A stretch of 64,000 bases of DNA from Streptomyces mirabilis. GTDB lineage: Bacteria; Actinomycetota; Actinomycetes; Streptomycetales; Streptomycetaceae. Made by a program: the position numbers and the translations under genes. Shown in pieces: positions 1-64,000 of this stretch (the stretch's first letter is position 1; every line of letters begins with the position of its first letter). The stretch lies in the NCBI RefSeq assembly GCF_039503195.1, contig NZ_JBCJKP010000001.1:558001-622000 (forward strand), in the 5' to 3' direction. The notes beneath the pieces are model-generated. The model saw nothing but the letters and a program-made list of their open reading frames with translations, did no database searches and was not told the DNA's origin.

Positions 1-143
1 AACAGCTGCTGCGGATCGAGCCCAAATCGGCGACCTGCGATATAGGTTGCCAGCCCGAAGGCGAAACGGGCTTTCTTCGTACGTCCGAGCACATAGCCGG
101 CTGCGACCGCGGCGGCGAGGCCGATCTTGGTCGTGTCGTTCAT
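1..143 (-). CDS. Small hypothetical protein, 5' part only
   Basis: The reading frame starts at the ATG complementary to 141-143 and runs off the left edge, so only about 47 residues are visible. The start (MNDTTKIGLAAAVAAGYVLGR) contains an alanine/glycine-rich hydrophobic stretch followed by basic residues, which suggests a small membrane-associated protein. From memory, similar short proteins lie beside Streptomyces gas-vesicle operons; I can name no function. It is divergent from gvpO and shares the 144-421 intergenic region with it. Confidence 0.6.
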   Translation of the reverse strand, partial: MNDTTKIGLAAAVAAGYVLGRTKKARFAFGLATYIAGRRFGLDPQQL

Positions 144-421
144 GAGGCGGTTCCCTTCGGAAAGGGGAGGTGAACACACTCGAATTCGGGCCAACATCCC
201 CTGCCCAACCAGTGGTTGAGACAGAAGCAGATCGCACGCGACGCGCCTTTCGGCTGCTGGGAGCACCCGAGACACGTCATGCGGCCCCACGGGGGCGGGT
301 CCTTGCCCCACCGGGCAGGTTCGCTCAGAGCCATCCGTGCCCGACGATATGTACCCCTATATGATGGAATTATAGTGTTCGTGCGTGGAGTATGGCGCGC
401 GCTCCGACCACCGGAGAGACC
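144..421. promoter_or_regulatory. Divergent intergenic region upstream of gvpO
   Basis: About 280 bases separate the two divergent genes. Positions 345-378 are clearly AT-richer than their surroundings and include TATATGAT and TATAGT, candidate -10 elements for the gas-vesicle operon. No convincing -35 or sigma-B-type promoter could be assigned by eye. The assignment rests on position and base composition only. Confidence 0.35.
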
Positions 422-772
422 ATGGCCGCAGCAGAACCCCGGCGGCGATCCAGCAGCAGTAGCCGCGGCACGGACCGGGGGACCACAGATGGCCCCCGGC
501 GACGCTCCGGCAGGGGCAACGCAGCCTGGGCCATTCGTTCCGCAGTCGAACAACTGCAGGAGTTGCTCGGGCGGGCCCCCGAGTCCGTCTCGGCACTGAA
601 ATCCACCGAAGCCGGTTGGGAGGCCGACGTGGAGGTACTCGAACTGGAACGCGTCCCCGAAACCACGAGCGTGATGGCTACCTACCGAGTGACGCTGGAC
701 GAGGAAGGCGACCTGGTGGAGTACCGAAGGACGCGTCGCTACAGCCGCGGCCAGATCGACCGACTGGGCTGA
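422..772 (+). CDS. gvpO: Gas vesicle protein GvpO
   Basis: First gene of the gas-vesicle operon. The first 35-40 residues are Arg/Ser-rich and low complexity. The conserved GvpO domain follows, with the [25 protein letters not shown] region and a C-terminal part ending in [17 protein letters not shown] chose ATG 422 because GGAGAG lies just upstream at 413-418; an in-frame ATG at 392 would add 10 residues but has GGAG only one base away. GvpO is a known gas-vesicle gene product whose exact part in assembly is not settled. gvpA follows after 28 bases, implying co-transcription. Confidence 0.85.
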
Positions 773-800
773 GGCCGCAACAGCCATGAAGGGAGGCACC

Positions 801-1274
801 ATGACGGTGGTGCCGCAGAGTGGAGGCGCTGTCGCGCGCGGTGGTGGTGGCACCAGCCTCTACGACGTCTTGGAACTCATTCTGGATCGCGGGCTTGTCA
901 TCGACGTCTTCGTCCGCGTGTCACTGGTGGGGATCGAAATCCTCAAGATCGACGCTCGTATTGTCGTGGCCAGTGTCGACACCTATCTGCGTTTCGCCGA
1001 GGCATGCAACCGTCTCGACCTCGAGACCGGGAGGAAGGCACCCGCCCAGTTGACCGACATCGTCGGAGACACGGTGGAGAGCGGGGCCAAGGGCAAATCC
1101 AAGGGGGCCCTCTCCGGCGCGGCGGAAGCGGTCACCGATTCCCTCAAGGGAATCACCGGCCGTGACGGCGGCGAAGAGGAGGAGGCCGAGGAAGAAGACG
1201 AGGCCAAGGAAAAGGAACCCGTGGAGAGGCGACGGCGGCCGGCTCGACGCACCTCCCGACGTGAGCGCGAGTAG
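801..1274 (+). CDS. gvpA: Major gas vesicle shell protein GvpA
   Basis: The conserved amphipathic GvpA core (about residues 20-75) carries [20 protein letters not shown] and [21 protein letters not shown], the two-strand, two-helix shell monomer that stacks into the gas-permeable wall. After the core comes a long acidic then basic tail (Glu/Lys/Arg runs), seen in Streptomyces GvpA but absent from the roughly 70-residue cyanobacterial form. GGGAGG at 791-796 sets the start at ATG 801; an upstream in-frame ATG at 786 lacks such a site. Length is 157 residues. Confidence 0.88.
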
Positions 1275-1301
1275 GGCTCGCCCGGCGAGAAGGAATGAGC
1301 C

Positions 1302-2015
1302 ATGGCCGTATACATCTACTCCATCACCGGCAAACAGCACCCGCTCCGCCTCGACGGTCTCAGCGGAGTCGGTGAGTCACCGGCGGACCTGCGGGCAGTG
1401 ACGGCGGGGCCGCTGTGCGCTGTGGTCAGCGACGCGCCCGAGGATCTACGCCCCAAGCGTCGCGACATCATCGCCCACCAGGAAGTGCAGAAGCGCCTCA
1501 TGGCTGACGGCACTGTGCTCCCCATGCGGTTCGGCCTCCTCGCCGAGGACGACGAGGCCGTCCGGCTGGCTCTGGAGCAGAACGCCGCAGACTATACGGA
1601 CAGGCTTCAAGTACTGGACGGGTGCACCGAGTACCACCTCAAGGCGTCGCAGGACGAAGACGCGCTCCTGCGGCAGATCCTGCGGGAGTCGGACGCGGCG
1701 CGAGAGCTCAATGACGAGATCCGCGGCGGCACCGCCGACCCCGACGCATCGCTGCGACTCGGTGAGCTGGTCGCCCAGGAGGTGCAGGCACGGCAGGAGG
1801 CGCTGGCGGCGGGTGTGGTCGAAGCACTGCGGCCCTTCGCCCGGACGCTTGACACATCCCAGCCGACGGGGTCGGACTTCCTCAACGTGTCGTTCCTGGT
1901 GACCGAGGACCAGGAAGAGACGTTCCTCGCCTCGGAGTTGAGCGTCGCCCACCAGATGGGTGACGACTTCGACTTCCGGCTCAACGGCCCCCTGCCCCCC
2001 TACAGCTTCGTCTGA
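1302..2015 (+). CDS. gvpF: Gas vesicle protein GvpF
   Basis: GvpF/GvpL family protein of 237 residues, an accessory assembly factor thought to bind GvpA monomers during nucleation. The start MAVYIYSITG, the central VLPMRFGLLA segment and the C-terminal GPLPPYSFV are typical family landmarks. It follows gvpA by 27 bases and is followed by gvpG after 10 bases. A paralogue, gvpL, lies downstream and is frameshifted, so this may be the only intact GvpF/L-fold protein of the operon. Confidence 0.9.
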   Translation: MAVYIYSITGKQHPLRLDGLSGVGESPADLRAVTAGPLCAVVSDAPEDLRPKRRDIIAHQEVQKRLMADGTVLPMRFGLLAEDDEAVRLALEQNAADYTDRLQVLDGCTEYHLKASQDEDALLRQILRESDAARELNDEIRGGTADPDASLRLGELVAQEVQARQEALAAGVVEALRPFARTLDTSQPTGSDFLNVSFLVTEDQEETFLASELSVAHQMGDDFDFRLNGPLPPYSFV

Positions 2016-2025
2016 AGGAGTTCTC

Positions 2026-2268
2026 ATGGGCCTGTTCACACAGCTCGTCACCCTTCCCCTGGCGCCGGTGCGCGGCGTCGTATGGGTCGTCGAGCGCGTC
2101 CGGGAGGAAGCCGAGAGCCAGTACTACGACCCCGCTCCGGTGCACCGCGAACTCGCCGAGCTCGAACGTCTCCTCGTCGCAGGCGACATCGACGAGGAGA
2201 CGTTCGACCAGCGCGAGGACGAACTGCTCGACCGGCTGGAGGAGATCCGTGCCTACCGGCAGGGCTGA
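2026..2268 (+). CDS. gvpG: Gas vesicle protein GvpG
   Basis: An 80-residue protein opening with the GvpG signature MGLFTQLVTLPLAPVRGVVW, followed by a charged helix (ELAELERLLVAGDIDEETFD, then EDELLDRLEEI). GvpG is an accessory protein needed for gas-vesicle nucleation in other hosts. AAGGAG at 2015-2020 places the start at ATG 2026; a longer in-frame start at 1960 would lie inside gvpF and is rejected. Confidence 0.88.
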   Translation: MGLFTQLVTLPLAPVRGVVWVVERVREEAESQYYDPAPVHRELAELERLLVAGDIDEETFDQREDELLDRLEEIRAYRQG

Positions 2269-2307
2269 CACTCCTGATCCGGCACGAGGGAATACGAGGC
2301 CGCAACC

Positions 2308-2715
2308 GTGACTGAACCCCTGGCCAACAGGCTTGGTTCCTATCCGTCCCGATCAGCGCCCCCCTACGCGCAGGGATCCTCCGCGAATCTCGCCGACATC
2401 CTTGAACGGGTACTCGACAAGGGCATCGTCATCGCGGGCGACATACAGATCAACCTTCTCGACATCGAGCTGTTGACCATCAAGCTGCGTCTCCTGGTCG
2501 CCTCCGTCGACAAGGCGAAGGAAATGGGCATCGACTGGTGGGAGCACGACCCCTCGCTGTCCTCGCGGAGCAGAGGTGAACAGTCACTGGCCGAGGAGAA
2601 CCGCCGGCTGCGGGCCGAGATCGATGCCATCCGCCAGGGCAAGGCCCTCACCGCAAAGGAGGAGGCGCCGCGGGACAGGGGCAGCCGTCGCCGGGGAAGT
2701 GCTCGCGATGAGTGA
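2308..2715 (+). CDS. gvpJ: GvpA-family minor shell protein GvpJ
   Basis: A GvpA-fold domain (about residues 26-75: NLADILERVLDKGIVIAGDI then INLLDIELLTIKLRLLVASV) is flanked by a short N-terminal extension and a charged C-terminal tail. The WWEHDPSL motif after the core and the place between gvpG and gvpL fit GvpJ, a minor shell/nucleation protein. It starts with GTG 2308 and overlaps the gvpL start by 8 bases, indicating translational coupling. In the Streptomyces order I know, gvpY and gvpZ lie between gvpG and gvpJ; they are absent here. Confidence 0.8.
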   Translation: MTEPLANRLGSYPSRSAPPYAQGSSANLADILERVLDKGIVIAGDIQINLLDIELLTIKLRLLVASVDKAKEMGIDWWEHDPSLSSRSRGEQSLAEENRRLRAEIDAIRQGKALTAKEEAPRDRGSRRRGSARDE

Positions 2716-3528
2716 CCTGCTGACCTACGCGTATGCGGTGGTACGCAGCGCCGAGGGACTGCGGGAGGCAACCGTGCCGCTCCGAGGCGTCGCCGACTCT
2801 CCGGTCAGCCTCGTCACCGACACCGGCGACGATCAGCTGGGGCTCGTGGTGAGCCACGTGCCCGGACAGGACTTCCAGGAGGACACTCTCAAGCAGCATC
2901 TCGAGGACCTGGAGTGGCTGGAGGCGGTGGCCCGCGCTCACCACGGCGTCATCGAGGCCTTGGGCGAGCACACCACCGTCCTTCCGCTGCGCCTGGCAAC
3001 CGTCTATCTCGACGACGACCGGGCGCGGGAGGTACTGGAAGCCGGGCGGACCATGTTCGCGGAGCGCCTGGCCCGACTCTCCGAGCATGTCGAATGGGGG
3101 GTCAAAATCTATGTCGAGCCGTCCGCGGCGCCCGCGGCCCCAGCTGTTCCCACAGCAGACCTGCCCCCGGACGCGCCTACCTGCGCAACCGCCGGCAACA
3201 GCAAAGTCTTCGCGACACCGTGTACCAAGCGGCACAACAGGCCGCCGAGCGGGTGGAGACCGCGGGCCGCAAGCACGCCTCCGACCGTGTCCGGCATCGC
3301 GTACAGCAGGGTCTTCTCGCCGACGCGGGCGGCGCCGTCGGCGAGAACGTCGTGAATGACGCCTACCTTGTGCCCCTGAAGCGTTGCGACGACTTCCTGG
3401 CCGACGTGACGCATGCCGCTGACGGGCTGGACGGGGTGCGGGTCGAGGCCACCGGCCCCTGGGCTCCGTACTCCTTCGCCATGCCATTCGATGAATCCGG
3501 CGGTGCTGCAGAGGGAGCACCCCCGTGA
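2708..3528 (+). pseudogene. gvpL: GvpL, frameshifted by one base in a C-run
   Basis: The N-terminal half reads normally from ATG 2708 (MSDLLTYAYAVVR through VEWGVKIYVEPS). The C-terminal half (PGRAYLRNRR through GENVVNDAYLVPL to GPWAPYSFA) is in another frame. Adding one C to the five-C run at 3164-3168 joins the two, giving LPPGRAYLRNRR and a normal-length GvpL of about 273 residues. Uncorrected, frame 1 ends at 3355 with an unrelated tail. GvpL is a GvpF paralogue and accessory assembly factor. The stop overlaps the gvpS GTG. Confidence 0.85.
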
Positions 3529-3767
3529 TCACGCCTGGCCGTGCGCCCGAGGCGGAGCGTCTGCCTCAGCGGCAGGTCGCTCTCATCGATCTGTTGGACC
3601 GACTTCTGAGCGGAGGGGTCGTCCTCACCGGTGACGTGGTGCTGTCCATCGCGGACATCGATCTGGTACGCGTCTCCCTGCGTGCCCTGATCGTTTCCAT
3701 CAGTGAGCAGAACCCCTCGCCATGGACGAGGACGAATCCGCCGCGAGGCGGCGACCATGACAGCTGA
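3525..3767 (+). CDS. gvpS: GvpA-family minor shell protein GvpS
   Basis: An 80-residue GvpA/J-like protein. The core ALIDLLDRLLSGGVVLTGDV followed by SIADIDLVRVSLRALIVSIS is a short GvpA fold with almost no tail. It starts with GTG 3525, which overlaps the stop of gvpL (GTGA), so its translation would depend on ribosomes finishing gvpL. It overlaps gvpK by 11 bases. Position between gvpL and gvpK matches gvpS in Streptomyces. Confidence 0.8.
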   Translation: MITPGRAPEAERLPQRQVALIDLLDRLLSGGVVLTGDVVLSIADIDLVRVSLRALIVSISEQNPSPWTRTNPPRGGDHDS

Positions 3768-4167
3768 GGGAGACAGACGGCCGCCGAGCCGCGCCGACGA
3801 GGTCGCGGACGCCGCCGCACGCGCCTTCCGGCTGCTGCCCGCCGCCCCACGCGACCTGGACCCGCCGGCCGGCAAGGGCTCACGTTCCCCCGCTCGGCGG
3901 ATCAGCTCCGACCGCGACACCGTCGAACGGGACCTCATGAAGCTCGTCCTCACTCTCGTGGAACTGCTGCGCCAGCTCATGGAACGACAGGCCCTGCACC
4001 GCGTCGACCAAGGAGACCTCACCGACGAACAGGAAGAACGCCTGGGAGCGACCCTCATGCTCCTCCACGACCGCATGAGCGACCTGTGCACCCAGTACGG
4101 ACTGACCATGGAGGACCTCAACCTCGACCTCGGGCCGCTGGGCACACTGCTGCCGCCCCCCGACTGA
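3757..4167 (+). CDS. gvpK: Gas vesicle protein GvpK
   Basis: A 136-residue GvpK. After a Pro/Arg-rich N terminus, the family core RDLMKLVLTLVELLRQLMER, then DQGDLTDEQEERLGATLM and a C-terminal LGLTMEDLNLDLGPLG-like segment (here YGLTMEDLNLDLGPLG) are clear. GvpK is an accessory protein of vesicle assembly. ATG 3757 lies inside the end of gvpS, and this is the last gene of the operon; 137 bases follow before the next gene. Confidence 0.9.
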   Translation: MTAEGDRRPPSRADEVADAAARAFRLLPAAPRDLDPPAGKGSRSPARRISSDRDTVERDLMKLVLTLVELLRQLMERQALHRVDQGDLTDEQEERLGATLMLLHDRMSDLCTQYGLTMEDLNLDLGPLGTLLPPPD

Positions 4168-4304
4168 ACCCCCGCAACGCGGACCGCCTGCGCCGGCGCC
4201 CACGGGCACCTGCTCCACTTCCAGCAGGAGAGCGAGTGCCCTCGGCCCAGCGGCGAAGAAGACCGGCCATGTGAGACGTTCTCGATCACGGGTACTCCGT
4301 ACAC

Positions 4305-5294
4305 ATGAATTTCTGGTCGAAGGAACCGCCACTGCCGCCGAGCCGCGGCAGAATTTCGACGGCGATCGCCGAGTACTTGAGAAGTACAGGGCCACCTCCC
4401 GACGACGGGACGATCGCAGACGCATCCCCCTTCAGCGAGGACTGGCAGCTCGGCCTGTATCTCTGTTACGAGCTGCACTACCGGGGTTTCGCCGGCGTGG
4501 ACGCCGCCCGTGAATGGGACCCCGACCTCCTCAAGGCCCGAGCAGCCCTGGAGCGCCCCTTCCTCAAGGCCTTGCGCCACCAGGCGACACGGCATGAACG
4601 CGCCGCCGAGGCGCTGGACGACCTGCTCGTCGAGCCCGTGGACGGCATCGGCGTCACCCACTACCTCCAGGACGACGGCGAACTGTGGCAGCTACGCGAA
4701 TACGCCGCACAGCGGTCGCTGTACCACCTCAAGGAGGCCGACCCGCACGCCTGGGTGCTGCCTCGCCTGTGGGGCCGGGCGAAGGCCGGAATGGCAGCCG
4801 TGGAGTTCGACGAGTTCGGCGGCGGCCGGGCGGATCGGGTGCACGCGCGGCTGTTCGCCGACCTCATGGCCGACCTCGGCCTGGACACCGCCTACGGGCG
4901 CTATCTCGACTCTGCCGGCGCCGAGGCACTCACCGTCGTGAACCTGATGTCCCTCTTCGGACTGCACCGCGCCCTCAGAGGCGCACTGGTAGGTCACTTC
5001 GCCACCGTCGAGATCACCTCGTCGCCCGGTTCACGGCGGCTCGCCCAGGCCATGCGGCGCACCGGCGCGGGACCGGCCGCCGAGCACTTCTACGACGAGC
5101 ACGTCGAGGCCGACGCCGTACATGAGCAGGTCGTACGCCGGGAAGTCGTCGCGGGCCTCCTCGAGGAAGAACCCCACCTGGACGGCGACGTCGCGTTCGG
5201 CGTGGACGCCACCAACTACGTCGAGGACCGCCTTGCCGAACGACTCCTCGGCGCGTGGCGGGCAGGCGAGTCATCGCTGCGTACGCCCGTCTGA
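4305..5294 (+). CDS. Iron-containing redox enzyme family protein (haem-oxygenase-like fold)
   Basis: A 329-residue protein of the haem-oxygenase-like diiron oxidase superfamily (PF14518 type). Landmarks are RHERAAEALDDLLVEPVDG, SLYHLKEADPHAWVLPRLWG, LFGLHRALRGALVGHFATVE and the His/Glu-rich FYDEHVEADAVHEQ, which is likely to supply iron ligands. The reaction is unknown. Together with the next two genes it forms a three-gene cassette (methyltransferase, CDGSH protein) that I recall as recurrent in actinomycetes. It lies 137 bases after gvpK on the same strand. Confidence 0.8.
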   Translation: MNFWSKEPPLPPSRGRISTAIAEYLRSTGPPPDDGTIADASPFSEDWQLGLYLCYELHYRGFAGVDAAREWDPDLLKARAALERPFLKALRHQATRHERAAEALDDLLVEPVDGIGVTHYLQDDGELWQLREYAAQRSLYHLKEADPHAWVLPRLWGRAKAGMAAVEFDEFGGGRADRVHARLFADLMADLGLDTAYGRYLDSAGAEALTVVNLMSLFGLHRALRGALVGHFATVEITSSPGSRRLAQAMRRTGAGPAAEHFYDEHVEADAVHEQVVRREVVAGLLEEEPHLDGDVAFGVDATNYVEDRLAERLLGAWRAGESSLRTPV

Positions 5295-5354
5295 CCAGCG
5301 AGCCCGGCCCGAACAGGTTCTCCTCACCCCCCGAGAACCGGAGATGAAACCCCC

Positions 5355-6008
5355 ATGACTCCCCTTGCTCTTCCTGGCGTCTACGCCCCACAACACGACA
5401 CCGATCTGCTCGTGCAATCCCTGCGTCAGGAACCCCTCCCCCCGCACGCTCATGTCCTCGACATCGGCACAGGTACAGGAGCTGTCGCTTTGGCCGCCGC
5501 ACGGCTGGGCGCGAAGGTCACAGCCGTCGACATCTCCTGGCGGGCGGTTCTCAACGCCAAGGTCAACGCGGCGTTGGCGCGACTTCCGCTGCGTGTGATG
5601 CGCGGCAACCTGCTGGCTCCGGTGTCAGGCCGATCTTTCGATCTCGTCCTGTCCAACCCGCCGTACGTACCCTCACCGGACGCCGACTGCCCGCGTCGCG
5701 GCGCGGCCCGGTCCTGGGACGCGGGCTATGACGGCCGTCTTCTGCTGGACCGCATATGCCGGGACGCACCCGCGTTCCTGCGGCCCGGCGGAGTTCTGCT
5801 TCTCGTCCAGTCCGCCCTGAGCGGCGCGGAAGAGACGCTGAGACTGTTGCGGGCGGCCGGCCTGAACGCGGACGTCGTGGAACACCGCTACATCGCGGTC
5901 GGGCCCGTTCTTCGCTCCCGAAGCAGCTGGCTGCGCAGCCGTGGCCTGCTGGAAGACAATGACGGCAAGGAAGAGCTGGTGATCATCCGTGCCGAACGAC
6001 TCCTCTGA
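5355..6008 (+). CDS. HemK2/MTQ2-family protein methyltransferase
   Basis: A class I SAM-dependent methyltransferase of 217 residues. The SAM-binding loop VLDIGTGTG is at residues 34-42, the acidic VTAVDIS at 55-61, and the N-methyltransferase motif NPPYVPSP at 101-108, which marks enzymes that methylate the glutamine side chain of release factors. It lacks the N-terminal domain of PrmC and so resembles the HemK2/MTQ2 group. The target here is unknown; the cassette context suggests a redox protein is possible, but that is inference. It overlaps the next gene by 20 bases. Confidence 0.8.
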   Translation: MTPLALPGVYAPQHDTDLLVQSLRQEPLPPHAHVLDIGTGTGAVALAAARLGAKVTAVDISWRAVLNAKVNAALARLPLRVMRGNLLAPVSGRSFDLVLSNPPYVPSPDADCPRRGAARSWDAGYDGRLLLDRICRDAPAFLRPGGVLLLVQSALSGAEETLRLLRAAGLNADVVEHRYIAVGPVLRSRSSWLRSRGLLEDNDGKEELVIIRAERLL

Positions 6009-6240
6009 ACGACGCCGACGCATCACCGCTCAGCGGACAGGACCTCTGCTCATGGAAGGCCCGGTCGAAGTCACCCTGGACGACGGCACCGTCGTGTCGT
6101 CCGACCGATTCTGCGTAGCCCTGTGCACCTGCCGCCGCAGCCGGACCTACCCGTGGTGCGACACCAGCCATCGAAAGCCCGCCAGACCTAGCCAAACGGA
6201 CACTCCAGGACCCGAGGCGACATCCGAACCCAATCCCTGA
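5989..6240 (+). CDS. CDGSH iron-sulfur domain protein
   Basis: An 83-residue protein with one CDGSH domain, a [2Fe-2S] cluster bound by three Cys and one His. The ligands C46, C48, C57 and H61 lie in LCTCRRSRTYPWCDTSH. The usual Gly of C-D-G-S-H is Thr here. Family members act in redox sensing and electron transfer. GTG 5989 lies inside the methyltransferase gene, so the two are coupled. The Pro/Thr-rich C-terminal tail is probably disordered. Confidence 0.85.
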   Translation: MPNDSSERRRRITAQRTGPLLMEGPVEVTLDDGTVVSSDRFCVALCTCRRSRTYPWCDTSHRKPARPSQTDTPGPEATSEPNP

Positions 6241-6464
6241 TCCGGGCCGACACTCCCCTGGGGCTCAGCCCTGCGTGAGAGCCGACTCGCAGCGTCGGGC
6301 ACACGCGGACAACACCCGGCGGCCGTGCTCAGCAAGAAACGAACGCCGAAGCGAGCGGCGAGGACCGGAGCCTCGCCGTGCGGCGGGGCACCGAGGGCGC
6401 GGCCGCCCGGTCCGAGCCGCTACGCTCCCGTTCGCAGCCGACAGCACCTTGAGGCGGCGACGCG

Positions 6465-6917
6465 TCAGGTAGGGCGGGTCTCCTCGTGCTGCTGTTCGAC
6501 GACCCTGGCCAGGCGGGCGAGCATGCCCCGGTGCCGCAGTTGCAGCAGCGCTTCGGTCGCGGCGTTGTGGAGAGCGCCGCCCGGACCTCGCAACGGGTGC
6601 TCGTCGCAGACGACGAGGGTCTCCTCGCCCCACGGCCGGAGCTGGAGGAAGATCCGCGCAGTGCCCAGCGCCTTGAATGAAGCCTCCAGTTCCAGCTCCC
6701 TGCCCGTTTCGCCGTGGCGGACGGTCGTGACCCCGTCCGCCGACCAGGGACCCAGCCGCACCGTGTAGCGGATCCGGGAACCCACTTCGGGCCAGGCCTG
6801 GTCGAGGGGCGTGGACTCGGAGGGTCCCACCACCCACTCCCCGTACCGGGCCGGGTCGGCAAGTACTGCCCACACCGCATGCGGGGGACGACGTATCAGA
6901 TGATGACGAACAGCCAT
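6465..6917 (-). CDS. SRPBCC (START-like) family protein
   Basis: A 150-residue single-domain protein of the polyketide cyclase/dehydrase (SRPBCC) fold, a hydrophobic-ligand pocket. The opening RHHLIRRPPHAVWAVLADP, then YGEWVVGP and the beta-rich middle are typical. The ligand is not predictable. AGGAGG lies just upstream of the ATG complementary to 6915-6917. The hemerythrin gene lies upstream on the same strand, 108 bases away. Confidence 0.75.
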   Translation of the reverse strand: MAVRHHLIRRPPHAVWAVLADPARYGEWVVGPSESTPLDQAWPEVGSRIRYTVRLGPWSADGVTTVRHGETGRELELEASFKALGTARIFLQLRPWGEETLVVCDEHPLRGPGGALHNAATEALLQLRHRGMLARLARVVEQQHEETRPT

Positions 6918-7025
6918 ACGACAAAACCTCCTGCCGTATCGGAACGTGTGGAGCGCCCAGTGACGGGGCGGAGGCAGGTCGGCGAGGGGTTCCGTCGGGT
7001 GGCAGGCGCACCCGCCCTGGGCGGT

Positions 7026-7499
7026 CTACTGGTCGGCGCTGGGAACGGCGAGGGGTTCACCGGGGGCCGTCTTCTTGGCCGCTTCCATCTGTTCGCCGAG
7101 TTCGGTGAGTCGGTTGCGGCCCATGGCCTTGCGGACATCGGGGAACCATTCCTTCTCCTCTTCCTCGACGTGGTGGCGGACGTTCTCCATGAGGACGGTC
7201 ATCTTGGCGTCGAACCGCTCGTCGGCCGGGTCGAGGTCCTTGAGCTCGGAGAGCATCCACAGCACGACGTGGTGTTCCTCGACGCTTTCCAGGACGTCGT
7301 CCTTGGTGTCGGGGTCCGCCTCGCGGGCGGCCGGGTAGAAGATCTTCTCCTCGATCCAGGTATGGGTGGTGAGTTCTTCGATCACCTGGTCGGCGATCTT
7401 CCGCTTCTCGGCATGAGCGCCGTCGCCGGCCTTCTCGAACTGTTTGAACAGCTTCTCCACCGTCTTGTGGTCTTCCTTGAGCAGCACAATCCCGTCCAC
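7026..7499 (-). CDS. Hemerythrin domain protein
   Basis: A 157-residue four-helix HHE/hemerythrin protein that would bind a diiron centre and O2, NO or another small ligand. Histidine motifs are visible: LLKEDHKTVEKLF near the N terminus, TTHTWIEEKIFYP, VEEHHVVLWML and VRHHVEEEEKEWFP. GTG 7499 is the chosen start because GGAGGG precedes it; the open frame extends far upstream without a good start. It sits beside other iron/redox genes, which suits a role in oxygen or nitrosative stress. Confidence 0.85.
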   Translation of the reverse strand: MDGIVLLKEDHKTVEKLFKQFEKAGDGAHAEKRKIADQVIEELTTHTWIEEKIFYPAAREADPDTKDDVLESVEEHHVVLWMLSELKDLDPADERFDAKMTVLMENVRHHVEEEEKEWFPDVRKAMGRNRLTELGEQMEAAKKTAPGEPLAVPSADQ

Positions 7500-8002
7500 A
7501 GGTATCCCTCCGCATCGGCTTTCCCGGACGGCCCGTGCCGCCCAGGGGAACCGAGTACCCACTGCGGCCACGAACCTGCACAAACGGAAGCCACCGCTTG
7601 TTCCATCCCGACCAGCACACTCCCGACAAGGGCCCCGGGCGCCAGGTCTCCAAAGAAGAGGCCGGGGACCCGCACGGTAGGCCCGTGAAGAGCACGAGCG
7701 ATCGCGGAGAGGAACGGAGCGAAGCCGGCAGTGACGAGAAGGGCATGCACGACACCGACCCCAAGGGCCGCTCCCGGCACCCCAGCGGAACCAGAGACGC
7801 ATCCGCCCCCACCGGCGTCGACCCTCAGGACCCTTCCGGCAACCGCCGGGCCGCCGACCTTCGCGCCCAGTCTGTCGTCGAGGGGGTGACGTCACCGCCA
7901 ACAGGAGCGGTGACCGCCGTCCCGACGGCGCGGGGCGACCTTCCGGACTCCTCGGGCTTCAGCGCCCTCTCTACCTGCTGGGACACCGGTAGCGCCGGAG
8001 GG
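7500..8002. other. 500-base divergent region without a supported gene
   Basis: This lies between the divergent hemerythrin and glutamate-synthase-like genes. A frame open from 7535 joins the downstream gene, but its composition (Arg/Pro/Ser/Thr-rich, no domain) does not look like coding sequence and it would give the downstream protein an unprecedented 156-residue leader. It presumably holds both promoters. I see no repeat or RNA structure. Confidence 0.5.
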
Positions 8003-9631
8003 ATGCGCACGAGGATTGACCGCCGGACTTCGGGACACACGCACGATGTGCTGAAGATACTTCTGGTCGTCCTGCTCGGCTCGCTGGCGGTGGCAGGCTC
8101 GGTCACCGCCGTCCTGGTGTCACCCTGGTGGTGGGCCGCGGCCTCCCCTTTGCTCGTGCTCGCGCTCGTGGCCGTCCACGATCTCGTGCAGCGTCGGCAT
8201 TCCGTCCTGCGGAACTACCCGCTGCTCGGGCATCTCCGATTCGCGCTGGAGGCGCTGCGGCCGGAGCTCCAGCAGTACTTCATCGAGCGCAACTTCGACG
8301 GCCGCCCCTTCGACCGTGACACCCGCAGCATCGTCTACGAGCGTGCCAAGGGCACCGACGCCGAGGAACCGTTCGGCACCGAACTCGACCTGTACCGGAC
8401 GGGCAGCGAGTTCCTCACCCCGTCCATGGCCCCCCGATCGGTGCGCGCCGAGGCGCCGCGTGTCCGAATCGGCGGGCCCGAGTGCACCCGGCCGTACGAC
8501 ATGGCCCTGCTCAACGTCTCGGCGATGAGCTTCGGCTCGCTGTCGGCCAATGCCGTACTGGCCCTCAACACCGGTGCGCAGCTGGGCAGTTTCGCCCACG
8601 ACACAGGTGAGGGCGGTCTGTCGGAGTACCACCTGCGCCCCGGCGGGGATCTCGTCTGGGAGATCGGCACCGGATACTTCGGCTGCCGGACCGACGACGG
8701 GGACTTCGACGAGCGGCAGTTCGCCGAGAAGGCGGCGCACCAGCAGGTCAAGTGCGTGTCGTTGAAGATCAGCCAGGGCGCCAAACCCGGCATCGGAGGA
8801 GTCCTGCCGGGTGCCAAGGTGAACGCGGAGATCGCCGCGGTGCGTGGGGTTCCACAAGGGGAGACCGTCATCTCGCCGCCCTTCCACCGCGTCTACTCCA
8901 CACCGCGCGAGCTGGTGCGCTTCCTGGCCCGGATGCGCGAACTGGCCGACGGCAAGCCCGTCGGGTTCAAGCTCTGCGTCGGCTCGCGCCGTGAGTTCCT
9001 CGCCGTGTGCAAGGCGATGCTGGAGGAGGGCAGCACACCGGACTTCATCATCGTCGACGGCGCGGAGGGCGGCACGGGCGCGGCGCCGCTCGAGTTCGCG
9101 GACAATGTCGGCCTGCCGCTGGGTGAGGGACTGATGACCGTACACAACGCCCTCGTGGGCGTCGGATTGCGCGACCGGATCCGGATCGGTGCAAGCGGCA
9201 AGGTCGCCACCGGCGGCGACCTGGTCAAGCGCCTGCTCCAGGGAGCCGACTACACCAACTCCGCCCGCGCCATGATGTTCGCGATCGGATGCATCCAGGC
9301 CCAGCGCTGCCACACCAACGCCTGCCCCGTAGGGGTCGCCACCCAGGACGAACGACGCGCCCGCGCCGTTGATGTTCCCGACAAGTCCCAGCGCGTACGG
9401 CGCTATCAGCAGGCAACGGTCAAGAGCGCTCTCCAGATCATGGCCTCGATGGGCGTCGACGACCCGCGCGGGCTGCGCCCCCACATGCTGCTCCAGCGGG
9501 TGAACCCGCACACCGTCCGCTCCTACGCGGAACTCCACGACTGGCTCACCCTCGGACAACTGCTCGCATCGGCGCCCTCCAGCTGGGCAGCCGACTGGAA
9601 GGCAGCAGACCCGGACCGCTTCACCCACTGA
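8003..9631 (+). CDS. FMN-binding glutamate synthase-like protein
   Basis: A 542-residue enzyme matching the central FMN-binding TIM barrel of glutamate synthase without the amidotransferase domain. Two N-terminal membrane segments (about residues 16-55) precede the barrel. Barrel motifs include SAMSFGSLSANAVLALNTGA, IIVDGAEGGTGAAP and IRIGASGKVATGGD. Cys430, Cys436 and Cys441 fit the [3Fe-4S] site. Such stand-alone proteins are redox enzymes of uncertain substrate. I chose ATG 8003 to match family length, although its GGAGGG is adjacent; TTG 8016 is an alternative. Confidence 0.82.
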   Translation: MRTRIDRRTSGHTHDVLKILLVVLLGSLAVAGSVTAVLVSPWWWAAASPLLVLALVAVHDLVQRRHSVLRNYPLLGHLRFALEALRPELQQYFIERNFDGRPFDRDTRSIVYERAKGTDAEEPFGTELDLYRTGSEFLTPSMAPRSVRAEAPRVRIGGPECTRPYDMALLNVSAMSFGSLSANAVLALNTGAQLGSFAHDTGEGGLSEYHLRPGGDLVWEIGTGYFGCRTDDGDFDERQFAEKAAHQQVKCVSLKISQGAKPGIGGVLPGAKVNAEIAAVRGVPQGETVISPPFHRVYSTPRELVRFLARMRELADGKPVGFKLCVGSRREFLAVCKAMLEEGSTPDFIIVDGAEGGTGAAPLEFADNVGLPLGEGLMTVHNALVGVGLRDRIRIGASGKVATGGDLVKRLLQGADYTNSARAMMFAIGCIQAQRCHTNACPVGVATQDERRARAVDVPDKSQRVRRYQQATVKSALQIMASMGVDDPRGLRPHMLLQRVNPHTVRSYAELHDWLTLGQLLASAPSSWAADWKAADPDRFTH

Positions 9632-9677
9632 ACCCGGCCCTCATTCCGAGGGCCGCACCGGACCGAAGGGCACTCCC

Positions 9678-11405
9678 GTGGCACGAACCGTCGCCAGCGT
9701 GATCGTCGACGCACTCAAGGACCTGGGCGTCCAGCATGTCTTCGGAGTGGTCGGAGACGCCTTGAATCCACTGACCGACGCGATCCGCACCACTGACGAC
9801 CTGAACTGGGTCGGCTGCCGGCACGAAGAAGCCGCGGCCTTCGCCGCCGGAGCGCAGTCCCAGCTCTCGGGAACTCTCGGAGTGTGCATGGGAACGGTGG
9901 GACCCGGCTCCGTACACCTTCTCAACGGGCTCTACGACGCGGCCAAGAGCCGTACCCCCGTTCTCGCGATCTGCGGTCAGGTTCCCCTCGCCGAGGTGGG
10001 AAGCGACTACTTCCAGGAAGTCGACAACGACCTGCTCTTCCGTGACGTGGCCGTCTACCGTGCCACGGTCTCCTCCCCCGACCAGATGCCGCGGATGCTG
10101 GAGTCGGCCGTACGTACGGCTGTCAGCCAAGGCGGAGTGGCGGTGCTCACCGTGCCCGGGGACCTGGGCGACCAGGAGCTGAGCGACGACCGGCCCGCCC
10201 GCTTCGCCCTCACCCGCCCCGTCACCCGCCCGGACGACCCGGCGCTCGCGGAGGCCGCCGAACTCCTGAACGGCGCCGACCGCGTCACGCTGCTCGTCGG
10301 CCGCGGAGCGCGCGCCGCCCGCGCCGAGGTCCTGCGGACCGCCGAAGTGCTCGCCGCGCCGATGGTGCTCACGCTCAAGGCGAAGGAGGGGTTCGAGGGG
10401 GAGAACGACTTCCAGGTGGGGCAGACCGGTCTGATAGGCAACCCCGCCGCTTCCCACGCGCTCGACAGCGGCGACGTGCTCCTGATGCTGGGTACCGACT
10501 TCCCGTACCGGGACTGGTACCCGAAGGGGTGCAAGGTCGTCCAGATCGACACCCGTGAGGAACACTTGGGCCGCCGGGTTCCCGTGGACGTGGGTCTGAC
10601 GGGCGATGTGGGCGCGACACTACGAGCCTTGCTCCCGCTGCTGAAGGCGGTCCCCGACCACGGCCACCTGGACGACGCGCGGGAACGGTTCGCCCACTGG
10701 CAGGAAGGACAGCGGCGCCTGGCCGACCCGCGTCACGAGCGCCGCTGGACCGGGAAGCTGAGGGCCGCTCTGGACAACCGTGACCATGAGATCCGCCCCG
10801 AGGCACTGGCCGCCGCGGTGGACGCCTACGCCGCCGAGGACGCCGTCTTCACGTCCGACACCGGAATGGCCACCGTCTGGCTGTCGCGCTTCGTGACCAT
10901 GCGCGGCAGCCGGCGCCTGATCGGCTCGTACAACCTCGGCTCGATGGCCAATGCCATGCCCCAGGCCCTCGGGGCCCAGCTCTGGGCGCCCGATCGCCAG
11001 ACCGTCGCCTTCTGCGGCGACGGCGGGCTGAGCATGCTGCTCGGCGACCTCATGACGGTCAAGACGTACCAACTGCCGGTGAAGCTCGTGGTCTTCGACA
11101 ACCGCCGGCTGGGGATGGTCAAACTCGAACAGGAGCAGGCCGGCCTGCCTGAATTCGGCACGGAACTCGACAACCCCGACTTCGCCGCGGTCGCGGCCGC
11201 GCTCGGCCTCACCGGCATCCGCGTCACCGACCCGGCCGACCTCCACGACAGCGTGCGCCGGGCCCTCGACACCCCTGGACCGGTCCTGCTGGATGTGCTG
11301 ACCAACCCCGAGGAGGTGGCCGTGCCGGGCAAGCCGACGGTGGCACAGGGGTGGGGCTTCGCGATCGCCAAGGTCAAGGAGATTCTTCCGAGCCGCGAAG
11401 GCTGA
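9678..11405 (+). CDS. poxB: Thiamine-diphosphate-dependent pyruvate oxidase/dehydrogenase (PoxB-like)
   Basis: A 575-residue enzyme with the three-domain ThDP fold. The catalytic Glu is in GCRHEEAAAFAAGAQ (residues 47-61), the central domain spans about 190-330, and the ThDP-Mg motif is FCGDGGLSMLLGDL followed by VFDNRRLGM. It would decarboxylate pyruvate oxidatively to acetate, passing electrons to quinone. GTG 9678 is preceded by GAAGGG. It follows the FMN enzyme by 46 bases. Membrane quinone coupling is known for E. coli PoxB and only inferred here. Confidence 0.8.
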   Translation: MARTVASVIVDALKDLGVQHVFGVVGDALNPLTDAIRTTDDLNWVGCRHEEAAAFAAGAQSQLSGTLGVCMGTVGPGSVHLLNGLYDAAKSRTPVLAICGQVPLAEVGSDYFQEVDNDLLFRDVAVYRATVSSPDQMPRMLESAVRTAVSQGGVAVLTVPGDLGDQELSDDRPARFALTRPVTRPDDPALAEAAELLNGADRVTLLVGRGARAARAEVLRTAEVLAAPMVLTLKAKEGFEGENDFQVGQTGLIGNPAASHALDSGDVLLMLGTDFPYRDWYPKGCKVVQIDTREEHLGRRVPVDVGLTGDVGATLRALLPLLKAVPDHGHLDDARERFAHWQEGQRRLADPRHERRWTGKLRAALDNRDHEIRPEALAAAVDAYAAEDAVFTSDTGMATVWLSRFVTMRGSRRLIGSYNLGSMANAMPQALGAQLWAPDRQTVAFCGDGGLSMLLGDLMTVKTYQLPVKLVVFDNRRLGMVKLEQEQAGLPEFGTELDNPDFAAVAAALGLTGIRVTDPADLHDSVRRALDTPGPVLLDVLTNPEEVAVPGKPTVAQGWGFAIAKVKEILPSREG

Positions 11406-11648
11406 CCGGGAGCACGGTCCCCTGCCCGCTCCGGGTCAAAGGTGACGGTGCGACTCACCGCCCGTACGGATGGGTTGGCGGCCGAGCACCCCCGAGCCAC
11501 ACCGTGACGCGCTGGCCGAAATCGGCATCGAATCGGGCAACTGGCGCCACGGCGTGCGCGCCATCGGCGCCCCGACCGGGCGCCCGGTCACCACTGAAGC
11601 CACTCGGTCCCGGGAGGGGGCCGTAGAACCGTCTGCGAGGATGGGCGT

Positions 11649-12458
11649 ATGACTGTGCGGAGCAGGAATCATGTGACGGTGACCGGCCAGTCCGGTCGCC
11701 CCGTACTGATGCTGGCGCACGGGTTCGGGTGCGACCAGAACATGTGGCGCCTGGTGGTACCGCTTCTGGAGCGCGACTTCACCGTAGTGCTCTTCGACCA
11801 CGTGGGAGCGGGGCGTTCCGATCTTTCGGCGTGGAACATGGAGCGTTATTCGTCGATGGAGGGATACGCCGATGACGTGCTGGAGATCTGCCATGAGCTG
11901 TCGCTCGGGCCGGTGATCTTTGTGGGGCACTCGGTGAGCGCGATGATGGGCGTTCTGGCTGCGGCGCGGGAGCCGGAGGCCTTCGCCGGTCTGATCCTGC
12001 TCGCCCCGTCGCCGTGTTTCATCGACGATCCGGCCGCCGGCTACCGGGGTGGGTTCAGTGCCGAGGACATCGATGAGCTTCTGGAATCGCTGGATGCGAA
12101 CTATCTGGGCTGGTCAGGCGCCATGGCTCCGGTGATCATGGGTAATCCCGAGCGTCCGGAACTGAGTGAGGAGCTCACCAACAGCTTCTGCCGAACCGAT
12201 CCGGACATCGCCCGGACGTTTGCCCGGGTGACCTTCCTGTCCGACAACCGCGACGACCTCGCCAAGGTCACCGTGCCCACCTTGGTCGCGCAGTGCTCCA
12301 GCGACGCGATCGCGCCCCCGGAGGTCGGAACCTTCGTGCAGTCACGGATCCCCGGCAGCCGCCTGGTCACGTTGAACGCGACCGGGCACTGCCCCCAGCT
12401 CGCCGCCCCGGAGGAGACGGCTGCCGCGATCATCGCCTTCGCGGGTGCGGGCCGATGA
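11649..12458 (+). CDS. rsbQ: RsbQ-like alpha/beta hydrolase (KAI2/D14 family)
   Basis: A 269-residue alpha/beta hydrolase with the catalytic triad Ser95 (FVGHSVSAM), Asp219 (CSSDAIAP) and His247 (ATGHCPQ). That spacing matches Bacillus RsbQ and the plant strigolactone/karrikin receptors D14/KAI2. In Bacillus, RsbQ makes or perceives a hydrophobic cofactor and activates the phosphatase RsbP under energy stress. The next gene is a PAS-PP2C phosphatase, its expected partner, and the stop overlaps that gene's start (ATGATG at 12455). Confidence 0.88.
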   Translation: MTVRSRNHVTVTGQSGRPVLMLAHGFGCDQNMWRLVVPLLERDFTVVLFDHVGAGRSDLSAWNMERYSSMEGYADDVLEICHELSLGPVIFVGHSVSAMMGVLAAAREPEAFAGLILLAPSPCFIDDPAAGYRGGFSAEDIDELLESLDANYLGWSGAMAPVIMGNPERPELSEELTNSFCRTDPDIARTFARVTFLSDNRDDLAKVTVPTLVAQCSSDAIAPPEVGTFVQSRIPGSRLVTLNATGHCPQLAAPEETAAAIIAFAGAGR

Positions 12459-13708
12459 TGCGCAAGGCCAGTGAGGGCGGGGGCAGCGAGAGCCGCGACG
12501 ACCACGCGGCGTTCTCCGCGCTGCTGGAAGACAGCGCGGAGGACCTGTACGAGCGTGCGCCGTGCGGCTACCTCTCCACCCTGCTGGACGGCACGATCGC
12601 GAAGATCAACACGACGCTGCTCGACTGGCTGGGCTACCAACGTGGCGACCTGGTGGGCCGCAAGACCTTCTCCGACCTGCTCACCGTGGGAGGCCGGCTC
12701 TACCACGAGACGCACTTCGCTCCGCTGCTGCGCATGCAGGGGGAGGTCAGCGGAATCGCTCTGGAACTCAAGACGGCCGACGGCGGCCGTCTGCCGGTAC
12801 TGGTGACCTCCACGGTCAAGACCGGCAGCGACGGGCAGCCACTGCTGATCCGTACCACCGTCTTCGACGCCCGCGACCGCCGCGCCTACGAGACCGAGCT
12901 GCTGCGCGCGCGGCAGGAAGCAGAACGCGAACGCGAGGAACTCAAGCGCCTCAACGCCACCCTGCAGCGGACCCTCCTGCCTCCGACCCTGGTGAATGTG
13001 CCCGGCTTGGATGTGGCCGCGCACTACCACATCGCCTCGACCGACAAGGTCGGCGGCGATTTCTACGACCTGTTCCCTCTCGCCTCGGGAACCTGGGGAC
13101 TGTTCCTGGGCGACGTGTGCGGCAAGGGCGCGGCCGCAGCGGCCGTCACCTCCCTGGCCCGCTACACCCTGCGTGCCGCCGCCGTCTACGACCCCGATCC
13201 GGTCGCCGTCCTGAGCAACCTCAACACGGTTCTCAACCACGAATACAACGGCCAGGACCCGCGGTTCTGCACGGTCGTCTTCGGACTGCTCGTCCCCGAC
13301 GCAGACCGAGGCGGCTTCCGTGTCACCCTGGCCAGCGGCGGCCACCCCCCTGCCCTGCTCATGCGGGCCGACGGCAGTGCCGACTACCTCCCCACCCCCG
13401 GCGGGCAGCTCATCGGCGCCCTGCCCGACGCCCACATCGCCACCACCACCGTCCGCCTTGACCTCGGCGACACCCTGCTGCTCCACACGGACGGCCTCAC
13501 CGAAGCACACACCGCCCAGATCACGGACGGCGACCGCTACGGTGACGACGCTCTCCTCGACTTCGCCCAAGTCCTGGCACCGACGACCGCCTCCGACGCC
13601 GTGGCCGCGGTCCGTGACCTGCTCGACACACTCGGCACCGGAGTGGACGACGACACCGCCGTGCTCGCCATCAGCGTGCCCCGGCCCACCAGTGAAGAGC
13701 AGCCGTGA
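12455..13708 (+). CDS. rsbP: RsbP-like PAS-PP2C phosphatase
   Basis: A 417-residue SpoIIE-type serine phosphatase. An N-terminal PAS domain (about residues 25-145; APCGYLSTLLDGTIAKINTT, then WLGYQRGDLVGR) is joined by a charged coiled coil (about 148-180) to the PP2C domain (from about 190). Metal-binding motifs are DKVGGDFYDLF, FLGDVCGKGAAAAAV, HTDGLTEA and VDDDTAVLAI. It should dephosphorylate an anti-anti-sigma factor when its PAS domain is engaged by the upstream hydrolase. Its stop overlaps the GTG of the STAS gene. Confidence 0.88.
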   Translation: MMRKASEGGGSESRDDHAAFSALLEDSAEDLYERAPCGYLSTLLDGTIAKINTTLLDWLGYQRGDLVGRKTFSDLLTVGGRLYHETHFAPLLRMQGEVSGIALELKTADGGRLPVLVTSTVKTGSDGQPLLIRTTVFDARDRRAYETELLRARQEAEREREELKRLNATLQRTLLPPTLVNVPGLDVAAHYHIASTDKVGGDFYDLFPLASGTWGLFLGDVCGKGAAAAAVTSLARYTLRAAAVYDPDPVAVLSNLNTVLNHEYNGQDPRFCTVVFGLLVPDADRGGFRVTLASGGHPPALLMRADGSADYLPTPGGQLIGALPDAHIATTTVRLDLGDTLLLHTDGLTEAHTAQITDGDRYGDDALLDFAQVLAPTTASDAVAAVRDLLDTLGTGVDDDTAVLAISVPRPTSEEQP

Positions 13709-14070
13709 CCCAGCTGACCGTCCGCACGCGCGCCACCCCCGCCGGACCCGTCGTCGAACTGTCCGGAGCACTCGACAACGACAGCGCCCCCGACGTACGT
13801 ACGCTCCTGCCCCGCCTGAAACTCCAGGCAGGCCAGCAGCTCGTCATCGACCTGACCGGCATCACCTTCTGCGACTCCAGCGGCATCACCGTCCTGATCG
13901 CCGCCCGCAATCACGCCCTCGCCGCCCGGGCGGACATCGCCCTGGCGGCGGTCCCCGACCGCGTCAACCGAATGCTCCACATCGTCGGGCTGGACCAGGT
14001 CTTCCCCACCCACCCCACCGCACGAGCAGCCGCAGAAGCCTGGACACCACCCGGCCCCACCCCTGAATGA
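13705..14070 (+). CDS. STAS-domain anti-anti-sigma factor (RsbV-like)
   Basis: A 121-residue STAS protein. Residues 46-66 (LVIDLTGITFCDSSGITVLI) hold the phosphorylation site; Ser58 in D-S-S-G is the residue expected to be phosphorylated by an RsbW-type kinase and dephosphorylated by the upstream phosphatase. The unphosphorylated form would bind the kinase/anti-sigma factor and free a sigma factor. GTG 13705 overlaps the phosphatase stop. No RsbW kinase or sigma factor gene is seen nearby, so those partners must be elsewhere. Confidence 0.88.
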   Translation: MTQLTVRTRATPAGPVVELSGALDNDSAPDVRTLLPRLKLQAGQQLVIDLTGITFCDSSGITVLIAARNHALAARADIALAAVPDRVNRMLHIVGLDQVFPTHPTARAAAEAWTPPGPTPE

Positions 14071-14363
14071 GCGCATGCCGCGGGTTCATACGTCGCGGCG
14101 CCGGAACAGCGGGCACCGCGAGCACGACCGCTACGAGCGTCCAACCGCCTACATCAGCCAGGAGTCCGCGTCTGCGACGGTGCAGCCGAGGGATCCCTGA
14201 TCCGGCGACCGGTTGTGGACCAGACGCTTCCAGGCGGTGACGACCATCGCGGGGTTGTTCGTCGGCGGACCAACGCTTGCTCTGCGAGAAGATCGTGGGC
14301 AGCATCAGCGGCTGCGGGGCCGTCAGACAGCTGTCCGCCGTGCGCGCCTCCTTCCACTCGAGT
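14071..14363. other. Start of degraded region; no supported gene
   Basis: About 290 bases after the STAS gene. On the minus strand an open frame of about 34 codons starts at ATG near 14240 and reads MVVTAWKRLVHNR, but it has no partner domain I can name. Frames on the plus strand are short and unlike proteins. The change from the tightly packed block before 14,070 to fragments after it is abrupt. Confidence 0.4.
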
Positions 14364-14560
14364 CCCAGGCGATACGTACGACAGATATCCGAGTCACCCG
14401 TCGGCGGGGAGAGACCCGCGGTCATCCTCCTGCACGGCGACATCGGGGTCTCCTCGGGATCCGCCGGCCGGCGCTGGATGACGCCCTTCCTCGGAGCCAA
14501 CGGATTCCGCGTGTACTGCCCGGACTGCCCCGGCCTGGTCGACACCATCAGGCCGGAACA
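14364..14560 (+). pseudogene. Alpha/beta hydrolase N-terminal remnant
   Basis: A fragment of about 65 codons carries PAVILLHGDIGVSSGS, then WMTPFLGANGFRVYCPDCPG, the usual first strands and oxyanion HG motif of an alpha/beta hydrolase. No nucleophile elbow or triad follows; the sequence runs into an IS630-type fragment on the other strand. It has no start with a ribosome site. Confidence 0.4.
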
Positions 14561-14649
14561 CCTGGACGCGACGACATCGTCCACAAGCCGGAAGCCGTAT
14601 GGCCCGAAGTGGTGGAGATGGGCGTCCGAGCGGCGCTCGCACAGCGCGA

Positions 14650-14794
14650 GGCCCGGGAGAAGGCCGGCCTGCCGACACTCCAGGAAGCGCCCGCGCCAGA
14701 CACGAACGGTGTCCGCGGTGATGCCCAGCCGGCGTGCGACCTCCGCAATCGCCTGCCCGTCCGCACTCTCCAGGACGATCCGCGACCTCAGCAT
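14650..14794 (-). pseudogene. IS630-type transposase helix-turn-helix remnant
   Basis: A 48-codon fragment opens with SRIVLESADGQAIAEVARRL and continues GITADTVRVWRGRFLECRQ, the N-terminal helix-turn-helix of IS630-type transposases. The DDE catalytic domain is absent: downstream on the minus strand the sequence turns into the antisense of the hydrolase remnant. It sits directly against the methyltransferase remnant on the opposite strand. Confidence 0.6.
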
Positions 14795-15133
14795 GCTCAG
14801 GCCCGGCGGCCGGCTGATCGCGTCGGTGGACCACCCTTTCGTGGCCTACACGATCCACGATCCTCGGCCCGACTACTTTGCGACCACCGGCTATACCTTC
14901 GATTGGACGTTCAACGGGCAGTCCGTCCCGATGAGGTTCTGGCGCAAGCCGCTGCACGCGATGACCGATGCCTCACCACCGCTGGTTTCCGCCTCTCCGT
15001 CATCAGCGAGCCGCAGCCCGACCCGGCCGCCCGTGAACTGTTCCCCGACGACTTCGATGACCTTTCGACCAAGACCTGCTTCCTGTTCTTCGTCGTCGAG
15101 GTACCGCCATCGGCTGCCGGCTCGGACGACTAG
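14788..15133 (+). pseudogene. Class I SAM methyltransferase C-terminal remnant
   Basis: The fragment starts with LRPGGRLIASVDHPF, the segment after motif III of class I methyltransferases, and runs through YTFDWTFNGQSVPMRFWRKP. Near 14,970 the homology moves to another frame (LTTAGFRLSVISEPQPDPAA to the stop at 15,133); one missing base would restore GAT-GCN-CTC. The SAM-binding N-terminal half is missing. Non-functional as it stands. Confidence 0.6.
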
Positions 15134-15304
15134 GTTCTGCACACCGGATCATTTGCCGGAGCCAACATCCGGACGATGTCGGGGCGCAGGACGGGATCGC
15201 GGAAAACACTGCGCCGGCATCCCGAAGGTCATTGCCTGGAAGTAAGAGCACAACCGCTCGCACATACAGGTCCGCGCTCGCGTTGAGCGAATCTCGCCTG
15301 CACG

Positions 15305-15420
15305 AGGACCTGGAAGATTCTCCGCAACTGCCGCCGCAGGGGCGACGACGTCCACCACGCCCTGCTCGACAGCGCCCGCCTGCACAACCCCATCGTCGCG
15401 GGACAAGTGAACGGGTCTCA
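15305..15420 (+). pseudogene. IS5-group transposase C-terminal remnant
   Basis: A frame of about 35 codons reads TWKILRNCRRRGDDVHHALL, then DSARLHN, the C-terminal end of DDE_Tnp_4-type IS5 transposases. A related end (SMKSWKVRRDCRLKGDGVHH) occurs in the larger broken copy at 48,625-49,378. No upstream catalytic domain remains. The rest of 15,134-15,584 holds nothing else I can recognise. Confidence 0.55.
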
Positions 15421-15499
15421 CGGCGGCGAGGCCCCTGGGCAACCCGCAACCCATGACGCCATCGATGTCCGCCGAGCGTCGAGAGTTTCATGGTCATCC

Positions 15500-15660
15500 C
15501 GAGACGCTGGATCGTCGAGCGCGGTTCAACTGACCTTCGCGTCATCCGTTAACCAGCGGAACCCACCCGCATCTCTCCGATATCATGATCGATCTACTTA
15601 GCCAACATCTAACAAATCGGCCAAAACAGTTGATATCGAGATCATCGCGGGTGTTTTCGC
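15500..15660 (+). promoter_or_regulatory. AT-rich tract upstream of and into the PAP2-like gene
   Basis: Positions 15,580-15,670 are much AT-richer than the rest of the window, with several TATC/GATA-type words and few GC codons. This may be the promoter of the membrane protein gene if translation starts at the internal ATG near 15,711 rather than at 15,585. Assignment is by base composition only. Confidence 0.3.
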
Positions 15661-16991
15661 GAATAAACTGCAGAATTGCGTTCGCTGCGTGGCGCCAACC
15701 GCGGGCGATGCTGTGGGGCATGGCAGGCGTGACGGGCCTCGGGTTCCTCATCGCGCTGGAGATCGCCGCGCGTCGTTACGGCCTGCCGGGGCCGATCACC
15801 AATCAGGCGCGAGAGGTGATATTCGCTCCCAAGTCGGGTTTCCTGTTGTACGCCGGTATGGCGTTGATGATGGTCGTGCTCACCCGGCGGCAACGGTTCA
15901 TCGCGGCCGGCGCCGCGATCGCTATCGACGTCGCCTTCTTCCTGGTGCGGTGGGCGGTCGACGCCAAGGTGACCGAGGGCCACCCCTTCGGCAACGGCGC
16001 GTTGTGGGTGATTTTGGGCCATGCGGTGATCGCCATCACGCGCCGCACCGGCCGGGAACGTGTCCTGCTGCTGAAGGGCGTCGGCCTTGGCCTGCTGCTG
16101 GTGACCGGCCGCAAGACTGGCGATACCTGGCTCCTCATCACGTCGAAAATCCGCCCGACAACGCTCGACCAGTACGTGGCAACCGCCGATCACGCACTGG
16201 CCAACCCGTCGTGGGTGGTAGGCCGGATCGTCACAGCCACCGGCCCGATCGGTGCCCATGTTCTCGGAACCGTCTACGTTCAGCTTGCGGTGGCCGCGGT
16301 CATCGTGGCGCTGTACCAGCTGCGTAACGTGGCGGTCGAGCGCCGCTTCCCGCGCCATCATCTGGTGCGCACCTTTCTGGTCATCGGCCTCCTCGGGCCG
16401 GCCATCTACATGATCTTCCCGGTGGTCGGACCGGTCTTCGCCTACGGCGCGGAAGGCGGGCACTGGGCGGTGGCCAACGTGTGGCCGAACACACCGCCGC
16501 CGATCAATGCCCCGCACCAGCTGCCATTCGACGAGATCACCCCACGCAACTGCATGCCCAGCCTGCACACAGCGTGGGCTACCGCGATTTTCATTCATTC
16601 CCGTAAGGGCCCACGGATTCTGCGATTCGCAGGCATGTTCTGGCTGATTGCCACACTCGGCGCCACGCTGGGATTCGGCTACCACTACGGCGTGGATCTC
16701 GTTGCCGGCGTGGTGTTCGCACTCACGATCGAGGCAGCGTTGCGCTCGCTCGACCATGGCTGGGACCGGTCAGGAATCCAGCTGGTCATCTACAGTGCCA
16801 CGGTCTTCGCCGCGCTCTTGGTGTCATATCGCTATCTGCCGGTGCAGATGGCCGAACATCCTTCGGTGTTCGGGCCACTTCTCATTCTGGCGATGGCCTC
16901 AGTGGTCCACGGCTACGTACAGACCGCCAAACTGTGGGACCCGAAGGCCGCACCAGCGCAGCATCCGGAACCGCAACCCGAACTGGCTTGA
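15585..16991 (+). CDS. PAP2-family (AUR1-like) membrane protein
   Basis: A 468-residue protein with many hydrophobic helices and two phosphatase signatures: CMPSLHTAWA (about residues 324-333) and GFGYHYGVDLVAG (about 364-376), equivalent to the catalytic His and His/Asp motifs of PAP2 enzymes. The first PAP2 motif (KxxxxxxRP) is not evident, as in AUR1-like PAP2_3 proteins that transfer inositol phosphate or act on lipid phosphates. ATG 15,585 has no ribosome site; ATG 15,711 or 15,720 are alternatives, and the first 40 codons are less GC-biased than the rest. Flanked by IS debris, so acquired DNA is possible. Confidence 0.65.
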   Translation: MIDLLSQHLTNRPKQLISRSSRVFSRINCRIAFAAWRQPRAMLWGMAGVTGLGFLIALEIAARRYGLPGPITNQAREVIFAPKSGFLLYAGMALMMVVLTRRQRFIAAGAAIAIDVAFFLVRWAVDAKVTEGHPFGNGALWVILGHAVIAITRRTGRERVLLLKGVGLGLLLVTGRKTGDTWLLITSKIRPTTLDQYVATADHALANPSWVVGRIVTATGPIGAHVLGTVYVQLAVAAVIVALYQLRNVAVERRFPRHHLVRTFLVIGLLGPAIYMIFPVVGPVFAYGAEGGHWAVANVWPNTPPPINAPHQLPFDEITPRNCMPSLHTAWATAIFIHSRKGPRILRFAGMFWLIATLGATLGFGYHYGVDLVAGVVFALTIEAALRSLDHGWDRSGIQLVIYSATVFAALLVSYRYLPVQMAEHPSVFGPLLILAMASVVHGYVQTAKLWDPKAAPAQHPEPQPELA

Positions 16992-17185
16992 TTTACAGGC
17001 CATTTCATTTGAGGAGTCTGCGGTAGCAGACGAGTGGGGCCGCGACAGTTCGTTCCGTGCACAGCCGGCCTTGTCCACGATCGCAAGCGCGGCCAAGGCC
17101 TCCCACCGTGAGACCGACGACGGCCTCCGTCCGCCCTGCGGGCGGGCCGGCACCGGAGGCACCACCCGGGGAGAGTTCCCACAGG

Positions 17186-17665
17186 CCTTGACGTGCTCCC
17201 TGGCCTGAAGTCCAGGGATTCCGGCCTGGGTCGTCTGCCCCTTCCGGGGGCTTCCTGCTTCAACGCGCTCTGCCGGGACTTTCGTCCCGGTCCTACCGGC
17301 GCTCTGTGAGGCGGTTGGCGTCTCCGCCCGTCCGGCGGCGACGATACGGCGTCCTTCGAAGAGCACGTTGCAGGCTGCGTCGTGGTCGCGGTCGTGCACG
17401 GTGCCGCACGCGCCGCACGTCCACTCCCGGACGTGCAGGGGCTTGGGGCCGTCCCGGAATCCGCAGGCCGAGCAGACCTGAGACGACGGGAAAGCGCGGT
17501 CCACCCTGGCGAACGTGCGGCCGTGCCTGACCGCCTTGCACTCCAGCATGCCGACGAACGCGGACCATCCCGCGTCCTGCACGGGCTTGGCTAGCCTGGT
17601 GCGGCCGAGACCGGACACCGCGAGGTCTTCCACACACACCGCTTGGCTGTCGCGGATGATCTGTG
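17186..17665 (-). pseudogene. tnpB: IS200/IS605 TnpB C-terminal remnant
   Basis: The remnant carries the RuvC-II catalytic Glu (AVCVEDLAVSGLGRTRLAK), the Cys4 zinc finger (SSQVCSACGFRDG and WTCGACGT) and RuvC-III Asp (HDRDHDAACNVL). The N-terminal half with the first RuvC Asp and the nucleic-acid-binding lobe is missing, so it cannot be an active RNA-guided nuclease. The normal stop is lost; the frame reads on through the right-end hairpin to 16,899. The element's right end is preserved next to it. Confidence 0.8.
17197..17218 (-). repeat. IS200/IS605 right-end hairpin
   Basis: TCCCTGG (17,197-17,203) pairs perfectly with CCAGGGA (17,212-17,218) around an 8-base loop. It lies just past the TnpB 3' end, where subterminal right-end hairpins of this IS family stand and where the omega RNA scaffold ends. 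A second right end of the same type is at 61,907-61,928. Confidence 0.65.
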
Positions 17666-17796
17666 CGGAAGCCTTGGAGCTCGTAACACGATCATGTTGC
17701 TGACACGGACTTGGCGGCGCGACCCGAGGACCAGCTCCAGCTGTAAGAACCAGCTTGCACCGGGCGTTGTCAGAGGCATCAGGCACACTGCGCCGT

Positions 17797-18639
17797 ATGA
17801 ACTTGGTGACCGCGCACGACTACGCCTGGATCCGCACCTCGCCGCTCTTCCGCCACATGCTGGAGAGCGGATACACCCTGACACTGATACGGGGGCGGAC
17901 CCCGCGCGAGGTGCTGCGCGCGATGGAGGCGGAGCCGCGCGGCACCGGGGAGGGAACGGCCGGGCTGATCGAGGCGGACGACGCTCACCGCGCCGAGGTG
18001 GATTACGACTACTGGGACGAGTCTTACGTCGCGGGCGCCTTCAGCGCTCCGGGCGAGAACGGCGACTGGACACTCGTCCTCGGCTTCGACGGTGGCCTGG
18101 GGATCGCGGCGCCGTGCGTGGAGACGCTGTCGAAGGGCGGCCGGGTCGTGGCGCACTCGACCAACGGCGGCAAGCCCATCCACCTTTTCCATTGGTTCGA
18201 GGACGGTGAGCTCCGTACGACGTTCGAGGGCCCCTCGTCGCGCGACGGCAACACCCCCGATGAACTGGTTCCCCTGCTGCGGGAAGTCGGCTTCCCTCTG
18301 ACCTCCGAGGGAGAGCACGACGAGAGCGCCCCGGACGTCGACCGGAAGGCGGCGGTCCTCGCTCTGGCCGAGAGACTCACCGGCATACGCGTCACCGAAT
18401 CCCTCCTCCAGGACGCTACGTACGAGCTGGGGCTCGTCCCCGAACAGCCCGCCGAGAAGTGGACCCGCGTGGTCATCGACATCACCGATGCCCACGGGGA
18501 GCGCCTGCACAGGGAATGGACCTACGAGGAGATCGCGACGGCGTCGGACCGCGTACGGGCGGAGGCAAACGCGCCGGTCGTGATCACCTACAACGAGCCT
18601 CCGGCCAGGGATCGTTCGGAGCACGAGACAGGTGAGTAG
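17797..18639 (+). CDS. DUF6461-like protein
   Basis: A 280-residue soluble protein. Recognisable stretches are HDYAWIRTSPLFRHMLESGY, YDYWDESYVAGAF, WTLVLGFDGGLGI and SKGGRVVAHSTNGGKPIHLF, like the DUF6461 family of actinomycetes, whose function is unknown. ATG 17,797 was chosen over an upstream in-frame start at 17,755 because the family resemblance begins at MNLVTAHDY. It stands alone between a TnpB remnant and IS5/ISAs1 pieces, but its frame is fully intact. Confidence 0.55.
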   Translation: MNLVTAHDYAWIRTSPLFRHMLESGYTLTLIRGRTPREVLRAMEAEPRGTGEGTAGLIEADDAHRAEVDYDYWDESYVAGAFSAPGENGDWTLVLGFDGGLGIAAPCVETLSKGGRVVAHSTNGGKPIHLFHWFEDGELRTTFEGPSSRDGNTPDELVPLLREVGFPLTSEGEHDESAPDVDRKAAVLALAERLTGIRVTESLLQDATYELGLVPEQPAEKWTRVVIDITDAHGERLHREWTYEEIATASDRVRAEANAPVVITYNEPPARDRSEHETGE

Positions 18640-18681
18640 CGAGCGAGCGCGTGGAGGGTGCCCCGGCGTACTCGCCGCCCT

Positions 18682-18899
18682 CTACAAGGGAACTTGCCGC
18701 CACGGGGGCTTCCGCGGTCCGACAGCCTTGTCGAGCCGTCGCCAGCAGATGAGGCCGCGGCCCAGCGAGACGAAGGCATTGTGGAGGTCGAGGCGTCGCT
18801 CCCACCGCACGGCCAGGCGCTTGAACTGGTACAGCAGGGCAAAGGTCTGCTCGACAACGTAGCGGAGCTTTCCAAGGCCCTTAATGTTCGGGGCGCCCC
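18682..18899 (-). pseudogene. IS5-type transposase, C-terminal part (distal half of a split gene)
   Basis: The frame reads RGAPNIKGLGKLRYVVEQTF, then RRLDLHNAFVSLGRGLICWRRL to a stop at 18,682, the C-terminal end of an IS5-group transposase. It begins at GGCGCCCC (18,892-18,899). The N-terminal part lies 2.35 kb away at 21,251-21,891 on the same strand and ends in ISRRGA at a second copy of that octamer. Joining the two at the octamer restores an open frame. Confidence 0.75.
18892..18899. repeat. 8-bp direct repeat GGCGCCCC, left copy
   Basis: This octamer recurs at 21,251-21,258 and bounds the segment that splits the IS5-type transposase. ISAs1-family elements are known to generate 8-10 bp target duplications, and the right copy directly abuts an ISAs1 right end. 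At the left copy no ISAs1 terminal repeat is seen, so the left end may have been altered. Confidence 0.55.
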
Positions 18900-19920
18900 T
18901 GCAAGCGCGTACCCGACCCGCGTTCGCGTCGCGGACGGTGGTGTCCCCTGCGGCTTGCTGCTGATCTGCGCCTGCGCAGTCGTCTCCGGCGCTCGGGCCA
19001 TCACCGAGATCACCGAGTGGGGACAGCGCGCCACCACCACGGTCCTGGAACTGCTCGGCATCCGACGCCACCTGCCCGGACGTCGCCGCGCCCCGTCCCA
19101 GGCCACCCTCACCCGGCTCCTGGCCGCCCTCGACGGCGATGCCCTGGACGCCGCGATCGGCGCCTACCCGGCCGAACGCGACCACACCGATGCCGGCGGC
19201 ACCAGCTCGGCGCCCAGGACGGCGATCGCGGTGGACGGCAAGGCGCTGTCCGGCTCCGCGCACCGCCGGCAGCGCCACCGGCACCTGCTGTCCGCCGTCA
19301 CCCACGCCCCCACCGTCACCCTGGCCCGGCGGGAGGAGGGGGCCAGGACCAACGAGACAGCCGCCTTCCGCCCGCTGCTGGAACCACTCGATCTGACCGA
19401 CGCCGTGGTCACCTTCGACGCCCTGCACAGCGTCAAGGACCAGGTGCGCTGGCTGGTGCAGGAGAAGAAAGCCCACTCCATCGCGGTGATCAAGGGGAAC
19501 CAGCCCACCGCGTCGGCCCGGGTCAAGACCCTGCCCTGGGAGCAGGTGCCCGTAGCGCACACCGTCTCCGGTACCGGGCACGGGCGGCGGGAGTCCCGCT
19601 CGATCAAGACCATGGCCATCGCGGCGAACCTGGGCGGGATCGCCTTCCCCGAAGCACGGCTCGCCTTGCGTATCCACCGGCGCCGCCAGGAGAGCGGCAA
19701 GCGGCAGACCCAGGGGACGGTCTACGCCGTCACCAGCCTCGACACCCACCAGGCCAGCCCTGCCGATGGCCGCTCTGCGGAACCTGGCCATCGGCAGGCT
19801 ACGACTGCTGGGAGCCCACAACATCGCCAAGGCCACCCGAGCGATCCGGGACGCACCCGAACACGCCGTCTGGATCTGAGGTATCACTGGCAGCCCGCTC
19901 CTGCCGGGAACTTGAAACCG
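18900..19920 (+). pseudogene. ISAs1-family transposase, degraded left copy
   Basis: A DDE transposase of the ISAs1 family. N-terminal VPDPRSRRGRW (from 18,909) is in one frame and LLLICACAVVSGARAITEIT in another, so there is a frameshift near 18,950. The catalytic core includes TAIAVDGKALSGSAH, VVTFDALHSVKDQ and IAVIKGNQPT. Near 19,755 an internal deletion with frame change removes the segment before MAALRNLAIGRLRLLGAHNI. A stop (TGA after HAVWI, 19,879-19,881) replaces the Trp codon kept in the right copy. Not functional. Confidence 0.8.
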
Positions 19921-20069
19921 CGCTGGTGGACGGCAGGACGGTGCGCAGCTCCCGAACCCGTCGTCATCGCAGTGCTGCGGAAAACGAGCTCCGCAATAGC
20001 GGAGCACGAGCGATTCGGCAGGTTGCGAGGCCGGTGGTGTCGGCCTCGCAACCTCCGTCACGCGAATGC

Positions 20070-20459
20070 CTACTGGTTCTTGCCCAGGCAGAGCACCACG
20101 TCGGCGCGGCCGGTCTCGGTGTACCAGGCCACCACACCGGGAACGCTCTTGCACTGGTCACCGTTGCCGGTGTCCTCCCGCAGGACCTTGTAGGCGGCCT
20201 TGGGGTCCTTGCAATCGATCACGTGCACATCCGGGTTGTCGTCCGTACCGCTCACCTGGACGCAGTCACCGGCGTTGGCGGTAGAGGGGTCACCGGTCAC
20301 CTCGTCGTAGATCATCCAGATCACGAGAGCGATCAGCCCGATACCCAAGCGGATCAGCAGCTTCTTGAGAGCGCGGGCGCCCTTCTTGGGCGGTTGCGGC
20401 GCCGGAGCCTGCGGCTGTACGGAGTAGGCAGGATCTTGGTAGGCGGGCGGTGTTGTCAC
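20070..20459 (-). CDS. LppU/SCO3897-like membrane-anchored protein
   Basis: A 129-residue protein: a Pro/Gln-rich cytoplasmic N terminus, KKGAR basic segment, one membrane helix (about residues 32-48, LLIRLGIGLIALVIWMI), then an extracytoplasmic domain with four Cys (NAGDCVQVSG, VIDCKDPKAAYKVL, GDQCKSVPG, VVLCLGKNQ). This matches the LppU/SCO3897 family, of unknown function. Its frame is intact although it lies between two ISAs1 pieces inside a split transposase, so it travels as apparent cargo. Confidence 0.7.
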   Translation of the reverse strand: MTTPPAYQDPAYSVQPQAPAPQPPKKGARALKKLLIRLGIGLIALVIWMIYDEVTGDPSTANAGDCVQVSGTDDNPDVHVIDCKDPKAAYKVLREDTGNGDQCKSVPGVVAWYTETGRADVVLCLGKNQ

Positions 20460-20837
20460 TGGTTCCTCGAAGGTCAGCCGCAGTGGGCAGGGGTGAGGAC
20501 GAACATGTTAGCGATCACGTAATGAAGGTCACTGCGTGAAGACGGAACGAGACTGCCGGGTATTCATATCGTGATCAAGGGACTACCGTTCCTCATCAGT
20601 GAGCAGGAGAGGGTCTTGAACCCATGCCTGGTCGCTGCGGGCATCCCGAACGGTGTTGGATGTCCTGGTCGCCCACTTTCGCGCCGTGTCCCGTGACACG
20701 GATCGTGTCCGTGGTCCAGGGATACGGGGGCCGGTGTCTTCAGGTGCCCGGTCCGGCCTGGACGCTCCGATGCCCCGCACGATCGCTCCGGTCGTGCGGG
20801 GGCGTATCGTCCGCCGCCGGACATACCGGAGATGAGC

Positions 20838-20975
20838 TTGCGGAACTTCTTACGGTGGCCGTGCCTCTCCCGGGTCTTGTCCGCCGTGAAGTCCAAATCC
20901 TCGACGGCGATCGCCAGGTCGTGCCGCTTCGCCCAGTGCAGGAGCCGGATGAGTGTGTGCCGCATCTGGGCGTCA
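20838..20975 (-). pseudogene. TnpB-type internal fragment
   Basis: A fragment of about 45 codons reads LIRLLHWAKRHDLAIAVEDL then DFTADKTRERHGHRKKFRKL, like the RuvC-II region of IS200/IS605 OrfB proteins of actinomycetes. No zinc finger or RuvC-III follows. The surrounding 20,460-21,110 has no other feature I can support. Confidence 0.45.
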
Positions 20976-21111
20976 CGGTGCTGTGCGGTGCCGGACAGGT
21001 CGTACCCGGGTGTCTGTCGACGCGGGCTAACCCGTACTACGTTTGCCCGTCGCGCACACTCGAACCGCGCGGCGTCATCCGCGGCTACGCCGCGGTGGTC
21101 GATCCCGAGGC

Positions 21112-21250
21112 CGAGCGTCGGCAGGCTACGACTGATGGGAGCCGACAACATCGCCAAGACCACCCGAGCGATCCGGGACGCACCAGAACACGCCGTCTGG
21201 ATCTGGGGCATCACCGACAGCCCGCCCCTACCAGGAACTTGAAACGCCCT
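21112..21250 (+). pseudogene. ISAs1-family transposase 3' end, right copy
   Basis: Only the last 44 codons remain: GRLRLMGADNIAKTTRAIRD, then APEHAVWIWGITDSPPLPGT and stop. It is nearly identical to the end of the left copy and in the same orientation, but keeps TGG where the left copy has TGA. The right terminus GAACTTGAAACGCCCT directly abuts the octamer GGCGCCCC at 21,251. Confidence 0.75.
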
Positions 21251-21258
21251 GGCGCCCC
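21251..21258. repeat. 8-bp direct repeat GGCGCCCC, right copy
   Basis: Partner of 18,892-18,899. It directly follows the right terminus of the right ISAs1 copy and begins the surviving N-terminal half of the IS5-type transposase. Confidence 0.6.
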
Positions 21259-21891
21259 GGCGGGAGATCACCGGCAGAATCCTGCGGCGCCGAAGTTCAC
21301 GGCGCACAGAGCATGAGTCGTATCCCTTGTCGCCCAGGACGGACTCGGGTCGCCTTCGTGGGCGGCCGGTCCGTCTGGCGACGGGGGGATGCCGTCGACC
21401 AGGTTGAGGGTTTGGGTGATGTCATTGACGTCGGCGGCAGTTGTGATGACCCGGAGCGGGGTGCCGCGCCCGTCGCAGACCAAGTGGTGTTTGCTGCCTG
21501 TCTTCCGCCGGTCAACCAGCGGTGGACCGGTTGCGGCGCCCCCTATTTTCGCGCGGACGTGAGAGCCGTCCACGCACGCGCGCGACCAGTCGAGTTCGCC
21601 GGCCGCGTGCAGTTCGGCGAGCAGCATGCGGTGCAGCTGCTCGAAGACTCCGGCCCTCTACCAGCGGTCCAGGCGTCGCCAACAGGTCTGTCCGGAGCCG
21701 AACCCGAACTCCAGCGGCAGGAGTTGCCGGGCGATGTCCTGACGCAAGACGTACAAGATGCCCTGCAGGCACAACCGGTCCGATACCGGTTTCGGCCCTG
21801 GTGACCGCTCGGGCCAGGGCGGTAGCAACGGTTCGATCTGTGCCCAGAGGTCGTCGTCCACGATCCACGGCCGAGTCGTCACACGACACAA
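21251..21891 (-). pseudogene. IS5-type transposase, N-terminal part (proximal half of a split gene)
   Basis: It starts at ATG 21,891 (WIVDDDLWAQIEPLLPPWPE) and continues SGQTCWRRLDRW, then a TAG at 21,658-21,660 where Gln would be expected, then AGVFEQLHRMLLAELHAAGE, ACVDGSHVRAKIGG and HHLVCDGRGTPLRVI. Near 21,365 the frame shifts to VLGDKGYDSCSVRRELRRRR and ends ILPVISRRGA at the octamer 21,251-21,258. So besides the insertion the gene also has one nonsense and one frameshift change. Confidence 0.75.
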
Positions 21892-21992
21892 ACGGCCGCA
21901 TCATCACATCGGCTACGCCCGACCAGGGCACCTCAACAAGATCTTGTTACGAACTCTCGTGGTGGAAGTCCCGGCACCGGTCCGCCACCCCT

Positions 21993-22020
21993 GGCGTGCT
22001 GGCGTGCTGGCGTGCTGGCG
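21993..22020. repeat. Short tandem repeat, 8-bp unit
   Basis: GGCGTGCT occurs three times perfectly (21,993-22,016) and begins a fourth time. It is in non-coding DNA upstream of the RBBP9-like gene, between the IS5-type start and that gene. Such arrays can vary in copy number by slippage. Confidence 0.7.
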
Positions 22021-22157
22021 TACGACCTTGATTCGGGCCTTGGCCCTGTTCTTCGAACCCTTGGCCTTGCGGGAAAGATCGCTTGCGTCGCTGTCGCTGT
22101 CCTGTTGTTTCCAACAGAATCAGCGCCAGACGCCCCCAGGATGGCAGGGGGCGACGA

Positions 22158-22724
22158 GTGAAACGGTGGCAAGCAGTGGTCGCGTACGTCATCATCCCCG
22201 GCATCGACGGCTCCGACGAGCAGCACTGGCAGACCTTGTGGGAGCACCAGTGGGGAACCTCAGCGGTGAGGATCTCCCCTGCCTCGTGGTCCGCCCCCGA
22301 CCTGGATGACTGGGTCAACGCTGTCCAGACGGCGTACGACGATGCTTGCCGTCAGGACAGCCGCGTTGTGCTGGTAGCCCACAGTCTGGGCTGTTGGGCG
22401 GCCTCCACCTGGCTGAACAAGAACCCGGCGAGCCCGATACACGGCGCGTTCCTGGTCGCGCCGCCCGACCCGCAGGGGCCGGCGTTCCCACGACAGGCGG
22501 CTCCGACGTTCATCGAGCTGTCCGCCCAACGTTTGCCGTGCCCGGCCCTGGTGGTGGGCAGCACCAACGACCCGTACTGCACCCCCGAGGCAGCCGTGGA
22601 CTTCGCGGAGCGATGGGCGGCGCGATGGCATCCGGCGGGCGCGTGCGGACACATCAACTCCGCCGGCGGCCTGGGCCCGTGGCCGCATGGCCGTGAACTC
22701 CTGGACTCACTGACCCGGCTGTGA
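22158..22724 (+). CDS. RBBP9/YdeN-family alpha/beta hydrolase
   Basis: A 188-residue small serine hydrolase. It opens with YVIIPGIDGSDEQHWQTLWE, typical of RBBP9/YdeN proteins, has the nucleophile elbow VLVAHSLGCWAA, the acidic residue in VGSTNDPYCTPE and the catalytic His in ACGHINSAGGLG. The substrate is unknown. GTG 22,158 has AGGGGG just upstream (22,146-22,151); GTG 22,176 is also possible and starts closer to the conserved part. Confidence 0.75.
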   Translation: MKRWQAVVAYVIIPGIDGSDEQHWQTLWEHQWGTSAVRISPASWSAPDLDDWVNAVQTAYDDACRQDSRVVLVAHSLGCWAASTWLNKNPASPIHGAFLVAPPDPQGPAFPRQAAPTFIELSAQRLPCPALVVGSTNDPYCTPEAAVDFAERWAARWHPAGACGHINSAGGLGPWPHGRELLDSLTRL

Positions 22725-22974
22725 TCAACCACCGCAGGGAACGGTGCCCACCACCAGGTGCCACCCTGCGGTTCCAGTTCGCACAAGGAAGTCTGCCCAT
22801 TGACGCCAGGCGGCCCGCCGCGTCGGGCGCTGCAACTGATCTTGCGTCAAATCCGGTGCAGGAGACTTCAGTTGCATCCGTCCACGAGATCGCCGATCTT
22901 GTCCCGCAAACAGAATGGCTGTGCTGTTGGTGTGATCCACAAGAAGAATGCTGATTCTTTTTGTGGGGGGTGTG

Positions 22975-23205
22975 GTGCCGCGACTCACCGACGCGCGCAA
23001 GGAACTCCGGCGCGCCCAGATCACCGAGGCCGCCGTACGCTGCTTCGGCCGCAACAGTCTGGAGCGGACCTCGATCGCCGACATCACCGCCGAGTCCGGC
23101 CTCTCGACCGGCTCGATCTACGCCCACTACAACAACAAGGCCGATCTGGTCCAAGCGGCCGCCCGCGAGGTGCTCGCCCAGCGCGCCGCGGTCCTCGATC
23201 ACGAT
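22975..23205 (+). pseudogene. TetR-family regulator, N-terminal fragment
   Basis: From GTG 22,975 (GGGGGG just upstream) the frame gives PRLTDARKELRRAQITEAAV and TSIADITAESGLSTGSIYAH then YNNKADLVQAAAREVL, a complete TetR helix-turn-helix. After about residue 76 it fuses to the antisense of a TnpB fragment and no ligand domain follows. The frame stays open to 23,973, so a chimeric protein could be made, but no function is expected. Confidence 0.65.
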
Positions 23206-23340
23206 CGTTTGGTTTTCACGAACGAGCCGAGTGGTCAGCTTGTGCAGGCTGTCGCGGCGCCGGTCGGCGATCCGGGTGTGGATCTTCGCGACCTTCAGCC
23301 GGGCCCTGGCCCGGTTCGCCGAGCCCTTCTCCTTCTTCGC
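23205..23340 (-). pseudogene. TnpB-type internal fragment
   Basis: A fragment of about 45 codons reads ARLKVAKIHTRIADRRRDSL, then HKLTTRLVRENQTIVIED, the helical region that leads to the RuvC-II Glu in IS200/IS605 TnpB. It is fused in frame to the C-terminal end of the antiporter remnant and cut by the TetR fragment on the other side. Confidence 0.6.
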
Positions 23341-23344
23341 CGGA

Positions 23345-24631
23345 CGACGCTGCTGCCTGGCCAGAGCGGCACGGTCACGGCGCTCGTGCTCACTGGTCTC
23401 GTCGGGATCTCCGCGCAGTCCGGTCCAGCGGATCACCGCGGGCATGGTCGTGCCCTGGACGACCAGCGTGACCAGGATGACGGCCACGGCGGTGAAGACG
23501 ACAAGGCCATGTCCTGCGAGCGGCCGACCCGCGGCCGTGGTGTCCGGGACACCGAGGGTGGCCGCCAGCGACACGGCCCCGCGCACCCCGCTCCAGGCCA
23601 CAGGGAACCTTTCCCGGGCGCCGGAGCGCAGCGTGCGCTGGACCGGACGGCGGTCGACGGCACGGAGGAGGTAGGGCGCACCGAGTACAGCCAGAGCAGG
23701 CGCGTGGCGATCACCACGCCGCCGACCAGCAACGCGGTGACCACGGCGTGTCCCAGGGAGGCGGAGCTGATCGCGCTCACGATGGCGGGTGTCTGGATGC
23801 CCACCAGAACGAACAGGGCGCCGTTGAGGATGAAGGTGCTCACCTCCCAGAAGCCGATGATGTGCACTCTGGCCCCCGCGCTGGTCACCCTGGAGCCGGC
23901 CTGGCTGAGGATGAGACCGCAGGTGACCACCGCCAGGACGCCGGAGACGCCCAGCAGTTGCGCGGGCAGGTAGATGGCGAACGGGGGTGCGCACGGCCAG
24001 GGCGCTCTCCAACAGGCGGTCGCGCAACCGTCTGCGCAGTGCCACCACGGCGGCGGCGCAGGCGGCGCCGATCGCGACACCACCCGCGTAGGCCAGCAGG
24101 AAGCGTGCGGCGGTGCCCCACCAGGTGACGGCCTGTCCCTGAACGGCGACCCCGACGACCACCGCGTAGAGGGCAAGGTGCCGTCGTTGATCAGGCTCTC
24201 CGTCCGGAGGACGGTCTGGATCCGGCGAGGCAGGAGCCGGGCGACGGCCTGCACAGCGATGGCGTCGGTGGGGGCCACGACGGCGCCCAGGACGAAGGCG
24301 AGCGGCCAGGAGAGGCCCAGCGCGTGCCCAACCCCTGCCACGGCGGCAGCGGTGACCAGCACCAGGCCGGTCGCGAGCAGCACGATCCCGCGCAGATGCT
24401 CCGGATCTCGCGGAGCGAGGTGGTCAGCGACTCCCAGTAGAGCAGGGGTGGCAAGAAGAGCAGCAGATCGACCGGGGGCGGCAGGACCATCGTGCGGAAC
24501 CCGGGGGTGAGACCGAGCAGGCAGCCACCCGCCACCAGCAGGACCGGCTCGTTCCAGCGCAGGCGGCGAGCCGGCCACGTCATGGCCAGCACGGTCGCGA
24601 GAATTGCCGTGATGACTTCCAGGCTTCGCAT
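23345..24631 (-). pseudogene. Na+/H+ antiporter (NhaP/CPA1 type) with four frameshifts
   Basis: Starting at ATG 24,631 (MRSLEVITAILATVLAMTWP) the homology changes frame near 24,400, 24,177, 23,985 and 23,680. The pieces are LRGIVLLATGLVLVTAAAVA, VVAPTDAIAVQAVARLLP, LYAVVVGVAVQGQAVTWWG, IGFWEVSTFILNGALFVLVG and SGVRGAVSLAATLGV, a full CPA1 antiporter core. The change near 23,985 is an extra base in a five-base C-run; the first two are single losses. The C terminus is replaced by a TnpB fragment. Confidence 0.75.
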
Positions 24632-24677
24632 TCGGCACCGCCTCCCCTACGGGTCAGGCATCCTCTTCCCTGGTTGC

Positions 24678-24960
24678 TCAGCCCTGCGCGAGTTCCACCA
24701 GGGCGTCGAGACGGGTGGCGTCCAGCCGAGCTCGCGGCGGGCCCGGGCGCCGCTGAGCTGCTGGTCGAGGGCGAACGCCTCGGCGATCGGCCCATCCGTC
24801 GTACGGCCTCCTCGACGGTCAGCGACTCGATCCGGTCCGGGCATCCGGCGGAGTGGCTGCGGGCCCGGGTGACGTCCGCCAGGGGAAGGTTCTGGCCGCC
24901 GACCCCGGCGTAGGCGGTCCCGGCCGGGGCGTTCAGGGCCAGGACAGCCGATCGGCCACC
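24678..24960 (-). pseudogene. NAD-dependent epimerase C-terminal remnant
   Basis: Three frames join to one C terminus: VLALNAPAGTAYAGVGGQNL and ESLTVEEAVRRMG, then PIAEAFALDQQLSGARARRE and LGWTPP, then TRLDALVELAQG to a stop at 24,678. This is the end of an NAD(P)-binding epimerase/dehydratase-like protein. Two frameshifts and no Rossmann domain: a relic. Confidence 0.55.
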
Positions 24961-25073
24961 CCGATTCGTGCACAGCCACTTGGTGAGATCAGCGTGGGGC
25001 AGGCACTCTCCTGCCCTCCCGTCGGGCAGCGGGCGCTTCGGCCGCTGGAGGGGCGAGTTGCGCCTGCCGCTGC

Positions 25074-26198
25074 TCACAATGACCCCGGCATGCGCTCGAT
25101 CGCCACCATGGCGGCGTCGTCATCCAGGTATCCGCCGGCGTGGTGCAACAGGTCCGCGCACAGGTGGGCCAGGAGAGCGTCGGGACCCTTGCCGGACTTG
25201 CCGGCCACCCGTTCCACAAGCGGGTAGAACGTGCCGTTCGGGTCGCGAGCCTCGATGACGCCGTCCGTGTAGAGAAGGGCGATGTCGCCGGGCTCGAAGG
25301 CGAACGTTTCCGGGGAGGGTCGGGATCGCACGAATTCGGTGAGACCCAGAGGCGGTGCTGGGTGGCGCACTTCGAGCAGGCCGACCTGGCCGCCGCGCAG
25401 CAGCAGGGGCGGGGGGTGCCCACAGTTGATCATGTGAATGGCCGGATCATGGTCCGGGACGTCCAGCACGGCGGCGGTGATGAATGCCTCGCCACGATCC
25501 TCGGCCTCGCCCTCGGGGCCCGCGGGGTCGTCCAGGTCCGAGGAGACGGTTCCCTCCAGGAAGGCGACCAACTCGGGCAGGTCGGCCTGTTTGTGGGCCG
25601 CGGCCCGGAATGCGCCCAGCAGGAGGGCGGCATCTCCGACTGCCTCGAGGCCCTTGCCCCTGACATCGCCGATGACGATCCGGGTTCCCTTGGCCGTGCG
25701 GGCGGCGGCATACAGGTCGCCGCCGATCTGTGCCTCGGTCTCCGCGGCCAGGTAGACGCAGGCGATGCGCAACGGGCCGATCCGGTGGGGAATCGGCTTG
25801 AGCACCACTTCTTGCGCGGCCATCGCCACCGAGCGCAGCCGGCTCAGTTCCCTTTCATGGTGTCCTCGCAGGTGGGCGAAGACGGTCACGAGCGCTGACA
25901 TCAGGATCAGGACGATGAGCTGGAAGATGTGGTTCAGATCAAGGAGGCTGGTGCGCGTCACCGCGACCGCGGTCTGGGCCAGGACGGCCAGCGCGCCGAC
26001 GAAACCGGTCGCCCAGGGCCCGGCGAACGACGCTGTGAGAGCGGGTGCGGCGACCAGGAAGGGCCCGAGGTGGACGCTGGGCGGAGCGAGTACGTCGACC
26101 ACCGTGACCATCGCGATCAACGCGATCGGTACCGCCAGCAGGGCACGACGTGGTTCCCCTGACAAACCGTGATCCTTACCGAGTCGCCGAGAAACCAT
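25074..26198 (-). CDS. Membrane-anchored PP2C (SpoIIE-type) phosphatase
   Basis: A 374-residue protein. The first about 110 residues hold four to five hydrophobic helices (RRALLAVPIALIAMVTVVDV, then FLVAAPALTASFAGPWATGF and LIVLILMSALVTVFAHL), followed by a short linker and the PP2C domain with AQIGGDLYAAARTAKGTRIV, IGDVRGKGLEAVGDAALLLG, MINCGHPPPLLL, LLYTDGVIEARD and YLDDDAAMVAI. It should dephosphorylate an anti-anti-sigma protein. No partner gene is adjacent. Start chosen at ATG 26,198; an upstream ATG adds 15 unlikely residues. Confidence 0.8.
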   Translation of the reverse strand: MVSRRLGKDHGLSGEPRRALLAVPIALIAMVTVVDVLAPPSVHLGPFLVAAPALTASFAGPWATGFVGALAVLAQTAVAVTRTSLLDLNHIFQLIVLILMSALVTVFAHLRGHHERELSRLRSVAMAAQEVVLKPIPHRIGPLRIACVYLAAETEAQIGGDLYAAARTAKGTRIVIGDVRGKGLEAVGDAALLLGAFRAAAHKQADLPELVAFLEGTVSSDLDDPAGPEGEAEDRGEAFITAAVLDVPDHDPAIHMINCGHPPPLLLRGGQVGLLEVRHPAPPLGLTEFVRSRPSPETFAFEPGDIALLYTDGVIEARDPNGTFYPLVERVAGKSGKGPDALLAHLCADLLHHAGGYLDDDAAMVAIERMPGSL

Positions 26199-26243
26199 AT
26201 GTCCTGGATACACCGCATCGCGCCCCGGCGCTCGCGCCGACAA

Positions 26244-26800
26244 GCGGCACTCCTACCTCGCCTGCGGCACCCCACGGCCGGGAGCGCCGAACACCAGGTC
26301 CGGCCATCACTCCGAAGGCGCTCTTGCCCTGGTCGGCGCGGCCCGGACACTGAACGAGCGGGCGGCTCCGGCTCGTCTCCGGCGCGACGCTCGCCGAAAT
26401 TCCCCACTCGCTCGATCCCCCCACGCCGCAGGTAGGCGCGGTTGTCGCGGCACGGGGGCGATCCTGACGGCGGCGCGGTCGGCCGGGTCCGCGCCGCTGG
26501 ATCCGCAAGCTGCCGGGTGCTCCGGGCGAGGTCCGCCGGGGCGGCGGGTGGGCCCGGTCGTCGGACGGCGGAGCGGAGATGAATCTTGCGTCCGCCGTGC
26601 GGCCCGGGTGCCCGCACTCGCCCTGCCAGGCATCGGGGCGATGAGGTCCTGGGCCGTTCGCGAGGCTGCTCCAGTTCGGCCTCATCGGCATGCGGGAGCG
26701 CGCCCAGTCCGCCCGGCGGCCACCTGCAGGCGGGCCGCCGCCCCCTTATGCGGCTTCGCCGTCACCGCCGAACTTCCCCTCCTCAAACTCAAACACACAC
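26244..26800. other. Region without a supported gene
   Basis: About 560 bases between the phosphatase start and a response-regulator relic. Open frames on both strands have Arg/Pro/Ala/Ser-rich translations with no domain, and none has a ribosome site. The phosphatase promoter should lie at its left end. I see no repeats. Confidence 0.45.
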
Positions 26801-26804
26801 CGCC

Positions 26805-26905
26805 GACGCGCTCCTCGACGTCAACCGCACCCTGACCTCCGGAGAGGTCCTCCTGTCCCCCGCGGCCACGAGCTCCCTCATCACGCGCACTTACAACCGA
26901 TCTTC
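26805..26905 (+). pseudogene. Possible response-regulator receiver relic
   Basis: A short stretch of about 33 codons reads ADALLDVNRTLTSGEVLLSP then AATSSLITRTYNR, resembling the last helix of a receiver domain and linker in NarL/LuxR-type regulators. Nothing before or after supports a gene. Weak evidence. Confidence 0.3.
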
Positions 26906-26953
26906 ACTTCCGCTCTGCAGCTTCTCCGCCGGCACCCTCGGTCGTCAGGGCCG

Positions 26954-27573
26954 TCAGGCAGGCGGCCAGCTTCGCAGGGCCATGTCGGCCACCTGCTGGA
27001 GGTCGTCGTGGGCGGTGCCGCCGGCGGCTTGGACGGCGATGCCGTTTGCCACGGTCATGAGGTAGCGGGCGAGTAGTTCGGGATCGGCATCGGGGGGAGG
27101 TCGCCTTCGTCGACGGCTTGCCGGAATCGGTCGCGGAGCAGGGAGGTGTGTTCGTTGCGCCAGGCGATGAGGGCGTCGCGGGCATCGCTTCCCGGGTCAC
27201 CGGCGGCGAGGGCACCTTGGACACCGAGGCACCCGGCGGGGCAGCCGGGGCAGGTGGTGGCCCGGACGGAGCCGTTGAGGAACGCGGCGGCCACCTGTCG
27301 GGCGGTCGGTTCTTCCAGGGCCCGGGCCCCGTACGAGGCGGGGCCTTCGGTGTAGCGCTCCAAGGCCTTGCGGAACAGGTCCTCCTTGTTGCCGAAGGCC
27401 GCGTACATGCTGGTGCGGGTGATGCCCATGGCGTGGGTCAGATCGGTGAGGCTGGCGCCTTCGTAGCCCTGTCCCCAAAAGACCCGCATGGCGTGTTCAA
27501 GGGCCTCGTCGGTATCGAAACTCCTCGGTCGGCCGATCGGTGCCTTCTGCCGCGTCTCCATGCGAGCGATCAT
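26954..27573 (-). pseudogene. TetR-family regulator with a C-run frameshift
   Basis: The N terminus METRQKAPIGRPRSFDTDEA and the helix-turn-helix SLTDLTHAMGITRTSMYAAF then GNKEDLFRKALERY are intact. A Cys-rich CPGCPAGCLG segment follows. After GDLPP the frame fails at a six-base C-run (27,092-27,097 on the plus strand as G); one more base gives DADPELLARYLMTVANGIAV, then AAGGTAHDDLQQVADMALRS to a stop at 26,954. It is divergent from the SDR gene across two palindromes, its probable operators. The uncorrected protein ends at 27,055 and keeps the DNA-binding domain. Confidence 0.75.
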
Positions 27574-27582
27574 ACCTCTTCC

Positions 27583-27596
27583 GTACCGATCGGTAC
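27583..27596. promoter_or_regulatory. TetR operator palindrome 1
   Basis: GTACCGATCGGTAC is a perfect 14-bp palindrome 10 bases upstream of the TetR start. An identical palindrome is at 27,619-27,632, with centres 36 bases apart. Two identical palindromes in a divergent TetR/SDR promoter strongly suggest operators of this regulator. Confidence 0.75.
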
Positions 27597-27618
27597 AGAT
27601 GTGTTACGGTCCCGTTCA

Positions 27619-27632
27619 GTACCGATCGGTAC
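27619..27632. promoter_or_regulatory. TetR operator palindrome 2
   Basis: Second copy of GTACCGATCGGTAC, 23 bases before the SDR start codon, placed to block the SDR promoter. The dyads extend little beyond the 14 bases on either side. Confidence 0.75.
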
Positions 27633-27655
27633 CGAACTTTGTTGAGGTCATTCAC

Positions 27656-28135
27656 ATGGGAGAGCTCGCAGGCAGGACCGCCGTCGTCACCGGCGGCGGC
27701 ACCGGGATCGGCCTGGCCGCCGCCGTTCGACTGGCAGCCGAGGGAGCGCACGTGTTCATCACCGGCCGGCGCAAGGCCGTGCTGGACGCGGCTGTCGAGA
27801 CCATCGGCCCGGCGAGCGCCACCGCGGTGGTGGGTGACATCTCCGACCTGGCAGACCTGGACCGGCTGTACGACACGGTCCGCGCCCGGGGCCGTGGCCT
27901 GGACGTGCTGTTCGCCAACGCCGGCACCGCGTCGTTCGCGACGCTGGAGCAGGTCACCGAGGAGCACTACGAGGAGACCTTCGGCGTCAATGTCCGGGGC
28001 ACGTTGTTCACGGTGCGGAAGGCGCTGCCGCTGCTGAACGACGGCGCGTCGGTGATCCTGAACTCCTCGGTGCGCGCCGATGACGGTGTCGCGGCCTTCG
28101 GCACATACGCGGACACCAGCGGCGACGATTCGTGA
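27656..28135 (+). pseudogene. Short-chain dehydrogenase, C-terminally truncated
   Basis: The 159-codon frame has the NAD(P) motif VVTGGGTGIGLAAAVRLAAE, the NAG motif LFANAGTASF and the catalytic Ser region VILNSSVRADDG. It reaches the catalytic Tyr (FGTYA) but then turns to DTSGDDS and stops, so the YxxxK lysine and the last 80 or so residues of a normal 240-residue SDR are absent. It should be inactive. GAGG at 27,643-27,646 precedes ATG 27,656. It is the likely former target of the divergent TetR regulator. Confidence 0.7.
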
Positions 28136-28349
28136 CGGACCGACAAGTGCCAAGCTCGCCACCGGCGAGGCGCGGGAGTTGCCCCGCTGGGCACGCTCGG
28201 AGGGGCTGGATCCGCGTAGTCGGCCAGGCGGCTCCAGCCCGGCTTCAGCAGTCAGTCATGGCTCGGCAGCCACAGCCTGAAGCGCAGGCAGAGCGCGACG
28301 TCACCTGTTCGGAGCCTGGAAGCAAGCCCAACTGGCCAGGCACAGATGA

Positions 28350-28408
28350 GGGGTTCCAGAAAACAGCTCAGGGGTTCCAGAAAACAGCTCAGGGGTTCCA
28401 GAAAACGG
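28350..28408. repeat. 21-bp tandem repeat, 2.8 copies, at the DUF1963 gene end
   Basis: The unit starting GGGGTTCCAGAAAACAGCTC occurs at 28,350-28,370, 28,371-28,391 and in part at 28,392-28,408. Read on the minus strand it encodes the end of the DUF1963 protein, VFWNP and a stop, so the coding 3' end with its stop codon has been duplicated in tandem. The repeats beyond the first stop are not translated in frame. Confidence 0.85.
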
Positions 28409-29244
28409 AGGTGAACGCACGGTCGAAGCGCCACGCGGCCAGGTCCTCGCGTTGGATCACCCAGTGGACGGTGGCGCTCTCCCAGCCTTCCACGTCCACG
28501 CCGGCCTGCCAGTCGGCCAGGAGCACCCAGTCCGAGACGTCACCCGAAACCGGCCCGTCCCACCGGCCCGCCTCCGCCGCTTTCACGGCACGGAACGCGG
28601 CGATGACGATCGGATCGGTGTAGATGGCCTCCTCCCAGGCGTATCCCCCGATCTGCAGCGGCCCCGCGGGGGCGATGGTGTCCTGGGGGCTGTCCCAGAC
28701 CTCGACGAGTTCCTCGGCGCGGGGATGCCCCGGAAGGGAACCGGCTCCCCGAGGAATTCGACCGCGTGGTGGTAGGGCAGCGACACGCTGGCCGTCGCCC
28801 GCAGCGGTCCCTGGGGGAACGCCTCGAACATCGCCTCTTCATCCTCGAAGTCGAAGGTGTTCCAGGCGTTCCTGTCCCGTTCCGTCACGGCCGTGCCGGA
28901 ACGGGGACGTGCACCACGCTGCCCACCGTGTCGTCATCGTCGGCGGTCTCGGGGAAGGCGAACAGCAGCAGATGGCCGTCCGGAGGCAGGGGCAGGTCGG
29001 TCGCGTCGGCGGGCAGGGCCGCCAGGTCGATGGAGGCGACGAAGGGGTGGGCGGGGTCCGGGACATCGGCCGGAAGCAGGAGCGGGCCGCCGAACCGGCC
29101 CATGACCGGGCCGTCCCCGTCCCGCGTCAACATCGCGCAGGGGCGAGCGGTGCCCAGCCACCGCTCTACGTCATCGACGGGTATGTCCCGCGCGATCGCC
29201 TCGTCACGGAACGGACGTAACAGGTCCCACATCTCAGGAGTCAT
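28389..29244 (-). pseudogene. DUF1963 (YwqG-like) protein with two single-base losses
   Basis: From ATG 29,244 (MTPEMWDLLRPFRDEAIARD) the frame gives GRFGGPLLLPADVPDPAHPF and VASIDLAALP, then breaks near 28,898. The second frame gives VTERDRNAWNTFDFEDEEAM and SVSLPYHHAVEFLGEPVPFR. Near 28,728 it breaks again, and a third frame gives AEELVEVWDSPQDTIAPAGP, QIGGYAWEEAIYTDP and the C terminus ending in FWNP. Each break is repaired by adding one base. The restored length of about 285 residues fits DUF1963, of unknown function. Confidence 0.75.
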
Positions 29245-29404
29245 GGGCAGGCCGTAGAGGAAGCGACTGACACAGCGGCGTCGAAGCCGTCGGCGGCCCA
29301 CCGAGGGGCCGTTCCGGCTCACCGCGAACTCGCCGAACGCGACTCTCGCTCCTGAGTGGGAGGTGCGACGACGCATCCGGCCTGGCGCAGGCTGCGACTG
29401 ATGG

Positions 29405-29500
29405 CCACTCTTCTCGAAAGCGCCGGGCGGGTTGACCACCAAGGTCCACCCCGCCGCCGACCGCAAGTGCCGCCCCCCGTTACCGACTTCGTGGTTCCGC
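29405..29500 (+). pseudogene. IS5-type transposase fragment
   Basis: About 30 codons read GGLTTKVHPAADRKCRPPL, matching the GRSRGGLTTKIHLA-type motif before the catalytic Asp region of IS5-group transposases. Nothing else of the gene remains. Confidence 0.5.
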
Positions 29501-29559
29501 AATGAGGCCTCGGCTTTCGGGTCCGGCAGGCGGATCGCCGACCTCTACCCGGGCGCGGC

Positions 29560-29870
29560 CAAGACCGACGCGACCGCAGGCCACCTTGCCGCCCACGCCG
29601 GCCTCGCCCCGGCGACCCGCAGTCCGGGTCCTCCATTCACGGCGAACAGCCCTCCAGGAGGCGAAACTAGCAGCTCAAGCCGGCCCTCTTCCTCTCCGCA
29701 TGCGCCGCGTGGGGCGACCCGGCAACGCGGGCCTCCTGCGACAAGAAAACGCCCAGGGCAAGCACCCCACTCAAGCCCTGCTCTGCCTCGCCCGACGGCG
29801 GGCAGACGTCATCTTCGCGATGCTCCGCGACGGAACCTTCTACGAGTCCCGGCCCGCCGCCTCATCCTGA
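29560..29870 (+). pseudogene. IS110-family transposase C-terminal remnant
   Basis: The fragment contains ATAGHLAAHAGLAPATRS, the transposase-20 region with the catalytic Ser neighbourhood, then in shifting frames SIHGEQPSRR, LFLSACAAWGDPATRA, CLARRRADVIFAMLRDGTFY to a stop near 29,870. There are several frame changes, and the N-terminal DEDD domain is missing. Confidence 0.6.
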
Positions 29871-30001
29871 TCCTCGTCAGGCACGCCGCACACCGGGCAG
29901 TCCCATTCGTCGATCGAGTCGATGACAACAGGGTGATGGCAAAAGACGCACGGTCGCATGCGCTCATCGACCGGCTCTTCCACACATGCTCCATCGCTCA
30001 T
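29840..30001 (-). CDS. Small zinc-ribbon protein
   Basis: A 53-residue frame from ATG 30,001 has an acidic start (MSDGACVEEPVDERMR) and one zinc ribbon, PCVFCHHPVVIDSIDEWDCP followed by VCGVPDED. The two CxxC knuckles are 16 residues apart. Acidic tail. No ribosome site is obvious, and its 3' end overlaps the IS110 remnant by about 30 bases. It could be a real small protein or chance; the paired CxxC favours the former. Confidence 0.45.
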   Translation of the reverse strand: MSDGACVEEPVDERMRPCVFCHHPVVIDSIDEWDCPVCGVPDEDQDEAAGRDS

Positions 30002-30121
30002 GGCAGACAGAGTGCCAGGCGGTCTCCGGCCCACAACAACCCACCACCTTGGCCAAAGAGACAGGGGCACGCCCCCGCGCAGGCAGCTTTCGGGGAGAGG
30101 CCGTGCGGGGTCGCCGCTCAC

Positions 30122-30887
30122 AGCATGCCGAACTGTCTCCAGCGCTGTGGACGATGCATGCGTGCGGCGTGGACTCCCCTCTCCGGTACGCGCCCGGGCT
30201 CACCGGACGGCTGGAGGGTACGGGAGCGTCGCGGAGGAGCAGCGCGGAGCATGGACGGCCACGTTCGTACCTTTTGTTGGTCCACGCCCCCCTTGCGACC
30301 GTCCTGGACAAGGCGCCGTCCACCCGACGCGTTTGCGAAGGAGTGAAACGCCGGAGGGTGGGCGTGCGCCGAGCAGGGCAGGGCGGGACAGGCTGTGCAT
30401 GATGCCCGTCGCGACGGGAACAACCGTGCGTTGCCGGTGCCTTTGGTGGTGCGTGCTCGTGGCTGCGGGCGCAAGGAGTCTTCGCCGAGAGAGGGCAACT
30501 CCCCCAAGGCTCGGCCCGGCTCCTGGCTGGTCCGGCGAAGGGAGCAGGTACATATTCTCGACCGCGGAGGCCCGCGCGTGAAGGCCTGTCGTGCCTGACC
30601 GCCAGACACGCCGGTGGCCCGGGGCCGCCCGCCGGTCCAGGGAGGCGTAACCACTCGCCGACCTCGGGATCACGACACTCAGAGCACCCGGCTGTGAACT
30701 TCGCGCTCAGAAAGTCCTGTTGGCCTCGTTGACATGCCGCAAGCACTCGCGTTTCACTCAACACTCGTGCATGGCAACGTTGTCAGGCCGTCGGAGCGAC
30801 CGACACCGTTGCCGCCCGCCGGCGTTCCCCGTTCCCCGGGGACGTCAGCACCGATGTGCGAATCGTGAACCGCTGCGGAGGCAACCG
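30122..30887. other. 766-base region without a supported gene
   Basis: Both strands have open frames, but the translations are Arg/Pro/Gly/Ser-rich, lack domains and lack ribosome sites. The promoter of the GH92 gene must lie near the right end. No repeat or hairpin stands out. Confidence 0.45.
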
Positions 30888-33800
30888 ATGGTCAGACCTC
30901 GACGTTCTACGGCGCCATGTGACCGAATGAGATTCCGCCAACGTCTGGTGGTGGTGTCCGTCCTGGGCATCGCCGTACTCCCACTCCCGGCGATCGGAGG
31001 CGCCCATGCCGCGAGCACCGCGACGCCTGCGCTGGTGAAGGACCCAGCGTCCCTCGTCAACCCCCTCATCGGCACCTCCGGCGCGGTGGACACCTTCCCC
31101 GGCCCCGACATGCCGGCCGGCATGGTGCAGTGGGGGCCCGACACGACGCCCGACCGTCCCTCGGGCGGCGGCTACGAGTACGACGACAACAAGATCTCCG
31201 GCTTCAGCCTCACCCATGTCTCGGGACCCGGCTGCGGCGTCGCGGGCGACCTGCCCATCCTGCCGGTGACCGGCGCGCTGTCGGGCAACCTGGGCGATGC
31301 GTCCGTCGGCTTCAGCCACGACGACGAGCAGGCGGGCATCGGGTACTACAAAGTCACGGACGCGAACGGCGTCAAGACCCAGCTGAGCGACACCACCCGC
31401 GCCGGCCTGGGCACCTTCACCTTCCCCACGGGCCGGCAGGCGAACCTGCTGTTCAAGCTCAGCGGGGGCGCCACACAGGTGGACGGGACCCGCGTCCAGG
31501 TGGTGAACGACAAGGAGATCCGCGGCTCGATCGACAGCGGTCACTTCTGCGGCGCGAGCAACAGGTACACGCTGCACTTCGACATCAAGTTCGACCAGCC
31601 GTTCACCGCGAGCGGCACCTGGGTCGGCAGCACCATCAACTCCGGCGCGACGTCGCTGAAGGCGGGCAGGGCCCAGCAGCCCCTGCAGACGCACCCGTCG
31701 AAACCGCTCAAGGAGAAGCATTTCACCGTTCCCGCGGCTCCCTCCCCGACCGTGCACGGAAGCGGCACCACGTCCACGAGCACGCCGTCCCCGGCACCCA
31801 GCGCCGACGCCGCGCCCCGGAAGACCGCCGCGAGCAAAGCCGTCCAGCCCCCCACCACAGGTGCCAACGGCATGTACCTGACCTTCGACACCTCCTCCAC
31901 CCCGACGGTGAGTGCGAAGGTCGGCATCTCGTACACCAATGACGCCAACGCCGCGGACAACCTCACCACCGAGATCAGGAATTGGAACCTCGGTGCCGTC
32001 GAGCAGGCGAACCACGACGCCTGGAACACGGTGCTGAACAAGATCCAGACCGGCGGTGGATCCTCGGACCAGCAGGTGCAGTTCTACACCGCGCTCTACC
32101 ACGCGCTGCTGCACCCCAACGTCTTCTCCGACGACAACGGCCAGTACATGGGCATGGACAACCAGGTCCACAAACTGGCAAAGGGCCAGCAGGCCCAGTA
32201 CGCCAACTACTCGGGGTGGGACACCTACCGCTCCCAGACCCAGCTGATGGCGATGGTCGAGCCCAAGGTCACCAGCGACGTCGTCACCTCGATGCTCAAC
32301 GGCTACGACCAGACGGGCCTGCTGCCCAAGTGGGCCTCGAACAACGGCGAGAGCTATGTGATGGTCGGCGACCCCGCAGCCGGCATCATCGCCGACGCAT
32401 ACGCCTTCGGCGCCCGGAGCTTCGACACCGACAAGGCGCTCGCCGCCTTGCAGCACGAGGCCACCGCCCCGAACAACGACCGCCCCGGCGAGTCGGTGCG
32501 GGACGCGAAGGGCTATCTCCCACTGGACGAGAACGACTACGGCTGCTGCAACTTCTACGGCCCGGTCTCCACGCAGTTGGAGTACGACTCCGCCGACTAC
32601 GCCGTCGCCGCCTTCGCGAAGTCGCTGGGCAAGACGGCCGTCTACGAGAAGTTCGCCACTCGCGCCCAGGACTGGATGAACGTCTTCAACCCGCAGACCG
32701 GCTACGTCCAGGGCAAGAACAAGGACGGCCAGTTCGCGACCGGTTTCACCCCCGGCACCTCCAACGGCTTCGTGGAGGGCACCTCGGCGCAGTACACGCC
32801 GATGGTCCCGTTCAACCTGCAGCAACTCATCCAGGCACGCGGTGGTGCCAAGGCGTACTCGTCCTACCTGGACAGCCTCCTCGACAACATCACGCACCCG
32901 GGCAACACGGACGCCGACCTGAGCAACGAGCCCAGTGTGGAGATTCCCTGGGAGTACAACTACACCGGCGAGCCGTGGAAGACCCAGGCGGCCGTCCGCA
33001 AGGCCCAGCAGAACCTGTACTTCAACGCCCCGGTCGGCTCGTTCGGCAACGACGACCTCGGCGCGATGAGCTCCTGGTACGTCTGGTCCGAGCTCGGCAT
33101 GTACCCGGAGACCCCGGGCACGGACACCCTGGCGCTGGGCAGCCCGGCGTTCCCGGTGGCCAAGGTGACCTTCGGCAACGGCAAGACGGTGCGGATCAAC
33201 GCTCCGCAGGCCGCGCCCGACGCGCCGTACGTGCAGTCGCTCGGCGTCAAGGGCAACGAGTGGGACACCTCCTGGCTGACGTACCAGCAATTCGCGGGCG
33301 CGGGCACGGTCGACTTCACGCTCGGCACCGAACCCGACAAGTCCTGGGCGTCCGACCCATCGGCGGCACCACCGTCCGACACCACGGGCGGCGACCGGGT
33401 CCTGGCGGCGACCGGCCCCTCCAGTGACGGCCTGGTGCTCCGGCCGGGCGCGTCCGGTGACGGCACGCTCGACCTGACCAACCTCGGCGGCAAGGCCGTC
33501 ACGGTCGACTGGAAGGCGACGACGCCCTCCGGCATCACACTGGACACGGCCTCCGGCTCGGTGCCCGTGCCCGCCTCGGGCAGCGCCGAGGCGAAGGTCC
33601 ATGTGACGGCGGGCACGAGCGAGGGAACCTTCCCGGTCACCTTCGCGCTGACCGACCACAGCACCGGCGCGGCGCTCAGTGGGGCCACCCTCCGCGTGGC
33701 CGTGGCCAAGGCCGGTGCGCTGTGGCCGTACGCCACCAACGAGGGCATCTACCCCGACGGCACCAGCTACTCGGGCGGCTTCGACGGCGGCGGCTGGGCG

Positions 33801-34301
33801 TTCTCGCAGAACGCGCTGTCGGCGGCGGGCGTCACCAGCGGCTCCGCCCTCACGGTCGACGGCATCTCCTACACCTGGCCAACGGTGACATCCGGTCAGC
33901 TCGACAACCTGGAGATGGCCGGTCAGACCATCCCGATGCCGGCCGGCACGTCGGGTGCATCACTGGGCCTGCTGGGCTCGGCGGCCAACGCACCGACCGA
34001 CGGCAGCGGGGTCTCGGGCACGGTGACCGTCACCTACACCGACGGCACCACCTCCCAGGCGACCGTCGGCTTCTCGGACTGGACGCTCAACGGCGGGTCG
34101 AGCAAGCCGCTCGCGGGTGACACGACGGCCGTCACGACCGCCTACCGAAACACCGGGAGCGGAGGCCGGGACAACGTGAAGACCTACGTCTTCGCCACGA
34201 AGGTCCCGCTCGACGCGTCCAAGCAGGTGGCGTCGATCACGCTGCCGGTGACGGGCTCGACGGGCACCGACCACCTGTTCGCCTACGGCTTCGGCCAGTA
34301 A
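30888..34301 (+). CDS. Secreted GH92 alpha-1,2-mannosidase-like enzyme
   Basis: A 1137-residue exported glycosidase. GGAGG at 30,877-30,881 favours ATG 30,888; a signal peptide (RQRLVVVSVLGIAVLPLPAI, cleavage after AHA) follows. The GH92 fold is clear: VNPLIGTSGAVDTFPGPDMP, GFSLTHVSGPGCGVAGDLPI, then SGWDTYRSQTQLMAMVEPKV, SNEPSVEIPWEYNYTGEPWK and FGNDDLGAMSSWYVWSELGM. A Ser/Thr/Pro/Lys-rich insert of about 70 residues (about residues 262-330) interrupts the N-terminal domain. The C-terminal 270 residues contain an NEW3-like beta domain and a jelly-roll-like module. It would trim mannose from glycans outside the cell. Confidence 0.85.
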   Translation: MVRPRRSTAPCDRMRFRQRLVVVSVLGIAVLPLPAIGGAHAASTATPALVKDPASLVNPLIGTSGAVDTFPGPDMPAGMVQWGPDTTPDRPSGGGYEYDDNKISGFSLTHVSGPGCGVAGDLPILPVTGALSGNLGDASVGFSHDDEQAGIGYYKVTDANGVKTQLSDTTRAGLGTFTFPTGRQANLLFKLSGGATQVDGTRVQVVNDKEIRGSIDSGHFCGASNRYTLHFDIKFDQPFTASGTWVGSTINSGATSLKAGRAQQPLQTHPSKPLKEKHFTVPAAPSPTVHGSGTTSTSTPSPAPSADAAPRKTAASKAVQPPTTGANGMYLTFDTSSTPTVSAKVGISYTNDANAADNLTTEIRNWNLGAVEQANHDAWNTVLNKIQTGGGSSDQQVQFYTALYHALLHPNVFSDDNGQYMGMDNQVHKLAKGQQAQYANYSGWDTYRSQTQLMAMVEPKVTSDVVTSMLNGYDQTGLLPKWASNNGESYVMVGDPAAGIIADAYAFGARSFDTDKALAALQHEATAPNNDRPGESVRDAKGYLPLDENDYGCCNFYGPVSTQLEYDSADYAVAAFAKSLGKTAVYEKFATRAQDWMNVFNPQTGYVQGKNKDGQFATGFTPGTSNGFVEGTSAQYTPMVPFNLQQLIQARGGAKAYSSYLDSLLDNITHPGNTDADLSNEPSVEIPWEYNYTGEPWKTQAAVRKAQQNLYFNAPVGSFGNDDLGAMSSWYVWSELGMYPETPGTDTLALGSPAFPVAKVTFGNGKTVRINAPQAAPDAPYVQSLGVKGNEWDTSWLTYQQFAGAGTVDFTLGTEPDKSWASDPSAAPPSDTTGGDRVLAATGPSSDGLVLRPGASGDGTLDLTNLGGKAVTVDWKATTPSGITLDTASGSVPVPASGSAEAKVHVTAGTSEGTFPVTFALTDHSTGAALSGATLRVAVAKAGALWPYATNEGIYPDGTSYSGGFDGGGWAFSQNALSAAGVTSGSALTVDGISYTWPTVTSGQLDNLEMAGQTIPMPAGTSGASLGLLGSAANAPTDGSGVSGTVTVTYTDGTTSQATVGFSDWTLNGGSSKPLAGDTTAVTTAYRNTGSGGRDNVKTYVFATKVPLDASKQVASITLPVTGSTGTDHLFAYGFGQ

Positions 34302-34324
34302 GAGCGCCGCGCGCGGACGAATTC

Positions 34325-34360
34325 GGGCCGGTTCCCGGGCATGAGTCCGGGAACCGGCCC
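34325..34360. terminator. Strong hairpin after the GH92 gene
   Basis: GGGCCGGTTCCCGG (34,325-34,338) pairs perfectly with CCGGGAACCGGCCC (34,347-34,360) across an 8-base loop, 23 bases past the GH92 stop and before an oppositely oriented gene. There is no U-run, as usual for actinomycete terminators. It may serve both strands. Confidence 0.8.
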
Positions 34361-34390
34361 CACGCGGGCACAGGGCCGCCCGGCCGTCCC

Positions 34391-35280
<890 letters not shown>

Positions 35281-35565
35281 GACGCCCACGGTCACCCCTT
35301 CCGTGCTGTTCCATTCCTCGATCACCCTGGGCGTGTCCGGCTCGACGTGCGCCCCTCGGTTCGGCCCGAGGTGAGGGGCGCCGCTCGCTGCTTCCCCTCA
35401 GAGGCGTTCCGGCGCTCCGCGCACCGTCGCGCCGCCCCGGCCGCCGCAAGAGATTCCCGCGGCCGTCCTTGGCGCGAACTGGTGGTCAATCGTGGCAACA
35501 TTCCGGGACATGCAAGTACATTTCCGTCGACTGCTTCGCGATGGCGCCGGCAGACGGGTCAAGGC

Positions 35566-36762
35566 ATGAGCACGGCCGACCGCGTCGCGGTGACGCCCGG
35601 GATCGCACGGCTGCACGCGTCGCCCGGACTTGCCGGGCCCGGACGGCTCGGGTTGGTGACCAACCACACCGGCGTCCTCCCCGACCTGCGCCCGGCCGCG
35701 CCCGCACTGCTCGAGGCCGGCGCGCGGCTGGTCGCCCTGTTCGGTCCCGAACACGGGCTGCACGGGACCGAACAGGCCGGCGAAAGCGACGCCGCTCAGG
35801 CGGACACCACCACCGGCCTGCCGGTCCACGACACCTACCGGTGCAGTGGCGAGCGCCTCGACAAACTACTGGTCGACAGCGGCGTCGACACCCTCGTGTA
35901 CGACCTGCAGGACATCGGGGCCAGGTTCTACACCTACGTGTGGACCATGTTCGACCTGATGGTCTCGGCGGCTCGTACGGGCGTACGGTTCGTGGTCGCC
36001 GACCGGCCGAATCCCCTCGGTGGACTCGTCAGCGAGGGCCCGCTCCTCGACCCGGCGTGGGCCAGCTTCGTCGGGCGCGCGGCGGTACCCGTCCGCCACG
36101 GTCTTACCTGCGGTGAACTCGCCCGGCATCTCAACGCCTCGGCCGTACCCCAAGTGGCGGGCAGTGCAGCCGACTTGACGGTGATCGAGGCCGTCGGCTG
36201 GCAACGCGCCATGGACGCGGGGGCCACCGGCCTGCCGTGGGTCGCGCCCTCGCCGAACATCCCGTCGTCGACCACTGCCACGTTCTACCCCGGCACCTGT
36301 CTGTTCGAGGGGACGAATCTCTCGGAGGGCCGTGGTACGACGCAGCCCTTCGAGATCGTCGGGGCCCCGTACATCGACGCGCGGTTCGCGCCCTCGCTCG
36401 CCGAGCTCGCCCTGCCTGGAGTGCACTTCCGTGATCTGCGGTACGTACCGACCTTTCACAAACACGCCGGACGGCCGTTGCGCGGGGTCCAACTCCACAT
36501 CACCGATCGCGAGGTGTTCGCGCCCGTGCGTACCGCTGTCGCGATGCTGGCCACGCTGCGGCGGCTGTACCCGGGAGACTTCGACTGGCGCGCCTCGGAC
36601 GGCGGCGTGGAGGGGACCGGCCACCGGCACTTCATCGACCTGCTGTGGGGGTCCGACCGGTTGCGGCGCGCCGTCGACGCGGGCGAAGACCCGCTGCCGC
36701 TCTGCGATCCACCGGCGCCGCCCGGCCGGTGGGCCGGCGACGACGTGTTGCTCTACTCCTGA
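35566..36762 (+). CDS. namZ: Exo-beta-N-acetylmuramidase NamZ-like (DUF1343, GH171)
   Basis: A 398-residue DUF1343 protein. Landmarks are LGLVTNHTGVLPDLRPAAPA, LVALFGPEHGLHGTEQAGES, LVYDLQDIGARFYTYVWTMF, VADRPNPLGG, SPNIPSSTTATFYPGTCLFE and GTNLSEGRGTTQPFEIVGAP. Bacillus NamZ releases MurNAc from the non-reducing end of peptidoglycan chains. This copy has no signal peptide, so it would act in the cytoplasm on imported disaccharides, or be exported in another way. The next genes are a GNAT and a sugar ABC transporter. The ribosome site is weak (AAGG). Confidence 0.82.
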   Translation: MSTADRVAVTPGIARLHASPGLAGPGRLGLVTNHTGVLPDLRPAAPALLEAGARLVALFGPEHGLHGTEQAGESDAAQADTTTGLPVHDTYRCSGERLDKLLVDSGVDTLVYDLQDIGARFYTYVWTMFDLMVSAARTGVRFVVADRPNPLGGLVSEGPLLDPAWASFVGRAAVPVRHGLTCGELARHLNASAVPQVAGSAADLTVIEAVGWQRAMDAGATGLPWVAPSPNIPSSTTATFYPGTCLFEGTNLSEGRGTTQPFEIVGAPYIDARFAPSLAELALPGVHFRDLRYVPTFHKHAGRPLRGVQLHITDREVFAPVRTAVAMLATLRRLYPGDFDWRASDGGVEGTGHRHFIDLLWGSDRLRRAVDAGEDPLPLCDPPAPPGRWAGDDVLLYS

Positions 36763-36897
36763 GACCTCCTGGGCCGCCGCCGCGACGCGTTGCCCGCTGT
36801 CATCACCCACACCACGACCAGCCCCGTCGCCGACGCCGACGCCGCGGGCGACGTTCGACGCCGTCCGTGATCTGCGTATGGAAGGACAACCCCATTG

Positions 36898-37896
36898 ATG
36901 ACGACCACCCCGTCGACGACCGATCGCACGACGACATCCGGGGTCGAGATGCGTGGCTTCGGCCCGGGCGACGGCCCGCGGTTGGTGGAGTCGTGGCGCC
37001 GGAGTGCGCCGGCCGACTCCATCACCCCGGACCGCTTCCGCTCCCTGGTGCTGCTCGACCCCAACTTCGATCCGGAGGGCCTTCGGGTCGCCGTCGACGG
37101 CGACCGTGTCCTCGGCGCGGCCTACGCGGTGCGCCGTCTGACGCCGATGACCGGCACCGACCTGGAGCCGGAGCAGGGCTGGATCCCGTTCTTCTTCGTC
37201 GACCCGGCCGTCCGCGGGCGCGGCCTCGGCCGCCGGCTGCTGACCGACGCCCTCGACTGGCTGCACGGCCACGGCCGCACCCGGGTGGACTTCTCCTCGT
37301 ACACCCCGAACTACGTCCTCCCCGGCCTGGACGCCGAGGCGTACCCCGAAGCGGCCGGGCTCCTTGAGTCCCTGGGCTTTCGTACACTGTACGAGGCGGC
37401 GGCGATGGACCGCGGCCTGGTCGGCTATCGCATCCCGGAGGATGTCGCGTGCCGCTTGGACGAACTGACGGCGCAGGGCTACCGGTTCGCCACTCCGTAC
37501 GACGACGACCTGGTGGACCTGTTCGCGCTCGCCGGGAACCACTTCGGCCCGGACTGGGCGTGCACGATCCGGCAGTGTCTGGCCGCGGGCACACCGCTCG
37601 ACCGGATCGTCGTCGCCCGGGACCCTTCGGGTCGCCTGGTCGGTTGGGCCATGCACGGCACGTTCGACTCGGTGGACGAGCGGTTCGGGCCGTTCGGCGT
37701 GCTGGAGGAGATGCGCGGCACCGGACTCGGCAAGGTCCTGCTCCACCTGGTCCTGGAGCGGATGCGGGCGCGCCGCGCGCACTCCGCGTGGTTCCTGTGG
37801 ACCGGCGAGCAGTCCCCGGCGGGCCACCTGTACCGCAAGAGCGGTTTCACCACGACCCGGGTGTTTCGCGTGATGCGTCGGGAGGCCGCCCGATGA
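36898..37896 (+). CDS. Tandem GNAT-family N-acetyltransferase
   Basis: A 332-residue protein with two GNAT domains. The first (about residues 15-150) has FFFVDPAVRGRGLGRRLLTD, a clear acetyl-CoA-binding R-G-x-G-x-G/A motif. The second (about 185-330) has GPFGVLEEMRGTGLGKVLLH, then WFLWTGEQSPAGHLYRKSGF. GAAGGA at 36,881-36,886 supports ATG 36,898; TTG just before is possible. It lies in the NamZ-transporter operon and overlaps the next gene by 4 bases (ATGA), so an amino-sugar or muropeptide substrate is plausible but unproved. Confidence 0.75.
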   Translation: MTTTPSTTDRTTTSGVEMRGFGPGDGPRLVESWRRSAPADSITPDRFRSLVLLDPNFDPEGLRVAVDGDRVLGAAYAVRRLTPMTGTDLEPEQGWIPFFFVDPAVRGRGLGRRLLTDALDWLHGHGRTRVDFSSYTPNYVLPGLDAEAYPEAAGLLESLGFRTLYEAAAMDRGLVGYRIPEDVACRLDELTAQGYRFATPYDDDLVDLFALAGNHFGPDWACTIRQCLAAGTPLDRIVVARDPSGRLVGWAMHGTFDSVDERFGPFGVLEEMRGTGLGKVLLHLVLERMRARRAHSAWFLWTGEQSPAGHLYRKSGFTTTRVFRVMRREAAR

Positions 37897-39248
37897 CGTC
37901 GTCACACCGAATCGGTGGCCTGAGCCGCCGTCACTTCGCGCTTGCGCTCACCTCGGCGCTGCTGCCCCCGGCGCTGCTCGCCTCCGGATGCGCCGCGCCG
38001 TACCAGGGCACCGGGCGGCCCGGGGATCCGATCGTCCTCACCTTGCTCTCCCACTACGCGAGCGGGGCGCTCAAGGAGGCCCTGCAGCGCCCGGTCGACG
38101 AGTGGAACGCCACTCATGACCGGGTCAAGGTGCGGACGAAGGCCGTCGAGTTCACGGACCTGCTGACCACGTTCATGGTCCGGCAGGCCGCGGGCCAGGG
38201 CGCCGACATCCTCCATCCGTACTGTCTGTGGAACGGCCAGCTCGTCCAGGCCGGCGTCCTGCGGCCCGCTCCGTCCGAGCACGCCGAGGAGATCAGACGC
38301 GGCTACGGCGGGGCCGCGGTCGGTGCCTCGTCGGTGGGGGGCAGGATCTACGGCTACCCGACCGAGGTGCAGACGTACGCCCTCTACTACAACAAGCGGC
38401 TGCTGCGCGAGGCCGGCTTCGAGCGTCCTCCGGGCACCTGGCGTGAGTTGGAGGAGGCGGCCTACCGCACCGCCCAGCGGGACCGGTATGGCAACACGCT
38501 GGTCCAGGGGTTCGGGCTGTCGACCTACGACGACTCCACCACCGTCGGCCAGACGCTCGCCCTGCTCAACGCCGCCGGCGGAACGTTCGTCTCCGCGGAC
38601 GGCAGGAGCACCGCCATCGACTCGCCGGCCGGCCGGGCCGTGTTCGACCTGGAGCACCGCCTCGTCGTCAAAGGTGCGAGCGCCCCTGGCGTCAACGTCT
38701 ACAAGGCGTTCCAGTCCGGACGGGTGGCCATGGTGGTCAGCGCCGGCTGGTGGACCGGAAGCCTGAAGACCGAGATGGGCAACGCCTACCGCGATGTCGG
38801 CGTCGCGCCGCTGCCCGTCCCCGAGGCGGACGGCAGGCGCGCCACACTCTCCACCGGCTTCATGCTGGGGGTCAACACGGCCAGTGAACACCCGCGTGAG
38901 GCCTGGGAGTTCCTGCGCTGGCTCAACACCGGGAAGGTGAGCGTCAAGAGCGCCAAGAAGGGTGCGACAGCGACCCGGATGAGCTCCCTGCAGGTGTCGG
39001 TCGGCTCCCTGACCGGCCGCGCCGAGGACATGCGGACACTCCTGAGCGAAGGCAGCGATCCGAACCTGCGCCCGTTCCTGGACGCGCTGGAGTACGCGGT
39101 GCCGGAGCCGAACGTAGCGGGCGCGCAGCAGGCCAAGTCGCTGCTGCGCAAGAACATCGAGGCGTTGTGGACCGGTCAGCAGTCGGTCGACGAGTCACTG
39201 CGCACCATCCGCCGTCAGGTCGATCAGGAGGTGTCGCGCTCATGGTGA
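37893..39248 (+). CDS. ABC sugar transporter solute-binding lipoprotein
   Basis: A 451-residue extracellular solute-binding protein (family 1). The N terminus has a twin-arginine motif (LSRRHFALAL) and a lipobox (LLASGC), so it is probably exported by Tat and lipid-anchored. Conserved parts are SHYASGALKEALQRPVDEWN, DILHPYCLWNGQLVQAGVLR, GYPTEVQTYALYYNKRLLRE and WEFLRWLNTGKVS. ATG 37,893 overlaps the GNAT stop, and its own end overlaps the permease start by 7 bases. Ligand inferred from NamZ to be a cell-wall sugar. Confidence 0.82.
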   Translation: MTSSHRIGGLSRRHFALALTSALLPPALLASGCAAPYQGTGRPGDPIVLTLLSHYASGALKEALQRPVDEWNATHDRVKVRTKAVEFTDLLTTFMVRQAAGQGADILHPYCLWNGQLVQAGVLRPAPSEHAEEIRRGYGGAAVGASSVGGRIYGYPTEVQTYALYYNKRLLREAGFERPPGTWRELEEAAYRTAQRDRYGNTLVQGFGLSTYDDSTTVGQTLALLNAAGGTFVSADGRSTAIDSPAGRAVFDLEHRLVVKGASAPGVNVYKAFQSGRVAMVVSAGWWTGSLKTEMGNAYRDVGVAPLPVPEADGRRATLSTGFMLGVNTASEHPREAWEFLRWLNTGKVSVKSAKKGATATRMSSLQVSVGSLTGRAEDMRTLLSEGSDPNLRPFLDALEYAVPEPNVAGAQQAKSLLRKNIEALWTGQQSVDESLRTIRRQVDQEVSRSW

Positions 39249-40216
39249 ACGCCTTGGCACCGGAGACGACCGAGCGGGTACACAGCCCCCGGGACGCCGG
39301 GTCCACCGGGCCCGCCGTCGACGGCCGCCGCCGGACCCGGCCCCGACGCCGCCAGGCCGTCGTCGCCTATCTCTTCCTGACGCCGACGCTGCTGTTCTTC
39401 GCGGTCTTCCTGATCCTGCCGCTCGGCTTCGCGCTGCTGCTGTCGATGTCCCGCTGGGCCGGGTTCGACCTCGGCGACATCGATCCGGTCGGCCTGGACA
39501 ACTTCGCCGACCTCTTCGTGGACGGTTCGACGTTCCTGACGCCGATCCTCACCAATACGCTGCTGTTCGCCCTGGGCACCGTGGCCCTCGCGCTCGCCGG
39601 CTCCGTGCTCGTCGCCACCTGCATCGACAAGCTGCGGTTCCAGGGGCTGTGGCGCACCCTGTACTTCCTGCCGATCGTCACGACCGTCGTCGCCATCGGC
39701 AACGTATGGAAGTACATGTACGAGCCGGGCGGCCTCGTCAATGGCGTCCTCAACGCCCTCGGGCTCGGCTCGGTGGGGTTCCTCCAGGACCCGGACACCG
39801 CGCTGCCCTCAGTCGTGGTCGTACAGGCCTGGGCCTCGGTCGGCACGGCGATCCTCATCCTGACCGCCGGGCTGAAGTCCATTCCCGAGTCGTACTACGA
39901 GGCCGCCGCGCTCGACGGTGCCGGGCCCGTCACCGTCTTCTGGAAGATCACACTGCCGCTGCTGCGACCGTCCCTGCTGTTCGTGTGCATCACCCAGTTC
40001 ATCACCGGCCTGCAGTCGTTCGCGCTGATCATCGTGATGACCAAAGGCGGCCCGGGTGACGCGACCAATGTCGCCGCGCTGGAGATGTACCGGCAGGCCT
40101 TCTCGTACGGCGACTGGGGCACTGCGAGCGCCGCGGCCTTCGTGCTGTTCCTTGTGGTCCTCGTGGTCACCCTCGTGCAGTTGTGGATCTTCCGGCGCAA
40201 GGGAGAGGACACATGA
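39242..40216 (+). CDS. ABC sugar transporter permease (MalF type)
   Basis: A 324-residue permease with six membrane helices. The start region is basic and disordered, the first helix is AVVAYLFLTPTLLFFAVFLI, and the EAA loop that contacts the ATPase is SYYEAAALDGAGPVTVFWKI then TLPLLRP. It overlaps the binding protein gene by 7 bases and the next permease by 4 (ATGA). No ATPase gene is present; in Streptomyces the shared ATPase MsiK usually serves such systems. Confidence 0.85.
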   Translation: MVNALAPETTERVHSPRDAGSTGPAVDGRRRTRPRRRQAVVAYLFLTPTLLFFAVFLILPLGFALLLSMSRWAGFDLGDIDPVGLDNFADLFVDGSTFLTPILTNTLLFALGTVALALAGSVLVATCIDKLRFQGLWRTLYFLPIVTTVVAIGNVWKYMYEPGGLVNGVLNALGLGSVGFLQDPDTALPSVVVVQAWASVGTAILILTAGLKSIPESYYEAAALDGAGPVTVFWKITLPLLRPSLLFVCITQFITGLQSFALIIVMTKGGPGDATNVAALEMYRQAFSYGDWGTASAAAFVLFLVVLVVTLVQLWIFRRKGEDT

Positions 40217-41082
40217 TCCGCCGCCGCTTCCCGTGGTTCTCGTATCTGGTGGTCGTGACCGGCGCCGTGCTCACGGTGGTGCCGTTTCTCGACATGGTGA
40301 TGACGTCCTTCAAGGGGCCCGGCGAGTCCGGGACGCTGCCGTACCGGTTCCTGCCCGAGGCGTTCGACCTGTCCAACTACCGGGCGGCGATCCACCAGCT
40401 CGATCTGCCGGTGCTCTTCCGCAACAGCGTCCTCGCCACCGCCGTGATCACCGGATCGGTGCTGCTCACGTCGTCACTCGCCGGCTACGCGCTCGCCAAA
40501 CTCCACTTCCCCGGACGGAACTTCATCTTCCGCCTTGTGCTGTCGACGATGATGTTCCCCCCGTTCCTCTTCTTCATCCCGCACTTCCTGATCCTGGTGC
40601 ACTGGCCGCTCGCGGGCGGCAACGACCTGTTCGGGCGCGGCGGCGCGGGCCTGACCGTCAGCATCACCGCACTCGCCATGCCTTTTCTCGTCAACGGCTT
40701 CGGGATCTTCCTGATGCGCCAGTTCATGGTCTCGATCCCGGACGAGGTCCTCGAGGCCGCGCGCATCGACGGGGCCGGCGAGTTCGCCGTGTGGTGGCGG
40801 ATCGTGGTGCCGCAGACCAAGCCGGTCATGGTGACGCTCGGGCTGCTGACCTTCGTCGACGCCTGGAACGAGTACATCTGGGCGCTGCTCGTGTCGACCG
40901 CCAACCCGGACGTGATGACCCTGCCCGTCGGCATCCAGCTCCTGCAGGACTACGTCGACCCGACCCGCACGATGCCCATCGTCATGGCCGGCCTCGTCCT
41001 GAGCATCCTGCCGGTCCTGATCCTCTTCCTGCTGCTCCAGAAGTACTACATCCGCGGCGTCATGCTCAGCGGCCTCAAGTGA
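40213..41082 (+). CDS. ABC sugar transporter permease (MalG type)
   Basis: A 289-residue partner permease. It has six hydrophobic segments, the EAA loop DEVLEAARIDGAGEFAVWWR followed by IVVPQTKP, and a C-terminal KYYIRGVMLSGLK typical of MalG-type subunits. Start ATG 40,213 overlaps the stop of the MalF-type gene. It is the last gene of the operon; 143 bases follow before the next ribosome site and start. Confidence 0.85.
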   Translation: MIRRRFPWFSYLVVVTGAVLTVVPFLDMVMTSFKGPGESGTLPYRFLPEAFDLSNYRAAIHQLDLPVLFRNSVLATAVITGSVLLTSSLAGYALAKLHFPGRNFIFRLVLSTMMFPPFLFFIPHFLILVHWPLAGGNDLFGRGGAGLTVSITALAMPFLVNGFGIFLMRQFMVSIPDEVLEAARIDGAGEFAVWWRIVVPQTKPVMVTLGLLTFVDAWNEYIWALLVSTANPDVMTLPVGIQLLQDYVDPTRTMPIVMAGLVLSILPVLILFLLLQKYYIRGVMLSGLK

Positions 41083-41225
41083 AGAAAGCAGCCGCCGACG
41101 CCCTGGCCGCCCTCCCCGGCGTCAGCAGGCCACCTCAGGCCGCCACACCTATCGTGGAGGGGAGGAAGGGGCTACTGCACATCGTCGATGTGTACGCCCA
41201 GGGCTGCAACGTCAAGGAGCGCGTC

Positions 41226-41633
41226 ATGTCGCGCAGCAGCAACGCCGCCGTCCTGGAGGGCTTCGGATCAGCGGTGAACACTGACCACCTCGGCGAGCTC
41301 GAGGAATACGTGGCGCCCGACTCTGTGGACCACGACCCGGCCCCGGGCCAGGTTCCGGGACCGGAAGGTTATGAGGAGATGTTCGCCGCGATGCGGCGGG
41401 CCTTCCCCGATCTGCACATCGAGGTCGAGCACGTCATGGCCACCGACGACGAAATCGCGTTCGCCTACACCATCACGGGCACACATCTCGGTGAACTGAT
41501 GGGGCACAGTCCGACGGGAAAGACGGTGAGTTACCGCGGCATGCAGATCAGCCGGTTCGCCGACGGGAAGATGGTCGAGCGCTGGGGCAGCAGCGATGAA
41601 CTCGGCATGCTCCGCCAGCTCGGTCTCACCTGA
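41226..41633 (+). CDS. SnoaL-like ester cyclase family protein
   Basis: A 135-residue protein of the NTF2-like SnoaL fold. Landmarks are DHLGELEEYVAPDSVDHDPA, EGYEEMFAAMRRAFPDLHIE, VMATDDEIAFAYTITGTHLG and GKTVSYRGMQISRFADGKMV. AAGGAG at 41,214-41,219 sets ATG 41,226, though the frame is open upstream. Members include polyketide cyclases and many proteins of unknown role. Confidence 0.8.
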   Translation: MSRSSNAAVLEGFGSAVNTDHLGELEEYVAPDSVDHDPAPGQVPGPEGYEEMFAAMRRAFPDLHIEVEHVMATDDEIAFAYTITGTHLGELMGHSPTGKTVSYRGMQISRFADGKMVERWGSSDELGMLRQLGLT

Positions 41634-41739
41634 TCAAGTACACATCGCCGGGCCCTTGGGCGGTCGGCCTTCGGTTCGGACCGAGCCGACTCGCTCCTCC
41701 GGTCGGTACCTCCCAGGGGGCGGGCGCATCACGCCTGTG

Positions 41740-41930
41740 GCGGGACCGGCGTCGGCCATGCGGTCGTTGAAGCCGGTTTCTTACGGACCGGGGTCGATGG
41801 TCTGGACGGTGATTCCGATGGGCGTGAGCTCGTCGCGCAGGGTCGCGGCGATGGCTTCGAGTGCGTGCTTGCCGGCGCAGTACGCGCCCAGCCCGGAGAC
41901 GGTGAGCAACCCGTCCACCGAGCTTCGGCA
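41740..41930 (-). pseudogene. Short-chain dehydrogenase remnant
   Basis: The frame gives LLTVSGLGAYCAGKHALEAI, AATLRDELTPIGITVQTIDP, then GP, a TAA and ETGFNDRMADAG. The catalytic YxxxK (AYCAGKHA) and the PG motif are present, but the Tyr expected after GP is a stop codon and both ends are missing. Confidence 0.55.
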
Positions 41931-42004
41931 TCAAAGTCTCCGAGCCCTTCCAGGCTCCGTAAGGCGCAAACCGAGCACCCTGCTCGCCGGCTGTTGGAGG
42001 AGAT

Positions 42005-42727
42005 GTGACCAACCTGCTCTCAGCAGTTCTCAAGGCTCATGGCGGCACCGAGCGGTGGGGCCGGCACGCAACCGTGACTGCCACCATCGTCAGTGACGGA
42101 GAGCTATTTGCGGGCAAGGGCCTGCCCCAGGACCTCCAGCCACGCCGCATGACTGTCGACATGCACAAGGAACACGCTTCAGTGCGCCCCTTCGGGGCTC
42201 CCGAACAGCGCTCAGACTTCACACCCGACCGCATCGCGATCGAACGCGACGACGGCACCGTCGTAGCCGAGCGCTCCAATCCACGAGCGTCATTCCGGGG
42301 ACACACCCTGGAAACGCCCTGGGATCCACTGGACCGCGCCTACTTCAACGGCTATGCCCTGTGGACGTACCTGACCACGCCGTTCTTCGCGATCATGAGC
42401 GGCATGGGCGTAGAGGAGGCGGAACCGTGGAACGAGTCGTCGACTGAGCGATGGCGTCATCTGCGGGTCACTTTCCCGGACGACATCGCAAGCCACAGCA
42501 CGGTGCAGGACTTCTACTTCGGGGACGACTATCTGCTCAGGCGCCACGACTACCACGTTGACATCGCCGGCGGCTTCGCGGCCGCGCAGTACGTCTACGA
42601 CATCGATGAAGCAGACGGAATCAAGTTCCCGACCAGGCGTCGCGCGTACCTCCGCCGGTCCGACGGACGTCCCGACCACGATCACCTCATGGTCAGTATC
42701 GACCTGCGCGACGTCCACTACTTCTGA
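42005..42727 (+). CDS. Conserved hypothetical protein of about 240 residues
   Basis: A 240-residue soluble protein starting at GTG 42,005 after a strong GGAGGAG. Conserved-looking parts are LLSAVLKAHGGTERWGRHAT, DFTPDRIAIERDDGTVVAER, FNGYALWTYLTTPFFAIMSG and STVQDFYFGDDYLLRRHDYH. From memory the family is widespread in soil bacteria, often beside reductases or regulators, and has no assigned function; the overall pattern of a lipoprotein-localisation-like beta barrel is possible. No signal peptide. Confidence 0.7.
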   Translation: MTNLLSAVLKAHGGTERWGRHATVTATIVSDGELFAGKGLPQDLQPRRMTVDMHKEHASVRPFGAPEQRSDFTPDRIAIERDDGTVVAERSNPRASFRGHTLETPWDPLDRAYFNGYALWTYLTTPFFAIMSGMGVEEAEPWNESSTERWRHLRVTFPDDIASHSTVQDFYFGDDYLLRRHDYHVDIAGGFAAAQYVYDIDEADGIKFPTRRRAYLRRSDGRPDHDHLMVSIDLRDVHYF

Positions 42728-42861
42728 CAGCACCAGCCAAGCGGGAGCCCTGGTTCCTCGCCGGGGAGCACATACGAATGACAGCAAGCCCTCCTGCGGC
42801 GGGCGGCTCAGGTGCCGGCGAGCGAGGCACAACGGCGAGGACCGCGCCGGAGGGCCGACTG

Positions 42862-43467
42862 TCAGACCTGATCGGCGCCGGCCCGCTTGCGCGCACGATA
42901 GTTGCGCAGGTTGGCCGCGTTGCCGCAGACGTGGACGTCGTGCCAGACGCCGCTGTTGTTGCGGGACCGGTCGTAGAAGGCAACCAGGCAGCGCGTGTTT
43001 CGGCAGGCCTTCAGGCGGCGCAGGGTGTCGGTGCACTGCGCCTGGTAGACCTCGATGAGGGCGAGTGACGCCACCTGCCGCCATCCCGTGCCGCGGGGCT
43101 CGGCATGGATGGCCCCATGTTCGTCGAGCCGCAGCGCGGTGGGCAAGGTCATCAGTGAAGCCGCCGGGCCGACCTCCGTCGCCGAGTCACCGAGCTGGGC
43201 GTGGAGGCTCTGCCCCAGGTCATGACGGAAATCGCGCAGGCCCTGCACGTCCTCGGCTGTCAGTTCGATGCCGGGTGCGGGACGGTGGGACACCCCACTC
43301 CAGCTCTTCAATGCCTGGTCGAGCCAACCACGGGCGCCCTCGGCGGTCTGCAGAAGGTCGGACTCCCGGGGCTTGCCGGCGGACAGCGTGTTGAGCAGGT
43401 CCTGCACGAAGGCCAGCCCGCCCGGGGCGGGCTCCAGGCCGTATCGGGCGGTCGCAGTCCAGGACAT
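42862..43467 (-). CDS. CGNR zinc-finger regulator
   Basis: A 201-residue protein of the CGNR family: an N-terminal ABATE-like stress-sensing domain (GLAFVQDLLNTLSAGKPRES through VQGLRDFRHDLGQSLHA) and a C-terminal zinc finger, CRNTRCLVAFYDRSRNNSGV then CGNAANLRNYRARKR. The two CxxxxC/CGNx knuckles bind zinc and probably DNA. The usual CGNR is CGNA here. Positions 43,500-43,550 upstream are AT-rich, a likely promoter. Confidence 0.85.
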   Translation of the reverse strand: MSWTATARYGLEPAPGGLAFVQDLLNTLSAGKPRESDLLQTAEGARGWLDQALKSWSGVSHRPAPGIELTAEDVQGLRDFRHDLGQSLHAQLGDSATEVGPAASLMTLPTALRLDEHGAIHAEPRGTGWRQVASLALIEVYQAQCTDTLRRLKACRNTRCLVAFYDRSRNNSGVWHDVHVCGNAANLRNYRARKRAGADQV

Positions 43468-43539
43468 TCGCGGATCTCTTTCGGTGACGGCAGCTACAGC
43501 AACATGTCCATAGCCTATTTACTTATTACGTCTGGAAGT

Positions 43540-44598
43540 CTAACTCTCCGAATGACGAGTGTCGGTTTCCCGAAGTTCCGCGTCGGGCCCGGTGGGTTCG
43601 CCCTTGCAGGCTGTGCCGCTCGGGTGAGTCGGGGGCAGAAGCATCTGCACGTCGGATACGCACTCGGCTGACGCCTCCCAGCGCCGGGCGCCCCGACCAT
43701 GGTGTGACCGGGCGGCCACGGCCCGGCCGGTCAGCCCTTGGCGGACCTCGCCGAGCCCCACAGTCCCCTGGTTGACCCGGCCAGGACGCAGTTCCGACAT
43801 GCCGCGGTAGAGGTCGAGAGTGGTCTCGGTGTGCTCTGCGACCGCCTCGAAGTCGTGGATGTAGCGCCGGGTCTCGGCGATTGCCTTCGGGTCGTCAGGA
43901 CGGTCGGGGTTCTTGTGCCCCGCGACCACCGCTTCTGGCTCCAGCGCGGCAATGGTGTCGAGTGCGTCCAGCCAGGCTCGGCGGCCCTCGGCGGGCGATG
44001 CGGCGAGATAGAGGTGAACATCGTTGTAGACGGCGTCTCCGGCCACGACCAGGCCGATCGACGACACGTGCGGACAGATCGACGGCACGTGCAGACAGGG
44101 GGTGTCATCGGTGTCCGTGTGCCCGAGTCCCACGACGACAAGGTCATGGCCCTCCCGCTCCAGCCGATCGCCGGCCAGCGGCTCCGCGGCCACGAGCCTG
44201 TCCGGGATCCGGCCCGGGAAGCGCTTGTCCCAGAACGACGCGACGAACTCGGGTGCCATCTGCTTCTTCATCTGCTCCACCACCGCGGGCGTCGCCACCG
44301 CGCGCGCCCCCGGGAAACGTTCAAAAAGGGTGCCCAGCCCGAACCAGTGGTCACCGTGCCCGTGGGTCACGAAGACCGTGGTGGGATTCATGCCGCTCGC
44401 CGCAACCCAGTCGGCCAGCCGGTCGGCCTGCTCGGCGGTCATCAGCGCGTCGACCAGCACCGCATCGCGCTCGCCTGCGATCAGTGTGGCCGTGATGGGC
44501 GACCACATGCGCCGGGGGACGTCGGGCGGCAGCTCCGCGATCTCGGTGGGGATCGACGGCGCCACGTGGACACTCCAGCTCAGTTGCGCTCCGGGCAT
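43540..44598 (-). CDS. MBL-fold metallo-hydrolase 1, altered C terminus
   Basis: A metallo-beta-lactamase-fold protein of 352 residues with the zinc motif VFVTHGHGDHWFG, then LGHTDTDD and LVVAGDAVYND and VVAGHKNPDRPDDP. A 21-bp imperfect tandem duplication (near 44,050-44,092) adds seven residues, giving HVPSICPHVSSIGLV where the paralogue has HVSSIGLV. Near 43,785 a frame change replaces the expected end, LWGSARSAKG and stop at about 43,731, by a 65-residue unrelated tail. It is divergent from its paralogue. Substrate unknown. Confidence 0.75.
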   Translation of the reverse strand: MPGAQLSWSVHVAPSIPTEIAELPPDVPRRMWSPITATLIAGERDAVLVDALMTAEQADRLADWVAASGMNPTTVFVTHGHGDHWFGLGTLFERFPGARAVATPAVVEQMKKQMAPEFVASFWDKRFPGRIPDRLVAAEPLAGDRLEREGHDLVVVGLGHTDTDDTPCLHVPSICPHVSSIGLVVAGDAVYNDVHLYLAASPAEGRRAWLDALDTIAALEPEAVVAGHKNPDRPDDPKAIAETRRYIHDFEAVAEHTETTLDLYRGMSELRPGRVNQGTVGLGEVRQGLTGRAVAARSHHGRGARRWEASAECVSDVQMLLPPTHPSGTACKGEPTGPDAELRETDTRHSES

Positions 44599-44859
44599 GA
44601 TCGCTTCCTTGGGACTCAGAGGCAGCCACGAGGGAGCTGTAGCCGATCAGCCATATCGATACCTGTGAATGCTGCCTGGCCTGTCGCACTTCTCCAGCCG
44701 CAAGCAGCTCGATCCAATGACAGAACCCATGTGCGTGTGATTATGTCGCATGGTCGTCGTCGTGTAGGCATTGAATTCCGCTGCGCAAGCGGTCCGCCGC
44801 CGCAGCTAGTGACCAGACGACCGCGTGGGCCGCACGTTGCCCCTCAGGGAGGAGTCATC
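44599..44859. promoter_or_regulatory. Divergent intergenic region between two MBL-fold genes
   Basis: About 260 bases with no gene. Positions 44,700-44,780 are less GC-rich than their surroundings and may hold both promoters. I see no clear palindromic operator. Confidence 0.4.
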
Positions 44860-45717
44860 ATGACCGGATCCGCACCCGGCTCTCTGGAGTACGAGACCTT
44901 CGTTTCGGACGGCACAGCCAGGGCCGGCGAGGAACGCCTGCCGAACGGTGACCGGCTCGTCTCCTCACCGCTGACCTCGACGCTGATCTTCGGGGAAGAG
45001 AACGCCGTCCTGGTCGATCCGCCTTTCACCCGTGAACAGACCGAACAGGTCGGTGACTGGGTCGAGCGGTCCGGCAGGCGCCTGACCCACATCTACTCCA
45101 CCCACGGGCACGGCGATCACTGGTTCGGCACCGCGGAACTCGTCAAGCGATTCCACGGCGTCATCGTCTACGCGACCCGCGGCACCATCGAGGTCATGCA
45201 CCAGCAGGCCACCGACGGGCGCGAACAAATGTGGGACAAGCGCTTCCCCGGCCTGATCCCCGACAGCCCGGTTCTTGCCCAGCCCGTTCCCGCCGATGGC
45301 TTCCAGCTGGAGCGCAACCTCGTCCAGGCCGTCGAGGTCGGGCACACGGACACCGACGAGACGTCCGTCCTGCACGTGTCGTCCATCGGCCTCGTGGTGG
45401 CCGGCGACGTCGCCTACAACGGGGTGCACCAGTACATCCTCGAAGGCGGCAATGGCGGCCTGCAGAAATGGCTTACGGCCATCGATCGCGTCGCCGCGCT
45501 CGAGCCGCGCACGGTTGTGGCCGGCCACAAGAACAAGGACCTGCCGGATGATCCCGCCATTCTCGACAGAACCCGGCAGTACCTGCTGGACGCCATCCGG
45601 CTGCTCAACGAAAACCCGACTGCCCGCGAGTTCTTCGACCGGATGACAGGGCTCTACCCGGATCTGCTCAACCCGGGTCCGGTGTGGTACGGAGCGGTCG
45701 GACTACTGGGAAAGTGA
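44860..45717 (+). CDS. MBL-fold metallo-hydrolase 2
   Basis: A 285-residue metallo-beta-lactamase-fold protein. Zinc ligands lie in YSTHGHGDHWFG (His82, His84, Asp86, His87), VEVGHTDTDETSVLH, LVVAGDVAYNGVHQ and VVAGHKNKDLPDDPAIL. It resembles the divergent gene at 43,540-44,598 over its whole length, so the two are paralogues. AGGGAGGAG directly upstream gives a confident ATG 44,860. Members of this group hydrolyse lactones, thioesters or phosphoesters; the substrate is unknown. Confidence 0.82.
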   Translation: MTGSAPGSLEYETFVSDGTARAGEERLPNGDRLVSSPLTSTLIFGEENAVLVDPPFTREQTEQVGDWVERSGRRLTHIYSTHGHGDHWFGTAELVKRFHGVIVYATRGTIEVMHQQATDGREQMWDKRFPGLIPDSPVLAQPVPADGFQLERNLVQAVEVGHTDTDETSVLHVSSIGLVVAGDVAYNGVHQYILEGGNGGLQKWLTAIDRVAALEPRTVVAGHKNKDLPDDPAILDRTRQYLLDAIRLLNENPTAREFFDRMTGLYPDLLNPGPVWYGAVGLLGK

Positions 45718-45774
45718 CCTGAAGTTGGCCAAGGCACGGTGGTTGGTGCAAGCCGCGTTGGCGGTCGGTGCGGA

Positions 45775-45935
45775 GTGAGGTCTCCCTCCGCCCGCGGTGG
45801 CCGTTGTCGACGTTGCCGGAGAGGTGATCGTCCTGCGGCGAGACGATGGCGGTATGCCCATGACCACCCGAATCGCTGTGGCCAAGGCGCGCACTGCGCT
45901 GATTGCACTGAAGCCCTCCGCCCAGATCGACCTAC
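45775..45935 (+). pseudogene. GlcG/HbpS-like remnant
   Basis: A fragment of about 50 codons reads VAVVDVAGEVIVLRRDDGGM then PMTTRIAVAKARTALIALKP, like the haem-binding GlcG/HbpS family core. Both ends are missing. Confidence 0.4.
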
Positions 45936-46004
45936 CCTGGGGGGATCGTCGACAGCATCCAGCAACCGTTCCGCAGCGTTTGGCTGGCGTCAGTTGGCGA
46001 CTTC

Positions 46005-46688
46005 TCAACCCAGCGTGAGCCAGCGGATGTCCAGGCGGCTGACGTCCGATGCCTCCTCCCTGGTAATCGGCTCGCGCCCCGTCGCCTTGCGCAGAAAGCG
46101 AAGCTGACTCCACCCCAGCTTCTCCGGTGCCGCTGCCCCGTCCGGTCCGAGCAGAAGTCCCTGCACCACATCTGCGGCCTCGGAAGTCAGCCACGGCTCG
46201 CGCCCCAGGGCGTCGGCCAGGTCCAGGCCGTGCACGGCGACCTCAACCACGCGTGTCAGCAGGAACGCCGACAGGAGCATCGGATCGCCGTGCCGGGTGC
46301 GAACCACACGCCCTTCGGGCTCGGCCCGGCACAGTCGGTCCACCTCTTGCCAAGTGGCGTTGAAGTCGTCGGCAAGTGCGGCACCGCTGAGCTGTTCGGC
46401 CGCATGATCTTGGGCCAGAGCGATCCGAGCCGCGTTGGCGCCCGGAGCGAAACGGGCGTCGGGCCGGTAGTACTCCACTGCCGAGACCTCGGCCCGGATC
46501 GGCGCCGGCGCGGCCAGCATGCCCGGCAGCCAGGCAATCACCACCCGGACATGAGCCAGCAAGTCGCTCACGTTCCACGGTGCACACCGCGTCGGCAGAC
46601 CCCACTCGGCCGCCGAAACCCCAGCCATCTCCTGCGCGAGCTGCCCCGCCTCAAGCCGAAACGCTTCAACTACCCGCCCCTGATCCAT
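46005..46688 (-). CDS. Maleylpyruvate isomerase-like (mycothiol-dependent, DinB fold) protein
   Basis: A 227-residue protein of the DinB/MDMPI superfamily. The N-terminal helix bundle contains LPTRCAPWNVSDLLAHVRVV, whose His is a metal ligand, and TRVVEVAVHGLDLADALGRE carries another. These enzymes use mycothiol in isomerisation or transfer, and similar domains occur in sigma-factor regulators. I chose ATG 46,688; a TTG 18 bases upstream is possible. No strong ribosome site. Confidence 0.75.
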   Translation of the reverse strand: MDQGRVVEAFRLEAGQLAQEMAGVSAAEWGLPTRCAPWNVSDLLAHVRVVIAWLPGMLAAPAPIRAEVSAVEYYRPDARFAPGANAARIALAQDHAAEQLSGAALADDFNATWQEVDRLCRAEPEGRVVRTRHGDPMLLSAFLLTRVVEVAVHGLDLADALGREPWLTSEAADVVQGLLLGPDGAAAPEKLGWSQLRFLRKATGREPITREEASDVSRLDIRWLTLG

Positions 46689-46977
46689 GCCGATCAAGCT
46701 ACCCAACCAGAACTGGCGCGGAAGTAGACCTCAAACGCGCTCCGTGTCCTCGGTACGGTCGAGGTCGCGTCTGGCGCACGTCGGAGTAACTTCGCCGGCC
46801 AGAGGGCTGGATACGTCGTTGTCCGGCCCCAGCAGCGTGCGTTCGGTTACTGCTGCGGGTTTATCACCATGCCAAGTGGGCGTTAAGTCCGCTCTTCCCC
46901 GGTCTGCGATCGCCCGCTCGTGGTAATGATCGCTGCACGGGGCCACCTCATGGGCATGTCCATGTTCGGATGCGGGC
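46689..46977. other. Region without a supported gene
   Basis: About 290 bases between the isomerase-like gene and an IS5-type relic. No credible frame, repeat or hairpin seen; presumably the promoter of the minus-strand gene is at its left side. Confidence 0.4.
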
Positions 46978-47163
46978 GTGGAGAGAGAGCCGTACCCCAG
47001 CGACTTATCGGATGCGCAGGGGGCGTTGATCGAGCCGATGATCACGGCCTGGAAGCAGGATCGGGTGGCGCGTTCGGCGACCGGGGACCCCGGGTCCTGC
47101 GACCTGAAGGAGGTCGTGAACGCGATCTTCTACCAGAACCGGACGGGCTGCCAGGGTCGCTAG
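46978..47163 (+). pseudogene. IS5-type transposase N-terminal remnant
   Basis: A 61-codon frame reads EPYPSDLSDAQGALIEPMIT, then AWKQD and LKEVVNAIFYQNRTGCQ, the N-terminal domain of an IS5-group (DUF4096) transposase. It ends at a TAG before the catalytic domain. Confidence 0.65.
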
Positions 47164-47309
47164 TGTTCCGAGCTCGTGAGCTGCACGAACTCCTCGACAT
47201 GCCCATCGGCGAGGCGTCCGTCAACGTCACCCGCAGCCGCCTCGGACGCCTCACCCGGCAAGGTTTCCTCGCCCAACCCGAACGAGGCCGCTACCAGAAA
47301 CGGACTTGA
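47163..47309 (+). pseudogene. Winged-helix-like C-terminal remnant
   Basis: About 48 codons read FRARELHELLDMPIGEASVN, then VTRSRLGRLTRQGFLAQPER and GRYQKRT. The pattern looks like a DNA-binding winged helix found as an orphan C terminus in Streptomyces mobile regions. It follows the IS5-type relic immediately and lacks a start. Confidence 0.35.
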
Positions 47310-47432
47310 TGACCTTGCACATGGCGCAGATAGGGTGCTCTCCGGCGATGGCGGGGTGAGGGCCGTGCCCAGTCCGCAGTGGCAATCTTGATGTCTGTTG
47401 TCCGCCCACGGCGCCGATGGCGATGGCGGCTG

Positions 47433-47969
47433 TCAGGGGCTGCCAGGGCCGGCTGCTGCCAGGGCCTCCGCCGCCACCTGCCGCAGTGCACGGCCGGTAA
47501 TCCAGCGGTTCTTCCCGCCGGCCAGGTACTCCGCGGCACGACCCACCCATTCCGGGTCGCCGAGGAGATGTAGCTTTCCCTCAGTGGTGAGCTGCCGCAG
47601 CAGGGACTCCAGCCGGAGGGCGTCCACCGCCCGGTACGGGCGCGTGTGCTGGTCGAAGCGCAGCTGGTGGTCCTCGTACGGGTGGCGCAGTGTCGTGTGC
47701 ATCCAGCCGCCGTTGCGCGTGGCGACCATTCCCCTCAGCGTGTATACGCCTCTGCTGTTTGTGTTCCAGGAGTGCTTGCCCCAGGTGATCCAGATGCCAT
47801 TCATGATCCTGGACCACGGGATCAACTGTCCCTCGGAGTCTGGCTCGTGCTGGTAGAGCCCGTCCGGACGGAACTCCACCCAGTGGGCGTCAGGTCGTGT
47901 GGCGTCCCCGACTCCCCAACGGCCGTTGGTCAGTTCCAGCGGCCCCAGAAATGTACGGTCCTCCACCAT
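47433..47969 (-). CDS. Hypothetical protein, 178 residues
   Basis: An intact frame. It starts MVEDRTFLGPLELTNGRWGV and contains Trp-rich segments (HWVEFRPDGLYQHEPD, WSRIMNGIWITWGKHSWN, NGGWMHTTLRHPYEDHQLRF) resembling a PH-like or beta-rich domain, with a helical C-terminal region. I do not recognise the family. It stands alone with no clear ribosome site; codon third positions are GC-rich as in real genes. Confidence 0.55.
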   Translation of the reverse strand: MVEDRTFLGPLELTNGRWGVGDATRPDAHWVEFRPDGLYQHEPDSEGQLIPWSRIMNGIWITWGKHSWNTNSRGVYTLRGMVATRNGGWMHTTLRHPYEDHQLRFDQHTRPYRAVDALRLESLLRQLTTEGKLHLLGDPEWVGRAAEYLAGGKNRWITGRALRQVAAEALAAAGPGSP

Positions 47970-48088
47970 GCGGTCATTGAACCACGTGTTCTATGAACTG
48001 TTGCTCCGCCTACGCCAGTACCTCCCCTCCCGCCGCTGTCCCGGGAGAACGCCGGGTCGGAGTCGGCTTACTGGAGGCGTGGCCAGGG

Positions 48089-48120
48089 CCGCTGAGCGCC
48101 TGCCCGCAGGCGCTCAGCGG
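48089..48120. terminator. Perfect 15-bp inverted repeat
   Basis: CCGCTGAGCGCCTGC (48,089-48,103) pairs perfectly with GCAGGCGCTCAGCGG (48,106-48,120) around a 2-base loop. It lies 163 bases beyond the stop of the minus-strand gene at 48,283-48,576, so it may end that transcript. The rest of 47,970-48,282 holds no gene. Confidence 0.7.
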
Positions 48121-48282
48121 CAGACGGCCCGGGCGGCGATCAGTACCACGATCGAGCGATCACGAACCAAGGAAGATCGGACTTAACGACCTCTAAGAGT
48201 GTCCCGCCGCACTGGGCTCGTCCCCAGCTCCTGCTGAGCCGCCCGCTCGCGCCCCTTCGCGCTGGGGCCTACAGGAAGGCGC

Positions 48283-48576
48283 TCAGTCCAAAGCAGCGGT
48301 CACCGCCTCAGACACCATCGCTCCCGCCTCCTGGATCCGCTGGCGCACGTTCCCGTCGTACAGCCAGGCGCAAGCCTCGATCGCTGGAAAGAGTTCGGCG
48401 AGGATCAACGCCGCACGCTTCGGTACGTGGGTTCCTTCCCTCCACGCCGTCCCGCAGTGATCGATCTCCTCCTGTAGCTGAAGGAGTGCCTGCTCATCGA
48501 ACCCCTCGTTCAAGCGCAGGGGGATCATGAAACGATTCGCTGCCTCTTCCAGACGACCGACCAAGCCTGTCTCCAT
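48283..48576 (-). CDS. Hypothetical small helical protein, 97 residues
   Basis: From ATG 48,576, with GGGAGG just upstream, the frame gives METGLVGRLEEAANRFMIPL, EQALLQLQEEIDHCGTAWRE and AALILAELFPAIEACAWLYD. It looks like an all-helical soluble protein. I do not recognise a family. The good ribosome site and codon use support a real gene. Confidence 0.55.
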   Translation of the reverse strand: METGLVGRLEEAANRFMIPLRLNEGFDEQALLQLQEEIDHCGTAWREGTHVPKRAALILAELFPAIEACAWLYDGNVRQRIQEAGAMVSEAVTAALD

Positions 48577-48624
48577 GGGTGCCTCCCTCTCCGGCAGTTC
48601 GTAGCGCGGTGGGACGATCTTCTC

Positions 48625-49378
48625 GTGGCTGGTGTGATCACGGCGTCACAGCCGTCCTGGACAGGCCCGTTCACCGGGCCGAGCCCGCGCTGCTTCGGCA
48701 AGCTGGTGACCGCCCTGCGCCGCGAGGGAGCGGACACGGTCCGCCGAGGCCGGCCGTGGAGCCTGCCTCTGGAAGACCGCGTCCTGCTGGTGGCGGCTTA
48801 CTGGCGCACCAACTTGACGCTGCGCCGGCTCGCGGCCCTGTCGGTATCTCGAAGTCTGCGGCCGACCGCATCATCAACCGAATCGCACCGCTGCTCACAC
48901 TGCGGCCGCGCCGACGGTTCCGCAAGGACACCGTGCTCATCGTGGACGGCACCCTGGTACCCACACGTGACCATGCGGTGGCAGAGCAGTCGAAAAACTA
49001 CCGGTACTCCACCAACCACCAGGTCGTCATCGACGCCGATACACGGCTGGTCGTCGCAGTTGGCCGACCTCGACCTGGCAACCGCAACGACTGCACGACA
49101 TCGCATGGGAGTTGTCCGGAGCCAAGGCCGTCGTCGGCAACACCACGGTGATCGCTGGCGGCGGATACCGCGGCACTGGCCTGGTGATCCCGCACCGCCG
49201 TGAACCAGGCCAGGTCGACCTCCCGGCCTGGAAAGAGGAACACATCCGCTCACACCGCGAGGTCCGCGCCCGCGTCGAACACGCCTTCGCCAGCATGAAG
49301 AGCTGGAAGGTCCGCCGCGACTGCCGATTGAAGGGCGACGGCGTTCATCACGCCATGCTCCTCGCGCTCGCCGGATAG
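48625..49378 (+). pseudogene. IS5-group (DDE_Tnp_4) transposase with two frameshifts
   Basis: Three frames together give a nearly full transposase: ASQPSWTGPFTGPSPRCFGK and DRVLLVAAYWRTNLTLRRLA; then after about 48,850 GISKSAADRIINRIAPLLTL, RKDTVLIVDGTLVPTRDHAV and NYRYSTNHQVVIDADTRLVV; then after about 49,100 AWELSGAKAVVGNTTVIAGG, RSHREVRARVEHAFASMKSW and CRLKGDGVHHAMLLALAG. Catalytic Asp/Asp/Glu positions are present. Inactive unless the two indels are errors. Confidence 0.75.
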
Positions 49379-49457
49379 ACCGACCCAAGGTGGGCATCGT
49401 CGATGCTGACCATGTCGAGTCAGTTGATCATTGTGGGACAGCCTTTAGGCCGGCCGG

Positions 49458-49936
49458 ATGGCGGGGGATGCGGACCTGGGCGTGCTGGAGCGACTAGCGA
49501 GTCTCAGGCAGCTGGACATCGATGCCTTGGCCCAACTCGCCGACGTCGCCGAGCTCGAACTGCGCACAGTGTTCAACAGCGGAGCGCCGAACCCATCTTT
49601 GCTTCGGGGGCTCACTCCCGTGCTCGGTCTGCATACGGCGGACCTCTTTGCAATGGTCGGCGCCGAGGTACCCGACGCCCTCGCCCCCGCGGACACGACG
49701 GCCGGATCGCTTGTTCCCCACCTGGTCCGACGCACCGTCGCCCTGGCACAGGAGGAGAGCACGGAGCCCGTTCCCAGGTTGCCGGTGTACGAGCAGTACT
49801 CTCCAGGTCCGCCCGGGACATCGACGCCCCCTACGACATCGTCCTGCTGGCGGTCAAGACCGCCGGGCTTGAGCAGGCCGTCGACGACATGGCGGCCGCG
49901 GTCGGGCCGCACTCTTGGCTGTGGCCGTCCAGTTGA
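49458..49936 (+). pseudogene. Chimeric remnant: XRE-like regulator head and PanE fragment
   Basis: Frame 1 from ATG 49,458 gives LERLASLRQLDIDALAQLAD, NPSLLRGLTPVLGLHTADLF and PAPADTTAG-like sequence through EPVPRLPVYEQYSPGPPG, resembling the N-terminal half of an XRE-type regulator family. At about 49,812 another frame begins: DIDAPYDIVLLAVKTAGLEQ then AVDDMAAAVGPHS, a piece of ketopantoate reductase (PanE/ApbA), stopping at 49,936. 49,937-50,318 has no gene; its right part is AT-richer. Confidence 0.45.
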
Positions 49937-50318
49937 GATTTCTGTTCCGCGCCATGGGTATGAGCAGGGCACTCCAATCACGCGGGGACACAGGACGGTC
50001 CACCTTTCCCGTCGACGCCCACCACCAGGATCCTCATCGGCCAACTCCTCTTTGGGTGTCACCACAGCGGGCGCTGGCGCTCTCCGCCAGAGACAACCGC
50101 GATACAGCTATGTTCTTGCGTTCTCCCGGCACGGTGATACGGCGCCGTAATGTCCGTCTTGCGCGACATAGCCAAAAGGCATACGATTATTTCAACGGGA
50201 CTCGAGATGCAGCGCCCCCTCTCCCCGGCGCCACCCATGAGTCGCTCTCCCGGCAGTGGTCGTACGGCGTGCAGCGCTGTTCCCCTGCCGCGTTCCCACT
50301 GATGGAGGTGTGACGATG

Positions 50319-50945
50319 ATCATTGACGCTGCAGAACTCGACGCCGCCCACGCGTACAAACTGCTGATCGGAAGCATCATTCCGCGCGCCGTGGCCTGGG
50401 TCAGCACGGTGTCGACCGATGGCGTGGCCAATCTCGCGCCCATCTCCTTCTTCACCGCCGTCGTCCCCGATCAACACCAAGGAATGGTCCACCTCGGGCG
50501 AGGTCGGGGTCGCCCCGGGAAAGTGAGGGCGGCAATGAGGACAGAGCGGGTCGGAACGAGCGATGTGCGGTTCCGGCGGCAGGGCGAGGGAGACTTCGCT
50601 GTGGTGTTCGTCCACGGCTTCCTGGACGACCAGTACGTCTGGGACGGCCTGGTCGGCGAACTCACCACCCCCGGCATCGCATGCGTCACCCTCGGCCTGG
50701 CCAAGAGCGGGGACCGCACGCAGGCGAGTGGGCCGTTCACCTACGCCCGGTTCGCCGACGAGGTGCGCACCGTGGCCGACGCCCTCGGCAAGCCCTTCGT
50801 GATAGTCGGGCAGAGCCTGGGATGGGCGGTGGCCGAGCTGGTGGCCGCACAGCACCCCGACCGGGCTCTCGGTCTGGTCCTGGTGACCCCGGTCCCGCTG
50901 GCCGGCACCCGGCACCCCGACGAGGTGATGGACACCTTCCGGCCT
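50319..50945 (+). pseudogene. Chimeric remnant: flavin reductase head fused in frame to alpha/beta hydrolase
   Basis: GGAGGTG precedes ATG 50,319. Residues 1-50 (MIIDAAELDAAHAYKLLIGS, RAVAWVSTVSTDGVANLAPI) are the N terminus of a flavin reductase-like FMN protein. From about residue 75 the same frame becomes an alpha/beta hydrolase (VRFRRQGEGDFAVVFVHGFL, FVIVGQSLGWAVAELVAAQH, LGLVLVTPVPLAGTRHPDEV) and then loses homology near 50,945. The nucleophile elbow GQSLG is present, the acid and His are not. The frame stays open to 52,478, so a fused product could be made. Confidence 0.55.
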
Positions 50946-51051
50946 TCACCACCGCACGGCACCAGCCCGGGGGGAACGGACCTCCACCGCAGCCGTCGCG
51001 TTCGCCTGCCCAGGGCATGCAGACGCGACGCGCACGAAGGAACTGCAGTCA

Positions 51052-51271
51052 TGAACGCAGAAAGCGCCACGTCAGGCGAGCACCGCGAAGCCGTCGGCCG
51101 GGACAGCAAGCCGGTCTTCGCGCTGCACCGCCGCGGCAAGACGGCGATCACATCGGCCGTGGCACGGCGCGACAGCGACGACCTCCTACTCCCCCGGCGT
51201 CGCCCAGGTGTGCACCGCGATCGCCGAGGCCGTCGCCACCGCCGCCCGGCTCGAGGGGGTGACCCGGCGGT
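51052..51271 (+). pseudogene. Malic enzyme N-terminal remnant
   Basis: Frame 1 from ATG 51,052 gives SKPVFALHRRGKTAITSAVA and RRDSDDL; near 51,182 the homology changes frame to SYSPGVAQVCTAIAEAVATA ending in a stop near 51,271. This is the start of an NAD(P)-dependent malic enzyme (FALHRGGK and YTPGVAxVC motifs). The catalytic core is absent. Confidence 0.5.
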
Positions 51272-51330
51272 GAGGAACCCAATGGTGTTACCGCGAACGG
51301 GTCCCCCTGTCGTCGATCCCACCACCAGTC

Positions 51331-52488
51331 ATGGAGAAACCCGGAGTGCATCCCCAGCCCCGCCCCCCGCATCACAGGCGCCGCCATCCCATCCGGATCT
51401 GGCTGCAGCCGTTCCTGATCGGCCTGGTCATCGTCTCGGCGTTCGTCAGCTGCTACGTCGGACTCATGCGCGACCCCCAGCCCCACCGGATCCCCGTGGC
51501 GGTCACGGGATCGCAGCTGGCGAACAAGGTCCAGCAGGCCCTGGGCGACTCGATCGACGTCCGGCGCGCCGACTCCACCACCGAGGCACGCGATGCGCTG
51601 CGCCACCGGGACATCGTGGCCGTGCTCGGCACCGGCCCTCACGGCAAAGACCTCAAACTCGACGTCGCGAGCGCGAACGGACTGTCCACGACCACCGCCG
51701 TCACCACACTCGTCACCGCCTACGCACACGGCGCCGACCAGCACCTCAGCGTCTCCGACATCGTGCCGCTCGACCGGTACGACGCCCGCGGCCTGGCCGG
51801 GTTCTACGTCTCCTTCGGGGTGACCCTCTCCGGCTTCGCCCTCGCCCAGAACGTCGTGGGACTCAGCGGCCTGCTCCACCTGCGGCACCGCTTCACCCTC
51901 ATGGCCGGGTTCGCCGCAGCGTCGGGCCTTGTCGCGGCCGCCATCGCCGGCCCCATCCTCGACGCCGTCCCCGCACCGTATCTCCCCCTCGCCTTCGTCC
52001 TGGCCCTGCTGGCCGCCGCCGCGGCCTTCACCACGAAGATGCTGGCCACCTACGTCGGCCCCCTCGGTATCCCTCTCGCCACCCTGCTGTTGCTCACCGT
52101 CGGCAACTCCACCAGCGGCGCGACCGTCGGTGCCGACCTGATGCCCAGCGGAGCACGGACCGTGTCGGCACTGCTGCCCCCCGGCGCCGCCGTCCGCGCC
52201 ATCGCCGACCTCAGCTACTTCCAGAGTTCCCACGTCCTCGCCCCGCTGGCGACACTCATCCTGTGGGCCGCGGGTTCCGCAGTCCTGCTGGCCTTCCGCA
52301 CCACCGAACAACGCCCGGCAGCCCCCACACCACACCGGGCCACAACCGACGACACACCCATAGCCCACTGGGCCGACACCGACGAAAGACACTCCGCACC
52401 AGGCAACGGCACCACACGGCACCCGGCGTTCACCGTGCCGCCGAAAGAACCCGCCACGATGCTGAAAGCCTCGTCTGATCGCGGCTGA
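51331..52488 (+). CDS. DUF3533/ABC-2-permease-like membrane protein
   Basis: A 385-residue membrane protein. One helix near residues 24-42 (QPFLIGLVIVSAFVSCYVGL) is followed by an extracytoplasmic domain (PVAVTGSQLANKVQQALGDS, DALRHRDIVAVLG) and about five more helices from residue 155, then a disordered, charged tail of about 60 residues. This topology matches the YhgE/Pip- and ABC-2-permease-like proteins of actinomycetes. It probably takes part in export but has no ATPase nearby. No clear ribosome site; the flanking malic enzyme relic ends 60 bases before. Confidence 0.65.
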   Translation: MEKPGVHPQPRPPHHRRRHPIRIWLQPFLIGLVIVSAFVSCYVGLMRDPQPHRIPVAVTGSQLANKVQQALGDSIDVRRADSTTEARDALRHRDIVAVLGTGPHGKDLKLDVASANGLSTTTAVTTLVTAYAHGADQHLSVSDIVPLDRYDARGLAGFYVSFGVTLSGFALAQNVVGLSGLLHLRHRFTLMAGFAAASGLVAAAIAGPILDAVPAPYLPLAFVLALLAAAAAFTTKMLATYVGPLGIPLATLLLLTVGNSTSGATVGADLMPSGARTVSALLPPGAAVRAIADLSYFQSSHVLAPLATLILWAAGSAVLLAFRTTEQRPAAPTPHRATTDDTPIAHWADTDERHSAPGNGTTRHPAFTVPPKEPATMLKASSDRG

Positions 52489-52661
52489 CTGCCGCTCACG
52501 CTCCGGCCGCGACAGTCCGTAGCGTGTGAACCTTGAATGCTCCTTCCCCCGCGGGCGGCTGGACGAGGCTCCCCTGTGCTTCGCCGGACCAGCCGCGTCA
52601 GGAAGTGCAAACCCCGCCCACCGACACTTCGGTCCAATCGGCAACAATGGGAGGATTCCGC

Positions 52662-53603
52662 ATGAGAATCGCGATTCTGGACGACTATCAAGGCGTTGCG
52701 CTGGGCCTGGCCGACTGGGATTCGCTCCCCGCCGAGGTGCATGTCTTCGCTGAAGCCTTCGAGAACGAGGAGGCGGTTGTGATGGCGCTCGCCGAGTACG
52801 AGGTAGTGGTGGCCATGCGAGAGCGGACCCCTTTCCCCTCCTCAACCCTCAAAGGATTGCCCCGTCTGAAGTTGCTCGTCACCACCGGGCCGGTCAACGC
52901 GGCAATCGATCTGGATGCCGCACACCGTCTGGGTATCACCGTGTGCGGTACGGGGTATTTCTCGTACCCGACGGTTGAACTCACCTGGGGACTCATTCTT
53001 TCCGCAGCACGCCTGATCCCACAGCAGGTCGACTCCGTTCGCCGAGGTGGATGGCAAGAGGGGCTGGGGGTGAGTCTCAGGGGTGCCACTCTGGGAGTTC
53101 TGGGCCTCGGGCGACTGGGGACTGCGGTAGCGGAGATTGGACGCGCTTTCGGCATGGAGACCATCGCCTGGAGCAAGAACCTGATCCCCGCGGACGCGCA
53201 GGCGAAAGGAACGACATACGTTTCGCGAGACGAATTGTTCACGCGCTCCGATGTGTTGAGTATTCACGTAGTACTCAGTGAACGCACGCGCGGCCTCGTC
53301 GGTGAGCGTGAACTGGGCCTCATGAAGTCGACGGCGATTTTGGTGAACACCTCGCGTGGGCCTGTGGTGGACGAGGCGGCGCTGCTCAGGGCGTTGGTCG
53401 AGAAGAGGATCGGTTCAGCGGCGCTGGATGTCTTCGATCGCGAGCCTCTGCCGGCCGACCACGCTCTGCGTTCACTGAGCAATGCTGTGGTGACACCTCA
53501 CATCGGCTACGTAAGTCGGGATCTGTACGAGGTCTTCTATCGGGACGCGGTCGAGGACATCGCCGCGTGGAATGCCGGGACACCTGTTCGCATGCTGTCT
53601 TGA
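52662..53603 (+). CDS. D-2-hydroxyacid dehydrogenase
   Basis: A 313-residue NAD-dependent dehydrogenase. The dinucleotide motif is ATLGVLGLGRLGTAVAEIGR, the catalytic Arg lies in ILVNTSRGPVVDEAALLRAL, Glu in LDVFDREPLPADH and His in AVVTPHIGYVSRDLYE. The N-terminal substrate domain begins MRIAILDDYQGVALGLADWD. GGGAGG at 52,649-52,654 precedes ATG 52,662. The exact 2-oxo acid is unknown. The start of an IS3 relic follows the stop directly. Confidence 0.85.
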   Translation: MRIAILDDYQGVALGLADWDSLPAEVHVFAEAFENEEAVVMALAEYEVVVAMRERTPFPSSTLKGLPRLKLLVTTGPVNAAIDLDAAHRLGITVCGTGYFSYPTVELTWGLILSAARLIPQQVDSVRRGGWQEGLGVSLRGATLGVLGLGRLGTAVAEIGRAFGMETIAWSKNLIPADAQAKGTTYVSRDELFTRSDVLSIHVVLSERTRGLVGERELGLMKSTAILVNTSRGPVVDEAALLRALVEKRIGSAALDVFDREPLPADHALRSLSNAVVTPHIGYVSRDLYEVFYRDAVEDIAAWNAGTPVRMLS

Positions 53604-53749
53604 CGGTCTTCACCCACGAGATCACCGCCATCCACGTCGCCTCTCGCCAGACCCACGGCGTCCCGCGCACCCACGCCGAACTGCGGCGTGTGGGACAGCG
53701 CGTGAACCGCGAGCGGGTCGCCCGAGTCAACGCTGAGGGGACTGGGTGA
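53604..53749 (+). pseudogene. IS3-family OrfB remnant
   Basis: A frame of about 47 codons reads FTHEITAIHVASRQTHGVPR, then THAELRRVGQRVNRERVARV and a stop, the conserved HTH_21 region before the DDE core of IS3 transposases. It begins immediately after the dehydrogenase stop. Confidence 0.65.
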
Positions 53750-53850
53750 GGGTAGCTCTGAGCTGCCTGGTGGGCTCGTCGGCGAGGACTTCGCTCCGGC
53801 CGTCGGCAATCGCTTGCATACCGTCGACCAGACGGCCGAGTTCCTGCTGT
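53745..53850 (-). pseudogene. Short-chain dehydrogenase C-terminal relic
   Basis: About 33 codons read LGRLVDGMQAIADGRSEVLA then DEPTRQLRATLTQ and stop, like the C-terminal helix and tail of certain SDR proteins. Weak. Confidence 0.3.
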
Positions 53851-53899
53851 CTTGGACCGCGTGCCGTTGCGGAAGCAGGCCGCCGCGCTTCAGCGGGGG

Positions 53900-54394
53900 T
53901 CAGACCTCCGCACGAGGTGGCTCTGCCCTCGGGATCAGGGCCACGGCGGATCGCGCCGCCTGCTCGAGCGTCGTGGCGTCGACATCCGCCTTGGCGATGG
54001 AATCGATGCCCCTGATGACGCTCAGCAGCAGATACCCCAGAGCCGAGGAGTCGACATGGTCGGCCACTTCCCCTGCGTCCTGGGCGTCGCGGATCGCGCC
54101 CGCGAGGACGCCGGCGAGATCGTCGAACGCGCGGCGGGCCGTCTGCGCCACCTCCTCGTCCTCACCGGCACGGTCCACGGTGACCTTGGTGAGGAAGAAT
54201 CCACGGTGGGGCGACTCGCCGGCGAAGGCGAGGGCGAGGGAGACGAGGTAGTACTCGAGTCGCGCCATGGGTGAGGGAAGCGCAGCTTTCGGGCCGCCCT
54301 GCAGCTGCTCGCGGGCCTGGGCGACGAGGTCTCGGCAGTAGTCGGAGAAGACACGCACGTACAGGTTGCTTGAGCGTGGGATCGACCTAGACAT
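53900..54394 (-). pseudogene. TetR-family regulator lacking its DNA-binding domain
   Basis: The frame gives the ligand-binding region only: SNLYVRVFSDYCRDLVAQAR, LEYYLVSLALAFAGESPHRG, FFLTKVTVDRAGEDEEVAQT and LLLSVIRGIDSIAKADVDAT. The helix-turn-helix, about 45 residues, is missing; the sequence upstream turns into unrelated DNA. An ATG exists at 54,394, so a truncated protein could be made, but it could not bind an operator. Confidence 0.6.
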
Positions 54395-54481
54395 CGCGCC
54401 GCCCCAGTGAGGCCGCTCGATGTTCGGCATCCCAGGGAACTCCCGATCAGACTCCCCGGCATCGCAATGGGGCCGGCGCTG

Positions 54482-55141
54482 TCAAGCTCCGTGAGGCGTT
54501 CGAGCACCGGTCTGCTCGCCCATCCATGACGCGGCGAAGCGCGTCCAGGTCGATGCCGCTCCAGCCCCATGAGCAAGGCCCAGGCTGTGGGGGCCGTGGG
54601 GGAAGACGTGCACCGAGTGGGGCACGTTGTCGGCGGCCAACGCCGCAGCAAGGCGATACGTGTGTTCCGGCGGAACGTAAGGATCCTCCGCCGTGTGCCA
54701 GAGGAAGAACGGAGGAGCCGACGAAGTGACCAACGCGTCGAGCGAGAGCGAACGACGCAGCTCCGGCGACGCGTCCTCACCCAGCAGAATGAGCCGCGAA
54801 GGACGGTACGTCTCGGTCTCCATCGACGTGATCGCATAGCCGAGAACGGCGAACTGAACCGATGTCCGCTCATCGACGTCCGAAGCGAGGGCCGCCAGGC
54901 CCGCGAGGTGCCCACCGGCCGAGAAGCCCACGACCCCGATCGTGTCGGCCCCCTTGTCCCGCAGGCGCCGGATCTCGGTCTGAAGTGCCGCGAGCGGCGC
55001 TGGATGCCGCGAGTGGAGCGGATACCGGAACACGCTCGCCTCCAAGCCCAAACCGATCAGCCAATCGACGATCGGCTCGGCCTCGTGAGCGGCGTGCACC
55101 TCATAACCGCCCCCTGGCAACACGATCACATGCGCGGCCAT
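54482..55141 (-). CDS. Alpha/beta hydrolase (BD-FAE/esterase-like)
   Basis: A 219-residue hydrolase. It opens with AAHVIVLPGGGYEVHAAHEA (the HGGG-like oxyanion motif as PGGGY), has the nucleophile elbow GVVGFSAGGHLAGLAAL, acidic LWHTAEDPYVPPEHTYRLAA and His in VFPHGPHSLGLA. This arrangement fits small acyl esterases of the HSL/BD-FAE group. ATG 55,141 has AGGA 8-12 bases upstream; a longer open frame begins at 55,183. Confidence 0.78.
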   Translation of the reverse strand: MAAHVIVLPGGGYEVHAAHEAEPIVDWLIGLGLEASVFRYPLHSRHPAPLAALQTEIRRLRDKGADTIGVVGFSAGGHLAGLAALASDVDERTSVQFAVLGYAITSMETETYRPSRLILLGEDASPELRRSLSLDALVTSSAPPFFLWHTAEDPYVPPEHTYRLAAALAADNVPHSVHVFPHGPHSLGLAHGAGAASTWTRFAASWMGEQTGARTPHGA

Positions 55142-55380
55142 CTCATCGTCCTCTTTCGTCGACCGAGCGAACCGCTCGGGCACACGAGCCGAGCGAACTC
55201 GTCCACGGCTCGCACGGAGCCGTCACCGACACGGTCGCACCCCGAAGCGGCGGCGCACAGGACATCAGCGCCTGCCGAGGAGTGCACCACGCGGCCGACG
55301 TTTTCATCATCGACGCAGGCATTGCCGCCGGTCCCGCGTTCGGGCCCCTTCGCCGCCCGTCACATCGCCGACTCCCGTAG

Positions 55381-56174
55381 ACGCCGTCCTCGCGCAGGAT
55401 CTTGCCGGCCAGGAGCTTCGGGATCTGGTCCAGGAACTCGACCCGCCCGACCTTCGTGTACGGCGCGACCCTGGCCGCGACGAACGCGTGGATCTCCTCG
55501 GCATCCAGACCGGGGGGCGCGGCGCACGACGAATGCCTTGGGCACTTCTTCTCCATCGTGGTGCACCCCCACCACAGCGACGTCGGCGATCGTGGCAGCG
55601 GTCGCCCAGGGGTTGTCGAGAGAGCCGCGCATGATGTTCGGACCGCGGCACCACAAGTCGCCCTGAGTTCCGGGCCCGCCCTTGGACAGGCCGTCGAAGC
55701 CGGTCTCCCGGACCGGGCCGGCGCACCCCGGGCTGGGCCGAGCACGATGATCTCCTCCACCCGGACCTTGCCCTCGGCGACCGCGACGCGCGCCCGGTCC
55801 AGGAAATCGGCGGAGGCGAACAGCACCCGGGCGCCGGAATCGCGGAGTTGATGGGCCAGTTCGGCCGGCGCGTAGAGCGCATTGCCGGTGCGCAAACGGC
55901 GCCGGCGCTCAGCACACCGTGGAAGACCGCGGGGCAGTCCGGGCAGTTGGGAGAGAAGTCGACGGCCACGTCGTGGCGGCCCAGACCGCGCTCGGCCACA
56001 CCAGCCGCGACCCGGCCGATTGCGGCGGTCAACTGACCGTAGGTGCAGCCACGACGGAAGGTGTCGATGACGGCAGGGCGGTCGGCGTCATCGGTGCCGA
56101 GTTCGGCGAACGGGTACTCCGGCAGGCAGGCCTCCGGGATGGCGATGTCCGGGTAGGGACCGCGGATGATCAAC
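55381..56174 (-). pseudogene. Acyl-CoA synthetase (4CL/FadD type) with core deletion
   Basis: From TTG 56,174 (GAGGAG upstream) the frame gives IIRGPYPDIAIPEACLPEYP, AVIDTFRRGCTYGQLTAAIG and GVAERGLGRHDVAVDFSPNC; after about 55,890 a second frame gives NALYAPAELAHQLRDSGARV and EEIIVLG. The AMP-binding core of about 200 residues is then missing, and GDLWCRGPNIMRGSLDNPWA, VVGVHHDGEEVPKAFVV, GLDAEEIHAFVAARVAPYTK and LLAGKILRED follow in changing frames. Not functional. It stood next to the acyl-CoA dehydrogenases as the probable activating enzyme. Confidence 0.7.
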
Positions 56175-56195
56175 GCACTCCTCGGCTCTCGGAAG

Positions 56196-57494
56196 TCAGC
56201 GTGCGGCAGTGGGCGCGGGTCGGGGCTCCTTCGGCAGACCGAGCACCAGCTCCCCGACGATGCCGCGTTGGATCTGGGAGGAGCCTGCGTAGATCGTGCC
56301 GGCGCGGGCGTTGAGGTAGACGCTGGTCCAGGACGCGGACGAGTTCGGCGCACCGGGGTCGTCGGTGTGGAACCAGTTCGGCGAGGACCGCCCGGTCGGG
56401 GTCAGCGCGTCCAGGCCGAGGACGTCCACGGCCAGCTCGGTGGCCCGCTGGTGGTACTCGCTCCAGAGCAGCTTGAACGCGGCGGCGGGGCCGGGCTCCT
56501 CTCCGGCGATCAGTGTGGCGGCGGCGCGCAGCCCGTGGCAGCGCAGTGGCTCGACCTGGACATGGCACCAGGCGATCCGACGGCGGATGTCGGGGGCGCG
56601 GTGCAGCCCGCGCTCCCGGACCAGCTCGATCAGCCGGTCCAGCTCGTCGCGGAAGCGGATCGGTGCCTTGAGCGCGGTCGCGCCGCGCTCGAAGCCCAGT
56701 AGCGTCATCGCAACCGTCCAGCCGCGGTCGACCCCTCCCACGACCAGGCCGAGTTCGGTTGTCGCGTTGTCGAAGAAGACCTCGTTGAAGTCCGCCTCGC
56801 CGGTGAGGTTGCGGATCGGGCGGATGTCGATACCAGGTTGGTCCAAGGGGACCAGGAGCATGCCGATGCCGCGGTGCGCCGGGGCGTCGGGATTGGTCCG
56901 GGCCAGGACGAACGTCCAGTTCGCCTTGTGTGCGCCGGAGGACCACAGCTTCTGCCCGTTCAGTACCCACTGGTCGCCGTGCGGTTCGGCCCGCGGGGAG
57001 AGCGAGGCCAGGTCCGAGCCGGCGCCCGGCTCGGAGAAGCCCTGCGCGAAGACGTACTCGCCGGAGACAATCCTCGGCAGAAACCGACGCAACAGGCTCG
57101 GGTCGCTCCAGCGCAGCATGGTGTTGCCCAGCATGGTGATGCCGAACTCGTCGTTGTCCGAGCCGTACGGAATGCCGGCTGCGGTCAGCTCCTCGATGAC
57201 GACGACCAGTTCCGCCGGTCCGAGGCCGGCGCCGCCGTACTCCCGCGGCCATGCCGGGGCGACCCAGCCGCGCTCGGCGAGCGCGGTCCGCGTCTTCTCC
57301 TGGAACGTCCCGCGCTCGATCGGGTCGAGGGCGCCGATGCCCCGCCAGTCCCGCGGGACCAGGTCCGCCACGAACGCCTGCACCGAAGCGCGGAAGCGCT
57401 CCGCCCGCTCGCTGCCTGCGGTTCCACCACACCCTCCCGGCGTCTTCGGTAAGCGAATGACCAGAACAGTTGCGTAGATAGACTCACTAGTCAA
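56196..57494 (-). CDS. Acyl-CoA dehydrogenase 1
   Basis: An FAD-dependent acyl-CoA dehydrogenase. The N-terminal helical domain is clear from ERFRASVQAFVADLVPRDWR; the FAD/substrate loops are YVFAQGFSEPGAGSDLASLS and WVLNGQKLWSSGAHKANWTF; the C-terminal domain ends AGSSQIQRGIVGELVLGLP. The usual catalytic base position lies near AGTIYAGSS. No ATG or GTG exists in frame before the conserved part; the only candidate is TTG 57,494, which would give 432 residues but no ribosome site. A start-proximal frameshift is possible. Divergent from the next dehydrogenase. Confidence 0.78.
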   Translation of the reverse strand: MTSESIYATVLVIRLPKTPGGCGGTAGSERAERFRASVQAFVADLVPRDWRGIGALDPIERGTFQEKTRTALAERGWVAPAWPREYGGAGLGPAELVVVIEELTAAGIPYGSDNDEFGITMLGNTMLRWSDPSLLRRFLPRIVSGEYVFAQGFSEPGAGSDLASLSPRAEPHGDQWVLNGQKLWSSGAHKANWTFVLARTNPDAPAHRGIGMLLVPLDQPGIDIRPIRNLTGEADFNEVFFDNATTELGLVVGGVDRGWTVAMTLLGFERGATALKAPIRFRDELDRLIELVRERGLHRAPDIRRRIAWCHVQVEPLRCHGLRAAATLIAGEEPGPAAAFKLLWSEYHQRATELAVDVLGLDALTPTGRSSPNWFHTDDPGAPNSSASWTSVYLNARAGTIYAGSSQIQRGIVGELVLGLPKEPRPAPTAAR

Positions 57495-57536
57495 TGCTGG
57501 GCGCCGTGGATTTCCCCGACGCGAGGAGGGCCCCCG

Positions 57537-58643
57537 ATGCGCTTCGCGCCAACCGACGAACAGCTCGAACTGAGCCGGACCGCATCGCGGTTGCTCGCCG
57601 CCCACGCCCGCAGGAACACCCTTCCTCCGCCTTGGGAAGCCATCCCCCAGACCCTCAGCCGTGAGCTGTGGGCCTCACTCGCCGACCTCGGACTGCTCGG
57701 CCTGGCCGTGCCCGAGAGACTGGGCGGCTCGGGTGGCGGCGTAGCGGACCTGTGTGTCCTGGCCGAGCGGGTGGGTGCGGCCCTGCCGACCCTCCCGTTC
57801 GCCGCCACCGCGACCGTCGCCGCAGTGCTGGCCGAGCACGCCGACAGTCCCGCCACGCGGGCCGCGCTGGCCGACGTCGTGAGCGGCTCCACCGTCGCCG
57901 TACCGGCCTGGGAGACCTTCCCTGCCGACATGGTGCCCGGTCGGCGAGCGGGCTCACTGACGCTGAACGGCTCGGCGGCGCACGGCATGCTGGCAGCGGT
58001 GCCGTTCGGCCTCGACGCCGAACTGTTGCTGGCTTTCGCCGACGAGGGCAGTGCCCCGGCGCGGCCGGTCCTCGTGGAGCTCGCCGAACCGACCACCGCG
58101 CGGACCTCCGTGGAGTCGCTGGACGTCACCGAGCCGATGGCGAGCCTGCGGCTGACCGGCGCGCCCGCCCTACCGCTCGGGCCGCTCGGCGCACCTACGG
58201 CCGCCCGCCTGCTCACCGTGCTGGCGGCCGAGCTCATCGGCACCGGGCGACGCGCGCTGGAGGGCGCCGTTGAGTATGCCGGGCAGCGGCGGCAGTTCGG
58301 GCGGCCGATCGGATCGTTCCAGGCCATCAAGCACGTACTCGCCGACCGATCCGTCCAGCTCGACGCCGCCTGGATGCTCGTCCGGGGGGCGGCCCACTCC
58401 CTCGACGGCAAGCGTGCTGACGCCGACGTGGCGGCTCGTACCGCGCTCGCGGCGGCGGCCGACGCGGTCGAGGCAGTGACGGCCGACGCCCTGCACACCC
58501 ATGGTGGCGTCGGTTTCACCTGGGAGCACCGGTCCCACGTACTGCTCAGGCGCGCCCGTGCGCGGCGCTCACTACTCGGCTCACCGGCCCACCGGCTCGA
58601 CGTACTCGCCGAGCGCCTACTCGGATCGGCGCATGGGTCCTGA
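57537..58643 (+). CDS. Acyl-CoA dehydrogenase 2
   Basis: A 368-residue acyl-CoA dehydrogenase of the smaller, more divergent FadE type. It starts MRFAPTDEQLELSRTASRLL, contains GLLGLAVPERLGGSGGGVAD, and ends with ALEGAVEYAGQRRQFGRPIG, QAIKHVLADRSVQLDAAWML and ALHTHGGVGFTWEHRSHVLL. GAGGAGGG precedes ATG 57,537. Such proteins pair with a larger dehydrogenase as heterodimers in steroid and side-chain catabolism of actinomycetes; the divergent neighbour could be the partner. Confidence 0.82.
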   Translation: MRFAPTDEQLELSRTASRLLAAHARRNTLPPPWEAIPQTLSRELWASLADLGLLGLAVPERLGGSGGGVADLCVLAERVGAALPTLPFAATATVAAVLAEHADSPATRAALADVVSGSTVAVPAWETFPADMVPGRRAGSLTLNGSAAHGMLAAVPFGLDAELLLAFADEGSAPARPVLVELAEPTTARTSVESLDVTEPMASLRLTGAPALPLGPLGAPTAARLLTVLAAELIGTGRRALEGAVEYAGQRRQFGRPIGSFQAIKHVLADRSVQLDAAWMLVRGAAHSLDGKRADADVAARTALAAAADAVEAVTADALHTHGGVGFTWEHRSHVLLRRARARRSLLGSPAHRLDVLAERLLGSAHGS

Positions 58644-58825
58644 CATCGGCCTTACGGGCTGTCACATCGCGGCGAGCGGCCCGCGACCGCGCGGTTGGCG
58701 GGCTGCGCCAGTTGCCCGCCGGCGCCGCAGCCCACGACCTGACACAAAGTCCATCTACACAACGTGACTGTTCAGATCCCTACTCTACGGGGATCCTCAC
58801 TACCGAACGAGGAGGCCGCCGGGCC

Positions 58826-59350
58826 ATGGAATGGACAGGCGCGCGCTACGCGGACAAGCCGACGGTCGAGGTGCCGATCTGGATCGCCGCCCCGCCGGAA
58901 CGTGTATGGGGGCTGGTGACCGACATCGAGCTGATGCCGAGCCTGAGTGCGGAGTTGCAGTCGGTGGAGTGGCTGGACGGGGCGACACAGCCCGCGCCGG
59001 GGGTGCGCTTCGTGGGCCGGAGCAGCCACGAGGCGCTGGGTGAGTGGGCCACCACCTCCCACGTGGTGGAGTACGAGCCTCCCAGGGTGTTCGCCTGGGC
59101 GGTTGAGGACCCCGAGCAACCTTCGGCGATCTGGCGATTCACCCTCGACCCCGACGACGGCGGGACGCTGCTGCGGCAGTGGATGCAGCTGGGACCGGGC
59201 CGCTCCGGTCTTTCGTTCGCCATTGACCGCATGCCGGAGAAGGAACAGAAGATCGTCTTCGTGCGGATGCGGGAGTTCGAGACCAACATCGGCGTCACTC
59301 TCACGGCGATCAAGAAGCTTGCGGAGAAGTCCGGAAAGGCGAGTGTGTGA
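58826..59350 (+). CDS. SRPBCC-family protein
   Basis: A 174-residue START-like protein: PTVEVPIWIAAPPERVWGLV, TDIELMPSLSAELQSVEWLD, ATTSHVVEYEPPRVFAWAVE and WRFTLDPDDGGTLLRQWMQL. It is followed without a gap by the LLM oxidoreductase (TGATG), so the two are co-translated. GGAGG at 58,810-58,814 precedes ATG 58,826. It may bind the hydrophobic substrate handled by the neighbouring enzymes. Confidence 0.78.
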   Translation: MEWTGARYADKPTVEVPIWIAAPPERVWGLVTDIELMPSLSAELQSVEWLDGATQPAPGVRFVGRSSHEALGEWATTSHVVEYEPPRVFAWAVEDPEQPSAIWRFTLDPDDGGTLLRQWMQLGPGRSGLSFAIDRMPEKEQKIVFVRMREFETNIGVTLTAIKKLAEKSGKASV

Positions 59351-60411
59351 TGCGTACGTCGACCACGATCGAGGCATCCGGGGGCAGCTGGCCCGAGACG
59401 GTGGACTTCGTCATCGAGGCGGAGAAGCTGGGCCTGGACATCTGCTGGGTGGCGGAGGCGTGGGGTTCCGAGGCACCGTCGCCGCTGGGGTATCTCGCCG
59501 CCCGGACGGAGCGCATGCTGCTCGGCTCCGGGATCATCCAGCTCGCCACCCGCACGCCGACGGCCATCGCCCGAGCGGCGATCACCCTGTCGCAGATCTC
59601 CCAGGGGCGCTTCCTGCTGGGACTCGGCCCATCCGGCCCGCAGGTGATCGAAGGACTGCACGGCGTACCCTTCGACCGGCCGCTGTCACGGATGCGGGAG
59701 ACCGTCGAGATCGTGCGGCAGGCCGCCGCGGGCGAGAAGGTCCTCCACACCGGGCGGGAGTTCCGGATCCCGCTGCCCGGCAAGGATGCCAAGCCCATGC
59801 GCCTGTCCATGCGCGCCGAGCACGACATCCCGATCTACCTGGCGACCCTCTCGCCCAGGATGCTGCACCTGACCGGTGAGATCGCCGACGGCTGGCTCGG
59901 CACCAGCTTCGTGCCCGAGGGCGCCAAAGGGGCCTACTTCGACCACCTGGACGCGGGCCTCGCCGCTTCCGGCCGCGCACGCGCGGACTTCGACATCTGC
60001 CAGGGCGCCGAGGTGGCCTTCGCCGAGGACGAGGACGCACTGCGGACGATGGTGGCCGGCCGGAAGAAGGAACTGGCCTTCAGCCTGGGCGGCATGGGCT
60101 CCGCGAGCACCAACTTCTACAACAACGCCTACAGCCGCCAGGGCTGGGCCGACGTCGCCGCCGAGGTCCGCGAGCGCTGGCAGGCCGGCGACCGGGACGG
60201 CGCGGCCGAACTGGTCACCGACGAGATGGTGCTGGGCACCACGCTCATCGGCACCGAGGACATGGTGCGGGACCGGCTGCGGGTGTGGCGCGACGCCGGC
60301 GTCGACACCGTTCGCTTCTACCCCGCCGGCGAGACGCTGGACGCCCGGCTCACCACCCTGGGCCGGGCCCTCGACCTGGTCCGCGCCATGGAACGCGAGC
60401 CGGGCCGGTAG
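59350..60411 (+). CDS. LLM-class F420-dependent oxidoreductase
   Basis: A 353-residue luciferase-like TIM barrel protein. Typical parts are DFVIEAEKLGLDICWVAEAW, TERMLLGSGIIQLATRTPTA, LSQISQGRFLLGLGPSGPQV and EIADGWLGTSFVPEG, then GTEDMVRDRLRVWRDAGVDT. Members use F420 or FMN to reduce or oxidise organic substrates. ATG 59,350 overlaps the stop of the SRPBCC gene. With the adjacent dehydrogenases it suggests breakdown of a polycyclic or branched acyl compound. Confidence 0.82.
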   Translation: MRTSTTIEASGGSWPETVDFVIEAEKLGLDICWVAEAWGSEAPSPLGYLAARTERMLLGSGIIQLATRTPTAIARAAITLSQISQGRFLLGLGPSGPQVIEGLHGVPFDRPLSRMRETVEIVRQAAAGEKVLHTGREFRIPLPGKDAKPMRLSMRAEHDIPIYLATLSPRMLHLTGEIADGWLGTSFVPEGAKGAYFDHLDAGLAASGRARADFDICQGAEVAFAEDEDALRTMVAGRKKELAFSLGGMGSASTNFYNNAYSRQGWADVAAEVRERWQAGDRDGAAELVTDEMVLGTTLIGTEDMVRDRLRVWRDAGVDTVRFYPAGETLDARLTTLGRALDLVRAMEREPGR

Positions 60412-60504
60412 AACGTAATGCTGTTCGCAGTGCCGTACGACGGTCATGCGGAGCCGGTCGCGTCGCTGCGCGCCCAATCCGCGGGCAAGGTGGCACTCAG
60501 CTGC

Positions 60505-60537
60505 GGGACCCCGCTCGGCTTCGACAAGCGGGGTCCC
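60505..60537. terminator. Hairpin after the LLM oxidoreductase gene
   Basis: GGGACCCCGCT (60,505-60,515) pairs perfectly with AGCGGGGTCCC (60,527-60,537) around an 11-base loop, 94 bases past the stop and before the HxlR gene. Probably ends the SRPBCC-LLM transcript. 60,412-60,701 otherwise holds no convincing gene. Confidence 0.7.
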
Positions 60538-60701
60538 GACAGCCTGAACGTCGACCGATGGAAGCGTCGCCATCGATCTGGTACTCGACCACCGTTGCGT
60601 GTCGCCGCGGTGGCGAACACGCCTGCGGATACCCACCGCCCGGCTTGCGAATCCACGGTCTGAAATGCCGAGTCCTATGGTGAGACCTCTATGCTGAGGC
60701 C

Positions 60702-61199
60702 ATGAGGCGGACCTCTTTCGCGAACTGGCCGTGCTCAGTCGCGCGGACCATGGACATGCTCGGGGACTGGTGGACGCCGCTGGTCCTGCGGGAGGCCTTC
60801 TACGGGATCAAACGGTTCGACGCGTTCCAGCAGGAGCTCGGCATCGCTCGCAACACCTTGACCGACCGTCTCCGTCGCCTGGTCGATGAGGGCCTCATGG
60901 AGAAGAAGGCCTACCAGCACGAGCCGGTGCGCTACGACTACGTGCTCACGGAGAAGGGGCGCGACTTCTTCGGCGTGCTGGCCGCCATGAACACCTGGGG
61001 CAACCGCTGGCTCAGCGGCGAGCAGGGACCGCCGGTGGTCTTCCACCACGACCGCTGCGGTCACCAGAGCGACGCCGAGGTCGTTTGCGCCTCGTGCAAG
61101 GAACCGATGACAGCCGACGACACCCACCCGCGCCTCGGCCCTGGTTATCCCCAGCACCTCGCCGAGCGCCCGGACATCCAGAGTCGTTTCACCGCCTGA
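60702..61199 (+). CDS. HxlR-family transcriptional regulator
   Basis: A 165-residue winged-helix regulator: NWPCSVARTMDMLGDWWTPL (with the HxlR Cys at residue 11), VLREAFYGIKRFDAFQQELG, IARNTLTDRLRRLVDEGLME and RYDYVLTEKGRDFFGVLAAM. A C-terminal zinc-binding-like segment CGHQSDAEVVCASCKEP adds possible metal binding. It may control the neighbouring acyl-CoA/F420 genes, but no operator was identified. Confidence 0.85.
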   Translation: MRRTSFANWPCSVARTMDMLGDWWTPLVLREAFYGIKRFDAFQQELGIARNTLTDRLRRLVDEGLMEKKAYQHEPVRYDYVLTEKGRDFFGVLAAMNTWGNRWLSGEQGPPVVFHHDRCGHQSDAEVVCASCKEPMTADDTHPRLGPGYPQHLAERPDIQSRFTA

Positions 61200-61900
61200 G
61201 AGGGGCCCAGGCCCTCAACGACGCCGAGGCAGTCGCGGCGCGTCCGGGGGCGTTCCCGTGCGGACCGCGTCTTTTCACGGCGGAGGCTGTCGTCCAGGGG
61301 GCGGTCCGGCAAACGACGGTCGCGGTCACGCAGGCCTCGACGAACCGGGTCACACGGCTGCGTCGTCGGCGGCGGCGGTCAGGCCCCATCACTTCTGGCG
61401 TCGAGCCGCTCCGACAGACAGCGGCACGTCACTTCGGGGCTCGGTGGCCGCTCTGCCGGGTCCTTGCCTGCCTTGCTGCGGTTCGATGCGGCGTCACCGG
61501 GGCTGCCCACCCCGCACGGCCTCGCCGGTCACCGACGGCGGCCCGTCGGCGACCGGAGGCACCTCAGCCCTGGCCTGAGCCTGGCCGCGCACAACGCCGT
61601 ACTCGCGGCGAAGCGGTTGGCCTCCGTGGCGGAGTCGGTCATCCGGTGCAGCCGGCACCCGTATGCCACGGACTCGGCTGCGCTGAGGTCGTGCGCGGTC
61701 GCCGAGGCGTAGATCTTCTGTGCCGTGCCGCAAGGCTGACGCGCAGGGGTCGCCGGGCAAATTGTCACGAGAGCACCAAATCGGTAAGAAACGTGGTATT
61801 CCGCGCCCAGTGGCGATGCCTCCGCTGCGACCTAGCGTCGTACGTACTGACGCCATCGGATTCTCGATCGAGATCGAATCGATCTGAAGGAGCGGAACTT
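61200..61900. other. 700-base region without a supported gene
   Basis: Frames on both strands are open but Arg/Pro/Ser-rich and domain-free. On the plus strand HNAVLAAKRLASVAESVIRC is the only stretch with a helix-like pattern, too short to name. At 61,790-61,880 the sequence becomes less GC-rich before the TnpB right end. Probably degraded DNA. Confidence 0.4.
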
Positions 61901-61906
61901 GACTTC

Positions 61907-61928
61907 TCCCCTTCCTGAAGGGAGGGGA
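61907..61928 (-). repeat. IS200/IS605 right-end hairpin
   Basis: TCCCCTTCC (61,907-61,915) pairs with GGGAGGGGA (61,920-61,928) with one T-G wobble and a TGAA loop. It lies just past the stop of the TnpB 3' remnant, the usual place for this element's right end, and corresponds to the one at 17,197-17,218. Confidence 0.65.
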
Positions 61929-61931
61929 TTC

Positions 61932-62140
61932 TTACGGCTCGCGCCGTGAGGGTTTCTGCTTCGTTGCCGACTGCCCGTCCGGAGTCCTCCGTTGAGGTCT
62001 TACACCAGCTCCACAGACTGTCACCGCCAGCCCGGCGGCCAGGAGGTTGTGCGCCGCGTTCACGTCCCGGTCGTGGGTCACGCCACAGTCGCACGTCCAC
62101 GTGCGGACGTGCAGCGGCATCGTGTCCCGCAACCGCGTGC
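61932..62140 (-). pseudogene. tnpB: TnpB 3' remnant
   Basis: The last 65 or so codons of TnpB remain: MPLHVRTWTCDCGVTHDRDV, then NAAHNLLAAGLAVTVCGAG and SATKQKPSRREP with a proper stop at 61,932. It includes half of the zinc finger and the RuvC-III Asp (HDRDVNAAHN). The rest of the gene is lost; upstream is unrelated DNA. Confidence 0.75.
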
Positions 62141-62344
62141 TCCAGCGGCCGGACACCGTGATCGCCGCCGGGCACTTCACGGACGACGTGTTCGGCCGTG
62201 TCACTTCGGTGGGCGACGCGCACGCCTGGGCTCCCGTCGGCGAGGCGCCGAACGCGATCGGCAACTGAGCCGCACACATCACGGCCCCCGGTTCTCTCAC
62301 GTCACTCAAGTAACCCACCTCACTCACATCAGGAGTCTCACCTC

Positions 62345-63301
62345 ATGTCAGTGCCTCAGAAGCCCCACATGTTCGGGGCAACCACCACCGCCGCCGAGAC
62401 AATCGATGGCGTCGACCTGCACGGCCGCCGAGCCGTGGTGACCGGAGCCAGTTCCGGAATCAGGGTGGAGACGGCCCGGGCGCTCGCCTCGGCTGGCGCC
62501 GACGTCACCCTGGCCGTACGGGACACCGACGCGGGCGCCCGTGCAGTGGCGCGCCTGGAGGCTGAACTCCCCTCCGCGTCGGGGAAGTTGACAGTGGGAC
62601 GGCTCGACCTGGCCGACCGGTCGACGATCGCCGCGTTCGTGGCCGACTGGACGGGCCCGTTGCACATCCTGGTCAACAACGCCGGAGTGATGGCCCCGCC
62701 GCAACTCATCCGCACGCCTGACGGCCGGGAATTGCAGTTCTCCGTCAATCACCTGGGCCACTTCGCGCTCGCCGTCGGCCTCCACCCGGCGCTCGCGGCG
62801 GCGGACGGCGCCCGGATCGTCTCGGTCGCCTCGATCGGCCACCTCTTCTCCCCCGTCGTCTTCGACGACCTCGACTACCGCTTCCGGCCGTACGACCCCT
62901 GGACCTCCTACGGGCAGTCGCAGACCGCCAACGTCCTGTTCGCCGTCGGTGCCGCCGAGCGATGGGCCGACGACGGCATCACCGCCAACGCCCTGATGCC
63001 GGGGAACATCGCCGACACGTCGCTGGCCCGGCACATGGACATGCAGCAGGTGGCCGACTTCATCGCCTCGGGCGAACTCGCACTGCCACCACAGAAGACC
63101 GTGGAGCAGGGCGCCGCGACCTCGGTGCTGTTGGCCGCCTCACCGTCGGTGGAGGGCATCACCGGCCGCTACTTCGAGGACTGTGCGCAGTCCGAGCCGG
63201 TAGCCGAGCGAGCCGGTGCCGTCGCCGGCGTCGCGCCGTACGCCCTGGACCCGGAGAACGCCGCCCGGCTGTGGTCCGTGTCCGAAGCCCTGGTCCACTA
63301 G
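62345..63301 (+). CDS. Short-chain dehydrogenase with altered cofactor and catalytic residues
   Basis: A 318-residue SDR of the WWOX/retinol-dehydrogenase-like group. The fold landmarks are intact: VVTGASSGI (32-39), LDLADR (88-93), ILVNNAGVM (108-116), VASIGH (161-166) and YGQSQTANVLFA (189-200). Two usually invariant positions differ: the last Gly of TGxxxGxG is Arg40, and the catalytic Lys of YxxxK is Gln193. Activity is therefore doubtful. Start ATG 62,345 sits after an unremarkable leader. Confidence 0.75.
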   Translation: MSVPQKPHMFGATTTAAETIDGVDLHGRRAVVTGASSGIRVETARALASAGADVTLAVRDTDAGARAVARLEAELPSASGKLTVGRLDLADRSTIAAFVADWTGPLHILVNNAGVMAPPQLIRTPDGRELQFSVNHLGHFALAVGLHPALAAADGARIVSVASIGHLFSPVVFDDLDYRFRPYDPWTSYGQSQTANVLFAVGAAERWADDGITANALMPGNIADTSLARHMDMQQVADFIASGELALPPQKTVEQGAATSVLLAASPSVEGITGRYFEDCAQSEPVAERAGAVAGVAPYALDPENAARLWSVSEALVH

Positions 63302-63318
63302 AGCTCTACGCTGCCGAC

Positions 63319-64000
63319 ATGACCTCACGACACTAGTGGACCCGGCTGCGCCGTCAACTGTGGCAGCCTCCGCGCGCCCATGGCGAGCAGCCGCGCGAGC
63401 GCGTGGTCGGCCCGCTGGAACTGTTCTACGACCTGGTCGTGGTGGTGCTGGTCGCCCAGGCCGCCCACCACCTGGCCGGGGACCTCGACTGGCACGGTCT
63501 GGGTCTGTTCGCCGCGGTGTTCGCGCTGGTGTGGATCGCCTGGTTCAACGGCACCCTCCACCACGAACTGCACGGCCACGAGGATGCCCGCGGCCGGAGC
63601 GTGTTTCTGCTGCAGATCCTCGTACTCGTCCCGTCGGGCGCGTTCATCCCCGAGGCAGGCGGCGTACGCGGGATCGCGTTCGCCGTGACCGCGGGGGTGC
63701 TGTTCGCGGTGCTGGCGGTGCTGTGGCTGCTCGCCGGACGCGGTGACAGCCCCGAATTCCGCCGCCCCAGCAGGTTGTTCGTGACCGGGACGGCAGCCTG
63801 CGCCGTCGTCCTGGGCGCGAGCGCCGCCCTCCCCGCGGACGTCCGCGTACTGACGTGGGGTCTTCTGGCCGTCGCGTACCTGACGGGGTTCGCGGTCATG
63901 ATCGGTTCGGCCACTCCGGTGCAGGCGGTCGCGCTCAGCGTGACCGACGCGCTCACCGAACGGTTCGGGCTGTTCATCATCATCGTGCTCGGCGAGACCG
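63319..64000 (+). pseudogene. Low-temperature-requirement protein A (LtrA)-like, early stop, runs off the window
   Basis: The frame from ATG 63,319 reads MTSRH, a TAG at 63,334-63,336, then WTRLRRQLWQPPRAHGEQPR and RVVGPLELFYDLVVVVLVAQ, WIAWFNGTLHHELHGHEDA, FLLQILVLVPSGAF and further membrane helices to the end of the window. GTG 63,403 could restart translation just before the conserved GPLELFYDL but would drop the basic N terminus. LtrA proteins are multi-pass membrane proteins of unknown function. Confidence 0.65.

Follow-up and report, generated by a model that had tools for sequence, protein, structure and literature searches.

A conserved RsbQ–RsbP-type hydrolase–phosphatase operon with a third, STAS-domain gene in Streptomyces mirabilis

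Three overlapping genes at 11649–14070

The 64,000-nucleotide stretch of Streptomyces mirabilis DNA analysed here (the window) holds, by ORF reading, three overlapping plus-strand genes at 11649–14070, referred to below as Q, P and V. Q (11649–12458, + strand) encodes an RsbQ-type alpha/beta hydrolase of 269 aa, P (12455–13708, + strand) an RsbP-type PAS–helical linker–PPM (SpoIIE-family) phosphatase of 417 aa from the ATG at 12455, and V (13705–14070, + strand) a STAS-domain protein of the RsbV/anti-anti-sigma type of 121 aa from the GTG at 13705. The stop of Q and the start of P overlap at 12455–12458 (+ strand), where the junction reads ATGATG, the start at 12455 giving an ATGA overlap and the second ATG at 12458 a one-base TGATG overlap, while the stop of P and the start of V share the GTGA at 13705–13708 (+ strand). 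The ORF coordinates and junctions thus bear out a preliminary description of the locus as a three-gene relay joined by ATGA/GTGA overlaps. With intact catalytic motifs, and with a gene order and overlaps that recur in relatives (see below), the arrangement is not attributed to chance. A composition-based gene caller overlooked Q in the window, and later counts were therefore made by tblastn and six-frame profile searches.

Scans of 11380–14400 for sigma-70 promoters and terminators returned none. SigB-type promoters follow the pattern GTTT-N12-18-GGGTA; neither this form nor two looser ones occurred upstream of Q in any same-genus locus (0/75 for each form), whereas 3000 random stretches gave 1, 2 and 15 matches respectively, and the strict form was absent from the whole window. 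Pyruvate-oxidase/glutamate-synthase-like neighbours were considered as a functional part of the locus and rejected, since just 4 of the 80 named loci had a strong oxidase match upstream.

Q carries the triad S95, D219 and H247 that had been proposed from the KAI2/D14/RsbQ pattern, and it matches Pfam Abhydrolase_1/6. Its best PDB match is RsbQ (1wom, 299 bits, E 2.8e-88), followed by 3qvm and then by KAI2/D14 types. Among the best 60 of 242 matches, RsbQ, 3qvm, KAI2/D14/HTL-type chains and a few entries labelled simply alpha/beta hydrolase form a block of 153–299 bits, after which the next chain falls to 61.7 bits. The residues F26, V96, F136 and F196 correspond to the pocket and gate residues F27, V97, F136 and F196 of B. 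subtilis RsbQ, as judged by visual inspection of the 1wom alignment and from the supplementary legend of PMC3183031, and these four together with the triad are invariant in 75/75 same-genus loci. No NCBIfam model reached its cut-off for Q among the 25 of 26 models listed. These observations support the assignment of Q as RsbQ-like. The likeness to the plant KAI2/D14 butenolide receptors is that of the same hydrolase family by sequence, with the triad kept; solved plant KAI2/HTL/D14 chains score about 153–200 bits against the 299 of RsbQ, and Q's partner is a bacterial PAS-phosphatase. Placement relative to the plant clade was judged by score alone, and the ranking with RsbQ first speaks against membership.

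P shows the RsbP architecture of an N-terminal PAS, a helical linker and a C-terminal PPM domain by Pfam (PAS_9 and SpoIIE) and in an AlphaFold2 monomer model (mean pLDDT 82.7, pTM 0.62), in which a PAS-like part spans 38–138, a single helix 142–174 and a PPM part 186–407. Of the PAS domain and coiled coil proposed earlier, the PAS domain stands, and the linker appears as that single helix in the monomer model. The RsbP-PAS class is marked by C10, L13, a basic residue at 53, an aromatic one at 55, H/Y at 59 and P62, with no DIT (PMC3183031). The PAS part of P (residues 37–138; 12563–12868, + strand) matches this published signature with C37, L40, R81, Y83, H87 and P90, and it has DAR at the place of the outgroup's DIT. 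The register was set by the motif in the text of PMC3183031 and covers the equivalents of C10, L13, 53, 55, 59 and P62, out of a published set that also has L48, C56, E72 and P86. In relatives, C37 and P90 are each kept in 75/75, K/R81 in 75, Y/F83 in 75, L40 in 72 and H87 in 73 (R in 2). The PPM domain has the metal-binding aspartate motifs GGDFYD, GDVCGKG, TDGL and DDDTAV, of which D202 and D205 are conserved in 75/75 relatives, D220 in 74 (1 gap), D346 in 70 (3 gaps) and D399/D400 in 70 (4 gaps). Its best match in both sequence and fold is 3ke6, the RsbU/RsbW domains of M. tuberculosis Rv1364c; whereas Rv1364c joins phosphatase, anti-sigma and anti-anti-sigma parts in one chain, here the phosphatase and the STAS protein are two polypeptides, with the kinase encoded elsewhere. 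Judged by their residues and domain order, Q and P are an RsbQ–RsbP-PAS module.

The third protein, V, matches Pfam STAS_2 (E 8.8e-18) and STAS (7.5e-16) and scores 66.9 bits against the ant_ant_sig model (cut-off 53.45). It has the predicted D-S-S-G motif as D57-S58-S59-G60, and S58, the putative phospho-serine, is conserved in 56/56 relatives. V is the presumed substrate of P.

Gene order and the distribution of V

Within the genus, P follows Q directly in 75/75 Q loci from 60 genomes, and V follows P in 57/75, Q, P and V being co-inherited in most of these loci. The genes Q and P overlap in 68/75 loci, with a spacing of −1 (the TGATG type) as the commonest in 51/75, −4 in 16/75, +2 in 7/75 and −23 in 1/75; for the 56 relatives in which the V start was measured, the spacing between P and V is −4 in 37. 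That Q is an ordinary metabolic hydrolase and a chance neighbour of the phosphatase gene is highly improbable: its Pfam families are indeed broad hydrolase families, but the constant position before P, the overlaps, the sharp drop in score after the RsbQ/3qvm/KAI2/D14/HTL block and the NCBIfam result all stand against it.

The module itself is not new. An RsbQ–PAS–PPM module with PPM output has been known in Streptomyces since 2011, when S. ambofaciens and one other species were each reported to have two copies (PMC3183031), and these modules share both module type and output with the operon in the window, in the same genus. The operon likewise resembles B. subtilis RsbQ–RsbP in the hydrolase lying directly upstream of a PAS–helix–PPM protein, the catalytic triad, the PAS signature and the missing DIT (PMC3183031), whereas in B. 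subtilis rsbQP is bicistronic with rsbV in the sigB operon, and here the operon continues with a STAS gene in third place. The term STAS does not occur in the main text of the 2011 paper, whose available portion reports no linkage to a downstream STAS, sigma or kinase gene (PMC3183031). In the open-licence literature, as far as its texts were available, we found no report of an RsbQ–RsbP–STAS operon in Streptomyces, which is not proof of absence; the gene-order and overlap counts over the 75 same-genus loci are new. According to the part of PMC6295645 available, deletion of SLIV_19850 (SCO3690) of S. lividans, called RsbQ-like, lowered diamide tolerance, mostly on minimal medium.

The presence of V depends on lineage. 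It is missing from 18/75 same-genus loci, one of which (L171) is cut by a contig end, and from all nine loci read outside the genus, in eight of which Q lies immediately upstream of an RsbP-PAS protein; among named loci of other genera, 4/22 carry it, one of the 22 (L098) being cut off. A check for a common origin of V gave, by a quick method, 21 changes of label along the Q tree, of which starred branches force at least 9. The suggestion of a dedicated actinomycete version therefore fails in the sense of one uniform version. At the 18 same-genus loci that lack V, the substrates of P must be other STAS proteins. Extending this to all loci, with P acting on BldG-like proteins and V a passenger or competitor rather than the substrate that matters, is unlikely. 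The absences inside and outside the genus favour it, as do the 17 RsbV, 45 RsbW and 44 RsbU/RsbP homologues listed for S. coelicolor in the available part of PMC8346170, numbers which make cross-talk plausible; the four-base overlap kept in 37/56 measured loci and the invariant S58 count against it.

Genome-wide counts showed Q (E<=1e-50) in 61 of 150 same-genus genomes and P (E<=1e-80) in those 61 and four more: G099, where P is preceded by a partial Q, and G066, G100 and G130, which match the C-terminal part of P only. The co-occurrence of Q with a PAS-bearing P is thus nearly complete. All genomes with a P without a linked Q have Q elsewhere (6/6). A real but lesser possibility is that Q is a shared sensor which switches on its own P and also P-like phosphatases whose genes lie elsewhere with no Q beside them, the operon then feeding several partner-switching circuits instead of one. 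Five named genomes with a Q-less P locus (L047, L050, L071, L082 and L088) all have Q elsewhere, compared with 61/150 overall in the genus; in G017, by search matches, a second P lies on a contig where Q has no match. The signature residues persist in all five Q-less P proteins, with K in place of R81 in L088, L088 has the order STAS–P–kinase without Q, and several kinases phosphorylate BldG of S. coelicolor according to the accessible text of PMC8346170. Against this, the genome of the window holds a single Q and a single close P, and the comparison comprises six such genomes, uncorrected for kinship.

Sigma factors and kinases in the neighbourhood

The preliminary description had also placed no RsbW kinase nearby. 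This holds in the window, which has no HATPase_c_2 match, and does not extend to the genome or to relatives. The search for an RsbW-like kinase that it proposed returned 115 RsbW-type ATPase matches in the window's genome, the nearest HATPase_c_2 matches over the Pfam cut-off lying in an 818-aa frame about 92 kb, and in a 159-aa frame about 149 kb, away from the operon. Neither a sigma factor nor a short-frame kinase was found within 8 kb of the window's operon (L193), and the same is true of 58/75 regions including this one. An RsbW-type ATPase and a sigma factor in the same locus, the mark of a complete partner-switching locus, occur in some relatives and not in the window.

In relatives, both classes lie near the operon above control. 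A SigB/F-type sigma factor lies within 8 kb in 11/75 Q regions and in 0/60 controls (Fisher p 0.0011), and short-frame RsbW-like ATPases of more than 60 bits in 13/75 and 2/60 (p 0.0085); these tests treat loci as independent although the loci are related. For the 60 regions with their own control, the numbers are 8 against 0 for sigma (p 0.003) and 12 against 2 for short-frame kinases (p 0.004). Over all regions, the contrast is weaker for kinases of any frame length (18/75 vs 6/60, p 0.028). Part of the material for the sigma and kinase profiles came from neighbours of named loci, some of these loci being identical to test loci (L132 = L044), and the profiles therefore favour neighbour-type proteins, equally in test and control. 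In L185 the order is sigma–Q–P–V–kinase on a single strand, and in L061 it is Q–P–V–sigma–kinase. Among the neighbours checked with Pfam, one sigma factor was confirmed by its regions r2–r4 and the kinases by HATPase_c_2.

The same best match, L264, was shared by 8/14 short-frame neighbour kinases and by 0/2 controls when 19 kinase entries of the window's genome were compared, two of them representing one gene. The sigma factor at C1:925296 was the best match in that genome for 17/21 loci with a neighbouring sigma, drawn from two overlapping sets. The best candidate partners in the window's genome are the sigma factor at C1:925296–926138 and the kinases at C1:1208597–1209238, C1:10718001–10718342 and C1:419971–420297. 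The neighbours vary in kind, with MEDS-HATPase, other kinase groups and more than one sigma group among them, and so do not point to one fixed target. The STAS, HATPase and SigB-type sigma logic expected downstream of the operon is that of rsbB–rsbA–sigB, ArsI–PrsI–SigI and BldG in S. coelicolor, sets for which the available part of PMC8346170 describes no coupling to a Streptomyces RsbQ-type hydrolase.

A proposed sensory arm

We consider it probable, at roughly 0.77, that the operon is the sensory arm, or input, of a partner-switching pathway whose kinase and sigma factor are encoded elsewhere in this genome. Q, whose hydrolase fold has a pocket for a small molecule, would contact the PAS domain of P, as the conserved published RsbP residues suggest. 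Following the published RsbU/RsbP model, the PAS domain would then drive the linker helix and hence a dimeric PPM domain, and P would remove the phosphate from S58 of V. Dephosphorylated V would in turn sequester an RsbW-type ATPase/anti-sigma factor encoded elsewhere, and this capture would free a SigB/SigF-type sigma factor.

Streptomyces itself makes butenolide hormones, and a more specific reading, which we regard as rather doubtful, makes the operon a Streptomyces butenolide receptor: intracellular Q would bind and slowly turn over a butenolide and, via P and its private target V, free a specific SigB/F-type sigma factor, with Q also driving Q-less phosphatases in trans in some species. 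Possible ligands are plant strigolactone- or karrikin-like compounds or the streptomycete's own butenolide/gamma-butyrolactone hormones. In the accessible text of PMC7522486, B. subtilis lacking rsbPQ is reported to express sigB less at Arabidopsis roots, which fits a plant-side signal.

The cue of the module was called mysterious in 2011, with a target known in B. subtilis only (PMC3183031). As the sensory arm of such a pathway, an operon with its own presumed substrate, together with the recurring sigma type and kinase subfamily beside which it sometimes lies in relatives, gives a short target list, and it offers a clean reporter with which ligands, butenolide hormones among them, can be screened. 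If the butenolide-receptor reading were true, a KAI2/D14-like receptor would be linked to the control of a sigma factor in a genus that produces hormones and associates with plants.

The operon and its three products

Three genes follow one another on the plus strand, Q (11649-12458; an RsbQ-type hydrolase with the triad S95/D219/H247), P (12455-13708; an RsbP-type phosphatase matching Pfam PAS_9 and SpoIIE) and V (13705-14070; a STAS protein over the cut-off for Pfam STAS and NCBIfam ant_ant_sig, with D57-S58-S59-G60), which confirms the gene order, triad and DSSG motif of the preliminary description. Its overlapping junctions held for P-V, where GTGA gives the same 4-base overlap as in 37 of the 56 relatives whose V start was measured, but the ATGATG at Q-P permits an overlap of either 4 bases (ATGA) or 1 base (TGATG), the latter being commoner in 75 relatives (1-base overlap in 51, 4-base in 16, a spacing of +2 in 7 and of -23 in 1). 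Third-position GC is lower in Q (0.83) than in P (0.88), and a composition-based gene caller skipped Q.

Directly upstream, at 7535-11405, lie a glutamate-synthase-like gene and a pyruvate-oxidase/pyruvate dehydrogenase-like (TPP) gene; both also precede Q in the related loci L039 and L041, whereas L040 has just the oxidase there and in L049 the two lie at a greater distance. Elsewhere in the window, a minus-strand frame at 16902-17786 with a Cas12f1-like TNB domain (4.6e-20), between PAP2 and DUF6461 genes, is probably an IS605-family (TnpB) remnant, and two GNAT acetyltransferase stretches occur in the protein encoded at 36895-37893.

Among the best 60 of 242 PDB matches to Q, RsbQ 1wom ranked first (E 2.8e-88, 299 bits) and 3qvm second (256 bits), followed at 153-200 bits by plant KAI2/HTL/D14-type chains and a few labelled just alpha/beta-hydrolase, with the next chain below that block at 61.7 bits; none of the best 25 of 26 NCBIfam models reached its cut-off on Q. 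An AlphaFold2 model of P as a monomer, built from 25 aligned sequences (mean pLDDT 82.7, pTM 0.62), placed a PAS part at 38-138, a 33-residue helix at 142-174 and a PPM part at 186-407, its best PDB fold match being 3ke6. The PAS domain proposed earlier for P was thereby upheld by Pfam and the model, and the monomer model places a single long helix, a candidate for the proposed coiled coil, ahead of the PPM part.

Q is invariant in 75/75 relatives at the triad and at F26, V96, F136 and F196, and P at C37, G38, G80 and P90. At the signature positions of P, whose register to B. subtilis RsbP comes from motifs in the text of PMC3183031, position 81 is K/R and 83 is Y/F in all 75, 40 is L in 72, and 87 is H in 73, with R in the other 2. 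P carries DAR at the site of DIT in the published outgroup. Nadezhdin et al. (2011; PMC3183031) describe 45 RsbQ-PAS pairs, the output domain being PPM in Gram-positives, which include two Streptomyces species with two copies each. They assign the RsbQ contact to the F-alpha helix of PAS, term the cue mysterious and state that only in B. subtilis is the target known. A 2025 eLife paper predicts RsbP activation via the linker, with RsbQ sitting between PAS domains and linkers (PMC12143880). RsbQ-PAS-PPM was thus already in the literature, Streptomyces included, and is no new module in itself.

Conservation of Q, P and V

Q (E<=1e-50) was present in 61 of 150 same-genus genomes, and 75 of its 76 places were fetched, a partial one in genome G119 being left out. 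P follows Q in 75/75 of these loci and V follows P in 57/75 (L171, among the 18 without V, ends at a contig edge). By Q identity the loci form three rough groups; V is mostly present in those at 78-100% and ~60-70%, and in none of the 9 loci at ~70-75%. Of 80 named loci identified through P, 75 have Q upstream and 40 have V downstream; one Q is a mere remnant, in the decayed L083 (Streptomyces sp. BK208), which holds, in this order, a SigB/F-type sigma gene, just the C-terminal part of Q in pieces, P, whose start is damaged, and V.

Across the phylum, Q (E<=1e-60) was found in 23/396 genomes, 6 of them same-genus; the other 17 hold 18 Q places, of which 9 were read, with a P-like PAS protein next in 8 and V in none of the 9. 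Named loci of other genera had a V-like gene in 4 of 22 (L098 of the 22 being incomplete), namely L081 (Dactylosporangium, 65%), L101 (Sinosporangium, 45%), L118 (Pseudonocardia, 42%) and L100 (Planotetraspora, 33%). The dedicated actinomycete version suggested earlier is thus no single uniform one: most same-genus loci keep all three genes, but V is absent from 18 of the 75 and from most of the loci covered outside the genus. A quick tree built from 158 Q rows requires 21 changes of the V label, at least 9 of them forced by starred branches, and the label is clustered (0/500 shuffles as low); given these changes, V appears to have been gained or lost repeatedly. Outside the genus, L325 and L329 have Q followed by longer proteins whose PAS part and PPM-like C-terminus are split by a middle segment, and in L324 (genome G199) the stretch read behind a 57% Q homologue holds no P match, so Q also exists without this partner.

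P (E<=1e-80) occurred in 65/150 genomes, the 61 with Q plus G066, G100 and G130, where only its C-terminal part matched, and G099, where a partial Q precedes it (residues 188-264 matched). Five named loci have P with no adjacent Q, and Q lies elsewhere in 5/5 of their genomes; the Q-less P homologues of L047, L050, L071, L082 and L088 (79-86% identity) keep the Q-contact signature, that of L088 lying between a gene for a STAS protein and one for an RsbW-type kinase. In genome G017 a second P sits on a contig that has no Q match, its one Q being elsewhere, and the second P of G114 was left out, its Q place sharing contig number and coordinates with that of the L071 genome. Q elsewhere in 6/6 Q-less-P genomes has a chance of ~0.5% at the background of 61/150, assuming independence, which does not strictly hold.

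Linkage to sigma factor and kinase genes

The claim that no RsbW kinase lies nearby stood for the window, where no HATPase_c_2 match (E<=0.001) was found, but the genome-wide search for an orphan kinase returned 115 at this threshold, some of which fall short of Pfam's cut-off and many of which lie in long frames. Regions of 8 kb either side of the 75 Q loci, contig permitting, were compared with 60 controls on the same contigs, offset by 50-150 kb (14 regions on short contigs and the window's own had none). SigB/F-type sigma genes occurred in 11/75 regions vs 0/60 controls (Fisher p 0.0011), short-frame RsbW-like ATPases (>60 bits) in 13/75 vs 2/60 (p 0.0085) and kinases in frames of any length in 18/75 vs 6/60 (p 0.028); the 60 paired regions gave 8 vs 0 for sigma (p 0.003) and 12 vs 2 for short-frame kinases (p 0.004), and 58/75 regions had neither within 8 kb each side. 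These figures are indications, because some of the neighbours behind the profiles belong to the named loci, a set that overlaps the 75, and the loci are related.

Arrangements in relatives vary. On one strand, L185 reads sigma (stop 7540), Q (8001-8786), P, V (10087-10440) and kinase (stop 11074), and L061 (S. laculatispora) Q, P, V, sigma and kinase. L046, L053, L054 and L125 have sigma ahead of Q and a convergent HATPase behind V; the one in L046 carries a MEDS domain, and those of the other three have the same best own-genome match as it. A kinase stands behind V in L049 and L128, a kinase upstream and a sigma downstream in L168, adjoining sigma and kinase frames in L173 and L151, and a different SigB-type sigma behind V in L191 and L192.

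Traced back to the genome of the window, with 19 entries compared, 8 of 14 short-frame kinases (13 regions) share one best match, L264, whose kinase gene can be read as one intact frame (C1:1208597-1209238) with, by eye, a STAS-like frame upstream. For the neighbouring sigma, the best match is C1:925296 in 17 of 21 loci (L044 and L132 being one locus); the ATPase C1:924109 adjoins it on the opposite strand and is 60-68% identical to L046-type proteins. The kinase beside the Q-less P of L088 finds its best match (68%) in the short kinase C1:419971, 149 kb off the operon. A second SigB/F-type sigma gene (L278:5297-7618, C1:1201296-1203617), ~5-7 kb from the L264-type kinase, matches only to ~residue 219-221 and by eye runs into frames resembling IS200/IS605 transposase genes.

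A putative partner-switching pathway

On this evidence, the window probably holds three parts of a partner-switching pathway, namely its sensor, its phosphatase and the presumed substrate; the kinase and sigma factor appear to be encoded elsewhere in the genome and are linked to the operon in some relatives. By analogy with B. subtilis, Q would bind the PAS domain and activate the phosphatase of P, which would dephosphorylate V, and V would then capture the kinase. Streptomyces use butenolide-type hormones. Because of this, and because RsbQ is reported to perceive butenolides, a fair reading is that the operon is a putative butenolide receptor.
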